From: Candidatus Deferrimicrobiaceae bacterium
GTDB taxonomy: Bacteria > Desulfobacterota > Deferrimicrobia > Deferrimicrobiales > Deferrimicrobiaceae
NCBI GenBank assembly: GCA_036504035.1
Contig: DASXVV010000008.1
Coordinates: 186,001 to 250,000 of the forward strand
Reading direction: 5' to 3'
DNA: 64,000 bases
Numbering within the stretch: the first letter of the stretch is position 1; each line of letters begins with the position of its first letter. The position numbers and the translations under genes were made by a program. The notes beneath the pieces are model-generated. The model saw only the letters and a list, made by a program, of their open reading frames with translations, was not told the DNA's origin and made no database searches. Of this stretch, positions 1 to 64,000 are shown in pieces.

Positions 1-460
1 CTTTGAAAGACGCATGAAATCCTCGCTCAAAATTTTTAAACGGCAACATCCTGGAAATCCCGCTTGTGGATTTACCATTGCCTTCATCTATAAACTCATT
101 TACTTTATCGACGGTGACCAATTTAGTCCCGAGTCCATCATCAACAAAGTCTGCGTCGGCAGAAAAATCTAAATCATGATTCCCGGGGATAATAAATATT
201 TGGTCCTTGCTTAAACTCAGCTTATTTAATAAAAGGCTTAACACGTTCTCGTCAAAACTAAGTAATGCTAATTCTGTGTCGCCGTCAAAACTTTTACCCC
301 CCTTGTCGATTAGGTCGCCAGTAAACACTAGTATGTCAATCGGTTGAGATTTTGAATGAGCAATTAAATCGTTCAGAAGTGGGCCAATGATAAATTTGCT
401 TATATCAGGCTGGCTTTCTTTCGAATAATGGAGGTCTGAAATGTGGGCGATTCTTATCAT
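1..460 (-). CDS. Metallophosphoesterase, C-terminus cut by window edge
   Basis: The reading frame opens with an ATG at 460, preceded by AAGGAG six bases upstream, and stays open to position 1. It shows the calcineurin-like phosphoesterase motifs in order: HISDLH at residues 6-11, FTGDLID, and IPGNHD about 90 residues in. These residues bind the two metals in enzymes that hydrolyse phosphodiesters or phosphomonoesters, such as the Mre11/SbcD and 3',5'-cAMP phosphodiesterase families. The substrate cannot be told from the 153 residues present. Base composition is much more AT-rich than the core genes, so it belongs to the mobile region. Confidence 0.85.
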   Translation of the reverse strand, partial: MIRIAHISDLHYSKESQPDISKFIIGPLLNDLIAHSKSQPIDILVFTGDLIDKGGKSFDGDTELALLSFDENVLSLLLNKLSLSKDQIFIIPGNHDLDFSADADFVDDGLGTKLVTVDKVNEFIDEGNGKSTSGISRMLPFKNFERGFHASFK

Positions 461-485
461 TTACTACTCCTTCTGCATGTTCTTC

Positions 486-2639
486 CTAGTTGCCCCTCAT
501 CCTTTTCATCGCCTGCGCGATTACTTTCCCCACAGCCTCCCGCTTGGCCGTCTTGTGCGCTTCCTCAACGGCTTGGTACTCCACCTTAACCTTGTATCCC
601 TTTACCATACCCTCGGTCGCAAGGCTCTTGGCCGCTTCCTTTTCTAGCAGAATGAGGACTTCCTCGGGCTGAAGGAAGAGCACTTTTGCCTGGGCTGCAT
701 CATCCAGCTTTTCTAAAGCCAGCTTTCGGACCTTCTCCAGCGCCCTCTTCTCCGCCGAACAGAGGATCACCGTCCCATAGCCCGTCGCCAGGCATTTCTC
801 GATGTTCCCCAATTCATGCTCGCCGCTGGTGGTCATCGAGATTTCGCAAGCGATGCGTCCTCCGTCCCGGCTCAACCCCACATCAACGCTTCCCGATCCA
901 TCAGGGATTTGCTCTTCGATGATAGCCCGAAATCCTTTTTCCTCCGCCATCCGCTTGATGAGGGACTGAAGATATTTGTGTTGCTGGCCTCCCTTGCCTT
1001 CGGTTGCCGGTTGTCGATCTGCCTTGACCCTTTTCCTCGTAGCAGGCGCTGGCATCTGAATGATTGGGGTGGGAGGCGGAATCGTTTCGATGGTCTCCGC
1101 GAGCGGAAGGACGGCTATCGGGATTACTTTGGCTGGTCCTGCCTGCCGAATTTCCCGGCGCTCCTGGGCGACTTCCTTTCTCCGGTAGGTTTCCGCCTTC
1201 AGCGTTTCGCGCGGCACCAGATATTTCATCCCGAAGGGCAGCTTTTTCATGAAGTCCAAATATTCTGATTCGCTCTTGTCCAATGTTCCCCAGGCCGGTT
1301 CGATATCGGCAGTCTGGATCGGAATGATCCCGCCTTCGATCTTGTGCTTGGCGAAACAGCAGCGAGGTGACAAGGTTTGCAGCTCCTTGATCCGCTGTTC
1401 CCACTCCTCCCGGTAGCTCCAATAATTTGGCCGGGAACCGGTGTGGGACTTGACCTCGAATCCGGAATACTCGAATGCTTCTTTGGACAGGTGTTCCGCG
1501 TCCTGGCGATTGATCCGGAAGAAGACTTGCATTCCGGTGTTACCCAGAATGAGGCTTCGAAGTTCGGTCGAAATCTGAGCTAGCGTCTGGTGCGCCATGA
1601 TAAGGGATAGCCCGTATTTCCGGGCTTCCGACAGAACGACGGAAAACGACTCGCTGGCGAAATTTTGAAACTCGTCGATGTAGAGATAGAAGGGGGTGCG
1701 CCTACTCTGCGGAATGTCCGCTCGCGAAAAAGCGGCCATCTGAATTTTCGCCATCAGGAGCGAACCCAATAAATCCGACGAACCCTTAAGCTTTCCCTTG
1801 TCCAGCTTGATGAGCAGGATTTTCTGCTGGTCCATGATTTCCCGGAAGTTGAAGGAATTCTTGGACGAAGAAAACATTGCCCGGATGCGCTCGTCGGAGA
1901 GGAAGGCGTTGATCTTGTTCATCACCGGTTCGATCCAGGTGAGCTGGCTGCGGTCGGTCATCTGGTCGAATCGTTGAAAATATTCCTGCGCGATGGGATG
2001 ACTGACTTTCGTGAGAACATCTTTCCGGAAATCTCGATCAGTCAGGAAGTGCGGTAAGTCCGCCAGGCTAAAACTGGCCTCCCCTAGGGCAATCATGGAA
2101 CTGCGCATCAGGTCTTCCATTCGGACGCCCCAGGAATCGGACCAGATTTTCCGGAAGGCACTGACCAGTTCGTTGACCTGTTCCGGCACGGAAACGTTGG
2201 GAAGCCGCTCCAGCGGATTGAAAGTGACGGTCAAAGTGGGATGGGTCGGGTCAACCAGTATGATGCGCTCGGATAGTTCTCGCTCGGTATATGTGCAAGC
2301 CAAGAAGCCTTTGATGTCCTCGATCAAATCACCATGCGGATCGATGACCGCAAAGCCGTTTCGCTGTTCGATATCTTGATGGATGAGATATTCGAGGAAT
2401 TTGGTTTTGCCGGAGCCGGTAGCGCCGATGACATAGAAATGGGTAGCCCGGTCTTTCTGGGATATTTTCGCCAGCTGGAATTCGTTTTTGTCCGAACTCA
2501 AATACCAACCGAGGTTGAGAGAGTCGGAAATGTTTTTGTCGACGATTTTGGGGTAGGGGTCGTCTGCGACCAGCTCCGGAATAACTACCGGCGCGGGACT
2601 GGATTCGGTGTTCCCAAACAGATAATTCAAAAAGCTCAT
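486..2639 (-). CDS. TraD/HerA-type P-loop ATPase with C-terminal nuclease-like domain
   Basis: A 717-residue ATPase of the type IV coupling protein/HerA-FtsK superfamily. Walker A (GATGSGKT) lies near residue 70, followed by the AVIDPHGDLI signature typical of conjugative-transfer ATPases. A Walker B (FYLYIDEFQNF) lies near residue 340. No transmembrane segment is visible, unlike classic TraD/VirD4. After a proline-rich linker, residues about 585-680 read like a PD-(D/E)xK fold (GSVDVGL then IACEIS), but the usual lysine after the glutamate is serine. I chose the ATG at 2639, nine bases after GGAG, over an upstream TTG. It closely follows the membrane-protein gene that ends at 2661. Likely a DNA-translocating motor; substrate unknown. 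Confidence 0.75.
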   Translation of the reverse strand: MSFLNYLFGNTESSPAPVVIPELVADDPYPKIVDKNISDSLNLGWYLSSDKNEFQLAKISQKDRATHFYVIGATGSGKTKFLEYLIHQDIEQRNGFAVIDPHGDLIEDIKGFLACTYTERELSERIILVDPTHPTLTVTFNPLERLPNVSVPEQVNELVSAFRKIWSDSWGVRMEDLMRSSMIALGEASFSLADLPHFLTDRDFRKDVLTKVSHPIAQEYFQRFDQMTDRSQLTWIEPVMNKINAFLSDERIRAMFSSSKNSFNFREIMDQQKILLIKLDKGKLKGSSDLLGSLLMAKIQMAAFSRADIPQSRRTPFYLYIDEFQNFASESFSVVLSEARKYGLSLIMAHQTLAQISTELRSLILGNTGMQVFFRINRQDAEHLSKEAFEYSGFEVKSHTGSRPNYWSYREEWEQRIKELQTLSPRCCFAKHKIEGGIIPIQTADIEPAWGTLDKSESEYLDFMKKLPFGMKYLVPRETLKAETYRRKEVAQERREIRQAGPAKVIPIAVLPLAETIETIPPPTPIIQMPAPATRKRVKADRQPATEGKGGQQHKYLQSLIKRMAEEKGFRAIIEEQIPDGSGSVDVGLSRDGGRIACEISMTTSGEHELGNIEKCLATGYGTVILCSAEKRALEKVRKLALEKLDDAAQAKVLFLQPEEVLILLEKEAAKSLATEGMVKGYKVKVEYQAVEEAHKTAKREAVGKVIAQAMKRMRGN

Positions 2640-2660
2640 CCGGTGCTGCTCCAAAGCTAA

Positions 2661-3317
2661 TCAGGAAATTCCCAAGAAGCCTTTCGATTTGCGATTAATC
2701 TTGGAGGTATCCTGTCCAAGACCTTGTGCGGTTTTTTCCACGGCTTTGAAGACGCAGTTATCGATGTTGGTCAGGTAGGAGCGAAGATCACTTTCATCGA
2801 AAAGATCGAGGTCCGCGAGCGTGGCGGGAATGACATTGACATACGGCAGCAGGAGCAGCAGGGATTGCAGGAGAGTCGGTTTGTAGAGCAGGTGCCAGGA
2901 AACCACTAGATTTTCTCCGTAGTCGCGGGCGTTGACATAGATTTGATAGGGTTGGAGGCGGTAGTTGCCATGGTCGCGAATGGTAAGGAAGTCACGGGAT
3001 TTCCCAATGAGTCCCGTGACAATCCCCGGAGTCATGGATTTACGTGCCATTGAAAGGTTGGGGACCTTAGAGTCGTTGATGAAAAACTCGGAATCATTAA
3101 AAACGTCTTCGGCCTTGCCATGGGCTTTTTCGATCATGGTTCCCCATGTCTCTTTCACTTGGCCTTTTTTGAGAATTCCATCCGGACCGAAGCCGAAATA
3201 CAGGCCGGCGACAATCAGGACGAGGCCTATGAAACCAAATACATGAGAGAAGATGGGAGCTAGGATGAGACAGATGAGGCCAGCTACGACCAGAGCGACG
3301 ATGGTTCCTTTTGACAT
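2661..3317 (-). CDS. Membrane-anchored protein of unknown function
   Basis: A 218-residue protein. Two hydrophobic segments at residues about 5-40 form an N-terminal membrane hairpin. The soluble remainder has a hydrophobic stretch near residues 150-165 (LLQSLLLLLPYVNVIPATL). The ATG at 3317 has GGAGGG five bases upstream; a longer frame starting at 3365 has no better site. The gene ends 21 bases before the ATPase start, so the two are probably co-transcribed and may act together at the membrane. I do not recognise the family. Confidence 0.6.
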   Translation of the reverse strand: MSKGTIVALVVAGLICLILAPIFSHVFGFIGLVLIVAGLYFGFGPDGILKKGQVKETWGTMIEKAHGKAEDVFNDSEFFINDSKVPNLSMARKSMTPGIVTGLIGKSRDFLTIRDHGNYRLQPYQIYVNARDYGENLVVSWHLLYKPTLLQSLLLLLPYVNVIPATLADLDLFDESDLRSYLTNIDNCVFKAVEKTAQGLGQDTSKINRKSKGFLGIS

Positions 3318-3432
3318 CTCGGCCCTCCGCATGGTTAGGTAACGGCCCGACTTTAAAAGGCACATTTCATTAGTCTACGCAACTATCATGCATTAAATTG
3401 TTCGCAAGTCAACGGTATTCTGGTTAAGATTG

Positions 3433-3936
3433 TTATCGGCCATCTCTTTGGGCATAGCCCAAAGCCGCCAATCCCACCGCTTCAAACATCCGCGTATAGT
3501 AGCGGTTTTTGTGACTGCCTTCTTTTTCCAGTTCATTGAAAAGAATTGGATATTGGGCGGCGATAGCTTGTGAGAGACTTTGCTTGTTTTGGATGGAGTC
3601 TTCGCAGTAGGAGGAAAAGAAAGCTTTCAGCTCTGATATCGAGTATTGGGAAACGTTCAATCCGCCTCCTTCCGAGTCGCGCCGGAGACAGGCGGCGAGG
3701 TCGTTCAAATGGCGCGAACTTCGGGAAGGATGCAGTTTCTTGATGGCTATATTAGTTACTTGATAGCGAGTTATTATATCATAAACTACCTTCTGGATTT
3801 TCCGTCGTTTGGTTTTCGACCATTTCCCAGAAAAACTCTTGACTCCCCACTCGCGTAAATCAGTCTCGTGAAAAATTGCGTAGCCAAGATACTTGGTGCC
3901 TGGATTAATGCCGAGGGTAACAATTGGTTTTTGCAT
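3433..3936 (-). CDS. RuvC-fold protein lacking RuvC catalytic residues
   Basis: A 167-residue protein whose start (TLGINPGTKYLGYAIF) matches the first strand and glycine loop of RuvC-family Holliday-junction resolvases (GIDPGT..GYG). The catalytic aspartate is Asn11. The second motif reads AIKKL, with lysine where RuvC has the catalytic glutamate. The C-terminal DAADALA-like motif is EAVGLAALG, so the last aspartate is glycine. The fold is therefore recognisable but at least three of four metal ligands are gone. It may bind branched DNA without cutting, or be a divergent RNase H-fold protein. It lies between the ATPase/membrane pair and the small regulators. Confidence 0.6.
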   Translation of the reverse strand: MQKPIVTLGINPGTKYLGYAIFHETDLREWGVKSFSGKWSKTKRRKIQKVVYDIITRYQVTNIAIKKLHPSRSSRHLNDLAACLRRDSEGGGLNVSQYSISELKAFFSSYCEDSIQNKQSLSQAIAAQYPILFNELEKEGSHKNRYYTRMFEAVGLAALGYAQRDGR

Positions 3937-4030
3937 CAGATTAGATTGAATATATATTTTGAGCTATCCACAGCTTGCTCGCAAAATATTTCGTTTTGTT
4001 ATTTAATTCTTGTTAGTTATATCTTGTTAG

Positions 4031-4069
4031 TGCCCTCCGGTGATGCCTATTAAGCATCCCTAGAGGGCA
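4031..4069. promoter_or_regulatory. Two-step hairpin between mobile-element genes
   Basis: An outer 7-bp stem (TGCCCTC at 4031-4037 with GAGGGCA at 4063-4069) encloses an inner GATGC/GCATC stem. It sits between the end of the winged-helix gene (4087) and the start of the RuvC-like gene (3936), both on the minus strand. There is no T-run, so an operator or an RNA structure is as likely as a terminator. Confidence 0.4.
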
Positions 4070-4086
4070 TATAGGGTATCAAAATG

Positions 4087-4413
4087 CTACACATCAGTTT
4101 TGAGCAGAAAATATCGATGGTTCTTTTTGCCTCTGGCGACAAATATTAATTTACGCGCTTCCAACTCCCACAGGGCGCGTTGGACACTGCTCCGAGCTAA
4201 ATTCAAGAAGTCAGCTAGATATTCTTGGCTCGGATATGATTTTTGCTGCCGGTCGGCAAAGTATGCCAGCGCGTTGTAGACCAGCATAGTCGAGAATCGC
4301 ATGTCTTTAGCATGTTTAGACAGAATCTCCTTGTGAATCCAATACCACGGGCCATCTTGCATGTTTCTTAAGGGCCTTGGAAGAGCGTTGGCGCATAACA
4401 GGAGTTGGTTCAT
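4087..4413 (-). CDS. Winged-helix DNA-binding protein
   Basis: A 108-residue protein. Residues about 40-100 (STMLVYNALAYFADRQQKSYPSQEYLADFLNLARSSVQ in outline) form a helix-turn-helix of the kind at the N-terminus of plasmid and phage replication initiators (HTH_36 type): a YPSQEYLA recognition lead-in, an RSSVQRAL helix and an ELEARKLI wing. It could regulate the downstream RuvC-like/ATPase genes or help start replication of an excised circle. The true start may be an internal ATG (MQDGPWYW). It is separated from the XRE gene by 14 bases, suggesting one operon. Confidence 0.6.
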   Translation of the reverse strand: MNQLLLCANALPRPLRNMQDGPWYWIHKEILSKHAKDMRFSTMLVYNALAYFADRQQKSYPSQEYLADFLNLARSSVQRALWELEARKLIFVARGKKNHRYFLLKTDV

Positions 4414-4427
4414 TAAATTGAAATATA

Positions 4428-4709
4428 TTATTTAAGCTTGTTTGTTTTTATGCTTTCTTCCTTCTTCATGATTTCCTCTCGTAGTTGTCGGACGGTATCC
4501 AGATACAAGGCCTCGGTGATGGTGCGATAGACAATCGCTAATTGAAAAAGTTTGATCGGACGTGGAAACCGTTCGCCATTTTCCCAGCGGGATATGAGGC
4601 TGGTGTTTTTGATCCCCAATAATCGGGCGACCTCTTTTTGTTTTAATCCTCTGGCTTTGCGATGTTTGCGCAGAAGATTGTTTTCTAGGGTGAGATAATA
4701 TTTTCTCAT
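4428..4709 (-). CDS. XRE-family helix-turn-helix regulator
   Basis: A 93-residue protein with a complete XRE helix-turn-helix at residues about 10-65 (LLRKHRKARGLKQKEVARLLG, then SLISRWENGERFP), followed by a short helical tail. It is the first gene of the minus-strand run 4709 to 486 and lies about 170 bases from the divergent small gene and xis/int, so it probably controls one or both directions. The family normally acts as a dimeric repressor. Confidence 0.8.
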   Translation of the reverse strand: MRKYYLTLENNLLRKHRKARGLKQKEVARLLGIKNTSLISRWENGERFPRPIKLFQLAIVYRTITEALYLDTVRQLREEIMKKEESIKTNKLK

Positions 4710-4880
4710 CTTTTTTTGTTTTACGAATTACTCTTTCAGAATACCCCCGAGCGAAATGAAAGGAATAGGGAAGAATTTGCCGGAAGCGGCAAATATGCTG
4801 GTATGCACAGTAAAGGAGAGAGTATTTGATGGAAGAGGCGGTTATTACTGGCTTACAGATAAAAAGTGTTGGAATACAAT

Positions 4881-5069
4881 ATGTGTATGAAGATACCAAA
4901 AGAAACTATCCAAAACATCAAAGACATCTATTTCGAGGACTTCGGGGAGCGGATTACGAATGCTGAGGCCCAGGAATTGGCCGAAAGGTTGATCTATTTC
5001 TATATGGTCATCTATCCGTCCAAATCAAATTCGGATCAGGAAGAGATTATCGACCTCGATCTTCTTTAG
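4881..5069 (+). CDS. Small conserved-looking protein of unknown function
   Basis: A 62-residue acidic protein beginning at one of two nearby ATGs (4881 or 4887). The sequence (IPKETIQNIKDIYFEDFGERITNAEAQELAERLIYFY) is helical with a repeating hydrophobic pattern. It reads like the short proteins often found just upstream of excisionase and integrase genes in integrative elements. No clear Shine-Dalgarno is present. Function unknown; it could be a recombination-directionality or regulatory cofactor. Confidence 0.5.
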   Translation: MCMKIPKETIQNIKDIYFEDFGERITNAEAQELAERLIYFYMVIYPSKSNSDQEEIIDLDLL

Positions 5070-5111
5070 TTGCCAGCATTTGTCTAAACAATCTAATCCA
5101 TGCTATATATG

Positions 5112-5153
5112 GCAATACAGCCCAACAACAAACAAATTGTTGACCTGTATTGC
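5112..5153. promoter_or_regulatory. Long inverted repeat upstream of xis
   Basis: GCAATACAG at 5112-5120 and CTGTATTGC at 5145-5153 are perfect 9-bp inverted arms. Inner CAACAA/TTGTTG arms extend the symmetry. The repeat sits 15 bases before the excisionase start. The same 9-mer recurs at 6710-6718, beyond the integrase. It could be an operator, or arm-type sites bound by Int or Xis. Confidence 0.6.
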
Positions 5154-5167
5154 TCATTAACAATTAA

Positions 5168-5368
5168 ATGAATACCGACGACAATACAATCAAGCTATAC
5201 ACTATCGACCAGGTAGCTGCGATTATGAGCGTTTCAAAAATCACGGTCTATCGGTTGATCGAGTCCAGAAAAATTCCCTACTACAGGATCAAGGGTTGTA
5301 TTCGATTTGCGGAAGCGGATGTCTGGGAATATCTGAGAAGCAATCGTATTGGGCCGGAAGACAGATAA
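5168..5368 (+). CDS. Excisionase-type helix-turn-helix protein
   Basis: A 66-residue protein that is almost entirely one MerR-like/excisionase DNA-binding domain: YTIDQVAAIMSVSKITVYRL, then IESRKIPYYRIKGCIRF and AEADVWEYL. Proteins of this size beside a tyrosine integrase usually bend attachment-site DNA and favour excision. The stop is six bases before the integrase ATG, so the pair is translationally close. The inverted repeat just upstream may be its binding site. Confidence 0.8.
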   Translation: MNTDDNTIKLYTIDQVAAIMSVSKITVYRLIESRKIPYYRIKGCIRFAEADVWEYLRSNRIGPEDR

Positions 5369-5373
5369 TATAT

Positions 5374-6537
5374 ATGAGCGTAAGAAAAATTAGGAATTCA
5401 TGGTGGGTTGATTTTCGTTTCAATGGTCAGAGATACCGGAAAAGAAGCCCTGTGAATTTCAAGGAAGGAGCCTTGGACTACGAATCACTTATCAGGCAAA
5501 AATTGGCTCGGGGTGAATCACTTGAGGACGAAAAGAAGAAGCCGGATGATGACTTCAAGACGTTCGCTTGGGAGTGGTTCGAGATATATGCCAAGAACAA
5601 CAACAAACATTCTGAAATATTGAGCAAAGAGACTACGCTAAGGGTTCATCTCGTTCCTTTCTTCGGAAAAATAAAAATTGGTAAAATTGATAGTCTTAAG
5701 GTCGAAGAATACAAGCGCCTCAAGGCAAAGTCAAATTTGTGCAACAAAACCATTAATAACCATTTGGCGATTTTGCGAAAATCTTTGAGCACTGCCGAGG
5801 AATGGGAACTCTTGGATCGTATTCCGAAAGTCAGACTCTTAAAGGTCCAGCCGCAAAAATATGACTTCCTGTCGGAGATAGACTGCAAAACATTGCTTGG
5901 CAGTCCAAACGGTATAATCGGAGATATGATTCTTATAGCTCTAAGGACAGGACTTCGCTTCGGTGAGATTATTGCCCTAGAGTGGCAGGATATTGATTTA
6001 GACAGACGGATGCTTTCCGTCAACAAATCCATTGCTCAGGGAGTCTTAGGGAGCCCCAAGAGCAACCGAGCACGCCATATCCCCCTATCATCTGATGTCT
6101 TTGAAATGCTCGGAGGTAGATATCAAAAAATCGGTTTCGTATTCGCAGGCGGAGATGGGAAACCATTGCGACAGTCATTTTGCGGTACAGTCCTTCATCG
6201 TATTTGCCGAGAAGCCGGATTACGGAAAATCGGTTGGCACACCTTGCGACATACCTTTGCCTCGACCTTGGTCAAGAAAGGAATATCCCTAAAAGCTGTC
6301 CAGGAACTCTTGGGGCATTCCGATATCAGAATGACGATGCGTTATGCCCATTTGAGTCAATCCGAATTGCGGTCAGCCATTGATGTCCTAGATCCGCAAA
6401 ATGATTTTGGGCAACAGATGGGCAACACTCGACAATTCCGAGTCGCGGTCACCAATCAATCGGAAATGGACAAAGTCGATTATCTGGCTCTACAAAAGCA
6501 AAAAGTCGATACCGAAGTACCGACTTTCTGCGATTAA
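5374..6537 (+). CDS. Tyrosine recombinase (phage/ICE-type integrase)
   Basis: A 387-residue site-specific integrase. Residues 1-60 resemble an arm-binding AP2-like domain (RKIRNSWWVDFRFNGQRYRK). A SAM-like core-binding domain follows, then the catalytic domain with LRTGLRFGE (first arginine), HTLRHTF (H-x-x-R) and MRYAHLS (nucleophilic tyrosine). The ATG at 5374 was chosen over the longer frame because it directly follows the xis stop and begins the known domain. It should cut and rejoin att sites for integration and excision. The C-terminal tail after the tyrosine (about 45 residues) is unremarkable. Confidence 0.9.
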   Translation: MSVRKIRNSWWVDFRFNGQRYRKRSPVNFKEGALDYESLIRQKLARGESLEDEKKKPDDDFKTFAWEWFEIYAKNNNKHSEILSKETTLRVHLVPFFGKIKIGKIDSLKVEEYKRLKAKSNLCNKTINNHLAILRKSLSTAEEWELLDRIPKVRLLKVQPQKYDFLSEIDCKTLLGSPNGIIGDMILIALRTGLRFGEIIALEWQDIDLDRRMLSVNKSIAQGVLGSPKSNRARHIPLSSDVFEMLGGRYQKIGFVFAGGDGKPLRQSFCGTVLHRICREAGLRKIGWHTLRHTFASTLVKKGISLKAVQELLGHSDIRMTMRYAHLSQSELRSAIDVLDPQNDFGQQMGNTRQFRVAVTNQSEMDKVDYLALQKQKVDTEVPTFCD

Positions 6538-6540
6538 ATT

Positions 6541-6565
6541 TGTACCGCGTATGGGATTCGAACCG
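6541..6565 (-). other. tRNA 3'-end-like fragment, possible attachment core
   Basis: Four bases after the integrase stop, the minus strand reads GGTTCGAATCCCATACGCGG, which resembles the T-loop and 3' acceptor half of a tRNA. No 5' half, anticodon arm or paired T-stem is present. Tyrosine integrases often insert into tRNA 3' ends and leave such a duplicate, so this may be an att core. The rest of 6566-6734 holds only the GCAATACAG copy and no visible gene. Confidence 0.35.
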
Positions 6566-6734
6566 CCAAATACAGCGAAATAAAATCCCTTAAACACGGT
6601 ATTTTCTCGAAAGTAAGCAAAAACTTACTGTATCAAATCTAATCTGTTATTATCTAAAATATCTATCTTTATCGCTTTTTGGGCAACAGGCGGTCAACGC
6701 TTGTATGTAGCAATACAGGGAAGAGATAAAATAA

Positions 6735-7211
6735 CTACTCCATCTGCTTGCTGGAAATCTGGGCAGATACAATGGCGGAAGAGGTTTGAACAAATTTTAC
6801 AAACCTTTTATTTTGATATTTACGAATATCGTTCCATATAACCCTAGGAATTGGAAGGCTGAAAAAATCTACGATATCTTTTCGTAATCCGTCTATCGGT
6901 GCAATGGCGTTAGCCTCTATCGCTTCAAATGTTGCGTTTAAATGAAGGATCATCATAGTGACAAATATTCTCTCTTCTCTGGTTACTTGCCGTCGAGACA
7001 AATCAACTGCTGGATCAAATATAACTTGCAACTCCGGGTGTTCGAAGGTGTTTGCCCACATATCTCGATGATATTGTGTGATTTGGAAAAGATTTGCGAT
7101 TCGTTGGGATTTATTATTCGAGCGTAATGTGTGAGCAGTAAAGAGTAAGCTACTCATTATGCCAAGTGTCTGTATAACGCTAAACCAATTTGTGCTAAGC
7201 CATTGAACCAT
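6735..7211 (-). CDS. Membrane-anchored protein, third gene of a three-gene module
   Basis: A 158-residue protein if started at the ATG at 7211, 14 bases after the upstream stop; an in-frame ATG at 7277 would add 22 residues and overlap that gene. A single membrane segment (WFSVIQTLGIMSSLLFTAHT) is followed by a helical cytoplasmic part with HRDMWANTF, FDPAVDLSRRQVTREE and IPRVIWNDIRKY. From memory this pattern recalls DUF6082/DUF4760-like proteins, but I am not sure of the family. Co-directional with the DUF6879-like gene and the small protein upstream. Confidence 0.55.
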   Translation of the reverse strand: MVQWLSTNWFSVIQTLGIMSSLLFTAHTLRSNNKSQRIANLFQITQYHRDMWANTFEHPELQVIFDPAVDLSRRQVTREERIFVTMMILHLNATFEAIEANAIAPIDGLRKDIVDFFSLPIPRVIWNDIRKYQNKRFVKFVQTSSAIVSAQISSKQME

Positions 7212-7224
7212 CGAATGGGCATCG

Positions 7225-7827
7225 TCACTTAAGACGATTTTGCCTTTCAAAGTGACCAAATGGTATTGATATTTCATGGTATCGGGTCGCCAAATCAGCA
7301 AATACTCTTACATCATCAAGATCGTCAATCAGCCATCCTCCGTTTGATTGACCGTTCTTGTCATAATTATGGACAAGAACGGTCTTAGCATCAAACATAA
7401 GAAAATCCGAAGCAATGTAAAGATCAGAGCTGTGGTCAATATTGGTAAGATCAACGACCAGAATCCGTTCTCCATATTTTGAGCTTATCCGATAGGATTC
7501 AAATTCATAGTTTAAATATTCAGATAACGGCTTTTCAACCGCCCTCATTCGAATGATGCTTACATTTTTTCTTGCTGCCTGTTCATAAAACAAATGAAGC
7601 GCTTCGATCCTATTTTCCAGATGTTGTATGGCACTATCCATATCTTTTTGTTGGAAAGCTTGGTAGCTAGGATCATCCGGTTCGTAGTAACTTTGAAGAC
7701 GTTCGAACTTAAAAAATTGAATAGATAGTGCGCTCCAAAATTTAGAGAAAGCATCGTCAAATGACGCGGCATCAAGTGCCTTCGCTTTGCGTATTGCGTT
7801 TGATACTTCGTTATTTAGGGTTTGCAT
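7225..7827 (-). CDS. DUF6879-like protein
   Basis: A 200-residue protein. It has the layout I know from DUF6879 proteins, which are common in actinobacteria: an early FDDAFSKFWSALSIQFFKFERLQSYYEP block, a middle IRMRAVEKPLSEYLNYEFESY block, a GERILVVDL segment, then DFLMFDAKTVLVHNYDKNG and a C-terminal FADLATRYHEISIPF helix. The function of the family is not established. The gene begins two bases after the small upstream gene stops and runs into the membrane-protein gene, so all three should be co-translated. Confidence 0.6.
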   Translation of the reverse strand: MQTLNNEVSNAIRKAKALDAASFDDAFSKFWSALSIQFFKFERLQSYYEPDDPSYQAFQQKDMDSAIQHLENRIEALHLFYEQAARKNVSIIRMRAVEKPLSEYLNYEFESYRISSKYGERILVVDLTNIDHSSDLYIASDFLMFDAKTVLVHNYDKNGQSNGGWLIDDLDDVRVFADLATRYHEISIPFGHFERQNRLK

Positions 7828-7829
7828 GT

Positions 7830-8060
7830 CTATGATATGTAAGGTTTTGCTCCAACAAGTATCCGACGTGGAATTACGACAATTTTCTCATCAGGGCCGC
7901 AGTTGGCATCGTTTGGGAGCGAAGGAACGAGAAGATTAGTCTGGTCAATACCAATGACTGCAATGTCGCCGTTTTCCAATTCCCAAATATCGGGGCATCC
8001 AGTCAGTCCGGGTGTCTGTCCTGCGTCATGCGGATGGGGACCGAGCCGTTTTTTGAACAT
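7830..8060 (-). CDS. Small protein that pairs with DUF6879-like genes
   Basis: A 76-residue protein starting at the ATG at 8060, which has a strong GGAGGTGG just upstream; a longer frame starting at 8135 lacks such a site. Conserved-looking elements are GCPDIWELENGDIAVIGIDQT and CGPDEKIVVIPRRILVGAK. I recall very similar small proteins next to DUF6879 genes in Streptomyces and related bacteria, which makes this module look imported or shared across phyla. Function unknown. First gene of the module. Confidence 0.6.
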   Translation of the reverse strand: MFKKRLGPHPHDAGQTPGLTGCPDIWELENGDIAVIGIDQTNLLVPSLPNDANCGPDEKIVVIPRRILVGAKPYIS

Positions 8061-8185
8061 TTGCCACCTCCATGATAAGTCTGGCAGGATGAGAGACCTT
8101 CCTATAGGTTCGCTATAGCATGATGCAAATTGCATGTCAATCCATTATTTGCACTCGGGCGTCGGATGCAGAGAGCGGCCAAGGA

Positions 8186-8422
8186 TTATGCCAATTTCTC
8201 CTTCGTTAGCAAGAGTCGATACTCCTCCAACTTGGCTTCAAGGCGCCTGATTCTCTTTTCTAGAGTGGGGTAATCTTTTTTGATTTCCATCAGTTCGTCT
8301 TCGATATTGAAAAGGTATTAAAAGATTTGTTTGAGCCGACTGTCCACTTCTGATAATCTTCCATCCTCTTCCTTTCGGAATTCTCTCAGCTCGCCTCTGA
8401 ATTGAGAACTACCCTTCGGCAA
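8186..8422 (-). pseudogene. Coiled-coil protein gene broken by an in-frame stop
   Basis: The minus strand encodes FRGELREFRKEEDGRLSEVDSRLKQIF, then a TAA at 8318-8320, then, in the same frame, LFNIEDELMEIKKDYPTLEKRIRRLEAKLEEYRLL. The two halves form one continuous heptad-repeat helix, so this looks like a degraded coiled-coil gene of the kind common in mobile elements. No start with a ribosome site is visible. The rest of 8061-8634 holds no other gene that I can support. Confidence 0.45.
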
Positions 8423-8634
8423 TTAGCTTTATGTCGCCACGGATATCCTATAACTGAACAATTACGTCACTTTCTTTGAAAGATTTTTTATAATGGCCTT
8501 AAGTCATATTTATACTTAAATTTTATAAACTCAGTATAGCAGAAGGAATAAGTACGGCAAGGGAGGGAGGAAAAGCCTAAAGCGGCAAATGGGGATACGG
8601 TAAATGTGTGAGTAATATATACTTGCTTCCCGCC

Positions 8635-9345
8635 TCAGCGAATGAGCGAAACCCCGGTCCAGATCACCCGGCCAATAACGATCCCTGACTGAGGCCATCG
8701 ATCAGTGTGTAAGACCTGAAAAGTCTTCCGGTCTAGATTTGCTGGAATCAATACCAACGAATCGGCCTTGACGGAAAGCTGCCGGAGAACCAATTCGTCT
8801 TCCTTGATCCTCACGGCATAAATAGCGTCGGGGAGAAGGGATTCGTCGTCAACTGGTTTCTCGTCCCGATCCAGGCAGGCTATCGCTCCTGCCGACAGTA
8901 GGGGTTCCATGGCGGCATCCCGAACGTAGACGCATACCAAGTCGTGATTTGTTCGGTTCCCCAACTGGGAGTGGAGGATCAGTACCCAGTCTTTGATTTC
9001 CTGCCCGCGAATATGGCCGCCTCGAATGGCCACAGCGTCATCAACCAAAGGAACATCCAACAGCTCCGATTTTCGGTCAGTTGGAACGACCTGGTCCGCA
9101 AGGCTCTCAGAGCGAAAATGCACCGCCACCGGAGCCCTTGCCTCTTCGTCCCCCGTAAGCATTCCCATCGGAATCTCCAGCGCTTGCGCCAAGGCCAGCA
9201 GCCGATCCCGACTAGGGAAACGCAGTCCGAGCTCATAGCGGGAAATTTCAGGCTGGTCACCCCCGATCTTTTCCCCCAGTTCGGATTGGGTCCACCCGCG
9301 TTTCAGGCGCAGATTCTTCAAAATTATCTGAAACTTTCTCTCCAT
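8635..9345 (-). CDS. Phage-type repressor (XRE helix-turn-helix plus S24-like domain)
   Basis: A 236-residue CI/LexA-like protein. Residues 1-65 are an XRE helix-turn-helix (LRLKRGWTQSELGEKIGGDQ, then EISRYELGLRFPS). Residues about 115-236 match the S24 dimerisation/self-cleavage domain. The usual catalytic serine motif (D-S-M-E-P) is DAAMEP, with alanine in place of serine. The lysine region reads LVLRQLSVK, with arginine where the general base is expected. It should therefore bind operators and dimerise but not self-cleave. It probably controls genes to its right, across a shared 240-base upstream region. Confidence 0.8.
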   Translation of the reverse strand: MERKFQIILKNLRLKRGWTQSELGEKIGGDQPEISRYELGLRFPSRDRLLALAQALEIPMGMLTGDEEARAPVAVHFRSESLADQVVPTDRKSELLDVPLVDDAVAIRGGHIRGQEIKDWVLILHSQLGNRTNHDLVCVYVRDAAMEPLLSAGAIACLDRDEKPVDDESLLPDAIYAVRIKEDELVLRQLSVKADSLVLIPANLDRKTFQVLHTDRWPQSGIVIGRVIWTGVSLIR

Positions 9346-9410
9346 CCTCCTCTTATCGCGGATATGGAGCGTGGAGTCAAAGGCCGTAATGGAATTATAT
9401 TACTTGCTAT

Positions 9411-9433
9411 AGCATTCCAATTAGGAATATGCT
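9411..9433. promoter_or_regulatory. Probable repressor operator
   Basis: An imperfect palindrome (AGCATTCC, spacer AATTA, GGAATATGCT) lies 66 bases upstream of the repressor start and 23 bases before the first rightward small gene, overlapping an AT-rich, promoter-like patch. Its position between divergent genes fits a binding site for the 8635-9345 repressor. Confidence 0.4.
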
Positions 9434-9455
9434 GACTGTGCCTCTTGGAGGGTGC

Positions 9456-9587
9456 ATGGAATACGACTTGACGCTTCTCACCCGCTTCTGTATCGAGTGC
9501 CATAATCCGGAATGCCTTCTCCTCGGGTTACTGCCTGTCCTCCACCTGTCCCCTCGCAGGAAACGACCGGAAGGGGAGGCATCATGA
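9456..9587 (+). CDS. Small cysteine-containing ORF coupled to the next gene
   Basis: A 43-residue frame starts at an ATG preceded by GGAGGGTGC and stops in an ATGA overlap with the next gene (ATG at 9584). It contains FCIECHNPEC, a short cysteine cluster, then a hydrophobic run and a basic tail. It may be a real small protein or a leader peptide that couples translation to the downstream gene. No family recognised. Confidence 0.4.
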   Translation: MEYDLTLLTRFCIECHNPECLLLGLLPVLHLSPRRKRPEGEAS

Positions 9588-10063
9588 GGTTTGGCGAATG
9601 GATCGAATGTGCCCAGGTGATATTTCGAGTGATGAGATATCCATATCCTTCCCCGATTCCCATGGGTCCGATGGCGGGCAGTTCGGTCTTTCCCTGTCCG
9701 GATCAGGAGGTAATCAAAGCCCTACATCAGGTCCTGGATGCAAAGGGATTCCGCATTAAAATAAAGGAAAAGAATCATATCCAGGCATTCAATGTGTTCG
9801 GTGGTAGAAGATGGCTTTCTACAACCGCCTTGGATTGTTACGTTTTACCTCTAAAGCATGGCGCTACACGGTTACAGGTCACCGCCATGGAGGAAGTAGT
9901 TAAATGTAGATTGTATCGCAACCACAACTTCAAATATCTAGTCTGGAATTTCTTTTTTAAGTATCGTAAGCAAACAGTTGTCTCGGCGGACGTCATACAG
10001 GATAAAGGGTATTACGACTCACTATTTGAAGATATTAGAAGCCATATTCCCGTTAAAACTTGA
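9584..10063 (+). CDS. Hypothetical protein
   Basis: A 159-residue protein starting at the ATG at 9584 (MRFGEWIECAQV), with GGGAGG just upstream. Residues about 25-45 are proline-rich (YPYPSPIPMGPM). The rest is a mixed alpha/beta domain with an N-terminal helix (VIKALHQVLDAKGFRIKIKEK) resembling small single-domain proteins that act on lipids or membranes. I do not recognise the family. It follows the 43-residue ORF and precedes a beta-barrel gene. Confidence 0.5.
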   Translation: MRFGEWIECAQVIFRVMRYPYPSPIPMGPMAGSSVFPCPDQEVIKALHQVLDAKGFRIKIKEKNHIQAFNVFGGRRWLSTTALDCYVLPLKHGATRLQVTAMEEVVKCRLYRNHNFKYLVWNFFFKYRKQTVVSADVIQDKGYYDSLFEDIRSHIPVKT

Positions 10064-10190
10064 AGGTAGCAGGATGTTTGTCTGTCGGAAGAATTGCATG
10101 GAACAGTTTACTGGCGCTGTATTGCAAACTCGGCCAATAAAAGCCAGCTTCTCGATTTTCGTAAATCACACATCGACCGAAGGAGGGCGT

Positions 10191-10751
10191 ATGAGCCGCA
10201 GGTACAGAAAAGCCGGGTGGGTTCTTGCAGTCGTGATGGTGATGGTCTTTTCAGCTTCCCTGGCCTTCGCGGATGGCTTTGCGATGAAAGACCGTTACGG
10301 GGCCGGTGTTCAATTGGACGCCTTTAATTTCGGAATCGGACCAATCGCGGAATACTGGGTGACCGACCAGGCAGGCGTCGGTGTCGGCCTCGGTGCTCTC
10401 GGGGATTTTACCACCTTCAGCGTCCGTGGGAATTACCTGTTTGATAAGGAATTTCTGTTGTTCAATCAGCCGACTCGGCCTTACGCCGGAATCGGCTATG
10501 CCTATATCAAGGGACCAGAAGAACAGATTGGCGTGGTTAAGGAAAAGACCAAAGGGAGCGGATACGAAATATTTGGCGGATTTCTTCAGCCAGCTCCCTA
10601 CATTGCCAAGGATGTGTATGTGGGGGTGGATATAAACTACACATCGGCCAAGGTGGAAGCTACGTATTCTTCCGCCTTTGGCTCTACCAGTGTCGATGCT
10701 GGCTACAATGCATTTTCGCTTTGCGGGAAGGTCATTTATTTCTTCCGCTGA
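10191..10751 (+). CDS. Small outer-membrane beta-barrel protein
   Basis: A 186-residue precursor. A basic N-terminus and hydrophobic core (VLAVVMVMVFSASLAFA) form a signal peptide cut near residue 27. The rest alternates aromatic and glycine-rich strands (VGVGLGALGDFTTFSVRGNYLF, RPYAGIGYAYIKG, YVGVDINYTSAKVE) and ends in an aromatic strand (VIYFFR), as in OmpA/OmpW-like 8-strand barrels. The ATG follows GGAGGG. A longer frame without a signal peptide was rejected as the start. A strong hairpin follows 36 bases after the stop. Confidence 0.7.
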   Translation: MSRRYRKAGWVLAVVMVMVFSASLAFADGFAMKDRYGAGVQLDAFNFGIGPIAEYWVTDQAGVGVGLGALGDFTTFSVRGNYLFDKEFLLFNQPTRPYAGIGYAYIKGPEEQIGVVKEKTKGSGYEIFGGFLQPAPYIAKDVYVGVDINYTSAKVEATYSSAFGSTSVDAGYNAFSLCGKVIYFFR

Positions 10752-10786
10752 GGGTATATCGAAATAGGAAAGTGATGATTATAGAA

Positions 10787-10819
10787 AAATAAGACAAGGC
10801 GTGGAGCCTTGTCTTATTT
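10787..10819. terminator. Bidirectional terminator
   Basis: A perfect 14-bp stem (AAATAAGACAAGGC with GCCTTGTCTTATTT) has a 5-base loop and A/T-rich flanks on both sides. It lies between the convergent barrel gene and the minus-strand genes at 10856-11668 and could terminate both. Confidence 0.85.
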
Positions 10820-10855
10820 CAGCATAACTATATTTGGTAATATAATTATGCTGCT

Positions 10856-11185
10856 TTAAATTAAAGGGAATTTCAATGCCGTATTGACTGCGCCTTTCGC
10901 TACACCAAGAGCAGCAGTAATCGCCGCCTCAACTGCCAAAGAGCCAAGGCCTTCGATAGTTAATAGAATTGATCTCACAGCTTGCTTCTGAATATCAAGC
11001 TGTATGCTTGCTTCCTCTTGTGTTATTGCACCCGTTGCGAAAAGTGAAGTAATCGTGGCAAGACATTGAGCCATTTTCACCCCTTCACTCTTTGCGTACG
11101 TCTCAATATCAGGAGCCTTGTCTTTAAGGCTACCTAGAAGCGCCGCACCCATATCTTTTCCGATCTTATCAAAGTTTAAGGCCAT
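10856..11185 (-). CDS. Small hydrophobic-tailed protein of unknown function
   Basis: A 109-residue protein with a clear AGGAGAGGAG site before its ATG. The N-terminal half is amphipathic. The C-terminal part (LGSLAVEAAITAALGVAKGAVNTAL) is rich in small hydrophobic residues and could insert into or associate with a membrane. It follows the lipoprotein gene by 24 bases and probably shares its transcript. No family recognised. Confidence 0.5.
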   Translation of the reverse strand: MALNFDKIGKDMGAALLGSLKDKAPDIETYAKSEGVKMAQCLATITSLFATGAITQEEASIQLDIQKQAVRSILLTIEGLGSLAVEAAITAALGVAKGAVNTALKFPLI

Positions 11186-11209
11186 TTTAATTCTCCTCTC
11201 CTGTTATGT

Positions 11210-11668
11210 CTACTTGGCTTCCCCACGTTTTTTGGCGATCTCAAGTTTTAATATTGCTGTGAACATTGAGTTGAACATGGTTTGATCGGCATCGATAATT
11301 GCGGGATTAAGGCATGCATTGTCGTTATCCTTTAGTTTCTGATTCTTCTCAAGACCTGAAATTCCTTTCGATAGTGCATCAAGTTCCTGTATCGTTATAT
11401 TATTATTCGGAATAGCATTTGCCCTGACCTGGATACCACTTAATTGTACCTTGACGTCATCATAAAAACTCTTGTTTTTGGAATACGAACAATCCGGATA
11501 AGATTCGTTTTTTAGATTTACGAAAAATGTATCCAGCTTTTTTTGAAGCACTGTCACGTTTGCATCCGTCTGGTCGTCATATTTGCTGACCATCTGCATA
11601 GCACATCCAGACAATAAACATGCCGCCAAGGTAGCAATAATAAACTTATGTAGTTGGTTACGTAACAC
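11210..11668 (-). CDS. Lipoprotein of unknown function
   Basis: A 152-residue precursor with a lipobox (LLSGC, Cys22) after a basic and hydrophobic signal sequence, so it should be lipidated and anchored to a membrane facing the periplasm. The mature part is helical and contains a YPDCSYSKNKSFYDDV segment and a second conserved-looking cysteine (NACLNPAI). It probably forms an operon with the hydrophobic-tailed protein. A pair like this could be an envelope stress or surface-exclusion module, but that is only a guess. Confidence 0.6.
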   Translation of the reverse strand: MLRNQLHKFIIATLAACLLSGCAMQMVSKYDDQTDANVTVLQKKLDTFFVNLKNESYPDCSYSKNKSFYDDVKVQLSGIQVRANAIPNNNITIQELDALSKGISGLEKNQKLKDNDNACLNPAIIDADQTMFNSMFTAILKLEIAKKRGEAK

Positions 11669-11835
11669 AAATTCCTCCTTCTGATAGTTATTATACCTAA
11701 GGATATTAGGTTAAATCTCATACGTAAAAGGCAAGAAGCAACTAATATAATAATGAGATTTCAAAAATCTTTTTAAGCAATGACCCCACCACCTGAAGCG
11801 AGGAGGGGTAATCCGTCGAGTAAACGACCGGTGGT

Positions 11836-13419
11836 TTATTTCTTGTGATCAATTTTAAACCTAGGAGAAGTGGCTGAAACCTTAGGATATTCTACCGAGG
11901 TTATCCTGATCTTGGCCTTGTCAGTATCTTTTTTAATAATATCCCGGAATGGTTTGTCTTCCATGTTCCAACTCTTTCCACCGTCATTGGGAGCGCTATC
12001 AGTCAGAATATGCCAGTTGTTACTGTCTAGGGTGTACTCGATTTTTACATGCGTTGACTTCGGCAAGTTTTCCGATTTCCAATTTATGGTGTGCTTACGA
12101 TCCGTTTTCCAGGTTCCACCCGTTGGATCTGTAATCGTAATTATCTTGGGCGGGGGTGGAGGGACATAATCCTTGATCGTTAAATTGCCATACTCGTCTT
12201 TGTCATCGTTGCTAGAGATGTCACTTGTACCGTCTCCGTGGTTGATAATATGAGCATAGACGTAGTACTCCCCGACATCATCGGGAGTTTTCAGCGGGTT
12301 GTTATTATTGTCCTTCGTTTTTCGGTCATCATGGACTTCCCCTGCCGCGATTGAATCTATCCAATCGGAGGCGATATAATCATCGTCCTTGTCTCCGAAT
12401 GTTTTGTCATTTGAGATATAGTATTTAATTTCGATGTTCTTCGCGGTGTGTTTCCCCTCATTTTTGATTACGATATGAATATGGTATCGAGCATCCGGTG
12501 TTTTTTCGAGTACATGCTTTGGATCGTTATTGCCATCGTCACAAAGGCCGATAGATTTTATTTTTATGGTTGAGGTTCGAGAGGCTGGGGCATTCATTTC
12601 CCCATTATCAAAAGTCCAATCGTAGCCGCCAAAGCTATCGACGAGTTTGGCATTATATGACAACTCAATTTTACATATATCACTGTTGGAAAGAGAGCAG
12701 ATGTGCTTTCCAATATCGTTATAAAACCATAATTTCCCTTTCGAACAACTTCGGTCTGAGCCGTACTCCCAACAAAATAGTTTGCCATCGTTGATTGATT
12801 TTATACATGAGTATTCGTCGGTAGATTGAACCCAATTGTTGTTGGGTTTTGGTTCACGGTTAGAAGAAATCAGAACAATTCCTTGCTTTATATTGGAGTA
12901 ATCATCCATGGGTTCCGGTTTATACGCCGCTCCATCTTTGTACATCGCAAAGTGAAGATGGAGACCCTGATGAGAAAGGCAGCTCTTCCCATCGACATTC
13001 CCTGTATTCCCTAATTTTCCAATTTCCTGTCCTTGTTCGACCCATTTGCCATCTTCAATTGAAAATGAATCTAGATGAGCATAACGCGTGAAGTAGCCAT
13101 CGCCATGATCAATCAGGACGTACTTTCCATAATCCTCTTTGCAATTAGCATCTTTACAGGGGTAAGTTCGTGCGGTTCCGGGCGCTGCTGCGCGGACAGA
13201 CTTACGCCAAGCATTACACTCACTTTGCGCAAAATCTAACGCGTAATAATCCTTATTAATATGTGTACTAGATCCGTTATACCCAACCGTGACAATCCAT
13301 TTTTCCTCATCCTGAAGCGGCAATTTCAGTTCAGGAGGGCCTGCAGTAGCGAGATTTGAAAAAAGGATAAAACAAAACGCCCAGAGCAATATTGTATAAT
13401 TAGGCTTCCATCTCATCAC
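11836..13419 (-). CDS. Secreted M23-family peptidase with C-terminal beta-sandwich domains
   Basis: A 527-residue exported protein with a signal peptide ending near ATAGPP. Residues about 30-165 are an M23/LytM-type zinc endopeptidase: STHINKDYYALDFA supplies the first histidine and aspartate, and LHLHFAMY the H-x-H. A cysteine-rich middle follows (about 180-250). A CARDB-like segment (IHIVIKNEGKHTAKNIEIKYYIS) and a C-terminal domain (ITITDPTGGTWKTDRKHTINW) like those of extracellular Ser-Thr-rich or KNH-type proteins complete it. Likely cleaves peptidoglycan cross-links or a protein in the envelope. Confidence 0.8.
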   Translation of the reverse strand: MMRWKPNYTILLWAFCFILFSNLATAGPPELKLPLQDEEKWIVTVGYNGSSTHINKDYYALDFAQSECNAWRKSVRAAAPGTARTYPCKDANCKEDYGKYVLIDHGDGYFTRYAHLDSFSIEDGKWVEQGQEIGKLGNTGNVDGKSCLSHQGLHLHFAMYKDGAAYKPEPMDDYSNIKQGIVLISSNREPKPNNNWVQSTDEYSCIKSINDGKLFCWEYGSDRSCSKGKLWFYNDIGKHICSLSNSDICKIELSYNAKLVDSFGGYDWTFDNGEMNAPASRTSTIKIKSIGLCDDGNNDPKHVLEKTPDARYHIHIVIKNEGKHTAKNIEIKYYISNDKTFGDKDDDYIASDWIDSIAAGEVHDDRKTKDNNNNPLKTPDDVGEYYVYAHIINHGDGTSDISSNDDKDEYGNLTIKDYVPPPPPKIITITDPTGGTWKTDRKHTINWKSENLPKSTHVKIEYTLDSNNWHILTDSAPNDGGKSWNMEDKPFRDIIKKDTDKAKIRITSVEYPKVSATSPRFKIDHKK

Positions 13420-13511
13420 TATCCTCCTTCGCGGCTTAAAATACAGAGCGGAAAGCTATTGTTAGATATGACTATTTGAACCATTGTGCCAGTAATCGCT
13501 ATTGAAAATGG

Positions 13512-14156
13512 TTAATTGATAAATAATACGGAAGTTGCTATCGTATCGAAAAAATCAATGTTTCTATCGCCTACATCTCGTTGTAATGTTGCAAAGGATA
13601 CATTAATAAACGTGTCGCCTTTTGTTATGAGGTATTCAGTGGCATGGTAGTATTCAGTGTCCACAGCGGGTTCCATTGAATATTTCAAGATATTATGTCC
13701 TTGGGCAAATATATTTGGAAATACCGTTATTTTTAGGCCGTCCATATCCACAGTCTCTCCCTTGCGTTGAGACAAGGCGCGTTTGTATCCATTAAGACTA
13801 TTCTCGTCCTCAGCTTTTAATGAGTTAAAATACACTTTACTTATAGTTAACCATATTAAGTTATTACTCCCCTCAAGTGGAGCGCCGATATTCTCATTGG
13901 CAAAATATTTTTGGTTAGACTGAGAGCCCAGGTCATACCAATCTTTTGGAATCATTATTGAGTAACCAGAGATGGAATCTGTGTATGTTTTCCAATCATT
14001 GGTATAATGTCTCGGTTGTTTGCTGGGAATAACCTGTTCTGTGCCATTGTTTACATATGCTATTCTGTTCCTATTATAATGTGTAAGCCCAACTACGAAT
14101 ATGGTAGATAGCAAAAATATGACGACTGGATTCATTAACCGTTTTTCCATAAACAA
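13512..14156 (-). CDS. Membrane-anchored protein of unknown function
   Basis: A 214-residue protein with one N-terminal membrane segment (VVIFLLSTIFVVGLTHYNR), so most of it is probably periplasmic. The soluble part starts with YTDSISGYSIMIPKDWYDLGS, which resembles the first strands of PsbP/DUF1795-like domains, and later has TFINVSFATLQRD. Start may be the second ATG (MEKRLMN). No partner is obvious; it lies between the M23 peptidase and the second TraD-like ATPase. Confidence 0.5.
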   Translation of the reverse strand: MFMEKRLMNPVVIFLLSTIFVVGLTHYNRNRIAYVNNGTEQVIPSKQPRHYTNDWKTYTDSISGYSIMIPKDWYDLGSQSNQKYFANENIGAPLEGSNNLIWLTISKVYFNSLKAEDENSLNGYKRALSQRKGETVDMDGLKITVFPNIFAQGHNILKYSMEPAVDTEYYHATEYLITKGDTFINVSFATLQRDVGDRNIDFFDTIATSVLFIN

Positions 14157-14317
14157 ATTATATTCAAATAATTCCTATTCCTATTAACCCACTTTATTGC
14201 CGCGCTGTCAAAGATCGAATATATTCACGATACATAATTCTGCTGGCAAGTCAACAAATAAATCCATTATTGCTGAAATTGTAATCAGCCGTCTTTCCTG
14301 AAAAGAAAACCTCTACC

Positions 14318-15586
14318 TCATCTCCTCCCATATTTCTTCCTCGATATCCAGATAATCTCCCGCCTGTACGACCTATCTATCTTCGACTCTGGCATCGTCG
14401 TAGCGCTAAACACCTTTGAAATCTCTCCATCAATCATCATTTTCAAATATACGTCGTAATTGGCCAGATTGACTAAATCAGTCTCATTAATATCGGGATG
14501 AAATTCCAAGGCAATATGCTTGGCATCCCTCGCACCAATCCGAAATGAAATTATAGTTCCCGCATTTCCAAAGATAGCATTGCGGATATCAACATCCAGT
14601 TGGTCGATGTATTGATGAGCCAGAATAAGGTTTAGGCCATATTTTCTTGATTCAGACATTGTGTCAGCAAAAGACAGCGTAAGGAAGTTGTGGACTTCAT
14701 CCACATACAGATAGAAAGGTCTCCTAGCGTTTTCTGGCCTGTCGGTCCGGCTCATGGTGGCCAGCCATATCATGGTGACGAGCATCGCTCCCAGGACGGC
14801 GCAATTATCTTCCCCGATTTTCCCCTTGGCTAAATTGACCAGCAGAATCTTTCCTTCATCGGTAACTTTCTTCAGGTCGAATGAATTTCCCCTTTGCCCA
14901 ACGATATTGCGCAGAGGCAAGCTGATTAGAAACTGGCCCATTTTGTTGAGAATTGGTGAAACGGCTTCGTGCCTTGACCTCGGATTTATTTTTCCGAAAT
15001 CGGCATACCAAAACTCTTTTACCTGAGGATGAGTCACATGTTTTAGCACTTCTATCCTGAATTTGTCATCGGTCAATAGCTTTGGAAGGTCCAGCAGTGT
15101 GCTATCGGGATATTCCAAAAGAGTCATAACGGCGTGGCGCAAAATATGTTCCAGTCTTGGTCCCCAAAAATCCGGCCAGATTTTCTTGAATATCGAGACG
15201 ATACCGGAAGCCACCAAGTGGTGATAATCCGGGTGGACCTTCTCCAGCGGATTGAAAGCGATTGGGTAAGCTAGGTCAGCCGGATTGAAATAGATCACGT
15301 CATCAATTCGTTTTTCAGGAACAAGATCGAGGATGCTTTCCACCAAGTCCCCGTGGGGATCAATTAAAGCTACGCCATGCCCTACTTGGATATCGGAATT
15401 AATCATATTCTCGATCAAGGTCGATTTCCCGGTTCCTGTTTTGCCAATAATATACATGTGACTACGACGGTCTTTTTGCTTGATGCCAAAAAGAACATCG
15501 GAATTTCTCCAATTTGTTCTGGCAATAGGGGTTACCTTATCATTATCATTTGGTTTCCCATCCATGTACCAATGATATATCTGCAT
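14318..15586 (-). CDS. TraD/HerA-type P-loop ATPase (second copy)
   Basis: A 422-residue ATPase, distantly related along its length to the one at 486-2639. Walker A (GKTGTGKST) is near residue 53, followed by ALIDPHGDLVESI and FNPLEKV. Walker B (FYLYVDEVHNF) is near residue 287, then SESRKYGLNLILAHQY. It lacks both a membrane segment and the nuclease-like tail of its paralogue. Such orphan coupling-protein-like ATPases may pump DNA during element transfer or replication, but no relaxase or secretion channel is nearby. Confidence 0.75.
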   Translation of the reverse strand: MQIYHWYMDGKPNDNDKVTPIARTNWRNSDVLFGIKQKDRRSHMYIIGKTGTGKSTLIENMINSDIQVGHGVALIDPHGDLVESILDLVPEKRIDDVIYFNPADLAYPIAFNPLEKVHPDYHHLVASGIVSIFKKIWPDFWGPRLEHILRHAVMTLLEYPDSTLLDLPKLLTDDKFRIEVLKHVTHPQVKEFWYADFGKINPRSRHEAVSPILNKMGQFLISLPLRNIVGQRGNSFDLKKVTDEGKILLVNLAKGKIGEDNCAVLGAMLVTMIWLATMSRTDRPENARRPFYLYVDEVHNFLTLSFADTMSESRKYGLNLILAHQYIDQLDVDIRNAIFGNAGTIISFRIGARDAKHIALEFHPDINETDLVNLANYDVYLKMMIDGEISKVFSATTMPESKIDRSYRREIIWISRKKYGRR

Positions 15587-15653
15587 TGAATAGGCAGATA
15601 GAAAGGAAAAATTGACACAGTGGGCAAATCCCTCCTCCTTATGATTCTTCGTC

Positions 15654-15679
15654 AGGTTCTTAAAATGTATTTAGAACCT
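15654..15679. promoter_or_regulatory. Inverted repeat upstream of the ArdC-like gene
   Basis: AGGTTCT (15654-15660) and AGAACCT (15673-15679) are inverted arms around a 12-base AT-rich centre. They lie 31 bases before the ATG, between divergent genes, so the repeat could be an operator for the ArdC-like gene or the ATPase. Confidence 0.45.
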
Positions 15680-15709
15680 TAACAACAGAATTACCAAAGG
15701 AGGGAAGCC

Positions 15710-16519
15710 ATGTCTCACAATGTGCGGGAGGTTTTGGATGGTATCGTAGAGAAATTTAAAAGCGGTGACATTCCCAAGGCGGTAGCGTTCAGCGTGTTTC
15801 CAGTTCCCAATATTCCGAGTAGCACTTGGTCGTTCAGAAATCGAATTCTGATGATTCTGGCGGGCACTGGAGACGCCCGAGGGTTCCGGCAATGGCAAGA
15901 GGTAGGCCGATCCGTCAAGAAGGGCGCGAAAGCCTTCTACATTCACATTCCGCTCATTCGAGTACGGGAATGTGACGATGATGGCACAGAAACGATTCTC
16001 AAGGGGTTTCGGATCATGCCGGTCTTCCGCTATGAGGACACCACTGGCAAACCGGTTGAGCATCCGGAAATGGATCTGTCTTCTTTGCCCCTCCTGGAAA
16101 AGGCCGAAGAATGGGGCATCTCCGTCCGGGCGATTCCCGGAAACTACAAGTGCTATGGGTATTACAGCTCCAAGGCCAAAGTCATCGGCCTAGCGACCAA
16201 GGAAGAGCAGGTCTTCTTCCATGAATTGGCGCATGTCGCTCATGAGAAACTTAAGGAAGGGTTAAAAGAAGGGCAGGACCCGCTTCAGGAAATCGTGGCG
16301 GAACTCGCCAGCCAAGCGCTTTGTCATCTGGTTGGGAAAAGAATCGGTAGCACTTTGGGAAGCTCCTACCAGTATATCGAAAACTATGCCGCGAAACTTA
16401 AAATTTCAGCTTTGCGGGCATGTTTGGATGTTCTGGATGAGACGGAACAGGTGTTAAATCTGATTCTGACAGAAAAAAGCGAAACAAGCAGTGAAGGGCG
16501 AGAAAATATCGCTTTGTAA
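15710..16519 (+). CDS. ArdC-type antirestriction protein
   Basis: A 269-residue protein with AAAGGAGGG before its ATG. Residues about 1-115 match the ArdC N-terminal ssDNA-binding domain (RILMILAGTGDARGFRQWQE, then GRSVKKGAKAFYIHIPL). A C-terminal zinc-metallopeptidase-like domain carries HELAH at residues 171-175 and a downstream glutamate-rich helix (EIVAELASQALC). ArdC proteins protect incoming plasmid or element DNA from host restriction. A strong terminator follows the gene. Confidence 0.85.
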   Translation: MSHNVREVLDGIVEKFKSGDIPKAVAFSVFPVPNIPSSTWSFRNRILMILAGTGDARGFRQWQEVGRSVKKGAKAFYIHIPLIRVRECDDDGTETILKGFRIMPVFRYEDTTGKPVEHPEMDLSSLPLLEKAEEWGISVRAIPGNYKCYGYYSSKAKVIGLATKEEQVFFHELAHVAHEKLKEGLKEGQDPLQEIVAELASQALCHLVGKRIGSTLGSSYQYIENYAAKLKISALRACLDVLDETEQVLNLILTEKSETSSEGRENIAL

Positions 16520-16573
16520 GTCATTTACGGAGTCCGAAATTTTTGCTCCGTTTAGTAGCAAAATTAAGTCCAT

Positions 16574-16607
16574 AAAACGCCCTACACCTTTTGGTGTCGG
16601 GCGTTTT
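16574..16607 (+). terminator. Terminator of the ArdC-like gene
   Basis: AAAACGCCCTACACC pairs with GGTGTCGGGCGTTTT (one mismatch) around a TTTT loop, 55 bases after the stop. The stem ends in a T-run. Confidence 0.85.
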
Positions 16608-16608
16608 A

Positions 16609-16634
16609 CAAAAAAGTCCCCAACTATGTCGGGG
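16609..16634 (-). terminator. Terminator of the small minus-strand gene
   Basis: On the minus strand CCCCGAC pairs with GTTGGGG over a 3-base loop (16618-16634) and is followed by ACTTTTTT. It lies 31 bases after the stop of the 46-residue ORF, which supports that ORF being transcribed. Confidence 0.7.
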
Positions 16635-16664
16635 TATTTCTGTATTGTTGAGAACAACGGGAAA

Positions 16665-16805
16665 CTACCGAGTCCAATCTGCAACAAAAAATGCACCCAA
16701 ACTAGCAATTATTTGCGCAACATTAGGATTTACCGCAAAGCATACTGTTTTGTAGAATATGTACCAGATAATCACAAGCGCAATCATGCGTAGCAATGCA
16801 TTCAT
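16665..16805 (-). CDS. Small single-span membrane protein
   Basis: A 46-residue frame begins at the ATG at 16805 after AAGGAGGA with a 4-base spacer. It ends at 16665, just ahead of a minus-strand terminator. It contains two hydrophobic stretches (IALVIIWYIFYKTVCFAV and IIASLGAFFVAD) with little charge, so it is probably an inner-membrane peptide. The strong ribosome site and the terminator argue that it is real despite its size. Function unknown. The rest of 16520-17139 holds only the two terminators and no other gene I can support. Confidence 0.6.
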   Translation of the reverse strand: MNALLRMIALVIIWYIFYKTVCFAVNPNVAQIIASLGAFFVADWTR

Positions 16806-17139
16806 GTACTCCTCCTTATTGTAATTATAAATGTACAACTCTACTTACACTCTAATGGATGTATTTAATTAAGGCAATACCGCAACCCCAATAGCCATAT
16901 TACTGATTTATCCCGAGCACGCATTGCTTAATCAATGCAAATATCAATTGGCAACCAATATGTAATAGTAATGATGCGGTAAGCACATTCGGTTCCGATA
17001 TAAACTAGCGAATTGTGAAAATAATTGTGGCGCCTTTCGTTAGGAGCACGTAATATGCGGGAAGCGCCCAGACGGGAAGCGAATAGAATGCCTTGCGATT
17101 TTTGGTAAAGCATCCCTTGTCCAAAATTAGAGGTGGCAG

Positions 17140-17724
17140 GTGCGGTCATTCATAATTAGAGTTGTCTTTATGCTATTAATATTGGGCTTTTATTTGTTCG
17201 GCTTGAAATATGGCCCGAACATTAAAAGTGTATTCGGTGCAGAAATAAAAGCCGAGGTATTGCTTCCTATATTCAGTTTATTATTTTACGATTTGTGGCT
17301 TGGAGCATTAGATAAGGTCGCGTTGCTTTCCAAGGAAAGCCATCGGATTGATAAGTCAGACTTTATAATCTCTTTTAAATTTGAATATTGTAAGCCTGTA
17401 GCTGCAAAGTTTAAACTGCGGCGACTTCGTGGCATCAGCGGGATTCCCGCGAGAATTGATTGTCGAAATAGCCGCGGTGAGCATGTGTTTAACGATCCCG
17501 TTATAGAAAATTTCGAGGCTGAATTATCTCCCATTAATTCTGAATTATATTTTGATATCACTTACTGTTATCGGGACAAAGTTAAGCCAACCATACGCAT
17601 TAATGCTTTCAATAATACATACGGGCTATATTTATTGTTGTTATCATATAGACTCGGGTTTAAAAACAAGATTAAATTATTTTTAATGCCAGTAATTATA
17701 AAGGGGGAGTGGCGTGGGAAATAG
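17140..17724 (+). CDS. Membrane protein partnered with a P-loop ATPase
   Basis: A 194-residue protein starting at a GTG after AGAGGTGG. Two membrane segments lie at residues about 4-24 and 38-56, followed by a soluble beta-rich domain (residues 70-165: DFIISFKFEYCKPVAAKFKL, FEAELSPINSELYFDITY) and a hydrophobic C-terminal stretch (YGLYLLLLSYRLGF). It overlaps the ATPase gene by 11 bases, so the two products should be made together and probably interact. No family recognised. Base composition is strongly AT-rich. Confidence 0.65.
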   Translation: MRSFIIRVVFMLLILGFYLFGLKYGPNIKSVFGAEIKAEVLLPIFSLLFYDLWLGALDKVALLSKESHRIDKSDFIISFKFEYCKPVAAKFKLRRLRGISGIPARIDCRNSRGEHVFNDPVIENFEAELSPINSELYFDITYCYRDKVKPTIRINAFNNTYGLYLLLLSYRLGFKNKIKLFLMPVIIKGEWRGK

Positions 17725-19651
17725 GTTGCCAAACATCATAGATCTTGAAGCACATAGATTAGAAAATTACAATCCGCTATTTGATAGCTTCAAAAATAGC
17801 TTTGATAATATTTTGCTTGAAAAAAGTGTTACAGATGAATACATCTTAGAAAATTTATACGTAGACCATCGAGACAATGGTCATGCGTATGAAGTGTTAT
17901 TGGACAAACTATTTTCTTCATCCAGTAGTTACATAAATAGAACAGACGACTTAATAAATGAAATCGCAAAGAACCCGGGAATGGCATATTTGCTTATTGG
18001 GAAAAAGGGTGTTGGCAAAACCATACTCTTAAAAAAATACATTAGTACGCTCAAGAAAAGCCAAGCATCAATCGAAAACACATTAACTGTATATGTTGAT
18101 TTAAAGAATTTTAAACATGATGAACCGGCCTTAAGCGACCCGGCTAAACTGCTAGTTGAGGAAATTCATTACAGGATAAAAGAAGGCGAAGATAAGTATT
18201 CTATGTTCTTCAATTCTCCAGGGGCCATGCGACAGCTAGACCCGATATACGAATTTATTGTAAGGGACGAAGATTTGGTTCGAAGGGTAATTGACAATAA
18301 AGAAGAATCCTTAAGATATCTATTGCATTGGGCGCAGAAAAATTCCCAATTAGTTTTCATGATAGTTGACAATTTAGATGACCTGCCAATAAAAACAGTC
18401 AAGGCAATTGTCGATAAATGCATCTATTTAAAATCTGTATATGGGGTACATTGCGTTCTTGCCCTGCGGGATTATTGGCACCCTAAAAGACTTGGAATTG
18501 ATGATTCTCACATATGCTCTTTCTATATAACAAAGCCACGGGTCCATGATATTGTTCGAAAAAGATTAAACAAATTAAAACAACAAGATAACAGACAGAC
18601 AGTAGGAATATCTCTTTCTGGCAACAGTCATCCCATTGAACTAAACGAAACAGACATGATTAATATATACAGTTGCATTGTGACTGACTTAGAAAATGCA
18701 CCAGATGATCTATTTGAAGAGCTATATAGGCTCACAAACTATAATACGAGGGAGTACATTCACAACTTATATCATTTTTTTCATTCTCCATATTTGTTCT
18801 CCAGACCAAATTTTATTACGGGCTTGTATAATAAAATTAGTTCTGTTGACCCAGATTTCGTTGGAGACACGCTTAGGCCGATAAAATTATTCGACTTTTT
18901 GGAATGCTATATGGGGGTCCATACGTTATGCTATGACAAAAAATCGTCAAATATATTCAACCTATTTTTCCATGAATGGCAATATGATGGAGATTTTAAT
19001 TATCGGAATACGCTTATTTTCATTAGAATACTTCAAATATTGCCAGCCAATCTCAACACTACCTATAAATGCTCAGATATCATTAACACTTTGTATGTTA
19101 TCGGATATAAAAAGGATGCAATTATTAATTCAATTAATGTACTATTAAAATCTGCACTTATTGAGTCACCGGAAGGCAACGATGTCAAAGACATTGAAAA
19201 TGTTTATATTTCTGTCAAGGGTTTAATGTATATGGACAAGATACTGTGTGAATACACCTATATAACTTTTATGTGCGACGCGGTGCCTATGCCGGAAAAA
19301 TATAGGGTTAAAGATTTAAAGGAAAAGTTCGGAGAGGAGCCGATACCATTAATGCGCGGCAGTTTAAAGCTTAAAACGGAGAGCGTTCAGCTATTTAACG
19401 AGTTTATAAACGAAGAAGAAATAAACGAATTCAACGCGTGCCCTGTAAACTACAGGGATACATTGAAGCGAATTCGTGGGGACAAGGGCATATCTGTTCG
19501 CATGAAAGAAGCGACTGATAAAGCGATATACAATATGACTAAGTATGGATACAGTGTCAAAAAACCAACTATCACCAGATTTATACTTAAGAAAAGCAAC
19601 GACATCACTGCTGTCCAAGATAACCTGAACTCAACGATTCCCCCTGTGTAA
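17714..19651 (+). CDS. Large P-loop ATPase, likely partner of the membrane protein
   Basis: A 645-residue protein starting at a GTG after AGGGGGAG. Walker A (GKKGVGKT) is at residues 96-103 and Walker B (LVFMIVDNLDD) at 213-223, followed by an arginine-containing sensor-like segment (CVLALRDYWHPKR). This is the layout of STAND/KAP-like or other AAA-type switch ATPases. The C-terminal 400 residues are helical with winged-helix-like stretches and no recognised domain. With its overlapping membrane-protein gene it resembles two-gene defence operons that couple a sensor ATPase to a membrane effector, but function is unproven. Confidence 0.65.
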   Translation: MGNRLPNIIDLEAHRLENYNPLFDSFKNSFDNILLEKSVTDEYILENLYVDHRDNGHAYEVLLDKLFSSSSSYINRTDDLINEIAKNPGMAYLLIGKKGVGKTILLKKYISTLKKSQASIENTLTVYVDLKNFKHDEPALSDPAKLLVEEIHYRIKEGEDKYSMFFNSPGAMRQLDPIYEFIVRDEDLVRRVIDNKEESLRYLLHWAQKNSQLVFMIVDNLDDLPIKTVKAIVDKCIYLKSVYGVHCVLALRDYWHPKRLGIDDSHICSFYITKPRVHDIVRKRLNKLKQQDNRQTVGISLSGNSHPIELNETDMINIYSCIVTDLENAPDDLFEELYRLTNYNTREYIHNLYHFFHSPYLFSRPNFITGLYNKISSVDPDFVGDTLRPIKLFDFLECYMGVHTLCYDKKSSNIFNLFFHEWQYDGDFNYRNTLIFIRILQILPANLNTTYKCSDIINTLYVIGYKKDAIINSINVLLKSALIESPEGNDVKDIENVYISVKGLMYMDKILCEYTYITFMCDAVPMPEKYRVKDLKEKFGEEPIPLMRGSLKLKTESVQLFNEFINEEEINEFNACPVNYRDTLKRIRGDKGISVRMKEATDKAIYNMTKYGYSVKKPTITRFILKKSNDITAVQDNLNSTIPPV

Positions 19652-19653
19652 AA

Positions 19654-19915
19654 TTAGGGGTTTGGGACGAGAAATGACCGATGCCGATCCCTGTAGGGGA
19701 ACAGGTTATATCGGAGTAGCGCCACAAGGTTGGAGAGCGACCAGGCGACCCGCGACCGGAACCGCAGGTACTTCAGCAGCAGGATCGCGATCATTGCTGG
19801 CCAAATCTGGATCTTGAGCGCGTTCGCGCTTGTCCCCACGAATGTCTTGACTATCAGGTTCTGCTTGATCGTCTTGAAGAAGATCTCGATATGCCAGCGG
19901 TCCCTGTCCAAACAA
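19654..19915 (-). pseudogene. Transposase remnant (IS4-type C-terminal fragment)
   Basis: The minus strand encodes DRDRWHIEIFFKTIKQNL, then FVGTSANALKIQIWPAMIAILLLKYL. This matches the final Y-R-x-R-W-x-I-E-x-F-F-K region of IS4-type DDE transposases, where the glutamate is the last catalytic residue. The N-terminal two thirds are missing and the upstream sequence is unrelated, so it is a fragment. It interrupts the cargo between the ATPase gene and the DUF6530-like gene. Confidence 0.7.
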
Positions 19916-19939
19916 GCCCGACCACTCCTAATGTTTGGC

Positions 19940-20160
19940 GGGGCGCAATTCGGCCTGTAGCACAATATTTGCCGCAAGCATCAAAAGAATAAACAGGGAA
20001 AGCCAGGCGGCCTCCCGTCTAAAGATTCCCCCGGCTGCAAAAAGCGGATTGAGCAATCCATCAGCCCGAAGACGGTCAAACATGAAACGGCAACCCACCC
20101 GATTCTCATTGCAGTATTCGGTTGCGATGTGGTGTCCTCCGCGTGAATCAGACATCAATC
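19940..20160 (-). pseudogene. Second transposase remnant (IS1380-like fragment)
   Basis: The minus strand reads YCNENRVGCRFMFDRLRADG, then FRREAAWLSLFILLMLAANI, like the C-terminal region of IS1380/DDE transposases that ends in an AAWL-x-L hydrophobic block. No catalytic start, start codon or terminal inverted repeats are visible. The two fragments lie back to back, so successive insertions and decay are likely. Apart from them, 19652-20259 holds no gene I can support. Confidence 0.4.
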
Positions 20161-20259
20161 CCATTTTCTGGAGGTGCGCTCCAGAATGCCAAAAATATGT
20201 TGACAAGCGTGAGTAGTAGTGGAAGTCTAGTAAGCGGAATCATAAACAGGAGGTTAATC

Positions 20260-20742
20260 ATGCCACAGATCATCACTCCCACCCAGGAAACCACTCCCAC
20301 ACTTCTTCAGTTTCCTCCGCCCCTTTCGCTGAAGCATAAGCCGTTCTTCATGATCCCTTACGCGCCATTCGACAAATTATTCATTCCCGACACTGATGCT
20401 AAGTATCTATCTGTCGGTATCGGACAGTGGGAAGGCAATGAGGAAAATTATTTCACCGCTAAAATATGGCGATACAGCGGAGAAAAATGGTCCAGGCAAT
20501 CCGAGGAACTACCTTTGCATAGAGTGGTTGACTTAAATATCTTTATGCTTATTGCCTTGACGAGTCAAACTAATACCAATTTTATTATTCCACCCGATAC
20601 TTTCGAAGATCAGCCCAACGCCATAGAGGTTAATAAGCTTGAAAAATCGATTCCAGAGGAAGTATTGAATCGCGATATCTCCCTTATGAAAACCCGTCTT
20701 CGCAAGCTTAGGGATTTACTTAACGCCGCTGATATTGACTGA
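20260..20742 (+). CDS. DUF6530-like protein
   Basis: A 160-residue protein starting at the ATG at 20260 after AGGAGG. The middle section (DAKYLSVGIGQWEGNEENYFTAKIWRYSGEKWSRQSEELPLHRVVDLN in outline) matches what I remember of DUF6530 proteins, with the WSRQSEELPLHR core being the most telling part. Function is unknown. The C-terminus is a basic helix. It lies just upstream of the serine recombinase, so it may be a recombination accessory or simply cargo. Confidence 0.6.
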   Translation: MPQIITPTQETTPTLLQFPPPLSLKHKPFFMIPYAPFDKLFIPDTDAKYLSVGIGQWEGNEENYFTAKIWRYSGEKWSRQSEELPLHRVVDLNIFMLIALTSQTNTNFIIPPDTFEDQPNAIEVNKLEKSIPEEVLNRDISLMKTRLRKLRDLLNAADID

Positions 20743-20787
20743 TATTTATCACGCCGTAGAAGCTCATCTCAGTAGAGGAGGGCGCAA

Positions 20788-22317
20788 ATGGAGAAATCAA
20801 AACCTGTCGGTATCTGGATTCGGGTTTCCACTGAAGACCAAGTCAAAGGTGAAAGCCCGGAACATCACGAAAAACGCGCCCGCTATTATGCAGAGTCCAA
20901 AGGCTGGCAAGTAAAGGAAGTTTACCTGCTCGAAGCCGTCAGCGGCAAGGCCATCATCCATCTTCCGGAAGCCCAAAATATGATGGATCATATCCGGACG
21001 CGCCACATTACCGGACTGATATTTTCCAAGCTCGCCCGACTGGCCCGCAATACCAGAGAACTTCTCGAATTCTCCGAATTCTTCCGAATACACAACGCTG
21101 ACCTGATTTCCCTCCAGGAATCCATCGATACCTCGTCTCCAGCAGGAAGACTTTTTTACACGATGATCGCGGCCATGGCCCAATGGGAACGGGAAGAGAT
21201 TGCTGACCGCGTGGCGGCTTCCGTTCCGATTCGCGCCAAACTCGGCAAACCCCTGGGCGGTCAAGCCTCCTTAGGTTACCGCTGGCAAGATAAAAAGTTG
21301 GTCGTGGACCCGCAGGAAGCCCCCATCCGCAGGCTCATATATGAACTCTTCGCGGAGCATCGCCGGAAAAAGACCGTCGCCCGCATCCTGACCGAAAGAG
21401 GCTATCGCACTCGAAGCGGAGCCAATTTCTCGGACACCACCATTGAAAGACTGCTAGAAGATTCGACCGCGAAGGGTCTGCACCGGCTCAATTACACCAA
21501 GAGCTTGGGCGACAAACGCAATTGGGTCTTGAAGCCCGAAGAAGACTGGGTCTTCATAGAGGTGCCCTCTGTCGTTTCCCCGGAACTTTGGGATCAATGC
21601 AATTCCATTTTGGAAGAGCAAAGAAAGAAAAAAGGCCCTCCGACTAAAAAGGTTGCTCACCTTTTTACCGGCTATGCTTTCTGCGAATGCGGCAGCAAGA
21701 TGTATGTCCCGTCCAATTCCCCTAAATATATCTGCTATAGCTGTCGGAATAAGATTGGGATTGGTGACTTGGAAGGAATATTCCAGCATCAACTCAAAGC
21801 GTTTTTCTTCTCTCCAGAAGACATTGCCGGGTATATGGATAAAGCGGATCAGACAATCAAGGAGAAGGAAGAACTTCTTCAGTCACTTGCCGAAGAACGA
21901 ACCAAGATCAAAAAGGAAATGGATAAGGTCTATCGGCTGTATGTCGAAGACCAGATCACCCCGGAAGGGTTTGGACGAACACATAAGCCGTTAGAAGCCA
22001 GACTGAAACAGATTGACGATTCTATCCCCGAACACCGAGGGGAAATTGATTTCCTGAAAATCCAATACCTCTCCAGCGACCAAATCCTATCCCAAGCCAG
22101 AGATCTTTATTCCAACTGGCCCGCCCTCACTCCCGACGAGAAGCGCCAAATCGTCGAGAGCATCACTGACAAACTCATTATCGGCTCCGAAGACGTCACC
22201 ATCAACCTCTGCTATCTCCCCTCAGCTTCCTCCAAAGCGCCACCTTTTTTTCAGGGCTCGCCAGCCCCTGAGAAGCTGGCAGAAAGGCAACGCAACTTCA
22301 CGGATTGGTGGCCGTGA
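20788..22317 (+). CDS. Large serine recombinase (integrase)
   Basis: A 509-residue recombinase. Residues 1-150 are the resolvase catalytic domain: IWIRVSTEDQ with Ser14 as nucleophile, FSKLARLARN, and EREEIADRV. Next come the recombinase domain (about 165-290), a zinc ribbon (CECGSKMYVPSNSPKYICYSC in outline, around residue 305) and a coiled-coil motif (about 345-400). The frame runs through the element boundary: its last few codons and TGA stop are comM DNA. In the excised circle the C-terminus must therefore differ by a few residues. It is the likely enzyme that inserted the element into comM. Confidence 0.9.
   Translation: MEKSKPVGIWIRVSTEDQVKGESPEHHEKRARYYAESKGWQVKEVYLLEAVSGKAIIHLPEAQNMMDHIRTRHITGLIFSKLARLARNTRELLEFSEFFRIHNADLISLQESIDTSSPAGRLFYTMIAAMAQWEREEIADRVAASVPIRAKLGKPLGGQASLGYRWQDKKLVVDPQEAPIRRLIYELFAEHRRKKTVARILTERGYRTRSGANFSDTTIERLLEDSTAKGLHRLNYTKSLGDKRNWVLKPEEDWVFIEVPSVVSPELWDQCNSILEEQRKKKGPPTKKVAHLFTGYAFCECGSKMYVPSNSPKYICYSCRNKIGIGDLEGIFQHQLKAFFFSPEDIAGYMDKADQTIKEKEELLQSLAEERTKIKKEMDKVYRLYVEDQITPEGFGRTHKPLEARLKQIDDSIPEHRGEIDFLKIQYLSSDQILSQARDLYSNWPALTPDEKRQIVESITDKLIIGSEDVTINLCYLPSASSKAPPFFQGSPAPEKLAERQRNFTDWWP
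22294..22305. other. Element-comM junction (attachment-site half)
   Basis: Reading comM on the minus strand, codons GCC ACC AAT CCG are followed by TGA. The family motif at this point is ATNPCPCG, so the next codon should be TGC. The base at 22298 is therefore element DNA, and chromosomal sequence resumes by 22299. The crossover dinucleotide must lie at or next to this point. Confidence 0.75.
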
Positions 22318-23347
22318 CGAGCAGGAAGCGCGACGGGAAGCGGCAGGAGTTTCCCGCCCGCACAATGCGGATTTCGCCCGACTCGAGCGGCTGCCGGAGC
22401 GCTTCGCGGGTCCCCCGGGAGAATTCCCCCATCTCGTCGAGGAAGAGAACCCCGCCATGCGCGAAGCTGATCTCGCCGGGCCTAGGCGGATTGCCGCCGC
22501 CCACGAGCCCCGCCCGGGTGATCGAGAAGTGGGGGGCGCGGAAAGGGCGTCGGGTCGGCACCCGGGGCCAGGGCGGCTCGCCCGCCGCGCTGTAGACCTG
22601 GGCGGTCTCGAGCGCCTCGTCCGCCTCGAAGGGGGGGAGGATGCCGGGCAGCCGCTCGGCGAGCATCGTCTTCCCGCAGCCGGGCGGGCCGACGAACATC
22701 AGGGCGTGCCCGCCGGCGGCGGCGATCTCGAGCGCGCGTCGGGCCACCATCTGTCCGGCGACGTCGGCCAGGTCGGGCGGCAGGTCGGCGTCGGGGCCCG
22801 GGTCGCGGTCGGCCGAAGCGGGAGACGGCGCCTCGGCCTCGCCGGACAGGATGGCCGCCGCCGTTCGCAGGTCGGGCGCGGGGAGTACGGACAGGCCGGG
22901 AACCATCGCAGCTTCGCGCGCGTTGGCGCTGGGCACGATGATGCCCGTGAGGCCGAGTCTGGATGCGAGCAGCGCCTGCGACAGGATGCCGCGAACCGGC
23001 TTGACGGAGCCGTCGAGCGACAGCTCGCCGGCCACGAGGTATTTGCCGAGGGAATTGCCGGGGATCACCCCTTCGGCGCATAGGATCGAGAGGGCGATCG
23101 GCAGGTCGAGCAGTGCGCCGTCTTTCCGGAGGTCGGCCGGCGCCAGGTTGATCGTGATCTTGCGGCCGGAAAAAGGAAGGCCCGAATTGCGGACCGCGGC
23201 GCGGATCCGGTCGCCGCTTTCCCGGACCGGGCCCGCCGGCAGCCCGACGACCGTGAGCGAAGGGAGTCCTTGCGAGATGTCGGTCTCGACTTCGACCGGG
23301 ATGGCGTCGATGCCGGATAGCGTGGATGTGAGGACGCGAACGAGCAT
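22298..23347 (-). pseudogene. comM: ComM (Mg-chelatase-like AAA ATPase), 3' end lost
   Basis: The first 349 residues of ComM, normally about 510. Residues 1-170 are the N-terminal ChlI/Lon-like domain. The AAA module has Walker A (GPPGCGKT) near residue 220 and Walker B (GGVLFLDEMGEF) near 300. The frame stops right after LLVTATNP, where the conserved CPCG should follow. The ATG at 23347 has AGGAGG upstream. ComM is a hexameric helicase that promotes branch migration in natural transformation. The lost C-terminal third includes arginine-finger and sensor parts, so the product is probably inactive. Confidence 0.9.
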
Positions 23348-23407
23348 GGGATGGTTCCTCCTGGGTGCCTGGAGGTTCCATCAAGCGGCGTGCCGCCTTT
23401 TTTAGGG

Positions 23408-24409
23408 CTAGTCGGCGATCTGGTAGCCGAAGCCGGACGACTTCAGCTTGAAGCCGGCGCGTTCGAGCGTTTCGCGGGCGATGTCGCGGATGCCGCGCAC
23501 CGTGTCTTGCAGGAACGGCTCGAGCCGCATCACCTCGGCTGAATTGCGTGCCGGTTGGAAGACCGTTCGTTTCGGATAGTGCTTGGCCAGCCAGGCCTTC
23601 AACGCCAGGAAGCGAACCCGGTCGTCGGCGCTCGCCATCCCCTCGGTTTCCCAATTCTCCCGGCCCGACAGGAGCAGCCCCTTGAGCGCCTCGACGCGGA
23701 GGTCGGGTTCCCGCGCCGTCTCCCATATGACCTTGAACGTGGGCTGTGCCTCCCGGGGGGCGGTCTCGACGAGCGCGCGCAGGACGTAGAGGCGGACGAG
23801 CAGGGACGACTCCCGGAGGGCGACGCCCTGGAGCAGCTCGGTCCCCTGGTTGAGCTTGAGGCGGGCGTACGCTTCGGCGCTGAGCGCGCGGACCTCGGGG
23901 GATGCGTCCTGCGCGACGGCGCCCAGGAGGGCGGGGCCGGCGAGATTCAGCCCCGTCAGGCCGATGGCCCGGGCGGCTTCCGCGCGCACCATCGGATCGG
24001 AATCCTTCTGGAGCGTCGAGACGAGCTGCGTCGAGGAAATCCGGGTCTTGAGGATGCCGATCGCCTCGGCGGCGGCGCGCCGCACGCGGGGGGAGGCGTC
24101 ATGCGCCAGACGGTCCTGGTACACGTTGCCTTCGCCCTTGTCGCCCAGAAGCACGAGGGCGCCTACCGAGCGTTCGCGGACCCGCTCGTTGTCGTCGGCC
24201 GCGGCCCATTTGCGAAGGGTCGGGATCTCGTTCCCGTCACGGCTCCACATGATCTGCTCGATCCGGGTCAGTTGCTCGTCGTCCTGCAGCTCCAGGACCC
24301 CGGCTGCGTTCGCTCCCGGGTTTGCGGCGCGCGCCATGGGCGCCGGAAGGAGGACGGCGGTGACGAGCGCCGAAAAAGCCGTCAGGAAGATGGGCGTACG
24401 CAACGTCAT
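23408..24409 (-). CDS. Exported HEAT-repeat protein
   Basis: A 333-residue precursor with an N-terminal signal peptide (to about residue 28, LLPAPMARA). Residues about 45-260 are a run of HEAT-like helical repeats (RERSVGALVLLGDK, VRRAAAEAIGIL, VRAEAARAIGLTGL, VRALSAEAYARL), a fold used as a protein-binding scaffold. It follows the TonB-like gene by seven bases and closes the minus-strand envelope cluster, so it probably works with that apparatus in the periplasm. Confidence 0.75.
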   Translation of the reverse strand: MTLRTPIFLTAFSALVTAVLLPAPMARAANPGANAAGVLELQDDEQLTRIEQIMWSRDGNEIPTLRKWAAADDNERVRERSVGALVLLGDKGEGNVYQDRLAHDASPRVRRAAAEAIGILKTRISSTQLVSTLQKDSDPMVRAEAARAIGLTGLNLAGPALLGAVAQDASPEVRALSAEAYARLKLNQGTELLQGVALRESSLLVRLYVLRALVETAPREAQPTFKVIWETAREPDLRVEALKGLLLSGRENWETEGMASADDRVRFLALKAWLAKHYPKRTVFQPARNSAEVMRLEPFLQDTVRGIRDIARETLERAGFKLKSSGFGYQIAD

Positions 24410-24416
24410 CGAAAGG

Positions 24417-25418
24417 TCACATCTCGGGGTGGAAGACGAAGGGGAACGCCACCTTGACGGGGCCCCCCTTGGATTGACCGAAATTCCAGCGCAGCGAGAT
24501 CCGCTTCTTGATGGCCGCCTCGAGGGGGGGCCAGTTGACGCTGGACTGCTTGATGTCGACCGATTCGACCGATCCGTCGGGCCGGATGACGAACTCGACG
24601 GTGATCTTTCCGCTGATGGACTGATTCTTCAGCAACTCCTGCGTATAGGCGTACTTGATGCCGCTCTGGTAGTTCTTGACCGCCGCGGAGATGGCCTGGG
24701 CCGAGCGGGACTGGTCGTCGATCGATCCGCTGATTTCGGCATCCATCCCCGTGTCGGTCTTGAAAACCTTGGAGGAAAGACGCCCTCCTGCAGCGCCGGA
24801 GCCGCCACCGCCGCGGGAGGCGGAGGCGAGCTGTTTTTCGATGCCTGGAGTCATTCCCTTCCCGGAGAGCGGGTCGGCGCCGCTGGTCCCTTTGGCCGCG
24901 CCGTAGTCCATGGCGCCGCGGGGGCCGTTGGACACCCGCGTGCTGGTGGGGACGTTGATCGGGGGCGCGGCGTTCCCGCCGCTCTTTTCGAGGACCGCGC
25001 CCAGCCCGACGCTCCGCACCTTGGTACGAGCGGCTTCGTGTTCCTCCCGGACGGCCTGGGCGGCGCGCTCGGCCAGCTGCGCCGGGGTCGGCGGGGGTTC
25101 GGCGGCCTGCTTCTTGAACTCGGCCATCTGCTCGGCGGTCGGCTTGGGCGGCGGCGGCGGGGCCGCCTTCACCGCGTCGGGCAGCCGGATCGGCGCCGCC
25201 TCCTTGGGCTGAGGCAGTTCCTGGGCCGGGACGTTGGCGATATCGACCTGCATGACCTGGTCGCGCGTCACCGGCTTGGGCTGCCACCATGGGCTGGTCA
25301 GGAGTCCGAGGATGTGGAAAAGGATGGAAATGCCGACGGCAAGCTTGAAGAATTTCTCCTGCCTGTCGCCAAACTCGATCTTGGGATTATGGTCGTCGAA
25401 CAGCAGCTCTGCGCTCAT
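24417..25418 (-). CDS. TonB/AgmX-PglI-like envelope energy-transducing protein
   Basis: A 333-residue protein with one membrane segment near residues 25-45 (FFKLAVGISILFHILGLL). A proline/lysine/alanine-rich periplasmic stretch follows (residues 75-170). A C-terminal TonB-like domain (ISGKITVEFVIRPDGSVESVDI, then WPPLEAAIKKRISLRWNF) matches AgmX/PglI C-termini. Such proteins link a proton-driven inner-membrane motor to the outer envelope. Its ATG lies within a 4-base overlap with the upstream short gene. I infer a role like Myxococcus GltG/PglI, but no motor genes (ExbB/TolQ type) are visible here. Confidence 0.7.
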   Translation of the reverse strand: MSAELLFDDHNPKIEFGDRQEKFFKLAVGISILFHILGLLTSPWWQPKPVTRDQVMQVDIANVPAQELPQPKEAAPIRLPDAVKAAPPPPPKPTAEQMAEFKKQAAEPPPTPAQLAERAAQAVREEHEAARTKVRSVGLGAVLEKSGGNAAPPINVPTSTRVSNGPRGAMDYGAAKGTSGADPLSGKGMTPGIEKQLASASRGGGGSGAAGGRLSSKVFKTDTGMDAEISGSIDDQSRSAQAISAAVKNYQSGIKYAYTQELLKNQSISGKITVEFVIRPDGSVESVDIKQSSVNWPPLEAAIKKRISLRWNFGQSKGGPVKVAFPFVFHPEM

Positions 25419-25717
25419 CGGGGGGCGTCACCCATTTCTCTGGTTTCGGTCAGGATCCGCTCTTTCCAGTCGCGCCCGGTGCGATAGGGGAGAAGGCGAA
25501 ACTTGGCGCGCGGGAGGAAGAAGAGGATCGCCGGGTGCTCGGGCGTCCCGGTGATGCTAACCGCCTCGAGCTGGACCGGCGCGCGGCGCCGCTCGGCGGT
25601 CTCGGCTTTGCGGCCCTTCCCCGCGGTTCCGGCCGCCGCGCGTCCCGGTGCGGGCGCGCCGAGCATGAGCGTCAGGGCGAAGAGGGCGGCGCCGGTTTTT
25701 GCAGCCAGTCGATCCAC
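25415..25717 (-). CDS. Short exported protein, GltF-like by position
   Basis: A 100-residue precursor with a signal peptide (FALTLMLGAPAPGRAAA). The mature part has a basic, alanine-rich stretch, then a small beta domain (VQLEAVSITGTPEHPAILFFLPRAKFRLLPYR). It starts at a GTG inside the 3' end of the TPR lipoprotein gene (46-base overlap) and its stop overlaps the TonB-like gene, so the three are translationally coupled. No recognised family; identity is suggested only by neighbours. Confidence 0.55.
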   Translation of the reverse strand: MDRLAAKTGAALFALTLMLGAPAPGRAAAGTAGKGRKAETAERRRAPVQLEAVSITGTPEHPAILFFLPRAKFRLLPYRTGRDWKERILTETREMGDAPR

Positions 25718-26985
25718 TTGGTGACCTCGTCTTTTCTTTGACCGCCTAAACTAACATATCTACGATAGCATTCCACTGCCCCGGGGGCGTCCCCGGCATA
25801 GACTTCCCGGAAGATCCCCAGGTTGAGCCACCCCTCCGGGACCGACGGATATTCCCGGGTGACCTGCTCGAGGGTCGACCGCCCGTCTTTCCACCGGCCG
25901 CGCTCGACCTGCAGCAGCCCAAGGTTTGCCATCAGCTCGGGAGGAGCGTCCGGCGCGCGGGCCGCCTCGGACAGGATATTGTCGGCCGCGTCCGATTTTC
26001 CCGCGCGATAGGCGGTATAGGCGGCGAAGTTCCGGGCCAGCGGCGTCAGCCGCCGGTCGCCGCCCGGCGCCGACGAGTAGGGGCCGGCGATGCGGGAAGC
26101 GAGCCCGTTGTCCCAGGCGGCCCGCGAAGCCGTGACGACCCAAAGTTGGCCGGTCTCGGCCGGCAGCTGCCCGGAAATCGTCCGGGCGGCGGCCGCGTTG
26201 CCTTTTCTCCATGCAAGCACTGCCCGGTTCCATTCGGCCGCGGCGCTGTTGTCGTTCCGGGATGACAGCGTGGCCAGCAGCGTCCCCGCGCGCTCGGTCT
26301 CGCCCGCCTCGAGCAGGACGGCGCCGGCGTTGTTGACCAGTTCGGGGATCGTGGGGGCGAGCGCCCCCGACGGAACCGACCGGGCGACCAGCGCGCGCGC
26401 TTTCGCGATCTCGCCCTTCATCAGGTAAATGCCCAGGAGGTTGGCGGCCGACGGCTGGTGGATGGGAGGATCATCGGTACCGCGCCGGTACTGGGCCGCC
26501 GCCCCGTCGATGTCTCCGGCGAGGTGCAGCAGGACGCCCTGGTGGAAGATCGCATCGGCCCGGTAGGGGCCGCCCTCGATCGATTTCCAGGCGGCGACGG
26601 CTTCCCCCGGCTTCTGGCGCGCGATGGCCTCGCGTGTTCGGGCGATCGCGTCGGTGTATTCCTTCCAGCCGACGGGGATAGGGGGGGGCGCCGGGATCGT
26701 GTTGTCGGCGACCGGCAAAGGGGCGGCTCCCGGTGCAGCCGCCGCCGCGGAAGCCGTACCGGCCTGGGTCGCCGGGGGCTGGAGCGCCGTGCCCTGGGGC
26801 GCCGTGCCCTGGGGCGCTGCCGCCGGGGGGGCAGTGGAAGGGATGCGGGCCGGGGAAGGGGGCGCTTCCTTGCGGATGGTCATCGGGGGGGCGGGGAGCA
26901 GCCCGACCTGGGGAGCGGCGCAGCCGGCCGCCGCCGCGAAAGCGGCGGACAGTGCGAGCAGGCGCGCGATGCGGAAAAACGTCAC
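25672..26985 (-). CDS. TPR-repeat lipoprotein
   Basis: A 437-residue precursor starting at a GTG with AGGAG upstream, overlapping the preceding gene's stop by GTGA. The lipobox is AAAGC (Cys20). A proline/alanine-rich linker (about 25-95) precedes a long array of tetratricopeptide-like helix pairs (ALVARSVPSGALAPTIPELV, NLGLLQVERGRWKDGRSTLEQ, VPEGWLNLGIFREVYAGD). It is probably a periplasmic scaffold tethered to the outer membrane. Position and type match GltE/AglT of the Myxococcus gliding cluster, though motility here is unproven. Confidence 0.7.
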   Translation of the reverse strand: MTFFRIARLLALSAAFAAAAGCAAPQVGLLPAPPMTIRKEAPPSPARIPSTAPPAAAPQGTAPQGTALQPPATQAGTASAAAAAPGAAPLPVADNTIPAPPPIPVGWKEYTDAIARTREAIARQKPGEAVAAWKSIEGGPYRADAIFHQGVLLHLAGDIDGAAAQYRRGTDDPPIHQPSAANLLGIYLMKGEIAKARALVARSVPSGALAPTIPELVNNAGAVLLEAGETERAGTLLATLSSRNDNSAAAEWNRAVLAWRKGNAAAARTISGQLPAETGQLWVVTASRAAWDNGLASRIAGPYSSAPGGDRRLTPLARNFAAYTAYRAGKSDAADNILSEAARAPDAPPELMANLGLLQVERGRWKDGRSTLEQVTREYPSVPEGWLNLGIFREVYAGDAPGAVECYRRYVSLGGQRKDEVTKWIDWLQKPAPPSSP

Positions 26986-29900
26986 GGGGCGCTCCTTTCG
27001 ACGATGCCGCGGAAGTCGGGGAGCGACAGCACCGGGAATGCGAAATCGCCCTTCTTGCCGTAGCGGGCGGGACGCAGCGCTCGAAGCCGCGCCAGGCTCT
27101 TGTCGGACCATGCCGTGGCGGCGCCCGCGGCGATCGAATGGTCGAGGCATTTCCGGTAGGCCTCGATCGCCTTGTCTTCGATGGGGGCCGCCTTTTCCTC
27201 GAGCAGCAGGCCGTATTCCTCTTTCTCGACCGCGGAAAGGCCGTCGGGCGTCGGGGAGGTGAGGATGGCCGACCGGAATTCCTCGAGCCCCTCGCCGATC
27301 CGGTGGAGGGAGCCCGAAACCGTGTCGGTGTCGCCCGTCCCGACCGCCTCGGCGTAAAGCGCGGCGCACGCGGTCAGCGCCTCCTGCTTGGCGGCGAACG
27401 TCTTCTCGAGCGGCGGGACGATCCTGATCGCGAGGTAATTCCGGAACCGGTATTCGGCCTGCCGGAAAAACGCCTTCCCCGCCAGCTCGGGCGCGGCATC
27501 CTTGGCCGTCCGATGGACGGCGATGACTTCGCCGTACCGCTTGTCGGCCTCGTCGATCCGGCCCGCGGCCAGCTCGTCGTCGGCGACCCGGGTCAGGCAG
27601 TGCATGCGGAGCGGGACGGCCGTGGTCGGCAGGGCGGCGACCGTGAGCAGCAACCGGTGCGCCCTGGGGGTGTCCTTCCCCGCGGTCGCCAGGTCGGCGG
27701 CCTTCAGCAGCAGCGTCTCGCGCTCGGGCGCATCCTTGGCGAGGCCGGCCAGCTTCTCGACCCGTTCGGCTGCGGGGATCGGCTCGCCGTTCTTTTCGTA
27801 GAGCCGCGCAAGCCAGCGGGTGGCGTCGAGCCGGAGCTCCTTGTCCTTTTCCCCGGCGCCCCCCTCGACAACAAGGAAGGCGTCGATCGCGTCGCGCGTG
27901 CGCCCGCCGTCGGCGTAGGCGGCGCCCGCCCGGAACCGGGCGACGGTCGCGATCTCGTGGGCGGGAAACTCTTTCGACAGCTTGAGGAACAGGTCGGCCG
28001 CCTCGATTCCCTTGCCCTGGGTCTTCTGGAGCGCCTCGGCGTGGCGGAACATCGAGAAGCCGGTCCAGCTCTCGGCCTCGGCTTTTTCCTTGCCTTCGGG
28101 CGCGGTGGCGAGCAGCGCCCGGTAGCCGATTTCGGCCCCGGCGTAATCGGCCGCGTCGAACAGCGAGTCGGCGCCGATCCGGAGCGCGGCGCGTCGCTCG
28201 GGGACCGTGGCTGCGCTTTTTGCGGCGACCTGCGCGGCTTCGGCGGCCTCCCGGAATTCCTTCACGTTGCGGTGCGCGACGGCGCGGTCCATGACGACCA
28301 GGTAGAGCCGTTCGCCTTTCGGGAAGCCCTGCTCATAGGCGCGCGCCAGCCGGACGATCTCGGCTTGAGACGCCGCGTCGGCGGGCGTCGCGATGTCCTT
28401 CGCCGCCTGCACCGCCATGTAGCGTGAGGCCTCGGCCCTCGGACCCGAGACGTTTTTCCCGACCGATTCGAATGCGGCGGCGGATTCTTTCTTGCGGTTG
28501 TCTTCGAACAGCAGCCAGCTTCGCTGGTAGGCGATCTCCTCGGCTTTCGGGGCCGCCGGAAATCCCGAGAGATAGGCGTCGTAGAGCCTCATCGCGCGTC
28601 CCCGATCGGCGACCGCGCCCTCGCGGGCCCGTCCGTGGAAATGGAAGGCGGCGACGCGGGTCGCCTCTTCGGCCGTGTTGTCGGCCCGCGCGATCTCGGC
28701 CTTCGTGCGAGAAGGATCGGCCTGCCACGGGGTGCCGGGTCCGAACACCGACTGGAACCCGCCACGCCGCGCATAGGCGTCCTCGTCCTTTTTCGCCTTG
28801 CGCAGCGCCTCGGCGGCGGTGATCTCGGCATCGACGCGTTCGGACGCCAGCGGCCAACCGGCGCCGAGACGGTCGGCAACGGCCGTGGCCTCGGCGTGGT
28901 GGTTCTGCGTGTCGAGCAGCCCCTGCACCTGGAGCAGCACGGGAGGGCCGAAGACGGACGCCCCCCGGTCGGCGAGAAACCGCTCGGCCGTGTTGTCGAT
29001 CCCGGCCTCGACCAGCATGCGGGAGACCATCTTCAGCGATTCCTGGTTGACCCCGCCGGTCTTCGTCGCCTTCGGGGAAAGGAGCAGCGAGGACAGGAAC
29101 GGCTCGGCGGCTTCTTTCGGGCGCGACTGCAGGAAGAGCGACCAGCCCAGCTTGAACAGGGCGGTCGTGCGGATCTCGGGGGGCGCTTTCTCGCCGACCT
29201 TCCGGTAGTGCTGCTCGGCGACGGCGAACTCGTTCGAGTCGAACGCGCTTTCGCCCAGGCGGAGCCGGACTTCGTCGGCGTAACGCGACGCCGGGTAGCG
29301 GGCCAGCAGCTTTTCCATGGTGTTGTACGCTTCGTCGGCCGCGCCGGAATCCTGCTGGGCGATCGCGAGACCGTAGTACGAAGGCTCGGCGTATGGGCTG
29401 GCCGGGTATTCGTCGATCACGCGGCGGAAGAAAGCGGAAGCCGTGGAGTAGTCGGGCATGTTCCCGGCGCCCTCCTTGCCGAAGAAGCGCGCTTCCTCAC
29501 TTTCATAGTGCAGCTCGCCCATGGCGTAGAGGGCCTCGTCGAGCCAGGGCGCCGATTCCTTGCCGGGGGGGAGGGAGGCCGCAAAGTGCCGAAGCGCCTC
29601 GGACAGGAGCGATGCGCGCCGCGCCTCGGATATCGACGCGTTGTCGGCGGGGGCCGCTTTTCCCGCCATGCGCCACTCGGTCGCCGCGCGTCCCGCAAGG
29701 TATTGAAACGACCGTTCCTTGCGCCGGATCGCCTCGACGAGCAGCGCCCGGGCGGATTCGACGCGTTCCCCGGCATCCCGGGCGAGCGCGGCCCGCTGCC
29801 CGGCCAAAAGCGCCGTGTCGCGGGACGCGATCCGGTCGAAGGTGCCGAGTGCCCCGAGCCAGCGGTCGAGCTCGGTCTGGGCGGACGTCAGCGGTACCGC

Positions 29901-31406
29901 ATCCTTCGCGGCGCGCCGCTCGCCGCCTGTCGACGCAATCGTGGCGTTGTCGGACGCATTCATGATGAGAGAGATGCGCGCGACGTAGGCGGACTTCCAC
30001 CGGTTCCACACGCGGCCGCGGGCGAAGGCGCCTCTCTCGTCAAGCTCGTCGAGTTCGTCGGCCAGCTTGCCCAGCCGGGTGCGGGCGTAAAAAACCATCC
30101 GTTGATCCTCGGCCGGGAGGGCGCGCATGAAGGGGCCGTTCGAGGAGGCGCGGTCGACGTCGGCGATGAGCTTCGCGATGCGCCCGCGCAGCTCGGCGCT
30201 CCGCTTGTCGGTGCCCTCGATAAGCGCGGCGCCCTTGGGATCGATCGTGCCGCCGAGCGCCGCCATGGGAACCTCGGACGCCGCGGCTTTGAAGCGGTTC
30301 CGCGTCATGAGCGATTTCTGGCGGTCGTCGAGATAGGACCGGCGGATGGCTTCGGACCGGCCGAGCGCGTCGGCGACCGCTTTCCGGCGCGCCGCGATTG
30401 CCCCCCGCTTCCAGCGGACGTCGCGCGATAGCGCGCGGGTGTCGTTGGTCGCGGAGAGGGTGGCCTGGAGCAGCGCCGATTCCGAGAGGAAGCCGCGTCC
30501 TTTGGCAAAGAAACGGTCGGATGGCGCGTCGTGGGGGAATCGGGCGACGAGCGCGCCCCACAGGAGGTCGGCGCCGGCCCGGGTGCCGTCCCACTTCGGC
30601 TGCGTCGTCGCGTCGTCCAGCCAATCGTGCGCGGCGGCGATCCCGTTGTCGGCTGCGGAGAGCGCGCCGGCGAAATCGCCGGCCTGCAGCCGGACCGATG
30701 CGAGCGTCTCGAGCGCGGCGCAGCGCCCCGGCGCGGACATCCCGCGCGTTTCGGACAGCGCGCCCAGGGCATCGGCGTCGGCCCGGATGGAATCGGCAAG
30801 CAGCCGGGCGGAAAGCGCCGCGGGGGAATCGGTCGCGGTCCCCTGCCAGCCGGCCTGCGCGCCGGCGGCGTCGCCGCGCAACATGGCGATCTCGCCGGCG
30901 GCCAGGGCGCGTCTCGGACCGGGGGGAACGGATTCGAGCGCCTTCGCCGCGCCGGAAAGGTCGCCGCCGGCGGCCAGCGCGCGCGCCAGGTAGAGCATGG
31001 CTTCGGGCGCCGCCTTCGAACCGGGGGCGACTTCGCGGAGGAGGGGGGCCGCCTTGTCGAAGGCCTTGGCGTCCCAATGGATGCGCGCGGCGGCCAGGAA
31101 CGCCTCGGAGCGGACGGGCTCGGCGAGATGCGGGCGCACCGACTCGAACAGCGCCAGCGCCTCCCCGCTTCCGCCCCGGTCGGCCATCGCCCGGAGCAAC
31201 GCGGGGAGCAGCGGCGACGCGCCCTGCTCGGCGGCGGGCATCGCCCGGAAGGTGCGCTCGGCGACCGCGGGCATCCCGCGATCGAGAAACGACGCGACCC
31301 GCCCGGCCGCCGCGGAGGGCCCGGCCGCGGCGTGCGTCGGGACCGAACCGGTCTGCAGGCCGGCCGCCAGCAGGAGGGCGGCCGCTTTTCGGAGCGTCGG
31401 GTTCAC
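26982..31406 (-). CDS. Giant exported TPR-repeat protein
   Basis: A 1474-residue precursor with a signal peptide (LLLAAGLQTGSVPTHAAA). Almost the whole protein consists of degenerate tetratricopeptide repeats (for example EPSYYGLAIAQQDSGAADEAYNTME, EQHYRKVGEKAPPEIRTTALFKLGWSLF, RFRAGAAYADGGRTRDAIDAFL), so it should form a long periplasmic superhelix. Its place just upstream of a TPR lipoprotein, a short exported protein and a TonB-like protein parallels Myxococcus GltD/AgnA, which is also a very large TPR protein. It overlaps the next gene's start, indicating one operon. Confidence 0.7.
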   Translation of the reverse strand: MNPTLRKAAALLLAAGLQTGSVPTHAAAGPSAAAGRVASFLDRGMPAVAERTFRAMPAAEQGASPLLPALLRAMADRGGSGEALALFESVRPHLAEPVRSEAFLAAARIHWDAKAFDKAAPLLREVAPGSKAAPEAMLYLARALAAGGDLSGAAKALESVPPGPRRALAAGEIAMLRGDAAGAQAGWQGTATDSPAALSARLLADSIRADADALGALSETRGMSAPGRCAALETLASVRLQAGDFAGALSAADNGIAAAHDWLDDATTQPKWDGTRAGADLLWGALVARFPHDAPSDRFFAKGRGFLSESALLQATLSATNDTRALSRDVRWKRGAIAARRKAVADALGRSEAIRRSYLDDRQKSLMTRNRFKAAASEVPMAALGGTIDPKGAALIEGTDKRSAELRGRIAKLIADVDRASSNGPFMRALPAEDQRMVFYARTRLGKLADELDELDERGAFARGRVWNRWKSAYVARISLIMNASDNATIASTGGERRAAKDAVPLTSAQTELDRWLGALGTFDRIASRDTALLAGQRAALARDAGERVESARALLVEAIRRKERSFQYLAGRAATEWRMAGKAAPADNASISEARRASLLSEALRHFAASLPPGKESAPWLDEALYAMGELHYESEEARFFGKEGAGNMPDYSTASAFFRRVIDEYPASPYAEPSYYGLAIAQQDSGAADEAYNTMEKLLARYPASRYADEVRLRLGESAFDSNEFAVAEQHYRKVGEKAPPEIRTTALFKLGWSLFLQSRPKEAAEPFLSSLLLSPKATKTGGVNQESLKMVSRMLVEAGIDNTAERFLADRGASVFGPPVLLQVQGLLDTQNHHAEATAVADRLGAGWPLASERVDAEITAAEALRKAKKDEDAYARRGGFQSVFGPGTPWQADPSRTKAEIARADNTAEEATRVAAFHFHGRAREGAVADRGRAMRLYDAYLSGFPAAPKAEEIAYQRSWLLFEDNRKKESAAAFESVGKNVSGPRAEASRYMAVQAAKDIATPADAASQAEIVRLARAYEQGFPKGERLYLVVMDRAVAHRNVKEFREAAEAAQVAAKSAATVPERRAALRIGADSLFDAADYAGAEIGYRALLATAPEGKEKAEAESWTGFSMFRHAEALQKTQGKGIEAADLFLKLSKEFPAHEIATVARFRAGAAYADGGRTRDAIDAFLVVEGGAGEKDKELRLDATRWLARLYEKNGEPIPAAERVEKLAGLAKDAPERETLLLKAADLATAGKDTPRAHRLLLTVAALPTTAVPLRMHCLTRVADDELAAGRIDEADKRYGEVIAVHRTAKDAAPELAGKAFFRQAEYRFRNYLAIRIVPPLEKTFAAKQEALTACAALYAEAVGTGDTDTVSGSLHRIGEGLEEFRSAILTSPTPDGLSAVEKEEYGLLLEEKAAPIEDKAIEAYRKCLDHSIAAGAATAWSDKSLARLRALRPARYGKKGDFAFPVLSLPDFRGIVERSAP

Positions 31407-31409
31407 GCG

Positions 31410-31979
31410 CTATTTTCCGGGAACCTTGGCCGGCGCCTGGGGCGCTTCCGGGGTTTTCGTCAGCTGCGGCTCGGCCTTCCCGGCCGGGGTGCCCAGGCGA
31501 AGGCGCAGGATGGTCGTCTCGCCCTTGCGCATCGCGGCGTTGAAGTCGAAGGCAACCGGGGATTTCCAGGCGGGGTTCTGGATCTCGAGCCGGGAAGCGT
31601 AGTTCCCGGGGAGGTAGGGGATGATGAAGACGAGCGGCATCGGGACGTTCCGGTCGGAGAATGAATCGCGATCGACCTTCGACCACTCGTGCTCGTCCTC
31701 GACCTTGCCGTCGACCAGGAAGCGGACCTGGACGGGGGCCACCGGGGCCGTTCCGTCGGCCAGGATCTCGATCCGGAGCATCGTCGCCTTGGGCGCGGCC
31801 GCCAGCTCCTCGATCCGGTCGAGCTCCGTCTTCATGGCGTCCATCCGCTGGAACACGGCGGCGAGATCCTTTTCGACGGCCTCGGCTGTCTCGGCGGCGG
31901 CGAGCGCGGAGGCCGGCGCGGCCAAAAGTGCGATGCACGCCGCGAGAAGCGTGGCGATCCGGATGCGTGACGGGGTCAT
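31410..31979 (-). CDS. Exported protein of unknown function in the envelope cluster
   Basis: A 189-residue precursor with a signal peptide (IALLAAPASALAAA), a short coiled coil (residues 28-60: KDLAAVFQRMDAMKTELDRIEEL) and an immunoglobulin-like beta domain (VQVRFLVDGKVEDEHEWSKV, PYLPGNYASRLEIQNPAWKSP). The C-terminus is rich in proline, alanine and lysine. It lies between the DUF2135 gene and the giant TPR gene with gaps of one and three bases. Probably a periplasmic partner of the same complex. Confidence 0.55.
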   Translation of the reverse strand: MTPSRIRIATLLAACIALLAAPASALAAAETAEAVEKDLAAVFQRMDAMKTELDRIEELAAAPKATMLRIEILADGTAPVAPVQVRFLVDGKVEDEHEWSKVDRDSFSDRNVPMPLVFIIPYLPGNYASRLEIQNPAWKSPVAFDFNAAMRKGETTILRLRLGTPAGKAEPQLTKTPEAPQAPAKVPGK

Positions 31980-33452
31980 TTAACGGTTCCTTTCGCGGAT
32001 GGTGCCTTGCGGAATGGTGACTTCGACGATCTCGCGGGGTGGTTTGCCCGGGGAAAGCTGGAACGGCCCGAACATGCGGACGAGCCGCCGCGACGGGGAG
32101 CCGGCGAACAGCACGACGGTGAGGAACGCCCGGCACGGTTTCTTGCCCGAGTAGTAGTCGGCGACGAAGGTGTAGCTTTCCTTCTCGGTCTCCTCGGCGG
32201 TGAAGATCTCGGGGCCGTATCCGTTCTTGTTGTCGACCCAGAGCTTGCCCGACGGGATCGCCGTGGCGCTCTCGAGCACCTCGGGCGCGTCGAACGAGGT
32301 CTCGTGCCCCCGGCTGTCCCGGACGTGCAGATCGAGGTCGACGTCGTCCTGGTCCCAGTGGAGGATGGCCATCAGGGGTCGTTCGGCGATGCCGTGCGAC
32401 CGCGCCGCCCGCACCTCGCTGGCGCCGGTCTGGTCGCCCGTGTCGAGCGCCTCGATCTGGAACAGGTCGTCGTCGGTGATGAGCGCGGTCTGCTGGGAGA
32501 AGCTGCCGTCGGGCTTGAAACGGATGGGGCGGTAAAGCCCGTTCTGGTTCAGGTAGACGGTCTTGAGCCGGGTCTTGCTGTTGACCTGTCCCTTGACCGT
32601 GATGATCGGGCTGAGCGTGGTGTCGACGACCACGCCCTTGGCCGGGTCGATGATCGAGATGCTCGGCTTCGGGGGGATATAGAGCACGGTTCGCGTCGCG
32701 CGCAGGGCGCGCCCGAAGGCGTCGAGGCCGGTGACGGTGATCCGGTTTTCGCCTGCCCGGAGCGAGACCGGGACCTCGAACTGCCCGTCGATGACGTCTG
32801 CGGTGCGGGTTTCCCGGCCGACCAGGATGGCGACGTTCTTGACGTCTTCCGGCGCTTTTCCCTTGAGCAGGTGGTTGGCGCGATCGGTCTTTCCCTCGAG
32901 CGGCAGGAGGATGCTCATCGGCGCTTCGGGCGGAAGCGGCTTCGCGATCGCGACGGGCTCGATCTTGCGCTTGAGCCAATCCCCCCCCGAAAGGCCGAGG
33001 AGGTAGACGCGCTGCCGCTTCTCGAACGCCCCCCAGCGCGGTTCGTCGAAAAGCGTCGTATCGCGGCGGGCCGGAACGATCATCATCCGGTCCTTCGGGA
33101 TGCCGGCGTCCTGCAGGCGGCCCGCGAGCCCTTGGGCGATCCGCCCGGTCCAGGTCGCCGTCTCGGCCTCGCTGCCGATCGGGTCGGCGGTCACGCGGAT
33201 GAGCATGAAGATGCGGGGATCCTTCCGCATCCGTTCGCGGAAATAGGCGATTTCCTTCTTCTGCGTCTCGGTCAGGCGGCCCGGGCGCAGCTCGCTGAGC
33301 GGGTATTCGCCCTTGAACACGAATTCGGAGGGGAGTTCGACGCCCGGAGGCAGCGGATAGACGAGCGTACGGCTCGCGGCGGACGCGACGACGGGGAGCA
33401 GGACGAGCAGCGCGGCAAACAGCCGTACGCGGGAAGTGAAACGAAAGGGCAT
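31980..33452 (-). CDS. Exported DUF2135-containing protein
   Basis: A 490-residue precursor; the ATG at 33452 begins a clear signal peptide (RLFAALLVLLPVVASA). Residues about 30-165 contain an OmpA-like pattern (YFRERMRKDPRIFMLIRVTA, then RVYLLGL). Two Ig-like domains follow (KNVAILVGRETRTADVIDGQ; PSISIIDPAKGVVVDTTLSP). The C-terminal DUF2135/YfaP-type domain has WDQDDVDLDLHVRDSRGHE and NKNGYGPEIFTAEE. First gene of the minus-strand envelope cluster, about 80 bases from the divergent moaC. Confidence 0.7.
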   Translation of the reverse strand: MPFRFTSRVRLFAALLVLLPVVASAASRTLVYPLPPGVELPSEFVFKGEYPLSELRPGRLTETQKKEIAYFRERMRKDPRIFMLIRVTADPIGSEAETATWTGRIAQGLAGRLQDAGIPKDRMMIVPARRDTTLFDEPRWGAFEKRQRVYLLGLSGGDWLKRKIEPVAIAKPLPPEAPMSILLPLEGKTDRANHLLKGKAPEDVKNVAILVGRETRTADVIDGQFEVPVSLRAGENRITVTGLDAFGRALRATRTVLYIPPKPSISIIDPAKGVVVDTTLSPIITVKGQVNSKTRLKTVYLNQNGLYRPIRFKPDGSFSQQTALITDDDLFQIEALDTGDQTGASEVRAARSHGIAERPLMAILHWDQDDVDLDLHVRDSRGHETSFDAPEVLESATAIPSGKLWVDNKNGYGPEIFTAEETEKESYTFVADYYSGKKPCRAFLTVVLFAGSPSRRLVRMFGPFQLSPGKPPREIVEVTIPQGTIRERNR

Positions 33453-33534
33453 GTCGCTCCTTGGGGCAGGGGCGTAGAATCGATCCGGGCAATCATAGCA
33501 CGCCCGGCCGTTGCCGGGGAAAGGTGGAAATAAA

Positions 33535-34083
33535 ATGGGGAAGGCAGGCGACGCCCGGATGGCCGACGTCTCGGGCAAGGTGGAAACCGCGCGCAGGGCG
33601 GTCGCGGAGGGGTGGGCGGTCCTGTCGCCCGCGTCATGGAAGATGCTGCGCGACGGGAAGATCCCGAAGGGCGACGTGCTCGGGGTCGCGCGCGTCGCGG
33701 GCATCCAGGCGGCCAAGGACACGCCCCGGCTGCTGCCGCTGTGCCATCCGATCCCGCTCGCGTCCGTCCGGGTCGACCTGGCGCTGCCTTCCTCGGGGAA
33801 GGTGCGCATCGAAGCCGAGGTCAAGACGGTGGCGCCGACCGGCGTCGAGATGGAGGCGCTTTGCGCAGTGGCGGCCGCGGCGCTGTGCGTCTACGACATG
33901 TGCAAGCCGGTCGACAAGGGGATCGAGATCACCGGCATCCGGCTGCTCGAGAAATCGGGCGGGAAGAGCGGGGACTACCTTGCCGTCTCGCGGGAAAGCG
34001 CCAAGCGCAGCCGGTCCGCCAGCGCCAGCGCCTCGGCGCGCAAGCCGGCGGGCAGCGGGGCGGCGCCGAAGCGGTCGCGGTGA
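33535..34083 (+). CDS. moaC: Cyclic pyranopterin monophosphate synthase MoaC
   Basis: A 182-residue MoaC. Together with MoaA it turns GTP into cyclic pyranopterin monophosphate, the first step of molybdenum cofactor synthesis. The conserved MADVSGK start, the LLPLCHPIPL motif and the KTVAPTGVEMEAL/MCKPVDKGIEI blocks are present. The normal enzyme ends near residue 155. The extra 30-residue tail (rich in Ser, Ala, Arg and Lys) is encoded opposite the 3' end of the convergent transglutaminase gene and is probably a readthrough extension. The ATG follows AAAGGTGG. Confidence 0.9.
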   Translation: MGKAGDARMADVSGKVETARRAVAEGWAVLSPASWKMLRDGKIPKGDVLGVARVAGIQAAKDTPRLLPLCHPIPLASVRVDLALPSSGKVRIEAEVKTVAPTGVEMEALCAVAAAALCVYDMCKPVDKGIEITGIRLLEKSGGKSGDYLAVSRESAKRSRSASASASARKPAGSGAAPKRSR

Positions 34084-37010
34084 TAGAGCGCGCAGAACCG
34101 GGCCCGGTCATCCGCGAGTTCGGGCCGGCCGGCGGTCGCCGCCGCCAGCATCCCGGCGGGAGACGTGCCCGGATTCCTTTTCCAACCGTTGCGCGCGAGC
34201 ATCCGGAACAGCCGCGCGTACGGGGCCGGGAGCGGCTCGCCGCCGGCTGAGGCCTCATCCGCCCGGCGGCCCGCGCGTCGTCGCAACCGCCATAGCAGGA
34301 TGCCGGCTCCGGCCGTGGCCAGGATCGCCACGGCGACCGGCGTCCGCGCCGCCCGCGGCAGGGCGCCTCGCCCCGCGGCCGGAAGCCGCTTGAACGCCGC
34401 CCCGATCGCCTCGACCCCCTTCGCCTGCATCGCCAGGTCGTAATCGACGACATATCGGTCCCACCCGTGGCGCAGCCAGTCGAGATATTTCTCCCCCCGG
34501 CTGGCCTTTTGCCGGGCGGCGACGCCTTCGCTCCGCCCGGCCGGGGTCGCGTCCAGCGTGACCCAGCGGCCGCCGATCCACGCCTCCGTCCAGGCGTGCG
34601 CGTTCATCTGGCGCACGATCAGGTAGTTCCCGATCTCGTTCCACTCGCCGCCCAGGTAGCCGGCCGCGACGTGCGCCGGGATTCCCGATGCCCGCAGCAG
34701 CAGGCACAAGGCCGTCGCGAAATGCTCGCAATAACCCGCCTTCCGGACGAACAGGAAATCGCGGATTCCTTCCGCCGATCCCTCGATCGTGTATCGGTAG
34801 CCCGCCTGCAGGAACGCGACCAGCCGGCGCGCCCGCGCCTCGGGAGGAAGGCCGGGCGGAGCGACTTCCGCCGATAGCGCGGCGATTTCCGGCAGCTCGT
34901 CGGCCGGATTCCGGCGATCGGCGTCGGAGGGGGGAGAAAAGACGCCCGAAGGCGGGACAGGGGCGGGCATGAAGCGGAGCCGGTAGCGGATCGCGGGGCG
35001 GTCTGGCGACGACAGCAGCAGGTTGCCGAAGCGATCGACGCGCAGGTTCCCGAGGGGACCCTCCGCCGAGACGGGGGACCCGTAGACGAAGAGCGCGGCG
35101 CTGTCGAGCGGTTCCAGCGTGATCACCGCCTCGACCGGGTCTGTTCCGGCCGAAGGCGGCGCCAGGAAATAGTTGATGCCGACCCTCGGGACGAGCGCGG
35201 GGGATTCCCCCCCTTTTCGCCACTGCCCTCCCGTGAAGATCGACCAGCTCGCCCCCTTCAGGTAGCGCTCGCCGCCCGGCGGGCCGCCTTCCCCTCCGGG
35301 AAAATCGATGCGGGCCGCAACCCGCGTGTCCGAGGCGGCGCCCGACATGTCGTGCATCGAGAGGGTGTCCGAAAAGCCGATCGTCTTCCGCGTCGCGGGG
35401 GATTTTCGGGAGAGGTGTCCCACCCGCAGGCGGGGCGTGACCGTGAACAGCAGCGCCGACATCGCGATGCCGGCGAGGGCGATGCCCAGCAGGAGCGTGG
35501 CGGCGAACCGGGGGGAAACCGGGGCGGCCGGCCCGCCCGCCTCGGCCCGATTCCGGGCGTGATGGGACCACATGGCGCCCGGGCACAGCAGCAGGAACGC
35601 GGCGGCGGCCAGGGCGAAGCGGGGTCCGCTTTCGGTCGCGGCGGCGGCCAGGTATTCGAGGAAGGTGACGGCGGTCAGTTGCCAGCCGTCGGAGACCCGC
35701 TTCGGAAGGAGGAAGCGGATCGACTGGATGCCGAGCACGAGCAGCGCGCCCGACCGGAGCGGATCGCGCCCGCCCAAAAGGAAATCGGCGGCGGCGAGCA
35801 GGCAGACGATCCCGCCCAGGAGCGTCTCGAGTCCGCGTCCCCGGAGCGGGGGAAGCGCGCCTAGCTCCATCGCCAGTCCGGCGGAGAATGCGGCGGCGGC
35901 CCCCGCGACGAAGGGCCACGGCACGCCGGCCGCGAAGAGCATGAGCAGCCCGCTTCCCCAGAAGATGCGGGGAATCCACCAGAGGAGGTCGCGGGTCTCC
36001 CGGGTGAGGGCGTCGCCGCCTGGGAGCGGGCCATGCGGCTTCCGGGGCCCGCCGCCTGCGGCGGATCGCGGCGCGGCTTTGGCGGGGCCCGGCGCGACCT
36101 CGCACAAAAAGCGCAGCGCCTCCTTCCGGGCGCCTTCCCGGGTGCCGTCGACGGCGATTCGGCCCGCATGGTGAATCCGGTAGCCGATCCCCTCCCGCTC
36201 GCAGCGGAGCACGTCGCCGCACGCGCCCGAGACGGCGCGCTCGAAGGCGGGCCCCGCGATTCCGTCCGGCACCCGGATCTCAAGGAGCCCGGCGCGCTCG
36301 CTTTCGCGCTCCTTGACCATCCGCCGGCCGAGCCGCGCCGTGGCCTTCCACTGGATGTCGCGGGCGGGATCGCCGTGGGCATAATCGCGGACGCCGCGGA
36401 TTCCCGCCCCGGTGCCCCGCCCTCCCGGGCGGCTTTCGGCCGAGGCGTTGACGCCGGCAGGGAAGCCGATTTCGGCCGCCCGGACAGGCTCCGGGAAAAC
36501 AATCACGAGATCCGGGGCGGCGGGCTCCAGCGATTTTTCGAACAGTGCGAAGGGGAATCGGGTCGACACGGCGACGGCGTCGATCGGATGGATTCCGCGC
36601 CGGCGGGGCCGGAACGTCAAGACCCGGGCGGACATCGTTCCCGGCGCGGCGTCGGGCATCCGGGCCGACAGCGGCTCCCCGTCGATCCGGAAGGCGACAT
36701 CCAGGGAAAGCGCGGGAAACCGCCGGGACGGCGGAACGGTACACGTAACCGCCAAGAGCCCTTCGCGCCCGGCAAACGCCTCGGCGGGCTGCGATACCGC
36801 GACGCGGGCGCCGCGCAACGTCATCTCGGACAGGAAGCCGGAGACGAGGACGATCGACAGGTTGGCGCTGAGGACGATGTAGAGCAGGTTGTTGCCGGTG
36901 TTGACCGCGGCGATACCGACGCCCAGGGTCAGCGCGAGGAACCACTTTCCCTCCCGGGTCGTCTTGAGCCGCCTCGGGGGGCGAAGCCGTCCGCGCAGCC
37001 GCGCGATCAT
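33975..37010 (-). CDS. Fused DUF58 and transglutaminase-like (DUF3488/TgpA) protein
   Basis: A 1011-residue protein joining two families normally encoded by adjacent genes. Residues 1-300 are a DUF58 protein with two N-terminal membrane segments and the GTGAGIRGVRDYAHGDPARDIQWKATARLGRRMVKE motif region. After a linker of about 20 residues, a multi-helix membrane domain (DUF3488) leads to a periplasmic transglutaminase core: GYCEHFATAL (Cys), NAHAWTEAWI (His) and TLDATP (Asp). A final membrane segment and DUF4129-like tail follow. The start ATG overlaps the MoxR stop (ATGA). Probably acts with the MoxR ATPase on envelope proteins. Confidence 0.8.
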   Translation of the reverse strand: MIARLRGRLRPPRRLKTTREGKWFLALTLGVGIAAVNTGNNLLYIVLSANLSIVLVSGFLSEMTLRGARVAVSQPAEAFAGREGLLAVTCTVPPSRRFPALSLDVAFRIDGEPLSARMPDAAPGTMSARVLTFRPRRRGIHPIDAVAVSTRFPFALFEKSLEPAAPDLVIVFPEPVRAAEIGFPAGVNASAESRPGGRGTGAGIRGVRDYAHGDPARDIQWKATARLGRRMVKERESERAGLLEIRVPDGIAGPAFERAVSGACGDVLRCEREGIGYRIHHAGRIAVDGTREGARKEALRFLCEVAPGPAKAAPRSAAGGGPRKPHGPLPGGDALTRETRDLLWWIPRIFWGSGLLMLFAAGVPWPFVAGAAAAFSAGLAMELGALPPLRGRGLETLLGGIVCLLAAADFLLGGRDPLRSGALLVLGIQSIRFLLPKRVSDGWQLTAVTFLEYLAAAATESGPRFALAAAAFLLLCPGAMWSHHARNRAEAGGPAAPVSPRFAATLLLGIALAGIAMSALLFTVTPRLRVGHLSRKSPATRKTIGFSDTLSMHDMSGAASDTRVAARIDFPGGEGGPPGGERYLKGASWSIFTGGQWRKGGESPALVPRVGINYFLAPPSAGTDPVEAVITLEPLDSAALFVYGSPVSAEGPLGNLRVDRFGNLLLSSPDRPAIRYRLRFMPAPVPPSGVFSPPSDADRRNPADELPEIAALSAEVAPPGLPPEARARRLVAFLQAGYRYTIEGSAEGIRDFLFVRKAGYCEHFATALCLLLRASGIPAHVAAGYLGGEWNEIGNYLIVRQMNAHAWTEAWIGGRWVTLDATPAGRSEGVAARQKASRGEKYLDWLRHGWDRYVVDYDLAMQAKGVEAIGAAFKRLPAAGRGALPRAARTPVAVAILATAGAGILLWRLRRRAGRRADEASAGGEPLPAPYARLFRMLARNGWKRNPGTSPAGMLAAATAGRPELADDRARFCALYHRDRFGAAPLPAGLRAEALALADRLRLALSRETAR

Positions 37011-37960
37011 GCCGGGGGCGGGACGATGTCGACAATCTCGCGCAGGAGCGCGTCTCCCGCCTCGGCGCCGACCGGGCCGCCGTCGCCGGCGCCCGGGAGG
37101 AGGATGCGGTGGGACAGCACGGGCGGCGCGGCGTGCCTTATGTCCTCGGGGATCACGTGATCCCGGCCGGAAAGCAGCGCCAGCGCCTGCGCCGTAGCCT
37201 TCAGGCCGATGGCGCCTCGGGGCGAGGCGCCCGTCCGGATCGCGGGATGGGCGCGCGTGGCCGCCACGATCCGGTAGATGTACGACACGATCGGTTCGGC
37301 CACCGTGACGGTGCACGCCACGGCGCGCAGGTCGCGCAATTGCCCGGGCGTCAGCACGGGACCGGCGCCGTCCCTCCCGGCCGACAGGGTGGACTCCCGG
37401 ATCAGCCGCAGCTCGGATTCCCGGTCGGGGTAAGACAGGCGCAGCCGCATGTTGAACCGGTCGAGCTGGGACTCGGGGAGCGGGTAGGTGCCGTACTGCT
37501 CCTGCGGGTTCTGCGTGGCGATCACGAGGAACGGGTCGGGCAGCGGGTAGGTCCGGTTGTCGATGGTGACCTGCCGCTCGCTCATCGCCTCGAGCAGCGC
37601 GCTCTGGGCGCGCGGGTTGCCCCGGTTGATCTCGTCGGCCAGCACGATGTTGGCGAAGAGCGGCCCCGGCGAAAAGGTGAAGTCGTGCCGGGCGGCGTCG
37701 AAGACGTGGACCCCGGTCACGTCCTGCGGGAGGATGTCGCTCGTGAACTGGATGCGGCGGAAGGTGCCGGAGATCGCGGCGGCGATCGCCCGCGCCAGCG
37801 TCGTCTTGCCCGTCCCCGGGATGTCGTCGAGCAGGATGTGGCCGCCGGCCAGGAAGGAGGCGAGCGTCAGCGTGACCTCGGCCTTCTTGCCCAGCAGGAC
37901 GGCGGTCACGTTCGCTTCAAGCAGCCCGATCAGGGTGCGCGCATCGTCGAAAGTCATCAT
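37007..37960 (-). CDS. MoxR-family AAA ATPase
   Basis: A 317-residue AAA+ ATPase of the MoxR group. Walker A is DDIPGTGKTT (residues about 45-54), Walker B is NIVLADEINRGNPRAQSALL, and IATQNPQEQYGTYPLPESQLDRF is the family sensor/arginine region. MoxR proteins act as chaperone-like partners of the DUF58/VWA proteins encoded beside them, which fits the coupled downstream fusion gene. The start is a pair of ATGs near 37960; a longer upstream frame is a GC-rich artefact. Confidence 0.85.
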   Translation of the reverse strand: MMTFDDARTLIGLLEANVTAVLLGKKAEVTLTLASFLAGGHILLDDIPGTGKTTLARAIAAAISGTFRRIQFTSDILPQDVTGVHVFDAARHDFTFSPGPLFANIVLADEINRGNPRAQSALLEAMSERQVTIDNRTYPLPDPFLVIATQNPQEQYGTYPLPESQLDRFNMRLRLSYPDRESELRLIRESTLSAGRDGAGPVLTPGQLRDLRAVACTVTVAEPIVSYIYRIVAATRAHPAIRTGASPRGAIGLKATAQALALLSGRDHVIPEDIRHAAPPVLSHRILLPGAGDGGPVGAEAGDALLREIVDIVPPPA

Positions 37961-38038
37961 GCCATTATCGCCGATCCCCGTCGCACCGCGGGGAACGAAA
38001 ATTGATACACCCCCTGCACGACATCCGCAGGAGGAAAC

Positions 38039-38617
38039 ATGAACGACTCGCGCAAGAGGCTTTATTCGCTGGAAGACGCGGGGGAGGCCGACCTGTTCCG
38101 GGTCGCCTTTCCGGACGACCGGGAGGGGATGCGCCGCTTCGTTTGCGGCCCGCCGCAACCGGCCGACCCCCCGAGACAGGCGCGCTGGGACGCGGTGCTC
38201 GAGCTGGCGCGTCGCGCCCTTTCGGCGCCGGCCGACCGCAGCGCGCCCCACCGCTCGGCCGCCGACATCTTCGAGCGCTATCGCTACCGGCTGGCGGGCA
38301 TCCCGGTCGAGCAGTTCCACACGCTCCTGCTCGACATCAAGCACCGCGCGATCCGGGAGATCCGCGTTTCGGTCGGCATCCTCGACGGCAGCCTGATCCA
38401 CCCGCGCGAGGTGTTCTCCGAGGCGGTGCGCGAGCGGGCCGCCTCCGTCATCCTGGTCCACAACCACCCGAGCGGAGACCCCTCGCCCAGCGTCGAAGAC
38501 CGCGAGGTGACGCGCCGCCTCCGCGCGGCGGGGGGAATCGTGGGCATCCAGGTGCTCGATCATGTCATAATCGGGGATCGCACGTTCTACAGCTTCCGGG
38601 AGGCCTCCGACTGGTGA
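38039..38617 (+). CDS. RadC-family JAB/MPN-domain protein
   Basis: A 192-residue protein with AGGAGGAAAC before its ATG. The C-terminal 120 residues are the RadC JAB1-like metalloprotein domain with HNHPSGDPSPSVED (the two histidines and aspartate of the zinc site) and QVLDHVIIGD. The usual N-terminal helix-hairpin-helix domain of RadC is missing and replaced by about 70 unrelated residues. Function of the family is unclear. The stop overlaps the start of plsC. Confidence 0.75.
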   Translation: MNDSRKRLYSLEDAGEADLFRVAFPDDREGMRRFVCGPPQPADPPRQARWDAVLELARRALSAPADRSAPHRSAADIFERYRYRLAGIPVEQFHTLLLDIKHRAIREIRVSVGILDGSLIHPREVFSEAVRERAASVILVHNHPSGDPSPSVEDREVTRRLRAAGGIVGIQVLDHVIIGDRTFYSFREASDW

Positions 38618-39330
38618 TTTCCGACATATTCCGATCGCTCGCCATCCTCGCCCTGATGATCGGCGGCTCTGCGGCGACGGTCGTCGCGGGCGCGGTCGGC
38701 CGGGGCCAACGATGGCCCGCGGCGGTCATGCGCTGGTGGGGTTGCGCGTTCGCCCGCCTCGCCGGCTGGAAGATCTTAGTCTCCGGGCTCGAAAACCTCC
38801 CTCCGGGCGGCGCGATGTTGGTCGCCAACCACCAGAGCCTCGCCGACATTCCGCTGTTGCTGGCGACCGTTCCCGGCGACGTCCGCTTCGTCGCCAAGAA
38901 AGAGCTCGGCCGCGTCTTCCTGTTCGGCCGCGCGATCGTGGCCGCGGGCAACCTGCTGGTCGACCGCAGCGACCGGCGCGACGCCGTCCGCATGATGCGC
39001 GAGGCCGGGCTGCGCCTCTCCCGCGGCGAGCGCATCGTGCTCTTCCCCGAGGGCACGCGCAGCGCCGACGGCACGATCGGCCCGTTCAAGTCGGGCGCCT
39101 TCCGCATCGCCGAAGGGGCCGGCGTTCCGGTCGTCCCGGTCTTCATCGACGGATCGCGGCTTGCGTTGCCCAAGGGAGCGCTCCGGGTCCATCCCGCAAC
39201 CCTGACGCTCCGCGTGCTCCCGCCGATCCGGTCCGCTACGGGGGGCGATCCGCACGGGGCGCAGGAGCTGACCCGCCTCGCGCGCGAGGCGATCCTGGCG
39301 GCGCAGCAGGCCGCCCGTGTGATATCCTGA
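38614..39330 (+). CDS. plsC: 1-acyl-sn-glycerol-3-phosphate acyltransferase
   Basis: A 238-residue lysophosphatidic acid acyltransferase, which adds the second acyl chain during phosphatidic acid synthesis at the inner membrane. It has an N-terminal membrane segment (SLAILALMIGGSAATVVAGA), the acyltransferase motif NHQSLADIPLL (N-H-x4-D), LLVDRSDRRDA, FPEGTRSADG and VPVVPVFIDG. I chose the GTG at 38614, which overlaps the radC stop and begins the membrane segment. Confidence 0.85.
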   Translation: MISDIFRSLAILALMIGGSAATVVAGAVGRGQRWPAAVMRWWGCAFARLAGWKILVSGLENLPPGGAMLVANHQSLADIPLLLATVPGDVRFVAKKELGRVFLFGRAIVAAGNLLVDRSDRRDAVRMMREAGLRLSRGERIVLFPEGTRSADGTIGPFKSGAFRIAEGAGVPVVPVFIDGSRLALPKGALRVHPATLTLRVLPPIRSATGGDPHGAQELTRLAREAILAAQQAARVIS

Positions 39331-39370
39331 TTCGCTGCAAAAACGACGGGATGAGGAGAAAGAGGGCATC

Positions 39371-41020
39371 ATGACGCTGCGTGTCGTTCCGCTGGGCGGA
39401 TTGGGCGAGATCGGGATGAATGCGATGCTGTTCGACGACGGCGCGACCGCGCTGCTCGTCGACGCGGGCCTCATGTTTCCCGACGAGACGATGCTGGGCA
39501 TCGACTACGTCATCCCCGACTTCGCGATACTGGCCGACGTCGCCCCCCGGTTGGCGGGCGTCCTGCTGACCCACGGGCACGAAGACCACATCGGCGCGGT
39601 CCCCTTCCTGTTGAAAGAGTACGATGTCCCCGTCTTCGGCACCCGGCTGACGCTCGGGCTCGTCGGCCACCGGCTGGCCGAGTACGGCCTCGACAAGGCG
39701 CGGCTCGAGGTCGTCCCCCGCGCCGGCCGCTTTCGGGTCGGCTCGTTCGAAATCGAGTCGTTCCCGGTCTGCCACAGCATCCCCGACGCCGTGGGCTACA
39801 TCCTTCGATGCCAAGAGGGGATCTTCGTCCACACCGGCGATTTCAAGATCGACGACACCCCGCCCGACGGCATCCCCACCGCCATCGACCGGCTGGCGCG
39901 GCTCGGGCGCGAAGAAGGCGTGACCGCCCTGTTCTCCGACTCGACCAACGTCGAGCGCGAGGGGCACGGGCTGTCCGAGGCGTTCGTCGGCGAGGCGCTG
40001 TCCGAAATATTCGCCGCGGCGTCCGGCCGGGTGATCGTCGCCATGTTCTCCTCCAACATCCACCGGGTCCAGCAGGTGCTCAACGCGGCCTGGCGCAACG
40101 GCCGCAAGGTCGCGCTGTCCGGCCGCAGCATGGTCCGCAACGTCAACACCGCCCAGGAGCTGGGCTACATGAAGCTTCCGCACCCCGAGGTGCTGACCAG
40201 CATGGACCGGCTGTCCGAGCTGCCCGACAACCGCGTCGTCGTCCTCACCACCGGCAGCCAGGGCGAGCCGCGCTCGGCGCTCACGCTCATGGCGCTGGGC
40301 GAGCACAAGTACATCAAGGTCAAGCCGGGCGACACGGCGGTGCTTTCTTCCAAGTTCATCCCCGGCAACGAGCGCACCATCTTCAACGTGATCAATCACC
40401 TGTTCCTCGCCGGCGCCGACGTGCTCTACGACAGCATTTCCGAGGTGCACGTCTCGGGGCACGCCACTCGCGACGACCTGGTCCGCATGATCGAGGCGGT
40501 GCGCCCGGTCCACTTCGTCCCGGTGCACGGCGAGGCGCGGCTCCTCATCCGCCACCTCCGGCTGGCCCAGTCGCTCGGGGTGCCGATCGTCGAGCTGGCG
40601 CTCAACGGGCAGATCCTCGAATTCACCGATGGCATGCTCTCCCGCGCCGGCGAGCTCGAGGTCAACCGCCTCTTCGTCGATGGCAAGGGAGTGGGCGATG
40701 TCGACGGGTTCGTCCTCAAGGACCGCTTCCAGATCAGCCAGGTGGGGCTGGTCATGGTGCTGATGGCCATCTCGACGACGACCGGCGAGATCCTCTACGG
40801 TCCCGACGTGATGACGCGCGGCGTCGTGACCGAGCACGACGACGAAGAGCTGGTCGCGGGCGCGCGCGAGGCGGTGCTCGCCTGCTGGGAAGCGGCCGGG
40901 CCCGAGACCCGCAAGGATTACGCCGAGTTCAAGGACGAGGTGCGCCGGGCGGTACGGCGCTTCTTCAACAAGCGGCTCGACCGCAAGCCGGTCATCCTTC
41001 CCGTCATCGTGGGGCTCTAG
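39371..41020 (+). CDS. rnj: Ribonuclease J
   Basis: A 549-residue metallo-beta-lactamase/beta-CASP ribonuclease. LTHGHEDHIGAVPFL is the zinc motif, SFPVCHSIPDAVGY and FVHTGDFKID follow, and the beta-CASP region has SDSTNVEREG, VHVSGHATRDDL and VPVHGEARLL. The C-terminal domain is complete at normal length. RNase J degrades and matures RNA with 5'-3' exonuclease and endonuclease activity. AGGAGAAAGAGG lies upstream of the ATG. Confidence 0.92.
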   Translation: MTLRVVPLGGLGEIGMNAMLFDDGATALLVDAGLMFPDETMLGIDYVIPDFAILADVAPRLAGVLLTHGHEDHIGAVPFLLKEYDVPVFGTRLTLGLVGHRLAEYGLDKARLEVVPRAGRFRVGSFEIESFPVCHSIPDAVGYILRCQEGIFVHTGDFKIDDTPPDGIPTAIDRLARLGREEGVTALFSDSTNVEREGHGLSEAFVGEALSEIFAAASGRVIVAMFSSNIHRVQQVLNAAWRNGRKVALSGRSMVRNVNTAQELGYMKLPHPEVLTSMDRLSELPDNRVVVLTTGSQGEPRSALTLMALGEHKYIKVKPGDTAVLSSKFIPGNERTIFNVINHLFLAGADVLYDSISEVHVSGHATRDDLVRMIEAVRPVHFVPVHGEARLLIRHLRLAQSLGVPIVELALNGQILEFTDGMLSRAGELEVNRLFVDGKGVGDVDGFVLKDRFQISQVGLVMVLMAISTTTGEILYGPDVMTRGVVTEHDDEELVAGAREAVLACWEAAGPETRKDYAEFKDEVRRAVRRFFNKRLDRKPVILPVIVGL

Positions 41021-41026
41021 CCCAAG

Positions 41027-43201
41027 ATGAGCGAAAAGATCCGCAGGGACGCGCTGGCGATCGTCTTCCTCACGCTGGGGCTCTTCCTCACCGTTTCCCT
41101 CATCTCGTTCGACCAGTTCGATCCTTCGCTCTCCACATGGAGCTCCTTCGAGGCGCCGGTCCACAACTGGGGCGGCCGCGTCGGGGCCGTCTTCGCCGAC
41201 CTGCTGCTGCAATCGTTCGGCATCGGCGCCGTCGGTTTCCCGATCCTGTGCATCGGCCTGGCCTGGTGGACCTTCCGGGGCGAGGAGATGGGCGGAAAGT
41301 GGACGCGGGCGCTCGGCGGCCTGCTGGCCGTCTGCTCCCTGCTGGGAGGCTTGAGCTTCTTCACGGGGCACGTCCGCCTGCTGGGGCAAGATGTTTTCCT
41401 GCCCGGCATCGTCGGCCTCCCGGGCGTCAACCTGTTCGGCCGGATGCTCAACACCGTCGGTGGCGTCCTCTGCCTCTCCGCGATGTTCCTCTTCTCCCTG
41501 ATGCTCCTCACCGGCTCCTCCCTCTCGGGAATCCCGTCGCTCTGGCGCCGCTCCCGCAGCAGCGACGAGGTGCGCGCGATGGTCAAGGAGCGGCTTGCCC
41601 CGAAGGAGGGGGCGTGGGATAAGCCCGCCCCCCGCGGCAAGGACCCCCGGGAGCCGTCTGCCGATCCCCGGAAGACCCCCTCTCCGCGCATCGTCGCGGC
41701 GACCCCCTACGTCGACGAGGCGCCGCGCGCCGTCGACGGCCCCGGCAAGGCGTTCGTGCCGCCCGCCCTCGACCTCCTCGAGCCGGCGCCGCCGCCCGAG
41801 GCGGGCGCCGACGAGGCGACGCTGCGCCGGAACGCCGACGCGCTGCTCGAGATGCTTCGGCAGCACGGCATCGAGGGGACGGTCACCGAGATCCGCACCG
41901 GGCCGCTCGTCACGACTTACGAGTTCCGGCCCGCGGCGGGCGTCAAGATCAGCCGGGTCGCCGCGCTCGCGGCCGATCTCGCGCTGGCCATGCGGTGCGA
42001 TGCGGTGCGCGTGGTCCCCAACATTCCCGGCAAGGGCGTCATGGGCTTCGAGATCCCCAACGAGAAGCGCTCCAGGATCGTTCTCCGCGAGATCCTCGGC
42101 TGTCGCGCTTTCGCCGATTCGACCTCGCCGCTTGCTATCGCCATCGGGAAGGATCTCTTCGGCGAGCCGATCGTCCGGGACCTGGCGAAGATGCCCCACC
42201 TGATGATCGCGGGCGCCACAGGCGCGGGCAAAAGCGTCGGAATGAACTCGATGATCCTGTCGCTCCTCTACCGGGCCACGCCCGAGGAAGTCCGGCTCCT
42301 CATGGTCGACCCCAAGATGGTCGAGCTGTCGCCCTACGACGGCATCCCGCACCTGCGCCATCCCGTCGTCACCGATCCCCGGGCCGCCTGCGGCGTGCTC
42401 CGCTGGGCGGTCGGCGAGATGAACGGCCGCTACCAGCTGCTCAGCGAGAGCGGCGTCCGGCATATCGACGCCTACAACCAGACCATCGACAAGAAGCTTG
42501 CGTCGCGCGCCAAGTCCAGGGCGGCGGGCGCCGAGACCGAGGAGCTGGCGCGGCTCCCCTACATCGTCATCGTCATCGACGAGCTCGCCGACCTGATGAT
42601 GGGAACGTCGTCCAAGCGCGAGGTCGAGGCGCTGATCATCACGCTGGCCCAGAAGGCGCGGGCCGTCGGCATCCACCTCATCGTCGCGACGCAACGCCCC
42701 TCGGTCGACGTCATCACGGGACTCATGAAGGCCAACTTCCCGGCGCGCATCTCCTACAAGGTCACCTCGGTCTACGACTCCAAGACCATCCTCGACCACG
42801 GCGGCGGCGAGGCGCTCCTGGGCAACGGCGACATGCTGTTCCTGCAGCCGGGCGCCGCGGGGCTCATCCGGGCGCACGGTCCGTTCGTCGGCGACGAAGA
42901 GGTGCGGCGCGTCGTCGAGCACCTCAAGAGCCAGGGGGCGCCCGTCTACGACGAGTCGATCGCGGCGGCGGCGGCCGGAACAGACGAAGACGAGGCCGAC
43001 GCCGCGCAGGACCCGCTCTTCGAACGGGCGGTCGAGGAGGTGCGCCGGGCCGGCCGCTGCTCCGTGTCGATGATCCAGCGTCGGCTGTCGATCGGCTACA
43101 ACCGGTCGGCGCGCATCGTCGAGGCGATGGAGCGTCAGGGCATCGTCGGCCCCTCCGAGGGCGGCAAGCCGCGCGAGGTATACGGTGGCGGCCACGACTA
43201 G
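41027..43201 (+). CDS. ftsK: DNA translocase FtsK/SpoIIIE
   Basis: A 724-residue translocase that pumps chromosomal DNA through the closing septum. The N-terminus has about four membrane segments (residues 10-165), then a proline-rich linker. The motor has Walker A (GATGAGKSVGMN) near residue 400, Walker B (YIVIVIDELADLMM) near 520 and ATQRPSVDVITGLMKANFPARI. The C-terminal gamma winged helix (RRAGRCSVSMIQRRLSIGYNRSARI), which reads polar KOPS-type sequences, is present. The gene overlaps the HAD hydrolase start by 17 bases. Confidence 0.92.
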   Translation: MSEKIRRDALAIVFLTLGLFLTVSLISFDQFDPSLSTWSSFEAPVHNWGGRVGAVFADLLLQSFGIGAVGFPILCIGLAWWTFRGEEMGGKWTRALGGLLAVCSLLGGLSFFTGHVRLLGQDVFLPGIVGLPGVNLFGRMLNTVGGVLCLSAMFLFSLMLLTGSSLSGIPSLWRRSRSSDEVRAMVKERLAPKEGAWDKPAPRGKDPREPSADPRKTPSPRIVAATPYVDEAPRAVDGPGKAFVPPALDLLEPAPPPEAGADEATLRRNADALLEMLRQHGIEGTVTEIRTGPLVTTYEFRPAAGVKISRVAALAADLALAMRCDAVRVVPNIPGKGVMGFEIPNEKRSRIVLREILGCRAFADSTSPLAIAIGKDLFGEPIVRDLAKMPHLMIAGATGAGKSVGMNSMILSLLYRATPEEVRLLMVDPKMVELSPYDGIPHLRHPVVTDPRAACGVLRWAVGEMNGRYQLLSESGVRHIDAYNQTIDKKLASRAKSRAAGAETEELARLPYIVIVIDELADLMMGTSSKREVEALIITLAQKARAVGIHLIVATQRPSVDVITGLMKANFPARISYKVTSVYDSKTILDHGGGEALLGNGDMLFLQPGAAGLIRAHGPFVGDEEVRRVVEHLKSQGAPVYDESIAAAAAGTDEDEADAAQDPLFERAVEEVRRAGRCSVSMIQRRLSIGYNRSARIVEAMERQGIVGPSEGGKPREVYGGGHD

Positions 43202-43844
43202 CGGGCGGGGCGCATCGAAGGTCCGTGCGGTCATCTTCGATTTCGGCAACGTGGTCTCGACGGTCGACACCGGCCGCTTCCTCCGGAAGTTGGCCGATCG
43301 TTCTCCGCTGTCGATCCCGCGGCTTTCGGCCGAGATCTACGACTCGGGTCTCCATGCCCGATACGAGGCGGGAACGATCAGCTCGCCGGCGTTCTATCGC
43401 TGCGTGATCGCCCGCACCGGCGCCGAGATGCCCATGCCCGAGTTTGTCGCGGCTTACACCGACCTCTTCGCCCCGATCGCGGGCACCGCCGATCTCATCC
43501 GGCGGCTGGCCTCCCGCTACCCGGTCGGCCTGCTTTCCAACACGAACCCTTTGCACTTTCGGCACCACATCCGGTCGTCGCCCCCGTTTCCGTGCTTTTC
43601 GACGGTTACGCTCTCCTACCGGGTCAAGACGCTCAAGCCCGATCCCCGGATCTATGCCGATGCGGTCTCGAAGCTGGGCGTTCCGGCAGGCGCCTGCGTC
43701 TACATCGACGACATTCCCGAATACGCCGAGGGGGCACGGCTTGCCGGTCTCCACGGGCTGACCTTTGCCGGCGTCGCGAAGCTCGAGCACGACCTGCTCC
43801 GGCTCGGCGTCCGGACCGACGAGACAGAAAGGCAAAACGCATGA
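43185..43844 (+). CDS. HAD-superfamily hydrolase
   Basis: A 219-residue haloacid dehalogenase-fold phosphatase. Motif I is VIFDFGNVV, in which the nucleophile Asp is followed by Phe-Gly instead of the usual D-x-D. Motif II is LLSNTNPLH, the lysine motif is SYRVKTLKPDPRIY, and motif IV is CVYIDDIPEY. The missing second aspartate suggests an altered activity, as in several HAD subgroups whose motif starts FDFGNV. It overlaps ftsK upstream and lolA downstream. Confidence 0.8.
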   Translation: MAATTSGRGASKVRAVIFDFGNVVSTVDTGRFLRKLADRSPLSIPRLSAEIYDSGLHARYEAGTISSPAFYRCVIARTGAEMPMPEFVAAYTDLFAPIAGTADLIRRLASRYPVGLLSNTNPLHFRHHIRSSPPFPCFSTVTLSYRVKTLKPDPRIYADAVSKLGVPAGACVYIDDIPEYAEGARLAGLHGLTFAGVAKLEHDLLRLGVRTDETERQNA

Positions 43845-44524
43845 AGAACGGGTTGATGGGCATGACGCGCTCCGTCGCCGCCGCGCTTGCGGCATTCACC
43901 CTGGTCGCGGCCGGCCAGGCCGGCGCGGCGGACAAGGGCAGCGGCGATGCGCTGTTTGCGAAAGTCTCCGCGAAATACGGCGCGGTGCAGACGCTATCGG
44001 CCAGGTTCCGGCAAGAGGTGCCGCTCCAGAATCTCGGCATCGTCCGCAAGGCGTCGGGCGACCTCTATTTCGCGCGCCCGAGCAGGATGCGCTGGAATTA
44101 CACGAAGCCCGACAACCAGCTGTTCCTGGCTGACGGCGCCTTCCTCTATTTCCGCCCGTCCGATTCGCGGCAGGTGTTCCGGAAGAAGATCGGGGAAGGG
44201 GCGTTGGGCGGCAAGATCCCGCTGCTCCTTTTCTTCGGCAAGGGGAACATGGCGTCGATGTTCTCGGTCGAATCGGCCGAGCCGCTGAGGAAGGGGACGG
44301 CGACCGCGCTTCGCCTGATCCCCAAGGGCGACGGCGCCCCCGAAGTCAAGCGGATCGACCTGGTCGTCGAGAACGAGGGGCTGCGGATCGTCGAGATCCA
44401 TCTCTACGACAATCTGGGCAGCGCCAACCACCTCTACCTCGACGGCATCGCCTTCAACCCGTCGCTGCCGGCCGACCTGTTCCGCTTCAAGAAGCCCGCG
44501 GGCACCGAAGTGGTGAACGAATGA
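43841..44524 (+). CDS. lolA: Outer-membrane lipoprotein carrier LolA
   Basis: A 227-residue precursor with a signal peptide (AALAAFTLVAAGQAGAA). The mature part begins with AKYGAVQTLSARFRQEV and continues RKASGDLYFARPSRMRWNYT, the first strands of the LolA barrel that ferries lipoproteins across the periplasm. I chose the ATG at 43841, which overlaps the HAD gene's stop (ATGA). The stop overlaps the rimO start, so both are co-translated. Confidence 0.88.
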   Translation: MKNGLMGMTRSVAAALAAFTLVAAGQAGAADKGSGDALFAKVSAKYGAVQTLSARFRQEVPLQNLGIVRKASGDLYFARPSRMRWNYTKPDNQLFLADGAFLYFRPSDSRQVFRKKIGEGALGGKIPLLLFFGKGNMASMFSVESAEPLRKGTATALRLIPKGDGAPEVKRIDLVVENEGLRIVEIHLYDNLGSANHLYLDGIAFNPSLPADLFRFKKPAGTEVVNE

Positions 44525-45900
44525 CGCGCCGCGCCGCGCCCGTCCCGGGCACCGTCCTGATCCATACGCTGGGTTGCGGCAAGAACGCCGTCGACGCCGA
44601 GGTCATGTCGGGCATGCTGGCCGACGCGGGGTTCACGGTGGTTTCGCGCGGCCCGGCCGACGTCGCGGTCGTCAATACGTGCGGCTTCGTGAAAGAGGCC
44701 AAGGAAGAATCGATCGGCGAGGTGCTGGCGCTGGCGGCCGAGAAGTCGAAGGGACGCCTCCGCAAGCTGGTGGTGGCCGGCTGCCTCCCGCGCCGCTATC
44801 GGGAAGAGCTGCCCGGGCTCCTGCCCGAGGTCGACCTGTTCCTCGGGCCCGGCGACATCCCGTCGCTGCCCGGCCTGCTGCGCGACATGCTGGGCGAGAC
44901 CGCCGGTCCCGCCGGACCGGCCGCCCCCCGATCGTGCGTGGGCGAGGGGGCGCTCTCCGAGTCGGACTACCTCCGGCGCAAGGTCGTCGCGGGGGCCCCT
45001 GCCGCGTTCCTCAAGGTGCTCGAGGGGTGCGACAACCGCTGCAGCTATTGCACGATCCCGCTGATCCGCGGGCCGCTCAAGAGCCGCGACCGCGACGCGC
45101 TTTTGGCCGAGGCCCGCATGCTTGTCCGCAGCGGCGCCCGCGAGATTTCCCTCATCGGCCAGGACATCACCGCCTGGGGGACCGATCGCGGCGAAAAGGG
45201 GGCGCTTCCGGGGCTGGTGCGCGATATTCGCAAGGTGCGCGGTCTCCGGTGGCTCCGGTTGCTTTACCTTTACCCGTCCGGCATCGACGAGGCGCTGATC
45301 GACCTCGTGGCCGAGGGCGGCAAGATCGTCCCTTATCTCGACATCCCGATCCAGCATGCCGATCCCGACATCCTTCGCCGGATGGGGCGCCGTTACGGGC
45401 CCGACGACCTGCGCCGGCTGGTCGAAACGCTTCGGGCGCGAATTCCGGGAATCTTCCTGCGCACTTCCGTCATCGTAGGCTTTCCGGGCGAAACGCAGCG
45501 GGCGTTCCACAACCTGCTCGATTTCATGCACGAGATCCGGTGGGACTACCTCGGCGTCTTCCCTTATTCGCGGGAAGAGGGGACCGCGGCGCACGGCATG
45601 AAGCCGCAGGTGTCCGAAGCGGTCCGGCAGGAGCGGCTCCGGATCGTCCAGGACACGCAGGCCGACATCCTCTCCGAACGCAACTCGGCGCTGGTCGGCT
45701 CCGAGGTCGAGCTGCTGGTCGAGGAGGTCCCGGCCCGGGGGGCGGCGGTCTGCAGGCACCGGGGGCAGGCGCCCGAGGTCGACGGCAACGTGATGCTGCC
45801 GGGCTATCGGGGCAAGCCGGGCGACCTCGTCCGGGCGCGGGTCGCCTCGTCCCGGGAATGGGATCTCCGAGCCCGGGCGCTGCCGTCCGAAAGTCGTTGA
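44521..45900 (+). CDS. rimO: Ribosomal protein S12 methylthiotransferase RimO
   Basis: A 459-residue radical-SAM methylthiotransferase. The N-terminal UPF0004 domain has the three cysteines that bind the first cluster (TLGCGKN, NTCGFV, VAGCLPRR). The radical-SAM motif is CDNRCSYC near residue 175, and a C-terminal TRAM domain follows. RimO modifies an aspartate of ribosomal protein S12. RimO rather than MiaB is suggested by its short N-terminus, SLIGQDITAWG and IQHADPDIL. A sigma-70 promoter for the next gene begins at its stop codon. Confidence 0.85.
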   Translation: MTRRAAPVPGTVLIHTLGCGKNAVDAEVMSGMLADAGFTVVSRGPADVAVVNTCGFVKEAKEESIGEVLALAAEKSKGRLRKLVVAGCLPRRYREELPGLLPEVDLFLGPGDIPSLPGLLRDMLGETAGPAGPAAPRSCVGEGALSESDYLRRKVVAGAPAAFLKVLEGCDNRCSYCTIPLIRGPLKSRDRDALLAEARMLVRSGAREISLIGQDITAWGTDRGEKGALPGLVRDIRKVRGLRWLRLLYLYPSGIDEALIDLVAEGGKIVPYLDIPIQHADPDILRRMGRRYGPDDLRRLVETLRARIPGIFLRTSVIVGFPGETQRAFHNLLDFMHEIRWDYLGVFPYSREEGTAAHGMKPQVSEAVRQERLRIVQDTQADILSERNSALVGSEVELLVEEVPARGAAVCRHRGQAPEVDGNVMLPGYRGKPGDLVRARVASSREWDLRARALPSESR

Positions 45901-45924
45901 CAGCGTGAAAGCAATGCGTATACT
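45897..45924 (+). promoter_or_regulatory. Sigma-70-type promoter of the DksA/TraR gene
   Basis: TTGACA (45897-45902) and TATACT (45919-45924) are separated by 16 bases. The -35 box overlaps the rimO stop codon. The gene starts 37 bases after the -10 box. Confidence 0.75.
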
Positions 45925-45960
45925 TACGCTTTTTCAAATCCGTCCGGGGGAAGTCGGCGC

Positions 45961-46362
45961 ATGAAGACGATCAAGGACATGCTTACGAAAATGCGGGAGA
46001 ACCTGGTCCTCGAAATCGCCCGGCGCTCCAAGGCAACGACCGAAGGGCCGCAGCAGGACATCGGCGACATCATCGATTCCGTGTCCGAAGAGCGTACGCG
46101 CGAGCTCGACATGATCCTGACCGACCGCGAAAAGAAGAAGCTCAGCCAGCTCGACGAGGCGCTCGAGCGGATCGAGGACGGCACCTACGGCCTGTGCGAG
46201 GAGTGCGACGTCAAGATCCCCAAGCCCCGCCTCAAGGTCATGCCGTTCGCGAAATTTTGCGTCGAATGCCAGGAAAAGATGGAGCGCGAAGAGAAATACC
46301 TGCGCGAAGAGCCCGACGATGCGCTGCGCAAGGCGCCGGCGGTGGGCGAGGGCGAAGAGTAG
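45961..46362 (+). CDS. DksA/TraR-family zinc-finger protein
   Basis: A 133-residue protein. The long N-terminal helical region (LTDREKKKLSQLDEALERIEDG) and the C4 zinc finger (LCEECDVKIPKPRLKVMPFAKFCVECQ in outline, four cysteines) are those of DksA-type RNA-polymerase secondary-channel factors that act with (p)ppGpp. It is shorter than E. coli DksA (151) and may be a paralogue. It has its own promoter and a convergent neighbour. Confidence 0.82.
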   Translation: MKTIKDMLTKMRENLVLEIARRSKATTEGPQQDIGDIIDSVSEERTRELDMILTDREKKKLSQLDEALERIEDGTYGLCEECDVKIPKPRLKVMPFAKFCVECQEKMEREEKYLREEPDDALRKAPAVGEGEE

Positions 46363-46365
46363 CTT

Positions 46366-47376
46366 CTATTCCCGGGTGCGCTCCACTGCCCGATACCGGG
46401 CCACGGCCCGGTTGTGCTCCTCGAGGGTTCTCGAAAAGGCGTGCGTGCCGTCGGCGCGCGCCACGAAATACAGGTAGTCGGCCTTGGCGGGGTTGAGGGC
46501 GGCCTCGATGGCCTCCATCCCCGGGTTGGCGATGGGGCCGGGCGGCAGCCCGGTCGTGGTGTACGTGTTATAGGGCGACGTCGTCTGCAGCGCCTTCTTC
46601 GTGATGTCCTTCCCGAACAGCCTCAGCCCATAGATCACCGTCGGATCCATCTGGAGCGGCATTCCCAGCGCCAGCCGCCGGCGGATGATCGCCGACACGA
46701 GCGGCTTTTCCTGCGGCGCGGCCGTCTCCTTCTCGATGATCGACGCGATGGTGAGGATCTGCGCGACGCTGAACCCCTGCTTGCGGGCCGCCGCCGCCAT
46801 CTCGTCGGTGAACCGCTTCCGGAACTGCCGGTTGAATATCTCGAGAATCTCCTCGGGCGTCTGTTCCTTGACGAGCTGGTACGTCTCCGGGAACAGGAAC
46901 CCCTCCGCCGACGCGGTGTCGATCCCCAGCCGGGCCAGCAGCATCCGGTCGTGCGCGGCGTCGAGGAACGCCTCCTCCGTCACGAGTCCCTTCGAGGCCA
47001 AAAGGGCTGCGATGTCGTAAAGGTTGGAGCCCGGCGGGATTGTGACCGTATACTTCGTGACGTCGCCGCCGACCAGCTTGCGCCAGACGTCGATCGGGGC
47101 GAGGGGCGTATCGAACGTGTATTCCCCGAAGTGCAGCTTCCGCCCGGTCCGGGTGGCCAGCACCAGCAGCCGGAAGGCGGTCGGGTGGCGCATGACGCCG
47201 GAACTCGCCAGCAGGCGGACCGCGGCGGCCGAGTTGCTGCCCTTGGGGATGACCACGACGCGCGGCGTCCAGCCGACACGCGACGGCGGCGTGAGGATCT
47301 GGTATGCGAGGAGGCCCAGGACGGCCGCCAGCCCCGCCAGCGCCCAGCCGAGCCGGTTCTTGAGGGTTCGCTTCAT
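46366..47376 (-). CDS. mltG: Endolytic murein transglycosylase MltG
   Basis: A 336-residue YceG/MltG protein with an N-terminal membrane segment (LGWALAGLAAVLGLLAYQIL), a LysM-like subdomain (TVTIPPGSNLYDIAALLASKG) and a catalytic domain with IASIIEKETA (probable catalytic glutamate), MDPTVIYGL and SPYNTYTTTGLPPGPIANPG. It cleaves nascent glycan strands and limits their length. Its start overlaps the ruvX stop, so the two are co-translated, as in many bacteria. Confidence 0.9.
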   Translation of the reverse strand: MKRTLKNRLGWALAGLAAVLGLLAYQILTPPSRVGWTPRVVVIPKGSNSAAAVRLLASSGVMRHPTAFRLLVLATRTGRKLHFGEYTFDTPLAPIDVWRKLVGGDVTKYTVTIPPGSNLYDIAALLASKGLVTEEAFLDAAHDRMLLARLGIDTASAEGFLFPETYQLVKEQTPEEILEIFNRQFRKRFTDEMAAAARKQGFSVAQILTIASIIEKETAAPQEKPLVSAIIRRRLALGMPLQMDPTVIYGLRLFGKDITKKALQTTSPYNTYTTTGLPPGPIANPGMEAIEAALNPAKADYLYFVARADGTHAFSRTLEEHNRAVARYRAVERTRE

Positions 47377-47804
47377 CGGCGGTTACGGAGGTCGAGGACG
47401 CCCTGGAGGATGAAGACGGCCGACATGCTGTCGCGGACTTCCCGGCGTTTCTCGCGGCGGACGCCCGCGTCGATCAGCGTGCGTTCGGCCTGCGCAGTCG
47501 TGAAGCGCTCGTCCCACATCTCGACCGGCAGCCCGGTCGCCTCGTGCAGCTTGTCCGCGAACCGGCGCACCATCCCGGCCATCTTTCCCTCGTTGCCGTC
47601 CTCGTGCAGCGGCAGCCCGAAGACGAAGCCGGAGACTTCGAGGCGCCCGGCCATCTCGGCGATCAACGCGACGTCCTTTCGGTCGCCTTCCCGCCGGATC
47701 GCCGGCTGCGGCTGTGCCGTGATGCCGAGCGGGTCCGACAGCGCCACGCCGATCCGCTTGCTGCCGTAGTCGAAGCCGAGAAGCCGTCCCTTGATGTCGC
47801 CCAA
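47373..47804 (-). CDS. ruvX: Pre-16S rRNA nuclease, RuvX/YqgF family
   Basis: A 143-residue YqgF/RuvX protein with an RNase H-like fold: GFDYGSKRIGVALSDP (first aspartate), VFGLPLHEDGNEGKM, and WDERFTTAQAERTLIDAGV, all at the expected places. Family members process the 16S rRNA 5' end. It lies directly upstream of mltG in the common ruvX-mltG arrangement. The catalytic residues are intact, unlike those of the RuvC-like gene at 3433-3936. Confidence 0.88.
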   Translation of the reverse strand: MGDIKGRLLGFDYGSKRIGVALSDPLGITAQPQPAIRREGDRKDVALIAEMAGRLEVSGFVFGLPLHEDGNEGKMAGMVRRFADKLHEATGLPVEMWDERFTTAQAERTLIDAGVRREKRREVRDSMSAVFILQGVLDLRNRR

Positions 47805-47871
47805 GTGGTGAATCCTCCGGTGGGAGAGTGTACGTTCCGGTCGCCGCCGCCGTCAACCTGCGCCGCGCGGA

Positions 47872-47900
47872 TTGACGTTCGCCGCGGGCTCCGGTAAACA
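47872..47900 (+). promoter_or_regulatory. Probable sigma-70-type promoter
   Basis: TTGACG and TAAACA are separated by 17 bases, 67 bases upstream of the HEAT-repeat gene at 47967. The palindrome CACTATAGTG just beyond the -10 box could be an operator. Confidence 0.5.
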
Positions 47901-47966
47901 CTATAGTGTCGTAAAGGCCGGCGGGGCGGTGACGAAGCGTATCCCGCACCGGCAACAAGGAGTCGG

Positions 47967-48551
47967 ATGGCCCAGGTCGACCAGATCGAGGAAGCGTTGC
48001 AGCGGTTGATGGGGGATGTCTCCCCGGAGGTCCGGGAGGCCGCCTCGGAGGCCTTCGACGCGGTCCGTGCGCGCCGGTCGGTCGCGGGGCTGCTCCAGGA
48101 GCTGCGCACCGGATCGGTCGAGGCGCGCATCCGCGCCGTCTATTCCGGGGGGCAGATCGGCGGGCAGGAGGGGCTCGGGTTGCTGATGGCCGCCCTCGAC
48201 GATGCGGATGCCGAAGTCCGGGCGGTGGCCGCCCGCGAGTTGTCGGTTTTCCCGGCCGTCCCCGTCCTCAAGGCGATCGTCGAGCGGTTGCCGAAGGAGC
48301 GCGGCATCGTGCTCGGCAACCTGATCGAGACGCTGGGCCGCTCGCGCCGGAAGGAGCTCGCGCCCGTGGTCGAGCGGTACCTGGCCGATCCGGACCCCTT
48401 CGTGAAGGGAAAGGCGCTCGTTGCGTACGCCCGAACCGCCGACGCGCCGTGGCCCCGGCTGGTGCAGGCGGCCGTGGACGGCAACGATACGGTGCGGGCC
48501 GCCGCCGCCCAGGCACTCGGGGAATGGAGCGAAATCGCCGCTGCCCGGTAA
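47967..48551 (+). CDS. HEAT-repeat protein
   Basis: A 194-residue cytoplasmic protein made of about five HEAT-like repeats (VREAASEAFDAVRARRSVAG, IRAVYSGGQIGGQEGLGLLMA, VRAVAARELSVFP, VVERYLADPDPFVKGKALVA, VRAAAAQALGEW). There is no signal peptide or enzymatic motif, so it probably mediates protein contacts. It is convergent with the HD-GYP gene; only six bases separate the two stops. Confidence 0.75.
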   Translation: MAQVDQIEEALQRLMGDVSPEVREAASEAFDAVRARRSVAGLLQELRTGSVEARIRAVYSGGQIGGQEGLGLLMAALDDADAEVRAVAARELSVFPAVPVLKAIVERLPKERGIVLGNLIETLGRSRRKELAPVVERYLADPDPFVKGKALVAYARTADAPWPRLVQAAVDGNDTVRAAAAQALGEWSEIAAAR

Positions 48552-48557
48552 AAGGGG

Positions 48558-49943
48558 CTAGCTCGCCGCCGCGTTGAGGTAGGTACTGGCGGCCGCGTAG
48601 GGAAACAGCATCGGATTGACCGCCAGCATGACCATCCGCCCGGCGCCGGGCCCTCCGTAGCCCAGGTCGATGTCGACCTCTTCGGGCCGGAGCATCGGTT
48701 TGCCGTCCCGTTCGAACAGAATCGCCACGCGGCTCGGCGCCCGCAACCCCTCGGCCGTCCCCGTCACGACGCCCACCTCCATCGTGTTGAGCCGGACCAT
48801 CGTGCCCACGGGGAAATCGCCCATCGCCTTGCGGAGCTGCGCGACCACGCCCGGATGGTGCGCCTTGCCCGCCTCGCCCTCCATGAGCTGGAGGGCGCCC
48901 GAAGGCGTGCGCGGCGCCTGGTAGCAGCGCATGGTGGTCAGCGCGTCGTAGCAGTCGGCGACCGAGATGATGGCGCTGTGCTGGTAGAGCCGGTAGCCGG
49001 GACCGGTCCTCGGGTAGCCCGACCGGTCGTAGTGCATGTGATGCTCGCGCACCATGTACGTGGCCGTCGTCGGGATGTCGGACATCTTCCCCGTGAGGAG
49101 GAATCCCTCATCGGGGTGCTTCTTGATCTCCTCGAATTCGTCGGCGGTCAACGTGCCCGGTTTCCGGATGAGGTCGAGGGCGAGCTGCGTCTTCCCGATG
49201 TCGTGCAGCAGTCCGGCCACGCCCACCTCGACCATCGCCTCGTCGCCGATCTCCATCTGGTCCGCGAGCGTCAATGCCAGCACCGAGACGTTGACCGAAT
49301 GGTTGAACGTGTACTCGTCGAAGTTCTTGATGAGCGTAAGGGCGAGCAGGGCGTCCCGGTTGCGCGTCAGCATGCTGCCCATGTCGGAAACCACCTTGAC
49401 CGTCTCGGCGCCCGACGGGATGCGCCCGCTCCGGATCTCTCCCAGGACGGAGGCGACGACCGCAATCGCGTTGGCATAGATGGTCTTGGCGACCGCGTGG
49501 TCGTCGTCGGCTTCCGGTTCGGCCTGCATCACCCGGATGTGCCGGATGCCCAGGGCCAGCAGCCGGTCGCGGATCTCGTCGGCCAGCATTCCCTCGGCCT
49601 TGGTTTCATGCAGGAACCGGATGAACTGGTCGATGTCGGGAAGATCGAGCCCCCGCATGAAGATCAGGGCGGGAACCCCGATCCGCCCGAGCCGGGTCAT
49701 CAGGAATTCGAGCGAGGACGTGAGCGTGAAGATCGGCACCCCCTCGAGCACGAGCGTCCCGTCGGAGATGGCCAGCGCCAGTTCGTTCTCATGGTCGAAA
49801 AAGGGGTGGATCAGCGCGAGGCACTGCTCGACGGGTGTCCGGACGAGCGGGTGGGAGGAAGGGTAGAGCCCCCGGTTTTTCAGGGAGACGCCCATGAGCT
49901 TGATGATCTGGGTGACCGCCTGCTCCTGTTTCTTGCGCTCCAT
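48558..49943 (-). CDS. HD-GYP phosphodiesterase with N-terminal paired domain
   Basis: A 461-residue protein. The C-terminal half has the HD-GYP c-di-GMP phosphodiesterase signature: LLHDIGKTQLA (HD) and MHYDRSGYP (GYP), with KHPDEGF between them. Residues 1-140 form a domain with YPSSHPLV and LVLEGVPIF that is also found at the start of the HEAT protein encoded just upstream, so the two may respond to one signal or bind each other. Gap to that gene is 18 bases, implying one transcript. Confidence 0.82.
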   Translation of the reverse strand: MERKKQEQAVTQIIKLMGVSLKNRGLYPSSHPLVRTPVEQCLALIHPFFDHENELALAISDGTLVLEGVPIFTLTSSLEFLMTRLGRIGVPALIFMRGLDLPDIDQFIRFLHETKAEGMLADEIRDRLLALGIRHIRVMQAEPEADDDHAVAKTIYANAIAVVASVLGEIRSGRIPSGAETVKVVSDMGSMLTRNRDALLALTLIKNFDEYTFNHSVNVSVLALTLADQMEIGDEAMVEVGVAGLLHDIGKTQLALDLIRKPGTLTADEFEEIKKHPDEGFLLTGKMSDIPTTATYMVREHHMHYDRSGYPRTGPGYRLYQHSAIISVADCYDALTTMRCYQAPRTPSGALQLMEGEAGKAHHPGVVAQLRKAMGDFPVGTMVRLNTMEVGVVTGTAEGLRAPSRVAILFERDGKPMLRPEEVDIDLGYGGPGAGRMVMLAVNPMLFPYAAASTYLNAAAS

Positions 49944-49961
49944 GCCGGCCTCCCGCGGCGT

Positions 49962-51524
49962 TTAGGGCTCGAAGCGGCGCAGCGACCGCTTCGATTCGGT
50001 GCGGAGCATCTCGTCCTCGTCGGTCAAGTAGCTCCGGAGGACCTCCTTCGCCCGGTTGCTTCCGACCTTGGCGATGGCCCGGAGCGCGTGAAGCTTCATC
50101 TCGCGGAAGCGGCGCGAATGCCAGAGCACCTTCATCCGGATGATCTCGTCGAGCGCGGTGATCGCCTCGTCGGTCCCGATCGCGCGCAGGGAGTCGATGG
50201 CTTCCTGCGCGAACCGGTAGTTCGGGTAGAACATGCTCTTGCGAACCGCGCGCCGGTAGAGGGCGAGAACGGCCTCGGGTTCCTTCTTGGCCGACAGCGC
50301 CGCCACGGCGGTCAGCGCCACCGATTCCTCGGCGTGGAAGCACAGCTCCCCGAGGGCGGAGACGGAGAACGGATGGTCGAGGCGCGACAGCGCCTTGATG
50401 GCTTCCTTCTTGACCCTGGCGTCGGGGTGCGACAGGGTGGCGGCGACCTGGGGGGCGAGATCGGGCATCCCCAGGTTGCCCAGGATGGTGAGCATGTTGC
50501 GGACGGTATACCATTGGGCATCGGCCAGGTTTTCGAGGATCACGGGAACGGCCTGGCGCCCGATCCGGGTGATGATCTCGACGATGCCCTTGCGGACCAG
50601 CAGGTCTTCCTCGACCGCGAGGGCGTCGATCAACGGGCGGACCGACCGCTCCTGGAACAGGGCGAGGATGCGCTCGACTTCCTGCCGGTCGCCCCGGGAT
50701 TTGTCGCGCAACGCGAACAGGTAGTGGGAGACCATCTCGTCGGTCGCCATCTCCTTGATGCCGCGGCCGGCCAGCTCGGCGATCTCGGCGCTTCCGCCCG
50801 GCGGCAGGTCGATGTGGCGCAGGAAAAGGCTGAAGGCGCGCGTGGTGTATTCGATCTTCCGGCCGGTCCGGTCCTCGGAGATCATCCGGCTGAGCGCCAC
50901 GATGTGGGTGCGATACGCGGACGGGCTGGATTCCTTCGACAGCCGGTCGAGCAGGCCGTCGAGAGTCTCCGGCTCGGGCGCGACGCTGTCGACGTTGAAC
51001 AGGGAGTTGAGGATCGATCGCGCGCGGGCCTCCTCGGGCAGCTCCTCGTCGCCCTGCTGCTTCTTGAGCAGCTCGGTCATGTTCTCGTAGTCGACCCGGT
51101 TGACCCAGATGCGGGCGACGTTCTCCCGGGGCAGCAGTTTTTCGAGGCCGCCCGCGTCCTGGATGGTCTCAGGATCCCGCCCGAGGACGCTCAGGAAGGC
51201 GAACATCTCTTCCTCTTTCATCCCGGGCAGGAAGATGAGCTTGCTGACGCGGCGAAGGTAGAGGTCCCGATTGAGATCGACCAGCGTCTTGTTGGGGTTG
51301 GGAATGGGGCGTATCTCAAAAAGGAGGGCGTTTTTCGTGACGCCGATCTCGAGCCCGGCATCGGGGAGCGGGATCCCCTCGAACAGGGAGACGATCCGGC
51401 TCATGAGCTGGACCAGCGACGGGTGCCCGGAGGGGTAGAACGTGACGGCCTTGAGGCCCTTGGCCAGCTCGGCGAGCGCGAGCGTGACCCTGAAGATGTG
51501 TCCGCCTTCCGGTTCGCCGTTCAT
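49962..51524 (-). CDS. HEAT-repeat protein sharing a domain with the HD-GYP protein
   Basis: A 520-residue protein from the ATG at 51524; an in-frame TTG at 51548 is possible and neither has a clear ribosome site. Residues about 10-150 (FYPSGHPSLVQLM, LLFEIRPIP, RRVSKLIFLPGMKEEEMFAFL) match the N-terminal domain of the neighbouring HD-GYP protein. The rest is a long HEAT-repeat array (VRKGIVEIITRIGRQAVPVIL, VKKEAIKALSRLDHPFSVSAL). It probably acts as a scaffold in the same signalling pathway. Confidence 0.75.
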   Translation of the reverse strand: MNGEPEGGHIFRVTLALAELAKGLKAVTFYPSGHPSLVQLMSRIVSLFEGIPLPDAGLEIGVTKNALLFEIRPIPNPNKTLVDLNRDLYLRRVSKLIFLPGMKEEEMFAFLSVLGRDPETIQDAGGLEKLLPRENVARIWVNRVDYENMTELLKKQQGDEELPEEARARSILNSLFNVDSVAPEPETLDGLLDRLSKESSPSAYRTHIVALSRMISEDRTGRKIEYTTRAFSLFLRHIDLPPGGSAEIAELAGRGIKEMATDEMVSHYLFALRDKSRGDRQEVERILALFQERSVRPLIDALAVEEDLLVRKGIVEIITRIGRQAVPVILENLADAQWYTVRNMLTILGNLGMPDLAPQVAATLSHPDARVKKEAIKALSRLDHPFSVSALGELCFHAEESVALTAVAALSAKKEPEAVLALYRRAVRKSMFYPNYRFAQEAIDSLRAIGTDEAITALDEIIRMKVLWHSRRFREMKLHALRAIAKVGSNRAKEVLRSYLTDEDEMLRTESKRSLRRFEP

Positions 51525-51575
51525 AAAGTTAAGCTGCGACCGATGCAAAAAAGGTATTATTTACCATAACTTCCT

Positions 51576-51603
51576 ATTCTACGACGGCATGGGGGCAAGT
51601 CAA
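51576..51603 (-). promoter_or_regulatory. Promoter of the HEAT/HD-GYP operon
   Basis: On the minus strand TTGACT (51598-51603) and TAGAAT (51576-51581) are 16 bases apart, 52 bases upstream of the HEAT gene start. Confidence 0.6.
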
Positions 51604-51629
51604 TCCTTTTCCGGCGGGAGGGGGCCTTG

Positions 51630-52118
51630 ATGGAGGGATTCGGAGCCCTGGCGGCGACGCTGGGAACGCGGCTGAAGGCGTCCGGCCTGCGGCTCGCCGT
51701 GGCCGAGTCGTGTACGGGCGGCCTCCTGGCCGCCGCGGTCACCGCGGTTCCCGGCAGCTCGGACTATTTCCTCGGCGGAGTGGTGGCGTACCACAATGAT
51801 GCGAAGACGGCGCTGCTCGGCGTCCCCGGGCCGATGATCGCGTCCGATGGGGCGGTCAGCGCCTCCGTGGCCGTGGCGATGGCCGAGGGGGCGCTTTTGT
51901 GCTTCGGCGCCGATGTGGCGGTGGGCGTCACCGGCATCGCGGGACCGGGCGGCGGGATGCCGGACAAGCCGGTGGGAACCGTGTGGGTGGCCGTCTCCGC
52001 CCCCGGGGTCTGCATCCCGCACCGGCTGGCGCTTCCGGGCGACCGGGAGCAGGTCCGGGCGGCAGCCGTCCGCGAATCGCTCCGGTTGTTGATCGCCGCG
52101 CTCGGTGCCGGGCCGTGA
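51630..52118 (+). CDS. pncC: CinA C-terminal-type nicotinamide-nucleotide amidase
   Basis: A 162-residue stand-alone CinA C-terminal domain. Motifs are AVAESCTGGLLAAAVTAVPG, GGVVAYHNDAKTALLGV and AVGVTGIAGPGGG, the family's active-site loops. The enzyme deamidates nicotinamide mononucleotide to recycle pyridine nucleotide. The ATG at 51630 follows GGCGGGAGGG. Its stop overlaps the GTG start of thpR, in the common cinA-thpR-recA order. Confidence 0.88.
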   Translation: MEGFGALAATLGTRLKASGLRLAVAESCTGGLLAAAVTAVPGSSDYFLGGVVAYHNDAKTALLGVPGPMIASDGAVSASVAVAMAEGALLCFGADVAVGVTGIAGPGGGMPDKPVGTVWVAVSAPGVCIPHRLALPGDREQVRAAAVRESLRLLIAALGAGP

Positions 52119-52675
52119 GGGTTTTCGTCGCCGTCGGGCTGCCCGACGCGGTCCGGCGGGAGATCGTCTCGGCGGTCGGGCCGCTCCGGAAATTTCGTCC
52201 CCCCGTCGCGTGGGTTTCCGAGGAAAACCTCCACCTCACGCTGAAATTCATGGGGGAGGTCGACCCCGCGCGGCTTCCCGCGGTCCGGGACGCGCTCGAC
52301 CGGGTTGTCTCCCCGTTTGCGACATTCTCGCTGGAGAGTGGGGGTGCCGGCGCCTTTCCGTCGACGCGCGCCCCCCGCATCCTCTGGGCCGGGTTCCGGG
52401 AACCGCTTGAATTGGCCGGGGCATTGCAAGACAATATCGAGGCAGCCCTTTCCGAGGCGGGCTTCCCGCGCGAACCGAAAGCGTTCCACCCCCACGTCAC
52501 GATCGGCCGCGTCCGGGGCGCGGTCGCACCGGGGTGGGGCGACGCCTTCGCGGCCTCCCTCGCGGGGCGCCGGTTCGGCGCCGTCCCGGTGGCGGCCGTC
52601 CGCCTCGTCGAAAGCCTGCTCTCCCCCGCGGGAGCCCACTATCGCACGATCGCCGACTTCCCCCTTTCGGGCTGA
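52115..52675 (+). CDS. thpR: RNA 2',3'-cyclic phosphodiesterase
   Basis: A 186-residue 2H phosphoesterase with both H-x-T-x motifs, HLTL near residue 43 and HVTI near 128. The start is a GTG overlapping the pncC stop and giving the family's usual [10 protein letters not shown] beginning. The enzyme opens 2',3'-cyclic RNA ends. It lies immediately upstream of recA. Confidence 0.87.
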
Positions 52676-52715
52676 ATCCGGCTTCATCGTCCAAGACAAA
52701 AAGGAGATCACACGC

Positions 52716-53744
<1,029 letters not shown>

Positions 53745-53747
53745 GCC

Positions 53748-54872
53748 GTGGAACTGAACGAGATCCTCAACGCGGCCGCGAAATACGGCGCGTCCGACGT
53801 CCACATCAAGGTCGGGCGCCCGCCGACGCTGCGCATCAACGGAAAGCTGGTCCCGCTCAAGACGCCCGAACCGCTCGGCAGCCGGCACATCGAAGAGATG
53901 CTCGGGCTCATCCTCGGGCCCTTGCAACGGGAGCGTTTCGACCACTCGCACGAGATCGACTGCGCCTACAGCGTCCCCGGGCTCGGCCGCTTCCGGGTCA
54001 ACGTCTTCCGCCAACGCGGTACGGTCGGCATGGTCCTGCGGCTTATCCCCACCGGCGTCAAGTCGTTCGACGACCTTCATCTGCCCAAGGTGATGGAAAA
54101 GATCGCCCTCGAAAATCGCGGGCTGGTCCTGTGCACCGGCACCACCGGCTCGGGCAAGTCGACCACGCTCGCGTCGATGGTCGAATTCGTCAACCAGAAC
54201 CGCTCCTGCCACATCATGACCATCGAAGACCCGATCGAGTTCCTGCTTCGAGACGGCAAGTCCATCATCAACCAGCGCGAGCTCGGGGTCGACACCATGT
54301 CCTACGCGGCGGCGCTCAAGGCGGCGCTGCGGCAAGACCCCGACGTCATCCTCGTCGGCGAGATGCGCGACCTCGAAACGATCGAAACTGCCCTCACCGC
54401 GGCCGAGACCGGGCACCTCGTCTTCTCCACCCTGCACACGCTCGACGCGGGCGAAACCATCCACCGCGTCGTGTCCGCCTTCCCGCCGTTCCAGCAGAAG
54501 CAGGTCCGGCTGCAGCTCGCCTCGGTTCTCAAGGCGGTCATCTCGCAACGGCTCGTGCCCAAGGCCGACGGGCAGGGGCGCGTCCCCGCCGTCGAGATCC
54601 TCATCAACACGGCGCGCGTCCGCGAATACATCGAAGACAAGGACAAGACCCGCAAGATCCGCGAGGCGATCTCGCAGGGGTTCGTCAGCTACAGCATGCA
54701 GACCTTCGACCAGTCGCTGATGGGGCTGCTCAAGGAAGGGCTCATCACGCTTGACGAGGCGCTGCGGCAGGCGTCCAACCCCGACGACTTCTCGTTGCGC
54801 ATGAGCGGCGTCTCTTCCACGTCCGACCTCACGTGGGACGATTTTGACCGCAAGGAAGAGCCGAAGAAGTAG
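53748..54872 (+). CDS. pilT: Twitching-motility ATPase PilT
   Basis: A 374-residue type IV pilus retraction ATPase. The N-terminal PAS-like domain (GASDVHIKVGRPPTLRINGK) precedes Walker A (GTTGSGKSTTLASM), the Asp box (TIEDPIEFL), Walker B (QDPDVILVGEMRDLETIETAL) and the His box (TGHLVFSTLHTLDA). It starts three bases after recA stops, matching the recA-pilT order known from Geobacter-type genomes. It powers pilus retraction in twitching. Confidence 0.93.
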   Translation: MELNEILNAAAKYGASDVHIKVGRPPTLRINGKLVPLKTPEPLGSRHIEEMLGLILGPLQRERFDHSHEIDCAYSVPGLGRFRVNVFRQRGTVGMVLRLIPTGVKSFDDLHLPKVMEKIALENRGLVLCTGTTGSGKSTTLASMVEFVNQNRSCHIMTIEDPIEFLLRDGKSIINQRELGVDTMSYAAALKAALRQDPDVILVGEMRDLETIETALTAAETGHLVFSTLHTLDAGETIHRVVSAFPPFQQKQVRLQLASVLKAVISQRLVPKADGQGRVPAVEILINTARVREYIEDKDKTRKIREAISQGFVSYSMQTFDQSLMGLLKEGLITLDEALRQASNPDDFSLRMSGVSSTSDLTWDDFDRKEEPKK

Positions 54873-54903
54873 CACCGCCGGCGCCGCGTCCTCCGGCGGC
54901 CCG

Positions 54904-55371
54904 ATGGCCGTCGCGCTGGGCATGCTGTCGCGCCGTGCGGTCAGCGAGGGCGAGCTGCTCCGGCGCCTCTCCGAAAAGGGCTTCTCCGCCGCCGAGGCCG
55001 AGGCCGTGGTCTCCCGCCTTCGCGAGCTGGGGCTGGCCGACGACCGCAAGTTGTGCGAGGGGCTCGTGCGGGTCTACCGCGAGTCGCGCCGGTACGGTCG
55101 CGCCAAGATCTTGATGGCGCTCCGCCGGCGGCTCATCCCGGCCGACCTCATCGACGACGTGGTCCGGGTCCTGTCCGGCGGCGATGAAGAGCTCGACGCC
55201 GCCTCGGCGGCGCTGTCCAAGAAATTCCGCGAGGGGATCCCGCCGGGCCGGGAGGGGATCTCCAAGGCTTACCGGTTCCTGGCCTCACGCGGTTTTTCCC
55301 TCGAGACGTGCCGCAGGGCGCTCGGGAAAAAATTGACCGAAAACGACGACGACGACGAAGGAGACGCATAG
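54904..55371 (+). CDS. recX: Regulatory protein RecX
   Basis: A 155-residue RecX made of tandem three-helix repeats (MAVALGMLSRRAVSEGELLRRL; VVSRLRELGLADDRKLCEGLV; AKILMALRRRLIPADLIDDVV). RecX binds RecA filaments and dampens their activity, fitting its place near recA. I chose the ATG at 54904. An upstream TTG at 54844 would overlap pilT and add 20 low-complexity residues; neither start has a strong ribosome site. The acidic tail (ENDDDDEGDA) abuts alaS. Confidence 0.8.
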   Translation: MAVALGMLSRRAVSEGELLRRLSEKGFSAAEAEAVVSRLRELGLADDRKLCEGLVRVYRESRRYGRAKILMALRRRLIPADLIDDVVRVLSGGDEELDAASAALSKKFREGIPPGREGISKAYRFLASRGFSLETCRRALGKKLTENDDDDEGDA

Positions 55372-58011
<2,640 letters not shown>

Positions 58012-58059
58012 CTCGGGTCGATTCTGTTCCCGGACTCCCGTCCAGGAACGTCCCTCGCG

Positions 58060-58093
58060 CCCTCCCGGACATTCCATCGTCCGGGAGGGTTTA
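58060..58093 (+). terminator. Terminator of alaS
   Basis: A perfect 11-bp GC-rich stem (CCCTCCCGGAC with GTCCGGGAGGG) around an 8-base loop, followed by TTTATTT, starts 49 bases after the alaS stop. Confidence 0.88.
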
Positions 58094-58214
58094 TTTCATG
58101 CATCACCGCAGCGCGGCTGCAGGCCCCCGAACGCCGGCCGGCCGCAGGCAGGTCGTGTCCGGACCTGTCTTATGCTGATCGGCGTCCGGATTCGATCCGC
58201 CGGAAGAAAAAAAC

Positions 58215-58245
58215 GGGGGTGCCGGATTGTCATCGGCACCCCCTT
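58215..58245. terminator. Second GC-rich hairpin after alaS
   Basis: GGGGGTGCCG pairs perfectly with CGGCACCCCC over a 9-base loop. The A-run just before it becomes a T-run on the minus strand, so it would best terminate leftward transcription from the IS110 gene. Apart from the two hairpins, 58012-58429 holds no gene. Confidence 0.65.
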
Positions 58246-58429
58246 CGCTCTGCTGCAACAGGTCGCGATTCCGCGGAGTCGCGATCATCGGGCGCGATTC
58301 GCTCTCTCAAAAGTCGCGGGTTCCCTTAAAGGGGTGACCGCCCTGTTAGACCGAGGGTTCTCACGTCCTCCGAATATTCCCGCCGCAACAGCGATGTTTT
58401 TCGGCACGGTCATGTTCCGCATAGCCCTT

Positions 58430-59518
58430 TCATGCAGCCCTGGCGACTGCCCACACGAAACCGGCCAGTTCCCGCGCGACCGCCACCTTCGTGACGCCGG
58501 GCCGTTTCCCCCTCGCCATCATATCCACGAACTTCTTGTGCAATCGAGCCTCCGCCTTCAGGGCAATGCCGACCACCCCGGGCGACTGGCTTTCCCTCCG
58601 TTTCCTGATGGGCAACCCGGGCCGATCGGGCGGTTGCCGATAATGCCACGCGCTTTCCATGAGCGTTTTCCGCGCATGCACATTCCCCGTCTTGGTGGCG
58701 TGCCCCCGACTCTGCTTTCCCCCGCTCGAATGCTCCGAGGGCACCAACCCGACGAAAGCCATCAGCTCGCGTGGATTGCCGAATCGCTGGATATCGACCA
58801 GTTCCGAAACAAGCGTCAGCGCCGTCAAGGTGTCTATGCCCCGCAACGCCCGAAGACGCCCCACGATTGGCGCGATGGCAGGCCGGGAGGCCTCTGCCAC
58901 GATCCGCTTGTCCAGTCGAGCAATCCGGTCGATTCCCTGTTCGACGATATGGACGTACTCCAGGAAAACCGTCTGCGCATTTCCATCATCGAACGCCTGG
59001 GAGCGGAACCATTCCCAGTGGGATTTCGACCACGCCTTCCCTTCGTATCGCCTCCCGCGACGAAGCATGAACTTCCCCAGCCGGTGGCGTCCCCGCATCA
59101 GATCGTTCCGGGCATCCTCCCGGCAGCGAAGCAGATCCCGCAGCGCCTCCTGCTCCTCCGTCGGGACCAGGATCGACGTCAATTCCCCCATCCGGTGCAT
59201 CCGCGCCAGTTTCTCCGCGTCCCGCCTGTCGGTCTTCACCCGGTCGCCCGGCTTCCTCGGGATCAGCGCCGGCGCGATGACCTCGCAACGGATTCCCCTG
59301 GCCGCCAGGAGGCGATGCAGCGCATACCCGCACGGGCCCGCCTCGTAAACGCACCGGGCGTCCCCCAGAACGGCCAGCCGTCCGGCAAGCCGTTCGTTAC
59401 CCACGGGGGTATTCGGAATCTCCCACCGGTCGACGACATCCCCAGCCTCCCCGACGACCGCGCCCACGATAGATGCCTTGTGGACGTCCATCCCGACCCA
59501 CGCAACCGGACTCTGCAT
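58430..59518 (-). mobile_element. IS110-family insertion sequence, transposase gene
   Basis: A 362-residue IS110-family transposase starting at the ATG at 59518 after AAAGGAG. The N-terminal DEDD (RuvC-like) domain begins WVGMDVHKASI and includes a KTDRRDAEKLARM block. The C-terminal transposase_20 domain has LRALRGIDTLTALTLVSEL, FVGLVPSEHSSGGKQSRG (with the serine needed for activity) and HARKTLMESAWHY. Nothing looks broken. Family members move with the help of a bridge RNA made from one non-coding end. It separates alaS from the integron integrase gene. Confidence 0.88.
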
Positions 59519-59915
59519 GGCAACTCCTTTCCGCCGGACGAACACACGCGACGCATCCGCCCGGATCGTCATTACTTTGATATCCGCCAGCCCGTTCCGG
59601 TTTTTCCCCAACCCCTTCCCCGCTTCCCGGAACGCCCGTTGCATCGCACGCCTACATCACCGGCACAGGGGGAGTCCTCATGCAGCGAAACAATCGTCGT
59701 GGTCCGGCCCGCAGGGCCGTTTACGGCGCCGTCTACCGGTTGGAGGATGGCATTCTCCGGTTTCATTTCCGCCCGGCCATCCCCCGAAAAGGCGCCTGTT
59801 CATCCGCAAAACGGACTCCCCGTCCAGAATCCTGGTCCGACCGGGATACTTCCCATAGAAAATCCCGTCGCCTCTCCCCACCTGAAGGCGGGGAGCAATA
59901 AGGAAGATCATAAAA
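59519..59915. other. Non-coding region between IS110 gene and integron integrase
   Basis: About 400 bases with no supported gene. It contains several GC-rich self-complementary stretches (for example around 59690-59740 and 59870-59895). It lies upstream of the transposase, where IS110-group elements carry their bridge-RNA end. The IS boundary is not marked by inverted repeats, as is normal for this family, and cannot be fixed from the sequence alone. Confidence 0.4.
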
Positions 59916-61223
59916 ATGAGTTACGATCCAGGCCCGCACAGAATGCGTGTCAATCCCGTGTCCCGGTCCGGCCGAGTTTCGATTGCCGTTTCTGTTCCGG
60001 CCTCCTGTTCCATATCCCCCACAACTTTCGAACGACAGGCGATGGCGGGTGGAGAACGCATAAAATGGTTTGCTCGGTTGCTCGATGCTTACGGAGATCT
60101 TCCGAGTTTCGTTCCCGATTCATACTTCTCTCGTTCGGAGACATCCTCTTCAGGAGATCCCGCCCCGGTTCCCCCGAACCCGATTTCCCTGTCCGTTTCG
60201 GGTCTGGAGTTCGGATGCCCGGGAAATTCGGTTCCCGTCGCCGATGTAAAGCCAGACTGTGAACTACCCGAGATACTCGATCGCATTCGGAACGAGATTC
60301 GGAAGCGACACTACAGCCGACGTACAGAGGAGGCATACTCCGACTGGGTATCCCGGTTCGTTTGTTTCCACAGATTACGATCTCCCCGTTCGATGGGAAA
60401 AGCGGAAGTCGAAGATTTCCTCTCCGACTTGGCCGTTGGCAAGAACGTGTCTGCGTCCACCCAGAATCAGGCAATGAGCGCCCTTCTCTTTCTGTATCGC
60501 GACGTGTTGGGCATACAACTCGAGTGGCTCGATGCGGTTGTTCGTGCAAAACGACCGCAGCGCCTCCCGGTAGTGCTGACCCGGGAGGAAGTGTCCGCGA
60601 TGTTCCGCCATCTCGCGGGAACCAACCTGATCGCCGCGATGCTGCTATACGGGGCGGGGCTCCGGCTGATGGAATGTCTGCAACTTCGAATAAAGGACAT
60701 CGATTTCGGCTATCGCCAGATCACCGTGCGACAAGGGAAGGGCGGCAAGGATCGGATCAGCATTCTACCGTCAGCGATCGAACCCCGCTTGAAGCATCAC
60801 CTCGAAGACGTCCGGGCAAAATTCGAAAATGATTTGAAGAAAGGGGGCGGCTACGTTAAACTCCCGGGGGCGATCTCCCGAAAATACCCCAACGCCGATC
60901 GCACATGGGGTTGGCAATGGGTATTCCCGGCCCACCGCAAGTTCGAGGATCCCGAAACGGGGGACAATTGTCGCCACCATCTTCACGAAACGGTTCTTCA
61001 ACGCGCAGTGAAAGAAGCCGCGCATTTGGCCGGTCTCGAGAAACACGTCACCTGTCATACGTTCCGTCACTCGTTCGCGACGCATCTCCTGGAAGACGGA
61101 TACGACATCCGCACGATCCAGGAGTTGCTGGGCCATCGCGACGTCAGCACAACAATGATTTATACACACGTCCTCAACAGAGGAGGCCGTTGCGTCCGCA
61201 GTCCAATGGACGTACTCCGATAA
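59916..61223 (+). CDS. intI: Integron integrase (IntI-type tyrosine recombinase)
   Basis: A 435-residue tyrosine recombinase. From about residue 118 it matches Int[21 protein letters not shown] core-binding start, [15 protein letters not shown] (first Arg), then an insertion ([20 protein letters not shown] in outline) typical of integron integrases that bind folded att[21 protein letters not shown] and TTMIYTHVL complete the R-H-x-x-R-Y set. The first 117 residues are unusual and unrecognised; an ATG at 59916 after AGGAAG gives the full length but an internal start is possible. The gene points toward the cassettes, which lie past its 3' end. Confidence 0.88.
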
Positions 61224-61463
61224 CGTCGACAGTTCCGGATCGCGCCCCTTCCCTCGCAGCCTATCCCCCTCACCATTTTCCCCCTCCTCCGCAGTCTATC
61301 GCCCTTCCCCCCAACCTCTCCCCCCCAACAATTCCAAACCCGTTCAACAACCTATTGCCATTCAGGACCCGTTACCATCAACAATATCTCGCTCCGTTTC
61401 AAGTCTATCGCCCTTCCAGACCCAGACTAAAAAGAACCTAATTTAAGTTAGGCACACTAAACA
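61224..61463 (+). other. attI: Probable attI region of the integron
   Basis: Between the integrase stop and the first cassette ORF lies a C-rich stretch with a 16-bp direct repeat. It ends in GTTAGGC at 61447-61453, the consensus crossover site of integrons. The first cassette would begin at 61448. This stretch is the only candidate for attI because it adjoins both intI and the first cassette. Confidence 0.6.
61293..61417 (+). repeat. 16-bp direct repeat in attI region
   Basis: AGTCTATCGCCCTTCC occurs at 61293-61308 and again at 61402-61417. Direct repeats that bind IntI flank the crossover site in known attI sites, so these may be accessory binding sites. Confidence 0.6.
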
Positions 61464-61922
61464 ATGAAATATATAACAGGCGAAATTAAAAAATCTTTGT
61501 TTCAAAACATTCTCAACGCCTCTGTCGAGTTGGGAGGAAGTCGTATAGTTTTTTGGTACTACCCGGAATTGGAAATAAGAAGACAAAATATATTATTAAA
61601 TCAATTTGAGGAATATTTAATAGGGCGAGACAAATATGAACCGGTTACGCTTTACGGCGGTGGTGATGACCCAAAACCTGTTGAGGAAACACCAATTTCG
61701 TATAAAATTAATAAAGATAATATTGGATTGCTAGCAAATAATATTTCAAGAATTATTAAGGTCTGTAGTGATATTGCAATATATAACGAAGAGAGCAGGG
61801 AGTGGATAACAGCAATTATATTTCATGAAAGAATTGGTTTGATTAAGGATAGTCCAAGCGCTGATAATATATTAAATAAAGCAAATATTATATTTTCAAA
61901 CTATAAACCGGATTGGTTTTAG
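61464..61922 (+). CDS. Cassette 1 protein, unknown
   Basis: A 152-residue, AT-rich cassette gene lying between the presumed attI crossover (61447) and attC1. The protein is soluble, with an N-terminal alpha/beta portion (GEIKKSLFQNILNASVELGG), an RIVFWYYPELEIRRQNILLN segment, and a C-terminal helix ending KPDWF. No ribosome site other than the AGG inside GTTAGGC is visible, which is common for first cassettes. No family recognised. Confidence 0.6.
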   Translation: MKYITGEIKKSLFQNILNASVELGGSRIVFWYYPELEIRRQNILLNQFEEYLIGRDKYEPVTLYGGGDDPKPVEETPISYKINKDNIGLLANNISRIIKVCSDIAIYNEESREWITAIIFHERIGLIKDSPSADNILNKANIIFSNYKPDWF

Positions 61923-61932
61923 GCATTTAGGT

Positions 61933-62033
61933 GCCTAACAAAGCGTTGAAGCTGACAGCCCTTCAGTCACGCTTTTAATATTCTCGCTGTAAAAAGCGCG
62001 CCTTCGTTCTGCAGCTTAACGCTGGCGTTGGGC
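61933..62033 (+). other. attC1: attC1 recombination site
   Basis: A 101-base imperfect palindrome. It begins with R'' GCCTAAC, has inner pairing AAGCGTTGAAGCTGAC against CTGCAGCTTAACGCTGG, and ends with R' GTTGGGC (62027-62033). Its centre (ACGCTTTT...AAAAGCG) folds further. All parts of a canonical attC are present. Confidence 0.9.
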
Positions 62034-62065
62034 GGATCTTAAATAAATTAAAACATGGAGGCGAA

Positions 62066-62704
62066 ATGCCTGAAATCGTTTACTTGCTTACAAATGAATT
62101 TATGCCGGGGTTGGTGAAAATAGGACGTACTGGAGATTCTGTGGAATCGCGAATATCAACCTTAAGTGCAAATAGTGGAGTTCCAGCCCCATTTGAATGC
62201 TATTTTGCGGCAGAAGTGAACAATGCAGCAGATCTTGAAAGTAAACTGCATTTATTGTTTAAGGAGCATAGGGTGAATGAGAGGCGAGAGTTTTTTAAGG
62301 TTTCACCAGAAAAAATTGTATTAGCAATAAGTATTGGGACATATAAAGAAATAACACCAGGGAAAGCGGATATAGAGGATGAGGGAAGAATTGCACTAGA
62401 GAGGGTAAGGGCGAATAGGTCCCCATTGAGATTAAATGCAATAGGTATAAATAAAGGAGATGTGCTTTCATTTTCTAGAGATGAAAGTATAACTGTTACG
62501 GTTGGCGACGGCGGTAAAGTTATATTAGATGGGGAATTGCTAAGCTTATCACCAGCAGCACTAAAGGTATTAAATTCTAAAGGATATAAATCAACATCGG
62601 TTAATGGGGCATTGTATTGGGTGTATGACGGAGAATTATTGTCTGACAGAAGAGATAGGTTGGAAGCGGAACAGTATGAGGAAACCAAAGAAGATGAGAT
62701 ATAA
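62066..62704 (+). CDS. Cassette 2: GIY-YIG (T5orf172-type) protein
   Basis: A 212-residue protein with GGAGGCG before its ATG. Residues 1-90 match the T5orf172/MUG113 branch of the GIY-YIG nuclease superfamily: IVYLLTNEFMPGLVKIGRTG, then a conserved arginine (SRISTLSANSGVP) and EHRVNERREFFKV. The C-terminal domain (GINKGDVLSFSRDESITVTV, ...LDGELLSLSPAALKVL, ...GALYWVYDGELL) resembles the small DNA- or modification-sensing domain often fused to this family. It may nick or recognise foreign DNA. Cassette spans about 62028-62818. Confidence 0.8.
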   Translation: MPEIVYLLTNEFMPGLVKIGRTGDSVESRISTLSANSGVPAPFECYFAAEVNNAADLESKLHLLFKEHRVNERREFFKVSPEKIVLAISIGTYKEITPGKADIEDEGRIALERVRANRSPLRLNAIGINKGDVLSFSRDESITVTVGDGGKVILDGELLSLSPAALKVLNSKGYKSTSVNGALYWVYDGELLSDRRDRLEAEQYEETKEDEI

Positions 62705-62723
62705 GTAGGTGTTAGATCAGACC

Positions 62724-62824
62724 GCCCAACAAAGCGTTGAAGCTGACGACTCTTCAGTCACGCTTTTATTCCTATCGATGGTAAAAGCGCGCCTTCGATT
62801 CGCAGCTTAACGCTGGCGTTAGGC
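62724..62824 (+). other. attC2: attC2 recombination site
   Basis: A 101-base site of the same architecture as attC1: R'' GCCCAAC (62724-62730), GTTGAAGCTGAC/CAGCTTAACGC arms, a central GCTTTT/AAAAGC stem, and R' GTTAGGC (62818-62824). Close similarity to attC1 and attC3 suggests a shared history. Confidence 0.9.
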
Positions 62825-62852
62825 GTACAGCAATAAAAGGAGGCAAGTCCAA

Positions 62853-63797
62853 ATGATAAAAAACTTAAAGCATCAACCGCTAATCGGAGAAATTTTGCCA
62901 GGTTCTTTGACGGTAGGATTAATAGCTGTGTCCTATTTTAACATTCATAGGTACGAGTTATCTTTAATAACAAAAGATACAATAAATGGGATATTTGCAT
63001 TAACAATATTATTTCTAAGTGCATGGACAACAGGGACAATATACGATGCCATTAGAAATGGGATAGTTGAAGATTTACTAGATCGCAAAAATCCCATTTC
63101 GTGGGACTTCTTTTTCAAAGAAAATATTGATAAAGTTCACCAGATTGAAGAATATTATTTTTGTTATTACACATTAGAAATAAATTATTTGATAGGCATA
63201 TTTATATTTGCTGTACTTCATTTGCCAGTGTTGAAATATATAGGGATCCCATATATTGAGTTAAGCCCTTTAGCAATATGGGCATGGATGTCATTGGCAA
63301 TAGTTTTTGTGGTTTTCGCGAAGGATGCAAAAGTGCTTAGAAAAGAAATGGGTAAAATAATTAATAAAGTTATGGGATTGGAGGTCGAAATGGGATTGCC
63401 GCACACAAATTCATACACACGCCTGAAGCCGTCAACAGTTCATGGGGTTGGTGTTTTTGCAATCCGAGATATTCCAGAGGGAACAAATGTATTTGCTGAT
63501 GATAAAGGTAATATGGTCTGGGTAACAACTGATAAATTGGAAGGATTGGCACCAGAGATCATAAAATTATTTGATGATTTTTGCGTATTGAAAGAAAATA
63601 AATATTATTGTCCAGATAGTTTTAATAACTTGACAGTCGGATGGTATATAAACCATTCAAAAGATAAAACAAATGTGAAATGCACAGATGATTATGATTT
63701 TATTGCGACGAAACATATAAAAATAGGTGACGAGCTATTAGCTGATTATGAATCTTATAGTGATAACTTAAAAAATAAAATATTAACTGACGCCTAA
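62853..63797 (+). CDS. Cassette 3: membrane protein fused to a SET-domain protein
   Basis: A 314-residue frame with AAAGGAGG upstream. Residues 1-175 form about four membrane helices (SLTVGLIAVSYF, INGIFALTILFLSAWTTG, INYLIGIFIFAVLHL, PLAIWAWMSLAIVFVVF) of no recognised family. Residues 180-314 are a compact bacterial SET protein: HGVGVFAIRDIPEGT, YINHSKDKTN and GDELLADYES are the S-adenosylmethionine and substrate motifs of lysine methyltransferases. An internal ATG at 63390 with its own GGAGG starts the SET part. The stop codon lies inside R'' of attC3. Confidence 0.75.
   Translation: MIKNLKHQPLIGEILPGSLTVGLIAVSYFNIHRYELSLITKDTINGIFALTILFLSAWTTGTIYDAIRNGIVEDLLDRKNPISWDFFFKENIDKVHQIEEYYFCYYTLEINYLIGIFIFAVLHLPVLKYIGIPYIELSPLAIWAWMSLAIVFVVFAKDAKVLRKEMGKIINKVMGLEVEMGLPHTNSYTRLKPSTVHGVGVFAIRDIPEGTNVFADDKGNMVWVTTDKLEGLAPEIIKLFDDFCVLKENKYYCPDSFNNLTVGWYINHSKDKTNVKCTDDYDFIATKHIKIGDELLADYESYSDNLKNKILTDA
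63380..63392 (+). promoter_or_regulatory. Internal Shine-Dalgarno and start of the SET protein
   Basis: GGAGG (63380-63384), a 5-base spacer and ATG (63390-63392) lie in frame inside the cassette 3 gene, exactly where the SET-type sequence MGLPHTNSYTRLKPS begins. The free SET protein would have 135 residues, a normal size for bacterial SET proteins. Confidence 0.75.
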
Positions 63798-63892
63798 CAA
63801 CAAGTTAAAGCTGACAGTCCTTCAGTCACGCTTTTGTTTCTTTCGTTTGTAAAAGCGTGCCTTCGCCCTGCAGCTTAACTTGAGCGTTAGGA
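63792..63892 (+). other. attC3: attC3 recombination site
   Basis: A 101-base site with R'' GCCTAAC (63792-63798), AAGTTAAAGCTGAC/CAGCTTAACTT arms, a central GCTTTT/AAAAGC stem, and R' GTTAGGA. The last base of R' departs from the GTTRGGC consensus, which marks the start of the next cassette. The remaining 108 bases to the window end hold no clear gene. Confidence 0.85.
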
Positions 63893-64000
63893 TGACAGCG
63901 TAATAAGAACGTTAGATTAGGTATAATTTGTGACGCGAGGTGTAATCATAGGTTTTGTATCGCGGAGTGTCAAAAAAGTCCGCCATGGGAATTTGTGGTT

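Follow-up and report, generated by a model that had tools for sequence, protein, structure and literature searches.

The open reading frame (ORF) at positions 62853-63797 on the forward strand of the window, by which we mean the whole 64,000-nucleotide stretch of DNA analysed here, is very probably the joined form of a two-gene module in which a four-helix membrane protein is followed by a small SET protein. Taken as a whole, we find it rather likely that this is a fused two-gene module whose SET domain controls an effector-like partner, with inter-genomic conflict as a likely setting. The ORF was defined from the ORF list of the window, from Pfam and from a re-match to the genome. It starts with ATG and runs in a single frame of 314 codons, and it was observed once in the genome contigs, without an internal stop. 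A Shine-Dalgarno sequence (AGGAGG, 62838-62843, forward strand) is located 9 nt ahead of the ATG at 62853.

The C-terminal part of the protein is a SET module of 135 aa with its own possible start (63390-63797, forward strand), which is delimited by Pfam, by homology to the relative at locus L022 and by an AF2 model. Residues 198-299 of the 314-aa protein match Pfam SET (E=2.8e-8, 34.6 bits against a curated cut-off of 22.4), the module by itself gives E=4.3e-9, and the Pfam core lies at about 63444-63749 on the same strand. The SET fold is confident in the AF2 model of residues 180-314 (pLDDT 88), where the closest PDB folds found by Foldseek are vSET (E=1.9e-7), SETD8 and MLL. The SET motifs of the window protein are GVG, NHS and ELLADY.

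The N-terminal part (residues 1-179; 62853-63389, forward strand) is referred to here as membrane module type A and is defined by homologous separate ORFs in four other loci. It carries the motifs ILPG, G-x3-DaiRn, W-x-FF and DA-x2-LRkE and has four hydrophobic peaks, at residues 10, 46, 114 and 137, of which only the last two are strong; its homologue in L022 also has four peaks, each of at least 1.9. No family match was found for residues 1-179 in Pfam, NCBIfam, PADLOC, PHROGs or the PDB. BA5345_fam was considered for this module and set aside, as it was sub-threshold in one member (L103, 17 bits against 40). The full-length AF2 model (pLDDT 46) was too poor for a fold search of the whole protein. 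Six K/R residues are found within residues 156-180, forming a basic stretch past the last helix. The even number of helices together with this basic stretch suggests a cytoplasmic SET domain, for which the membrane domain would be arranged N-in/C-in; the charges in the other loops do not settle the arrangement. An earlier note on this DNA had placed a membrane domain and a SET domain in one protein, and the hydrophobic peaks, the Pfam match and the AF2 fold all agree with this.

The two parts were found as separate genes in other loci. As an example, L022, which was found by scanning viral contigs with SET-domain alignments, has a SET gene 60% identical to the window SET module. Directly upstream, and sharing an ATGA overlap with it, is a four-helix membrane ORF of 172 aa (2656-3174) with 33% identity to the N-terminal part of the window protein (E=3e-25). 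Separate type-A membrane ORFs were also observed in L101 (4090-4629, 34% identity to the window module), in L103 (4492-4986, 30% identity, with a GTGA overlap with the SET ORF) and in L175 (966-1493, homologous to the window module). Type-A membrane and SET parts are separate genes in four of the five cases and lie in different frames in all four of these relatives. The proposal of the earlier note that two formerly separate genes were fused is borne out by these overlapping ORFs. It had further held that relatives with a stop codon before the internal ATG would mark the fusion as only a local mutation; four relatives do have the halves as separate ORFs, and the fusion is therefore local or derived for type-A membrane proteins. 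In L022, genes that by eye resemble those of a Mu-like repressor, MuA and MuB adjoin the membrane/SET pair (4447-8152), so that the pair is possibly cargo of a prophage or else host DNA beside an insertion.

A fusion from an L022-like ancestor would require a frame change and therefore a sequencing or assembly indel is a live, minor rival, where the cell would have two overlapping ORFs like those of the four relatives. A one-base change could join halves that lie in different frames, and the internal Shine-Dalgarno sequence and ATG are intact. However, the genome is in 14 contigs with an estimated completeness of 100% and SET fusions with other partners occur too, and we regard such an artefact as quite unlikely. 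A merger of two separate cassettes inside the integron, which the earlier note had suggested and which would fit a gene with two starts in a cassette array, is extremely improbable since the junction has no attC remnant, the low GC content is the same in both halves (31.8% and 33.1%) and the membrane/SET pair is known outside integrons.

Comparison of sequences shows that the internal GGAGG-ATG matches the place where the second gene of the pair begins. The GGAGG (63380-63384, forward strand) is located 5 nt ahead of the ATG at 63390 (codon 180), and the PH codon sits 12 nt past this ATG, which is the same distance as at the SET starts of L022 and L102. The claim of an in-frame internal start exactly at the SET part is thus upheld, as it coincides with the SET gene start of L022. 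When the codons of the gene were shuffled, GGAGG-N5-ATG arose anywhere in 2.0% of the versions and no more than ten codons from the domain boundary in 0.16%. In the fusions with other partners (L017, L096, L098, L099, L105 and L107) no in-frame ATG with a Shine-Dalgarno sequence was observed directly at the boundary of the SET part; in L098 such a start precedes the boundary by 57 nt. Since the internal start has a genuine gene start as its homologue, the making of both products is plausible, and its retention at the SET boundary fits a recent fusion with the start possibly in use. On balance, the start at 63390 is probably used and would give some free SET protein, which would restore the two-protein state. 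As it has kept the second start, the fused cassette also represents a state midway between two coupled genes and one protein.

The ORF lies in an integron cassette, as had been claimed, with attC sites on both sides and an integrase gene upstream, all on the forward strand. The integrase gene intI was assigned from the family-matching part (60273-61223; NCBIfam TIGR02249, E=1.8e-141, residues 120-434) of an ORF at 59916-61223, and a putative attI core, GTTAGGC, is located at 61447-61453 ahead of the first cassette. The attC of the preceding cassette (62724-62824, with R'/R'' boxes and a hairpin of -37.2 kcal/mol) forms the left border of the fusion cassette. The attC of the fusion cassette itself (63792-63892, hairpin of -35.5 kcal/mol) overlaps the stop codon of the ORF and shares 77-81% identity with the other attCs in the array. 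A further attC hairpin is found at 61933-62033, and attC identity across the array is 77-90%. The GC content of the fused ORF is 32% against 59.5% for the window. The host contig stops 23 bases beyond the window end, and another contig of the same genome (L010, G000:C9) has three attCs near its end which are 77-90% identical; the array therefore probably continues there. A search for attC near the other SET-clade loci examined gave none, with a finder that missed one of the three window attCs, so that this absence is not absolute.

Several other genes of the array and its surroundings were observed. The preceding cassette (62066-62704) encodes a GIY-YIG/T5orf172 protein which matches the PADLOC phage-defence candidate PDC-S57 (E=1.3e-64), and this adjacent cassette is a candidate for phage defence. 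The first cassette gene (61464-61922, 152 aa) has no significant match in the family libraries searched. Besides the three attCs, the end of the other contig has on its reverse strand a gene pair that by eye is Phd/RelE-like, as well as a small, seemingly secreted protein. An ORF that by eye resembles an IS110-family transposase lies between alaS and the integrase (58430-59644, reverse strand).

With the full 314-aa protein as query, no relatives were found in genome contigs, plasmids, the host family or the host class, and only the SET part gave matches in 395 genomes of the host phylum. SETs occur in 20 of these 395 genomes, none being close to the SET of the window apart from its own, and membrane family A occurs in one of the 395, again that of the window. 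Close relatives are found in MAGs of Planctomycetota, Acidobacteriota, Bacteroidota, Ignavibacteriota, Myxococcota, Thermodesulfobacteriota and Verrucomicrobia, together with viral contigs. Such a distribution would fit horizontal transfer and capture by the integron of the window. Tandem pairs of small SET genes were also observed in the phylum of the window (L005/L008 in G277 and L007/L009 in G315).

A scan of genome contigs with SET alignments gave 38 further SET loci. Most members of the SET clade have a predicted partner, either fused or coupled, and the partners are of several unrelated kinds: membrane families A, B and C, FRG, a DUF4760-like protein, and a protein with C-terminal membrane segments. 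Of the 22 clade members whose flanks were long enough, 18 have a partner, which is fused in 8 and adjacent or overlapping in 10, and none was recognisable in the other four (L104, L106, L108 and L110); L112 and L114, which are truncated by the ends of their contigs, stand outside this count. As the partner loci were found via the SET domain, copies of the membrane family that stand alone elsewhere may have escaped the search. Membrane family B is fused to SET in L096, L098 and L099 and overlaps SET in L097, and the SET of L107 is fused to another membrane protein, family C. The earlier remark that no bacterial SET protein was known to be fused to a multi-span membrane domain does not stand beside these four fusions, which involve other membrane families. 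A relationship between the type A and type B membrane modules was rejected, as profile comparison gave a probability of 0.9%.

FRG is fused to SET in L017, L105 and L111, overlaps it in L113 and is frame-broken in L100, and the FRG partners match the PADLOC candidate PDC-S15. FRG has been described as an anti-viral effector of the ART superfamily, possibly an NADase (PMC9503650). One of the four FRG-SET loci L017, L105, L111 and L113 is on a viral contig. Directly ahead of the SET genes of L095 and L102 lies the gene of a protein with membrane segments at its C-terminal end. The two uncharacterised proteins (4021-4920 and 4169-4972, respectively) are homologous to each other (33% identity, E=4e-44) and have a conserved Cys cluster. 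A DUF4760-like membrane protein is found downstream of SET in L109, and in L003 and L004, which hold more distant SETs, the SET gene overlaps an upstream DUF4760-type gene. A conserved third gene downstream of SET was considered in L103, L105, L109 and L111 and rejected, since the ORFs are unrelated and only that of L109 is the DUF4760-like partner.

The partnered clade comprises 21 rows of the SET tree (support 95/90), and the stand-alone SETs of Patescibacteria, archaea and phages fall outside it (97/86). The window groups with L022 (96/87). Within the clade most forks lack resolution, and the number of fusion events was therefore not counted. All 52 SET sequences have GxG, N and the catalytic Tyr without variation. 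NHS retains its His in 7 of 23 sequences of the partnered clade and in 27 of 29 others (Fisher p=3e-6, with relatedness ignored); it is lost in the other 16 of the clade, and the window protein has NHS. The post-SET cysteine cluster (CxCxxxxC), which occurs in many, not all, SET-domain lysine methyltransferases, was found after the core in neither the window protein nor its clade and is present in the distant L003 and L004.

The arrangement, in which a constant domain is coupled by overlap or fusion to many unrelated partners, FRG among them, resembles the regulator-effector modules of prokaryotic conflict systems. Among the possible roles we tentatively place first that the constant SET domain regulates effector-like partners, and next that SET is the effector. 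As a regulator, the constant SET domain would bind S-adenosylmethionine (SAM) and control or modify the partner, and the partner, whether membrane-acting or an ART-superfamily FRG, would do the work. A likely setting would be inter-genomic conflict such as anti-phage defence, where, for example, methylation or SAM-dependent binding might restrain the partner until infection alters it. A wider and more doubtful proposal is a new conflict module, in which SET would be the constant SAM-dependent sensor or regulator of interchangeable effectors (several membrane proteins unrelated to each other, FRG ADP-ribosyl/NADase-type enzymes and DUF4760-like proteins), mobilised between phyla and seen here as a fused integron cassette. 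PADLOC, which holds no model for the membrane or SET parts, gave no match for the window protein or its membrane relatives. The flanks of the partnered loci are mostly housekeeping, with scattered PADLOC defence-family matches among 115 genes, counted without a control set, and the flanking genes lend weak support to defence islands.

If SET were instead the effector, it would act as a protein methyltransferase on cytoplasmic or invading proteins, and the partners would be sensors or localisers at the membrane or target. The invariant catalytic Tyr and cofactor-binding GxG and N, together with the complete SET fold (AF2, Foldseek), speak for such an enzyme, and small multi-helix domains commonly tether enzymes to the membrane. 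However, the FRG partner is itself a predicted enzyme and a proposed immune effector, and loss of the NHS His in 16 of the 23 clade sequences would be unexpected if enzyme activity were the point; we consider this role rather unlikely. Less likely again is a membrane-anchored SET protein with no conflict role, which would methylate a house protein and have spread by chance horizontal transfer. The housekeeping genes that mostly flank the loci and the sporadic presence, with the membrane part in 1 of 395 host-phylum genomes, would fit this, but the partner swapping, the integron and viral-contig occurrence, the scatter over many phyla and the FRG partner resemble mobile conflict genes.

Discussion of SET proteins from bacteria has mostly treated them as effectors against host chromatin or as small enzymes on their own. 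In the loci described here, one SET subfamily forms part of a modular system whose partners resemble membrane effectors or FRG immune enzymes, across many phyla. Control of a partner protein would be a plausible native prokaryotic job for SET domains, and it is directly testable with two small genes. A 2014 review of bacterial SET proteins does not contain the words transmembrane, operon or integron (PMC3980110). Our literature search gave no description of FRG-SET, a membrane-SET module or a SET integron cassette; its coverage was incomplete and the novelty of the module is therefore a lead and not proof.

Compared with the known members of the SET family PF00856 (SETD8/KMT5A, MLL and viral vSET), the window SET has the same fold, GxG, N and catalytic Tyr. 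It differs in that identity to them is below 30%, its clade is without the post-SET cysteines and often has the NHS His replaced, and the clade SET sits C-terminal to membrane or FRG modules. A bacterial SET domain is common to the window protein, NUE of Chlamydia and AnkI/LegAS4 of Legionella. The match of the window protein to NCBIfam AnkI is weak (E=0.002, 16.9 bits against a cut-off of 550) and leaves it outside that family, and it is without the ankyrin repeats of AnkI/LegAS4. Unlike NUE and AnkI/LegAS4, the clade has a predicted integral membrane or FRG partner, and its SETs are found in bacteria not known as intracellular pathogens. FRG-domain proteins (PF08867; PDC-S15) are joined to or overlap SETs of the same clade, where the window has a membrane module instead. 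DUF4760 membrane proteins (PF15956) are coupled to SET in L003, L004 and L109, and the window membrane module was not homologous to them by the searches run. With other integron gene cassettes the window shares attC borders, an integrase and a low-GC ORF, and it differs from them in the fusion that this ORF encodes.
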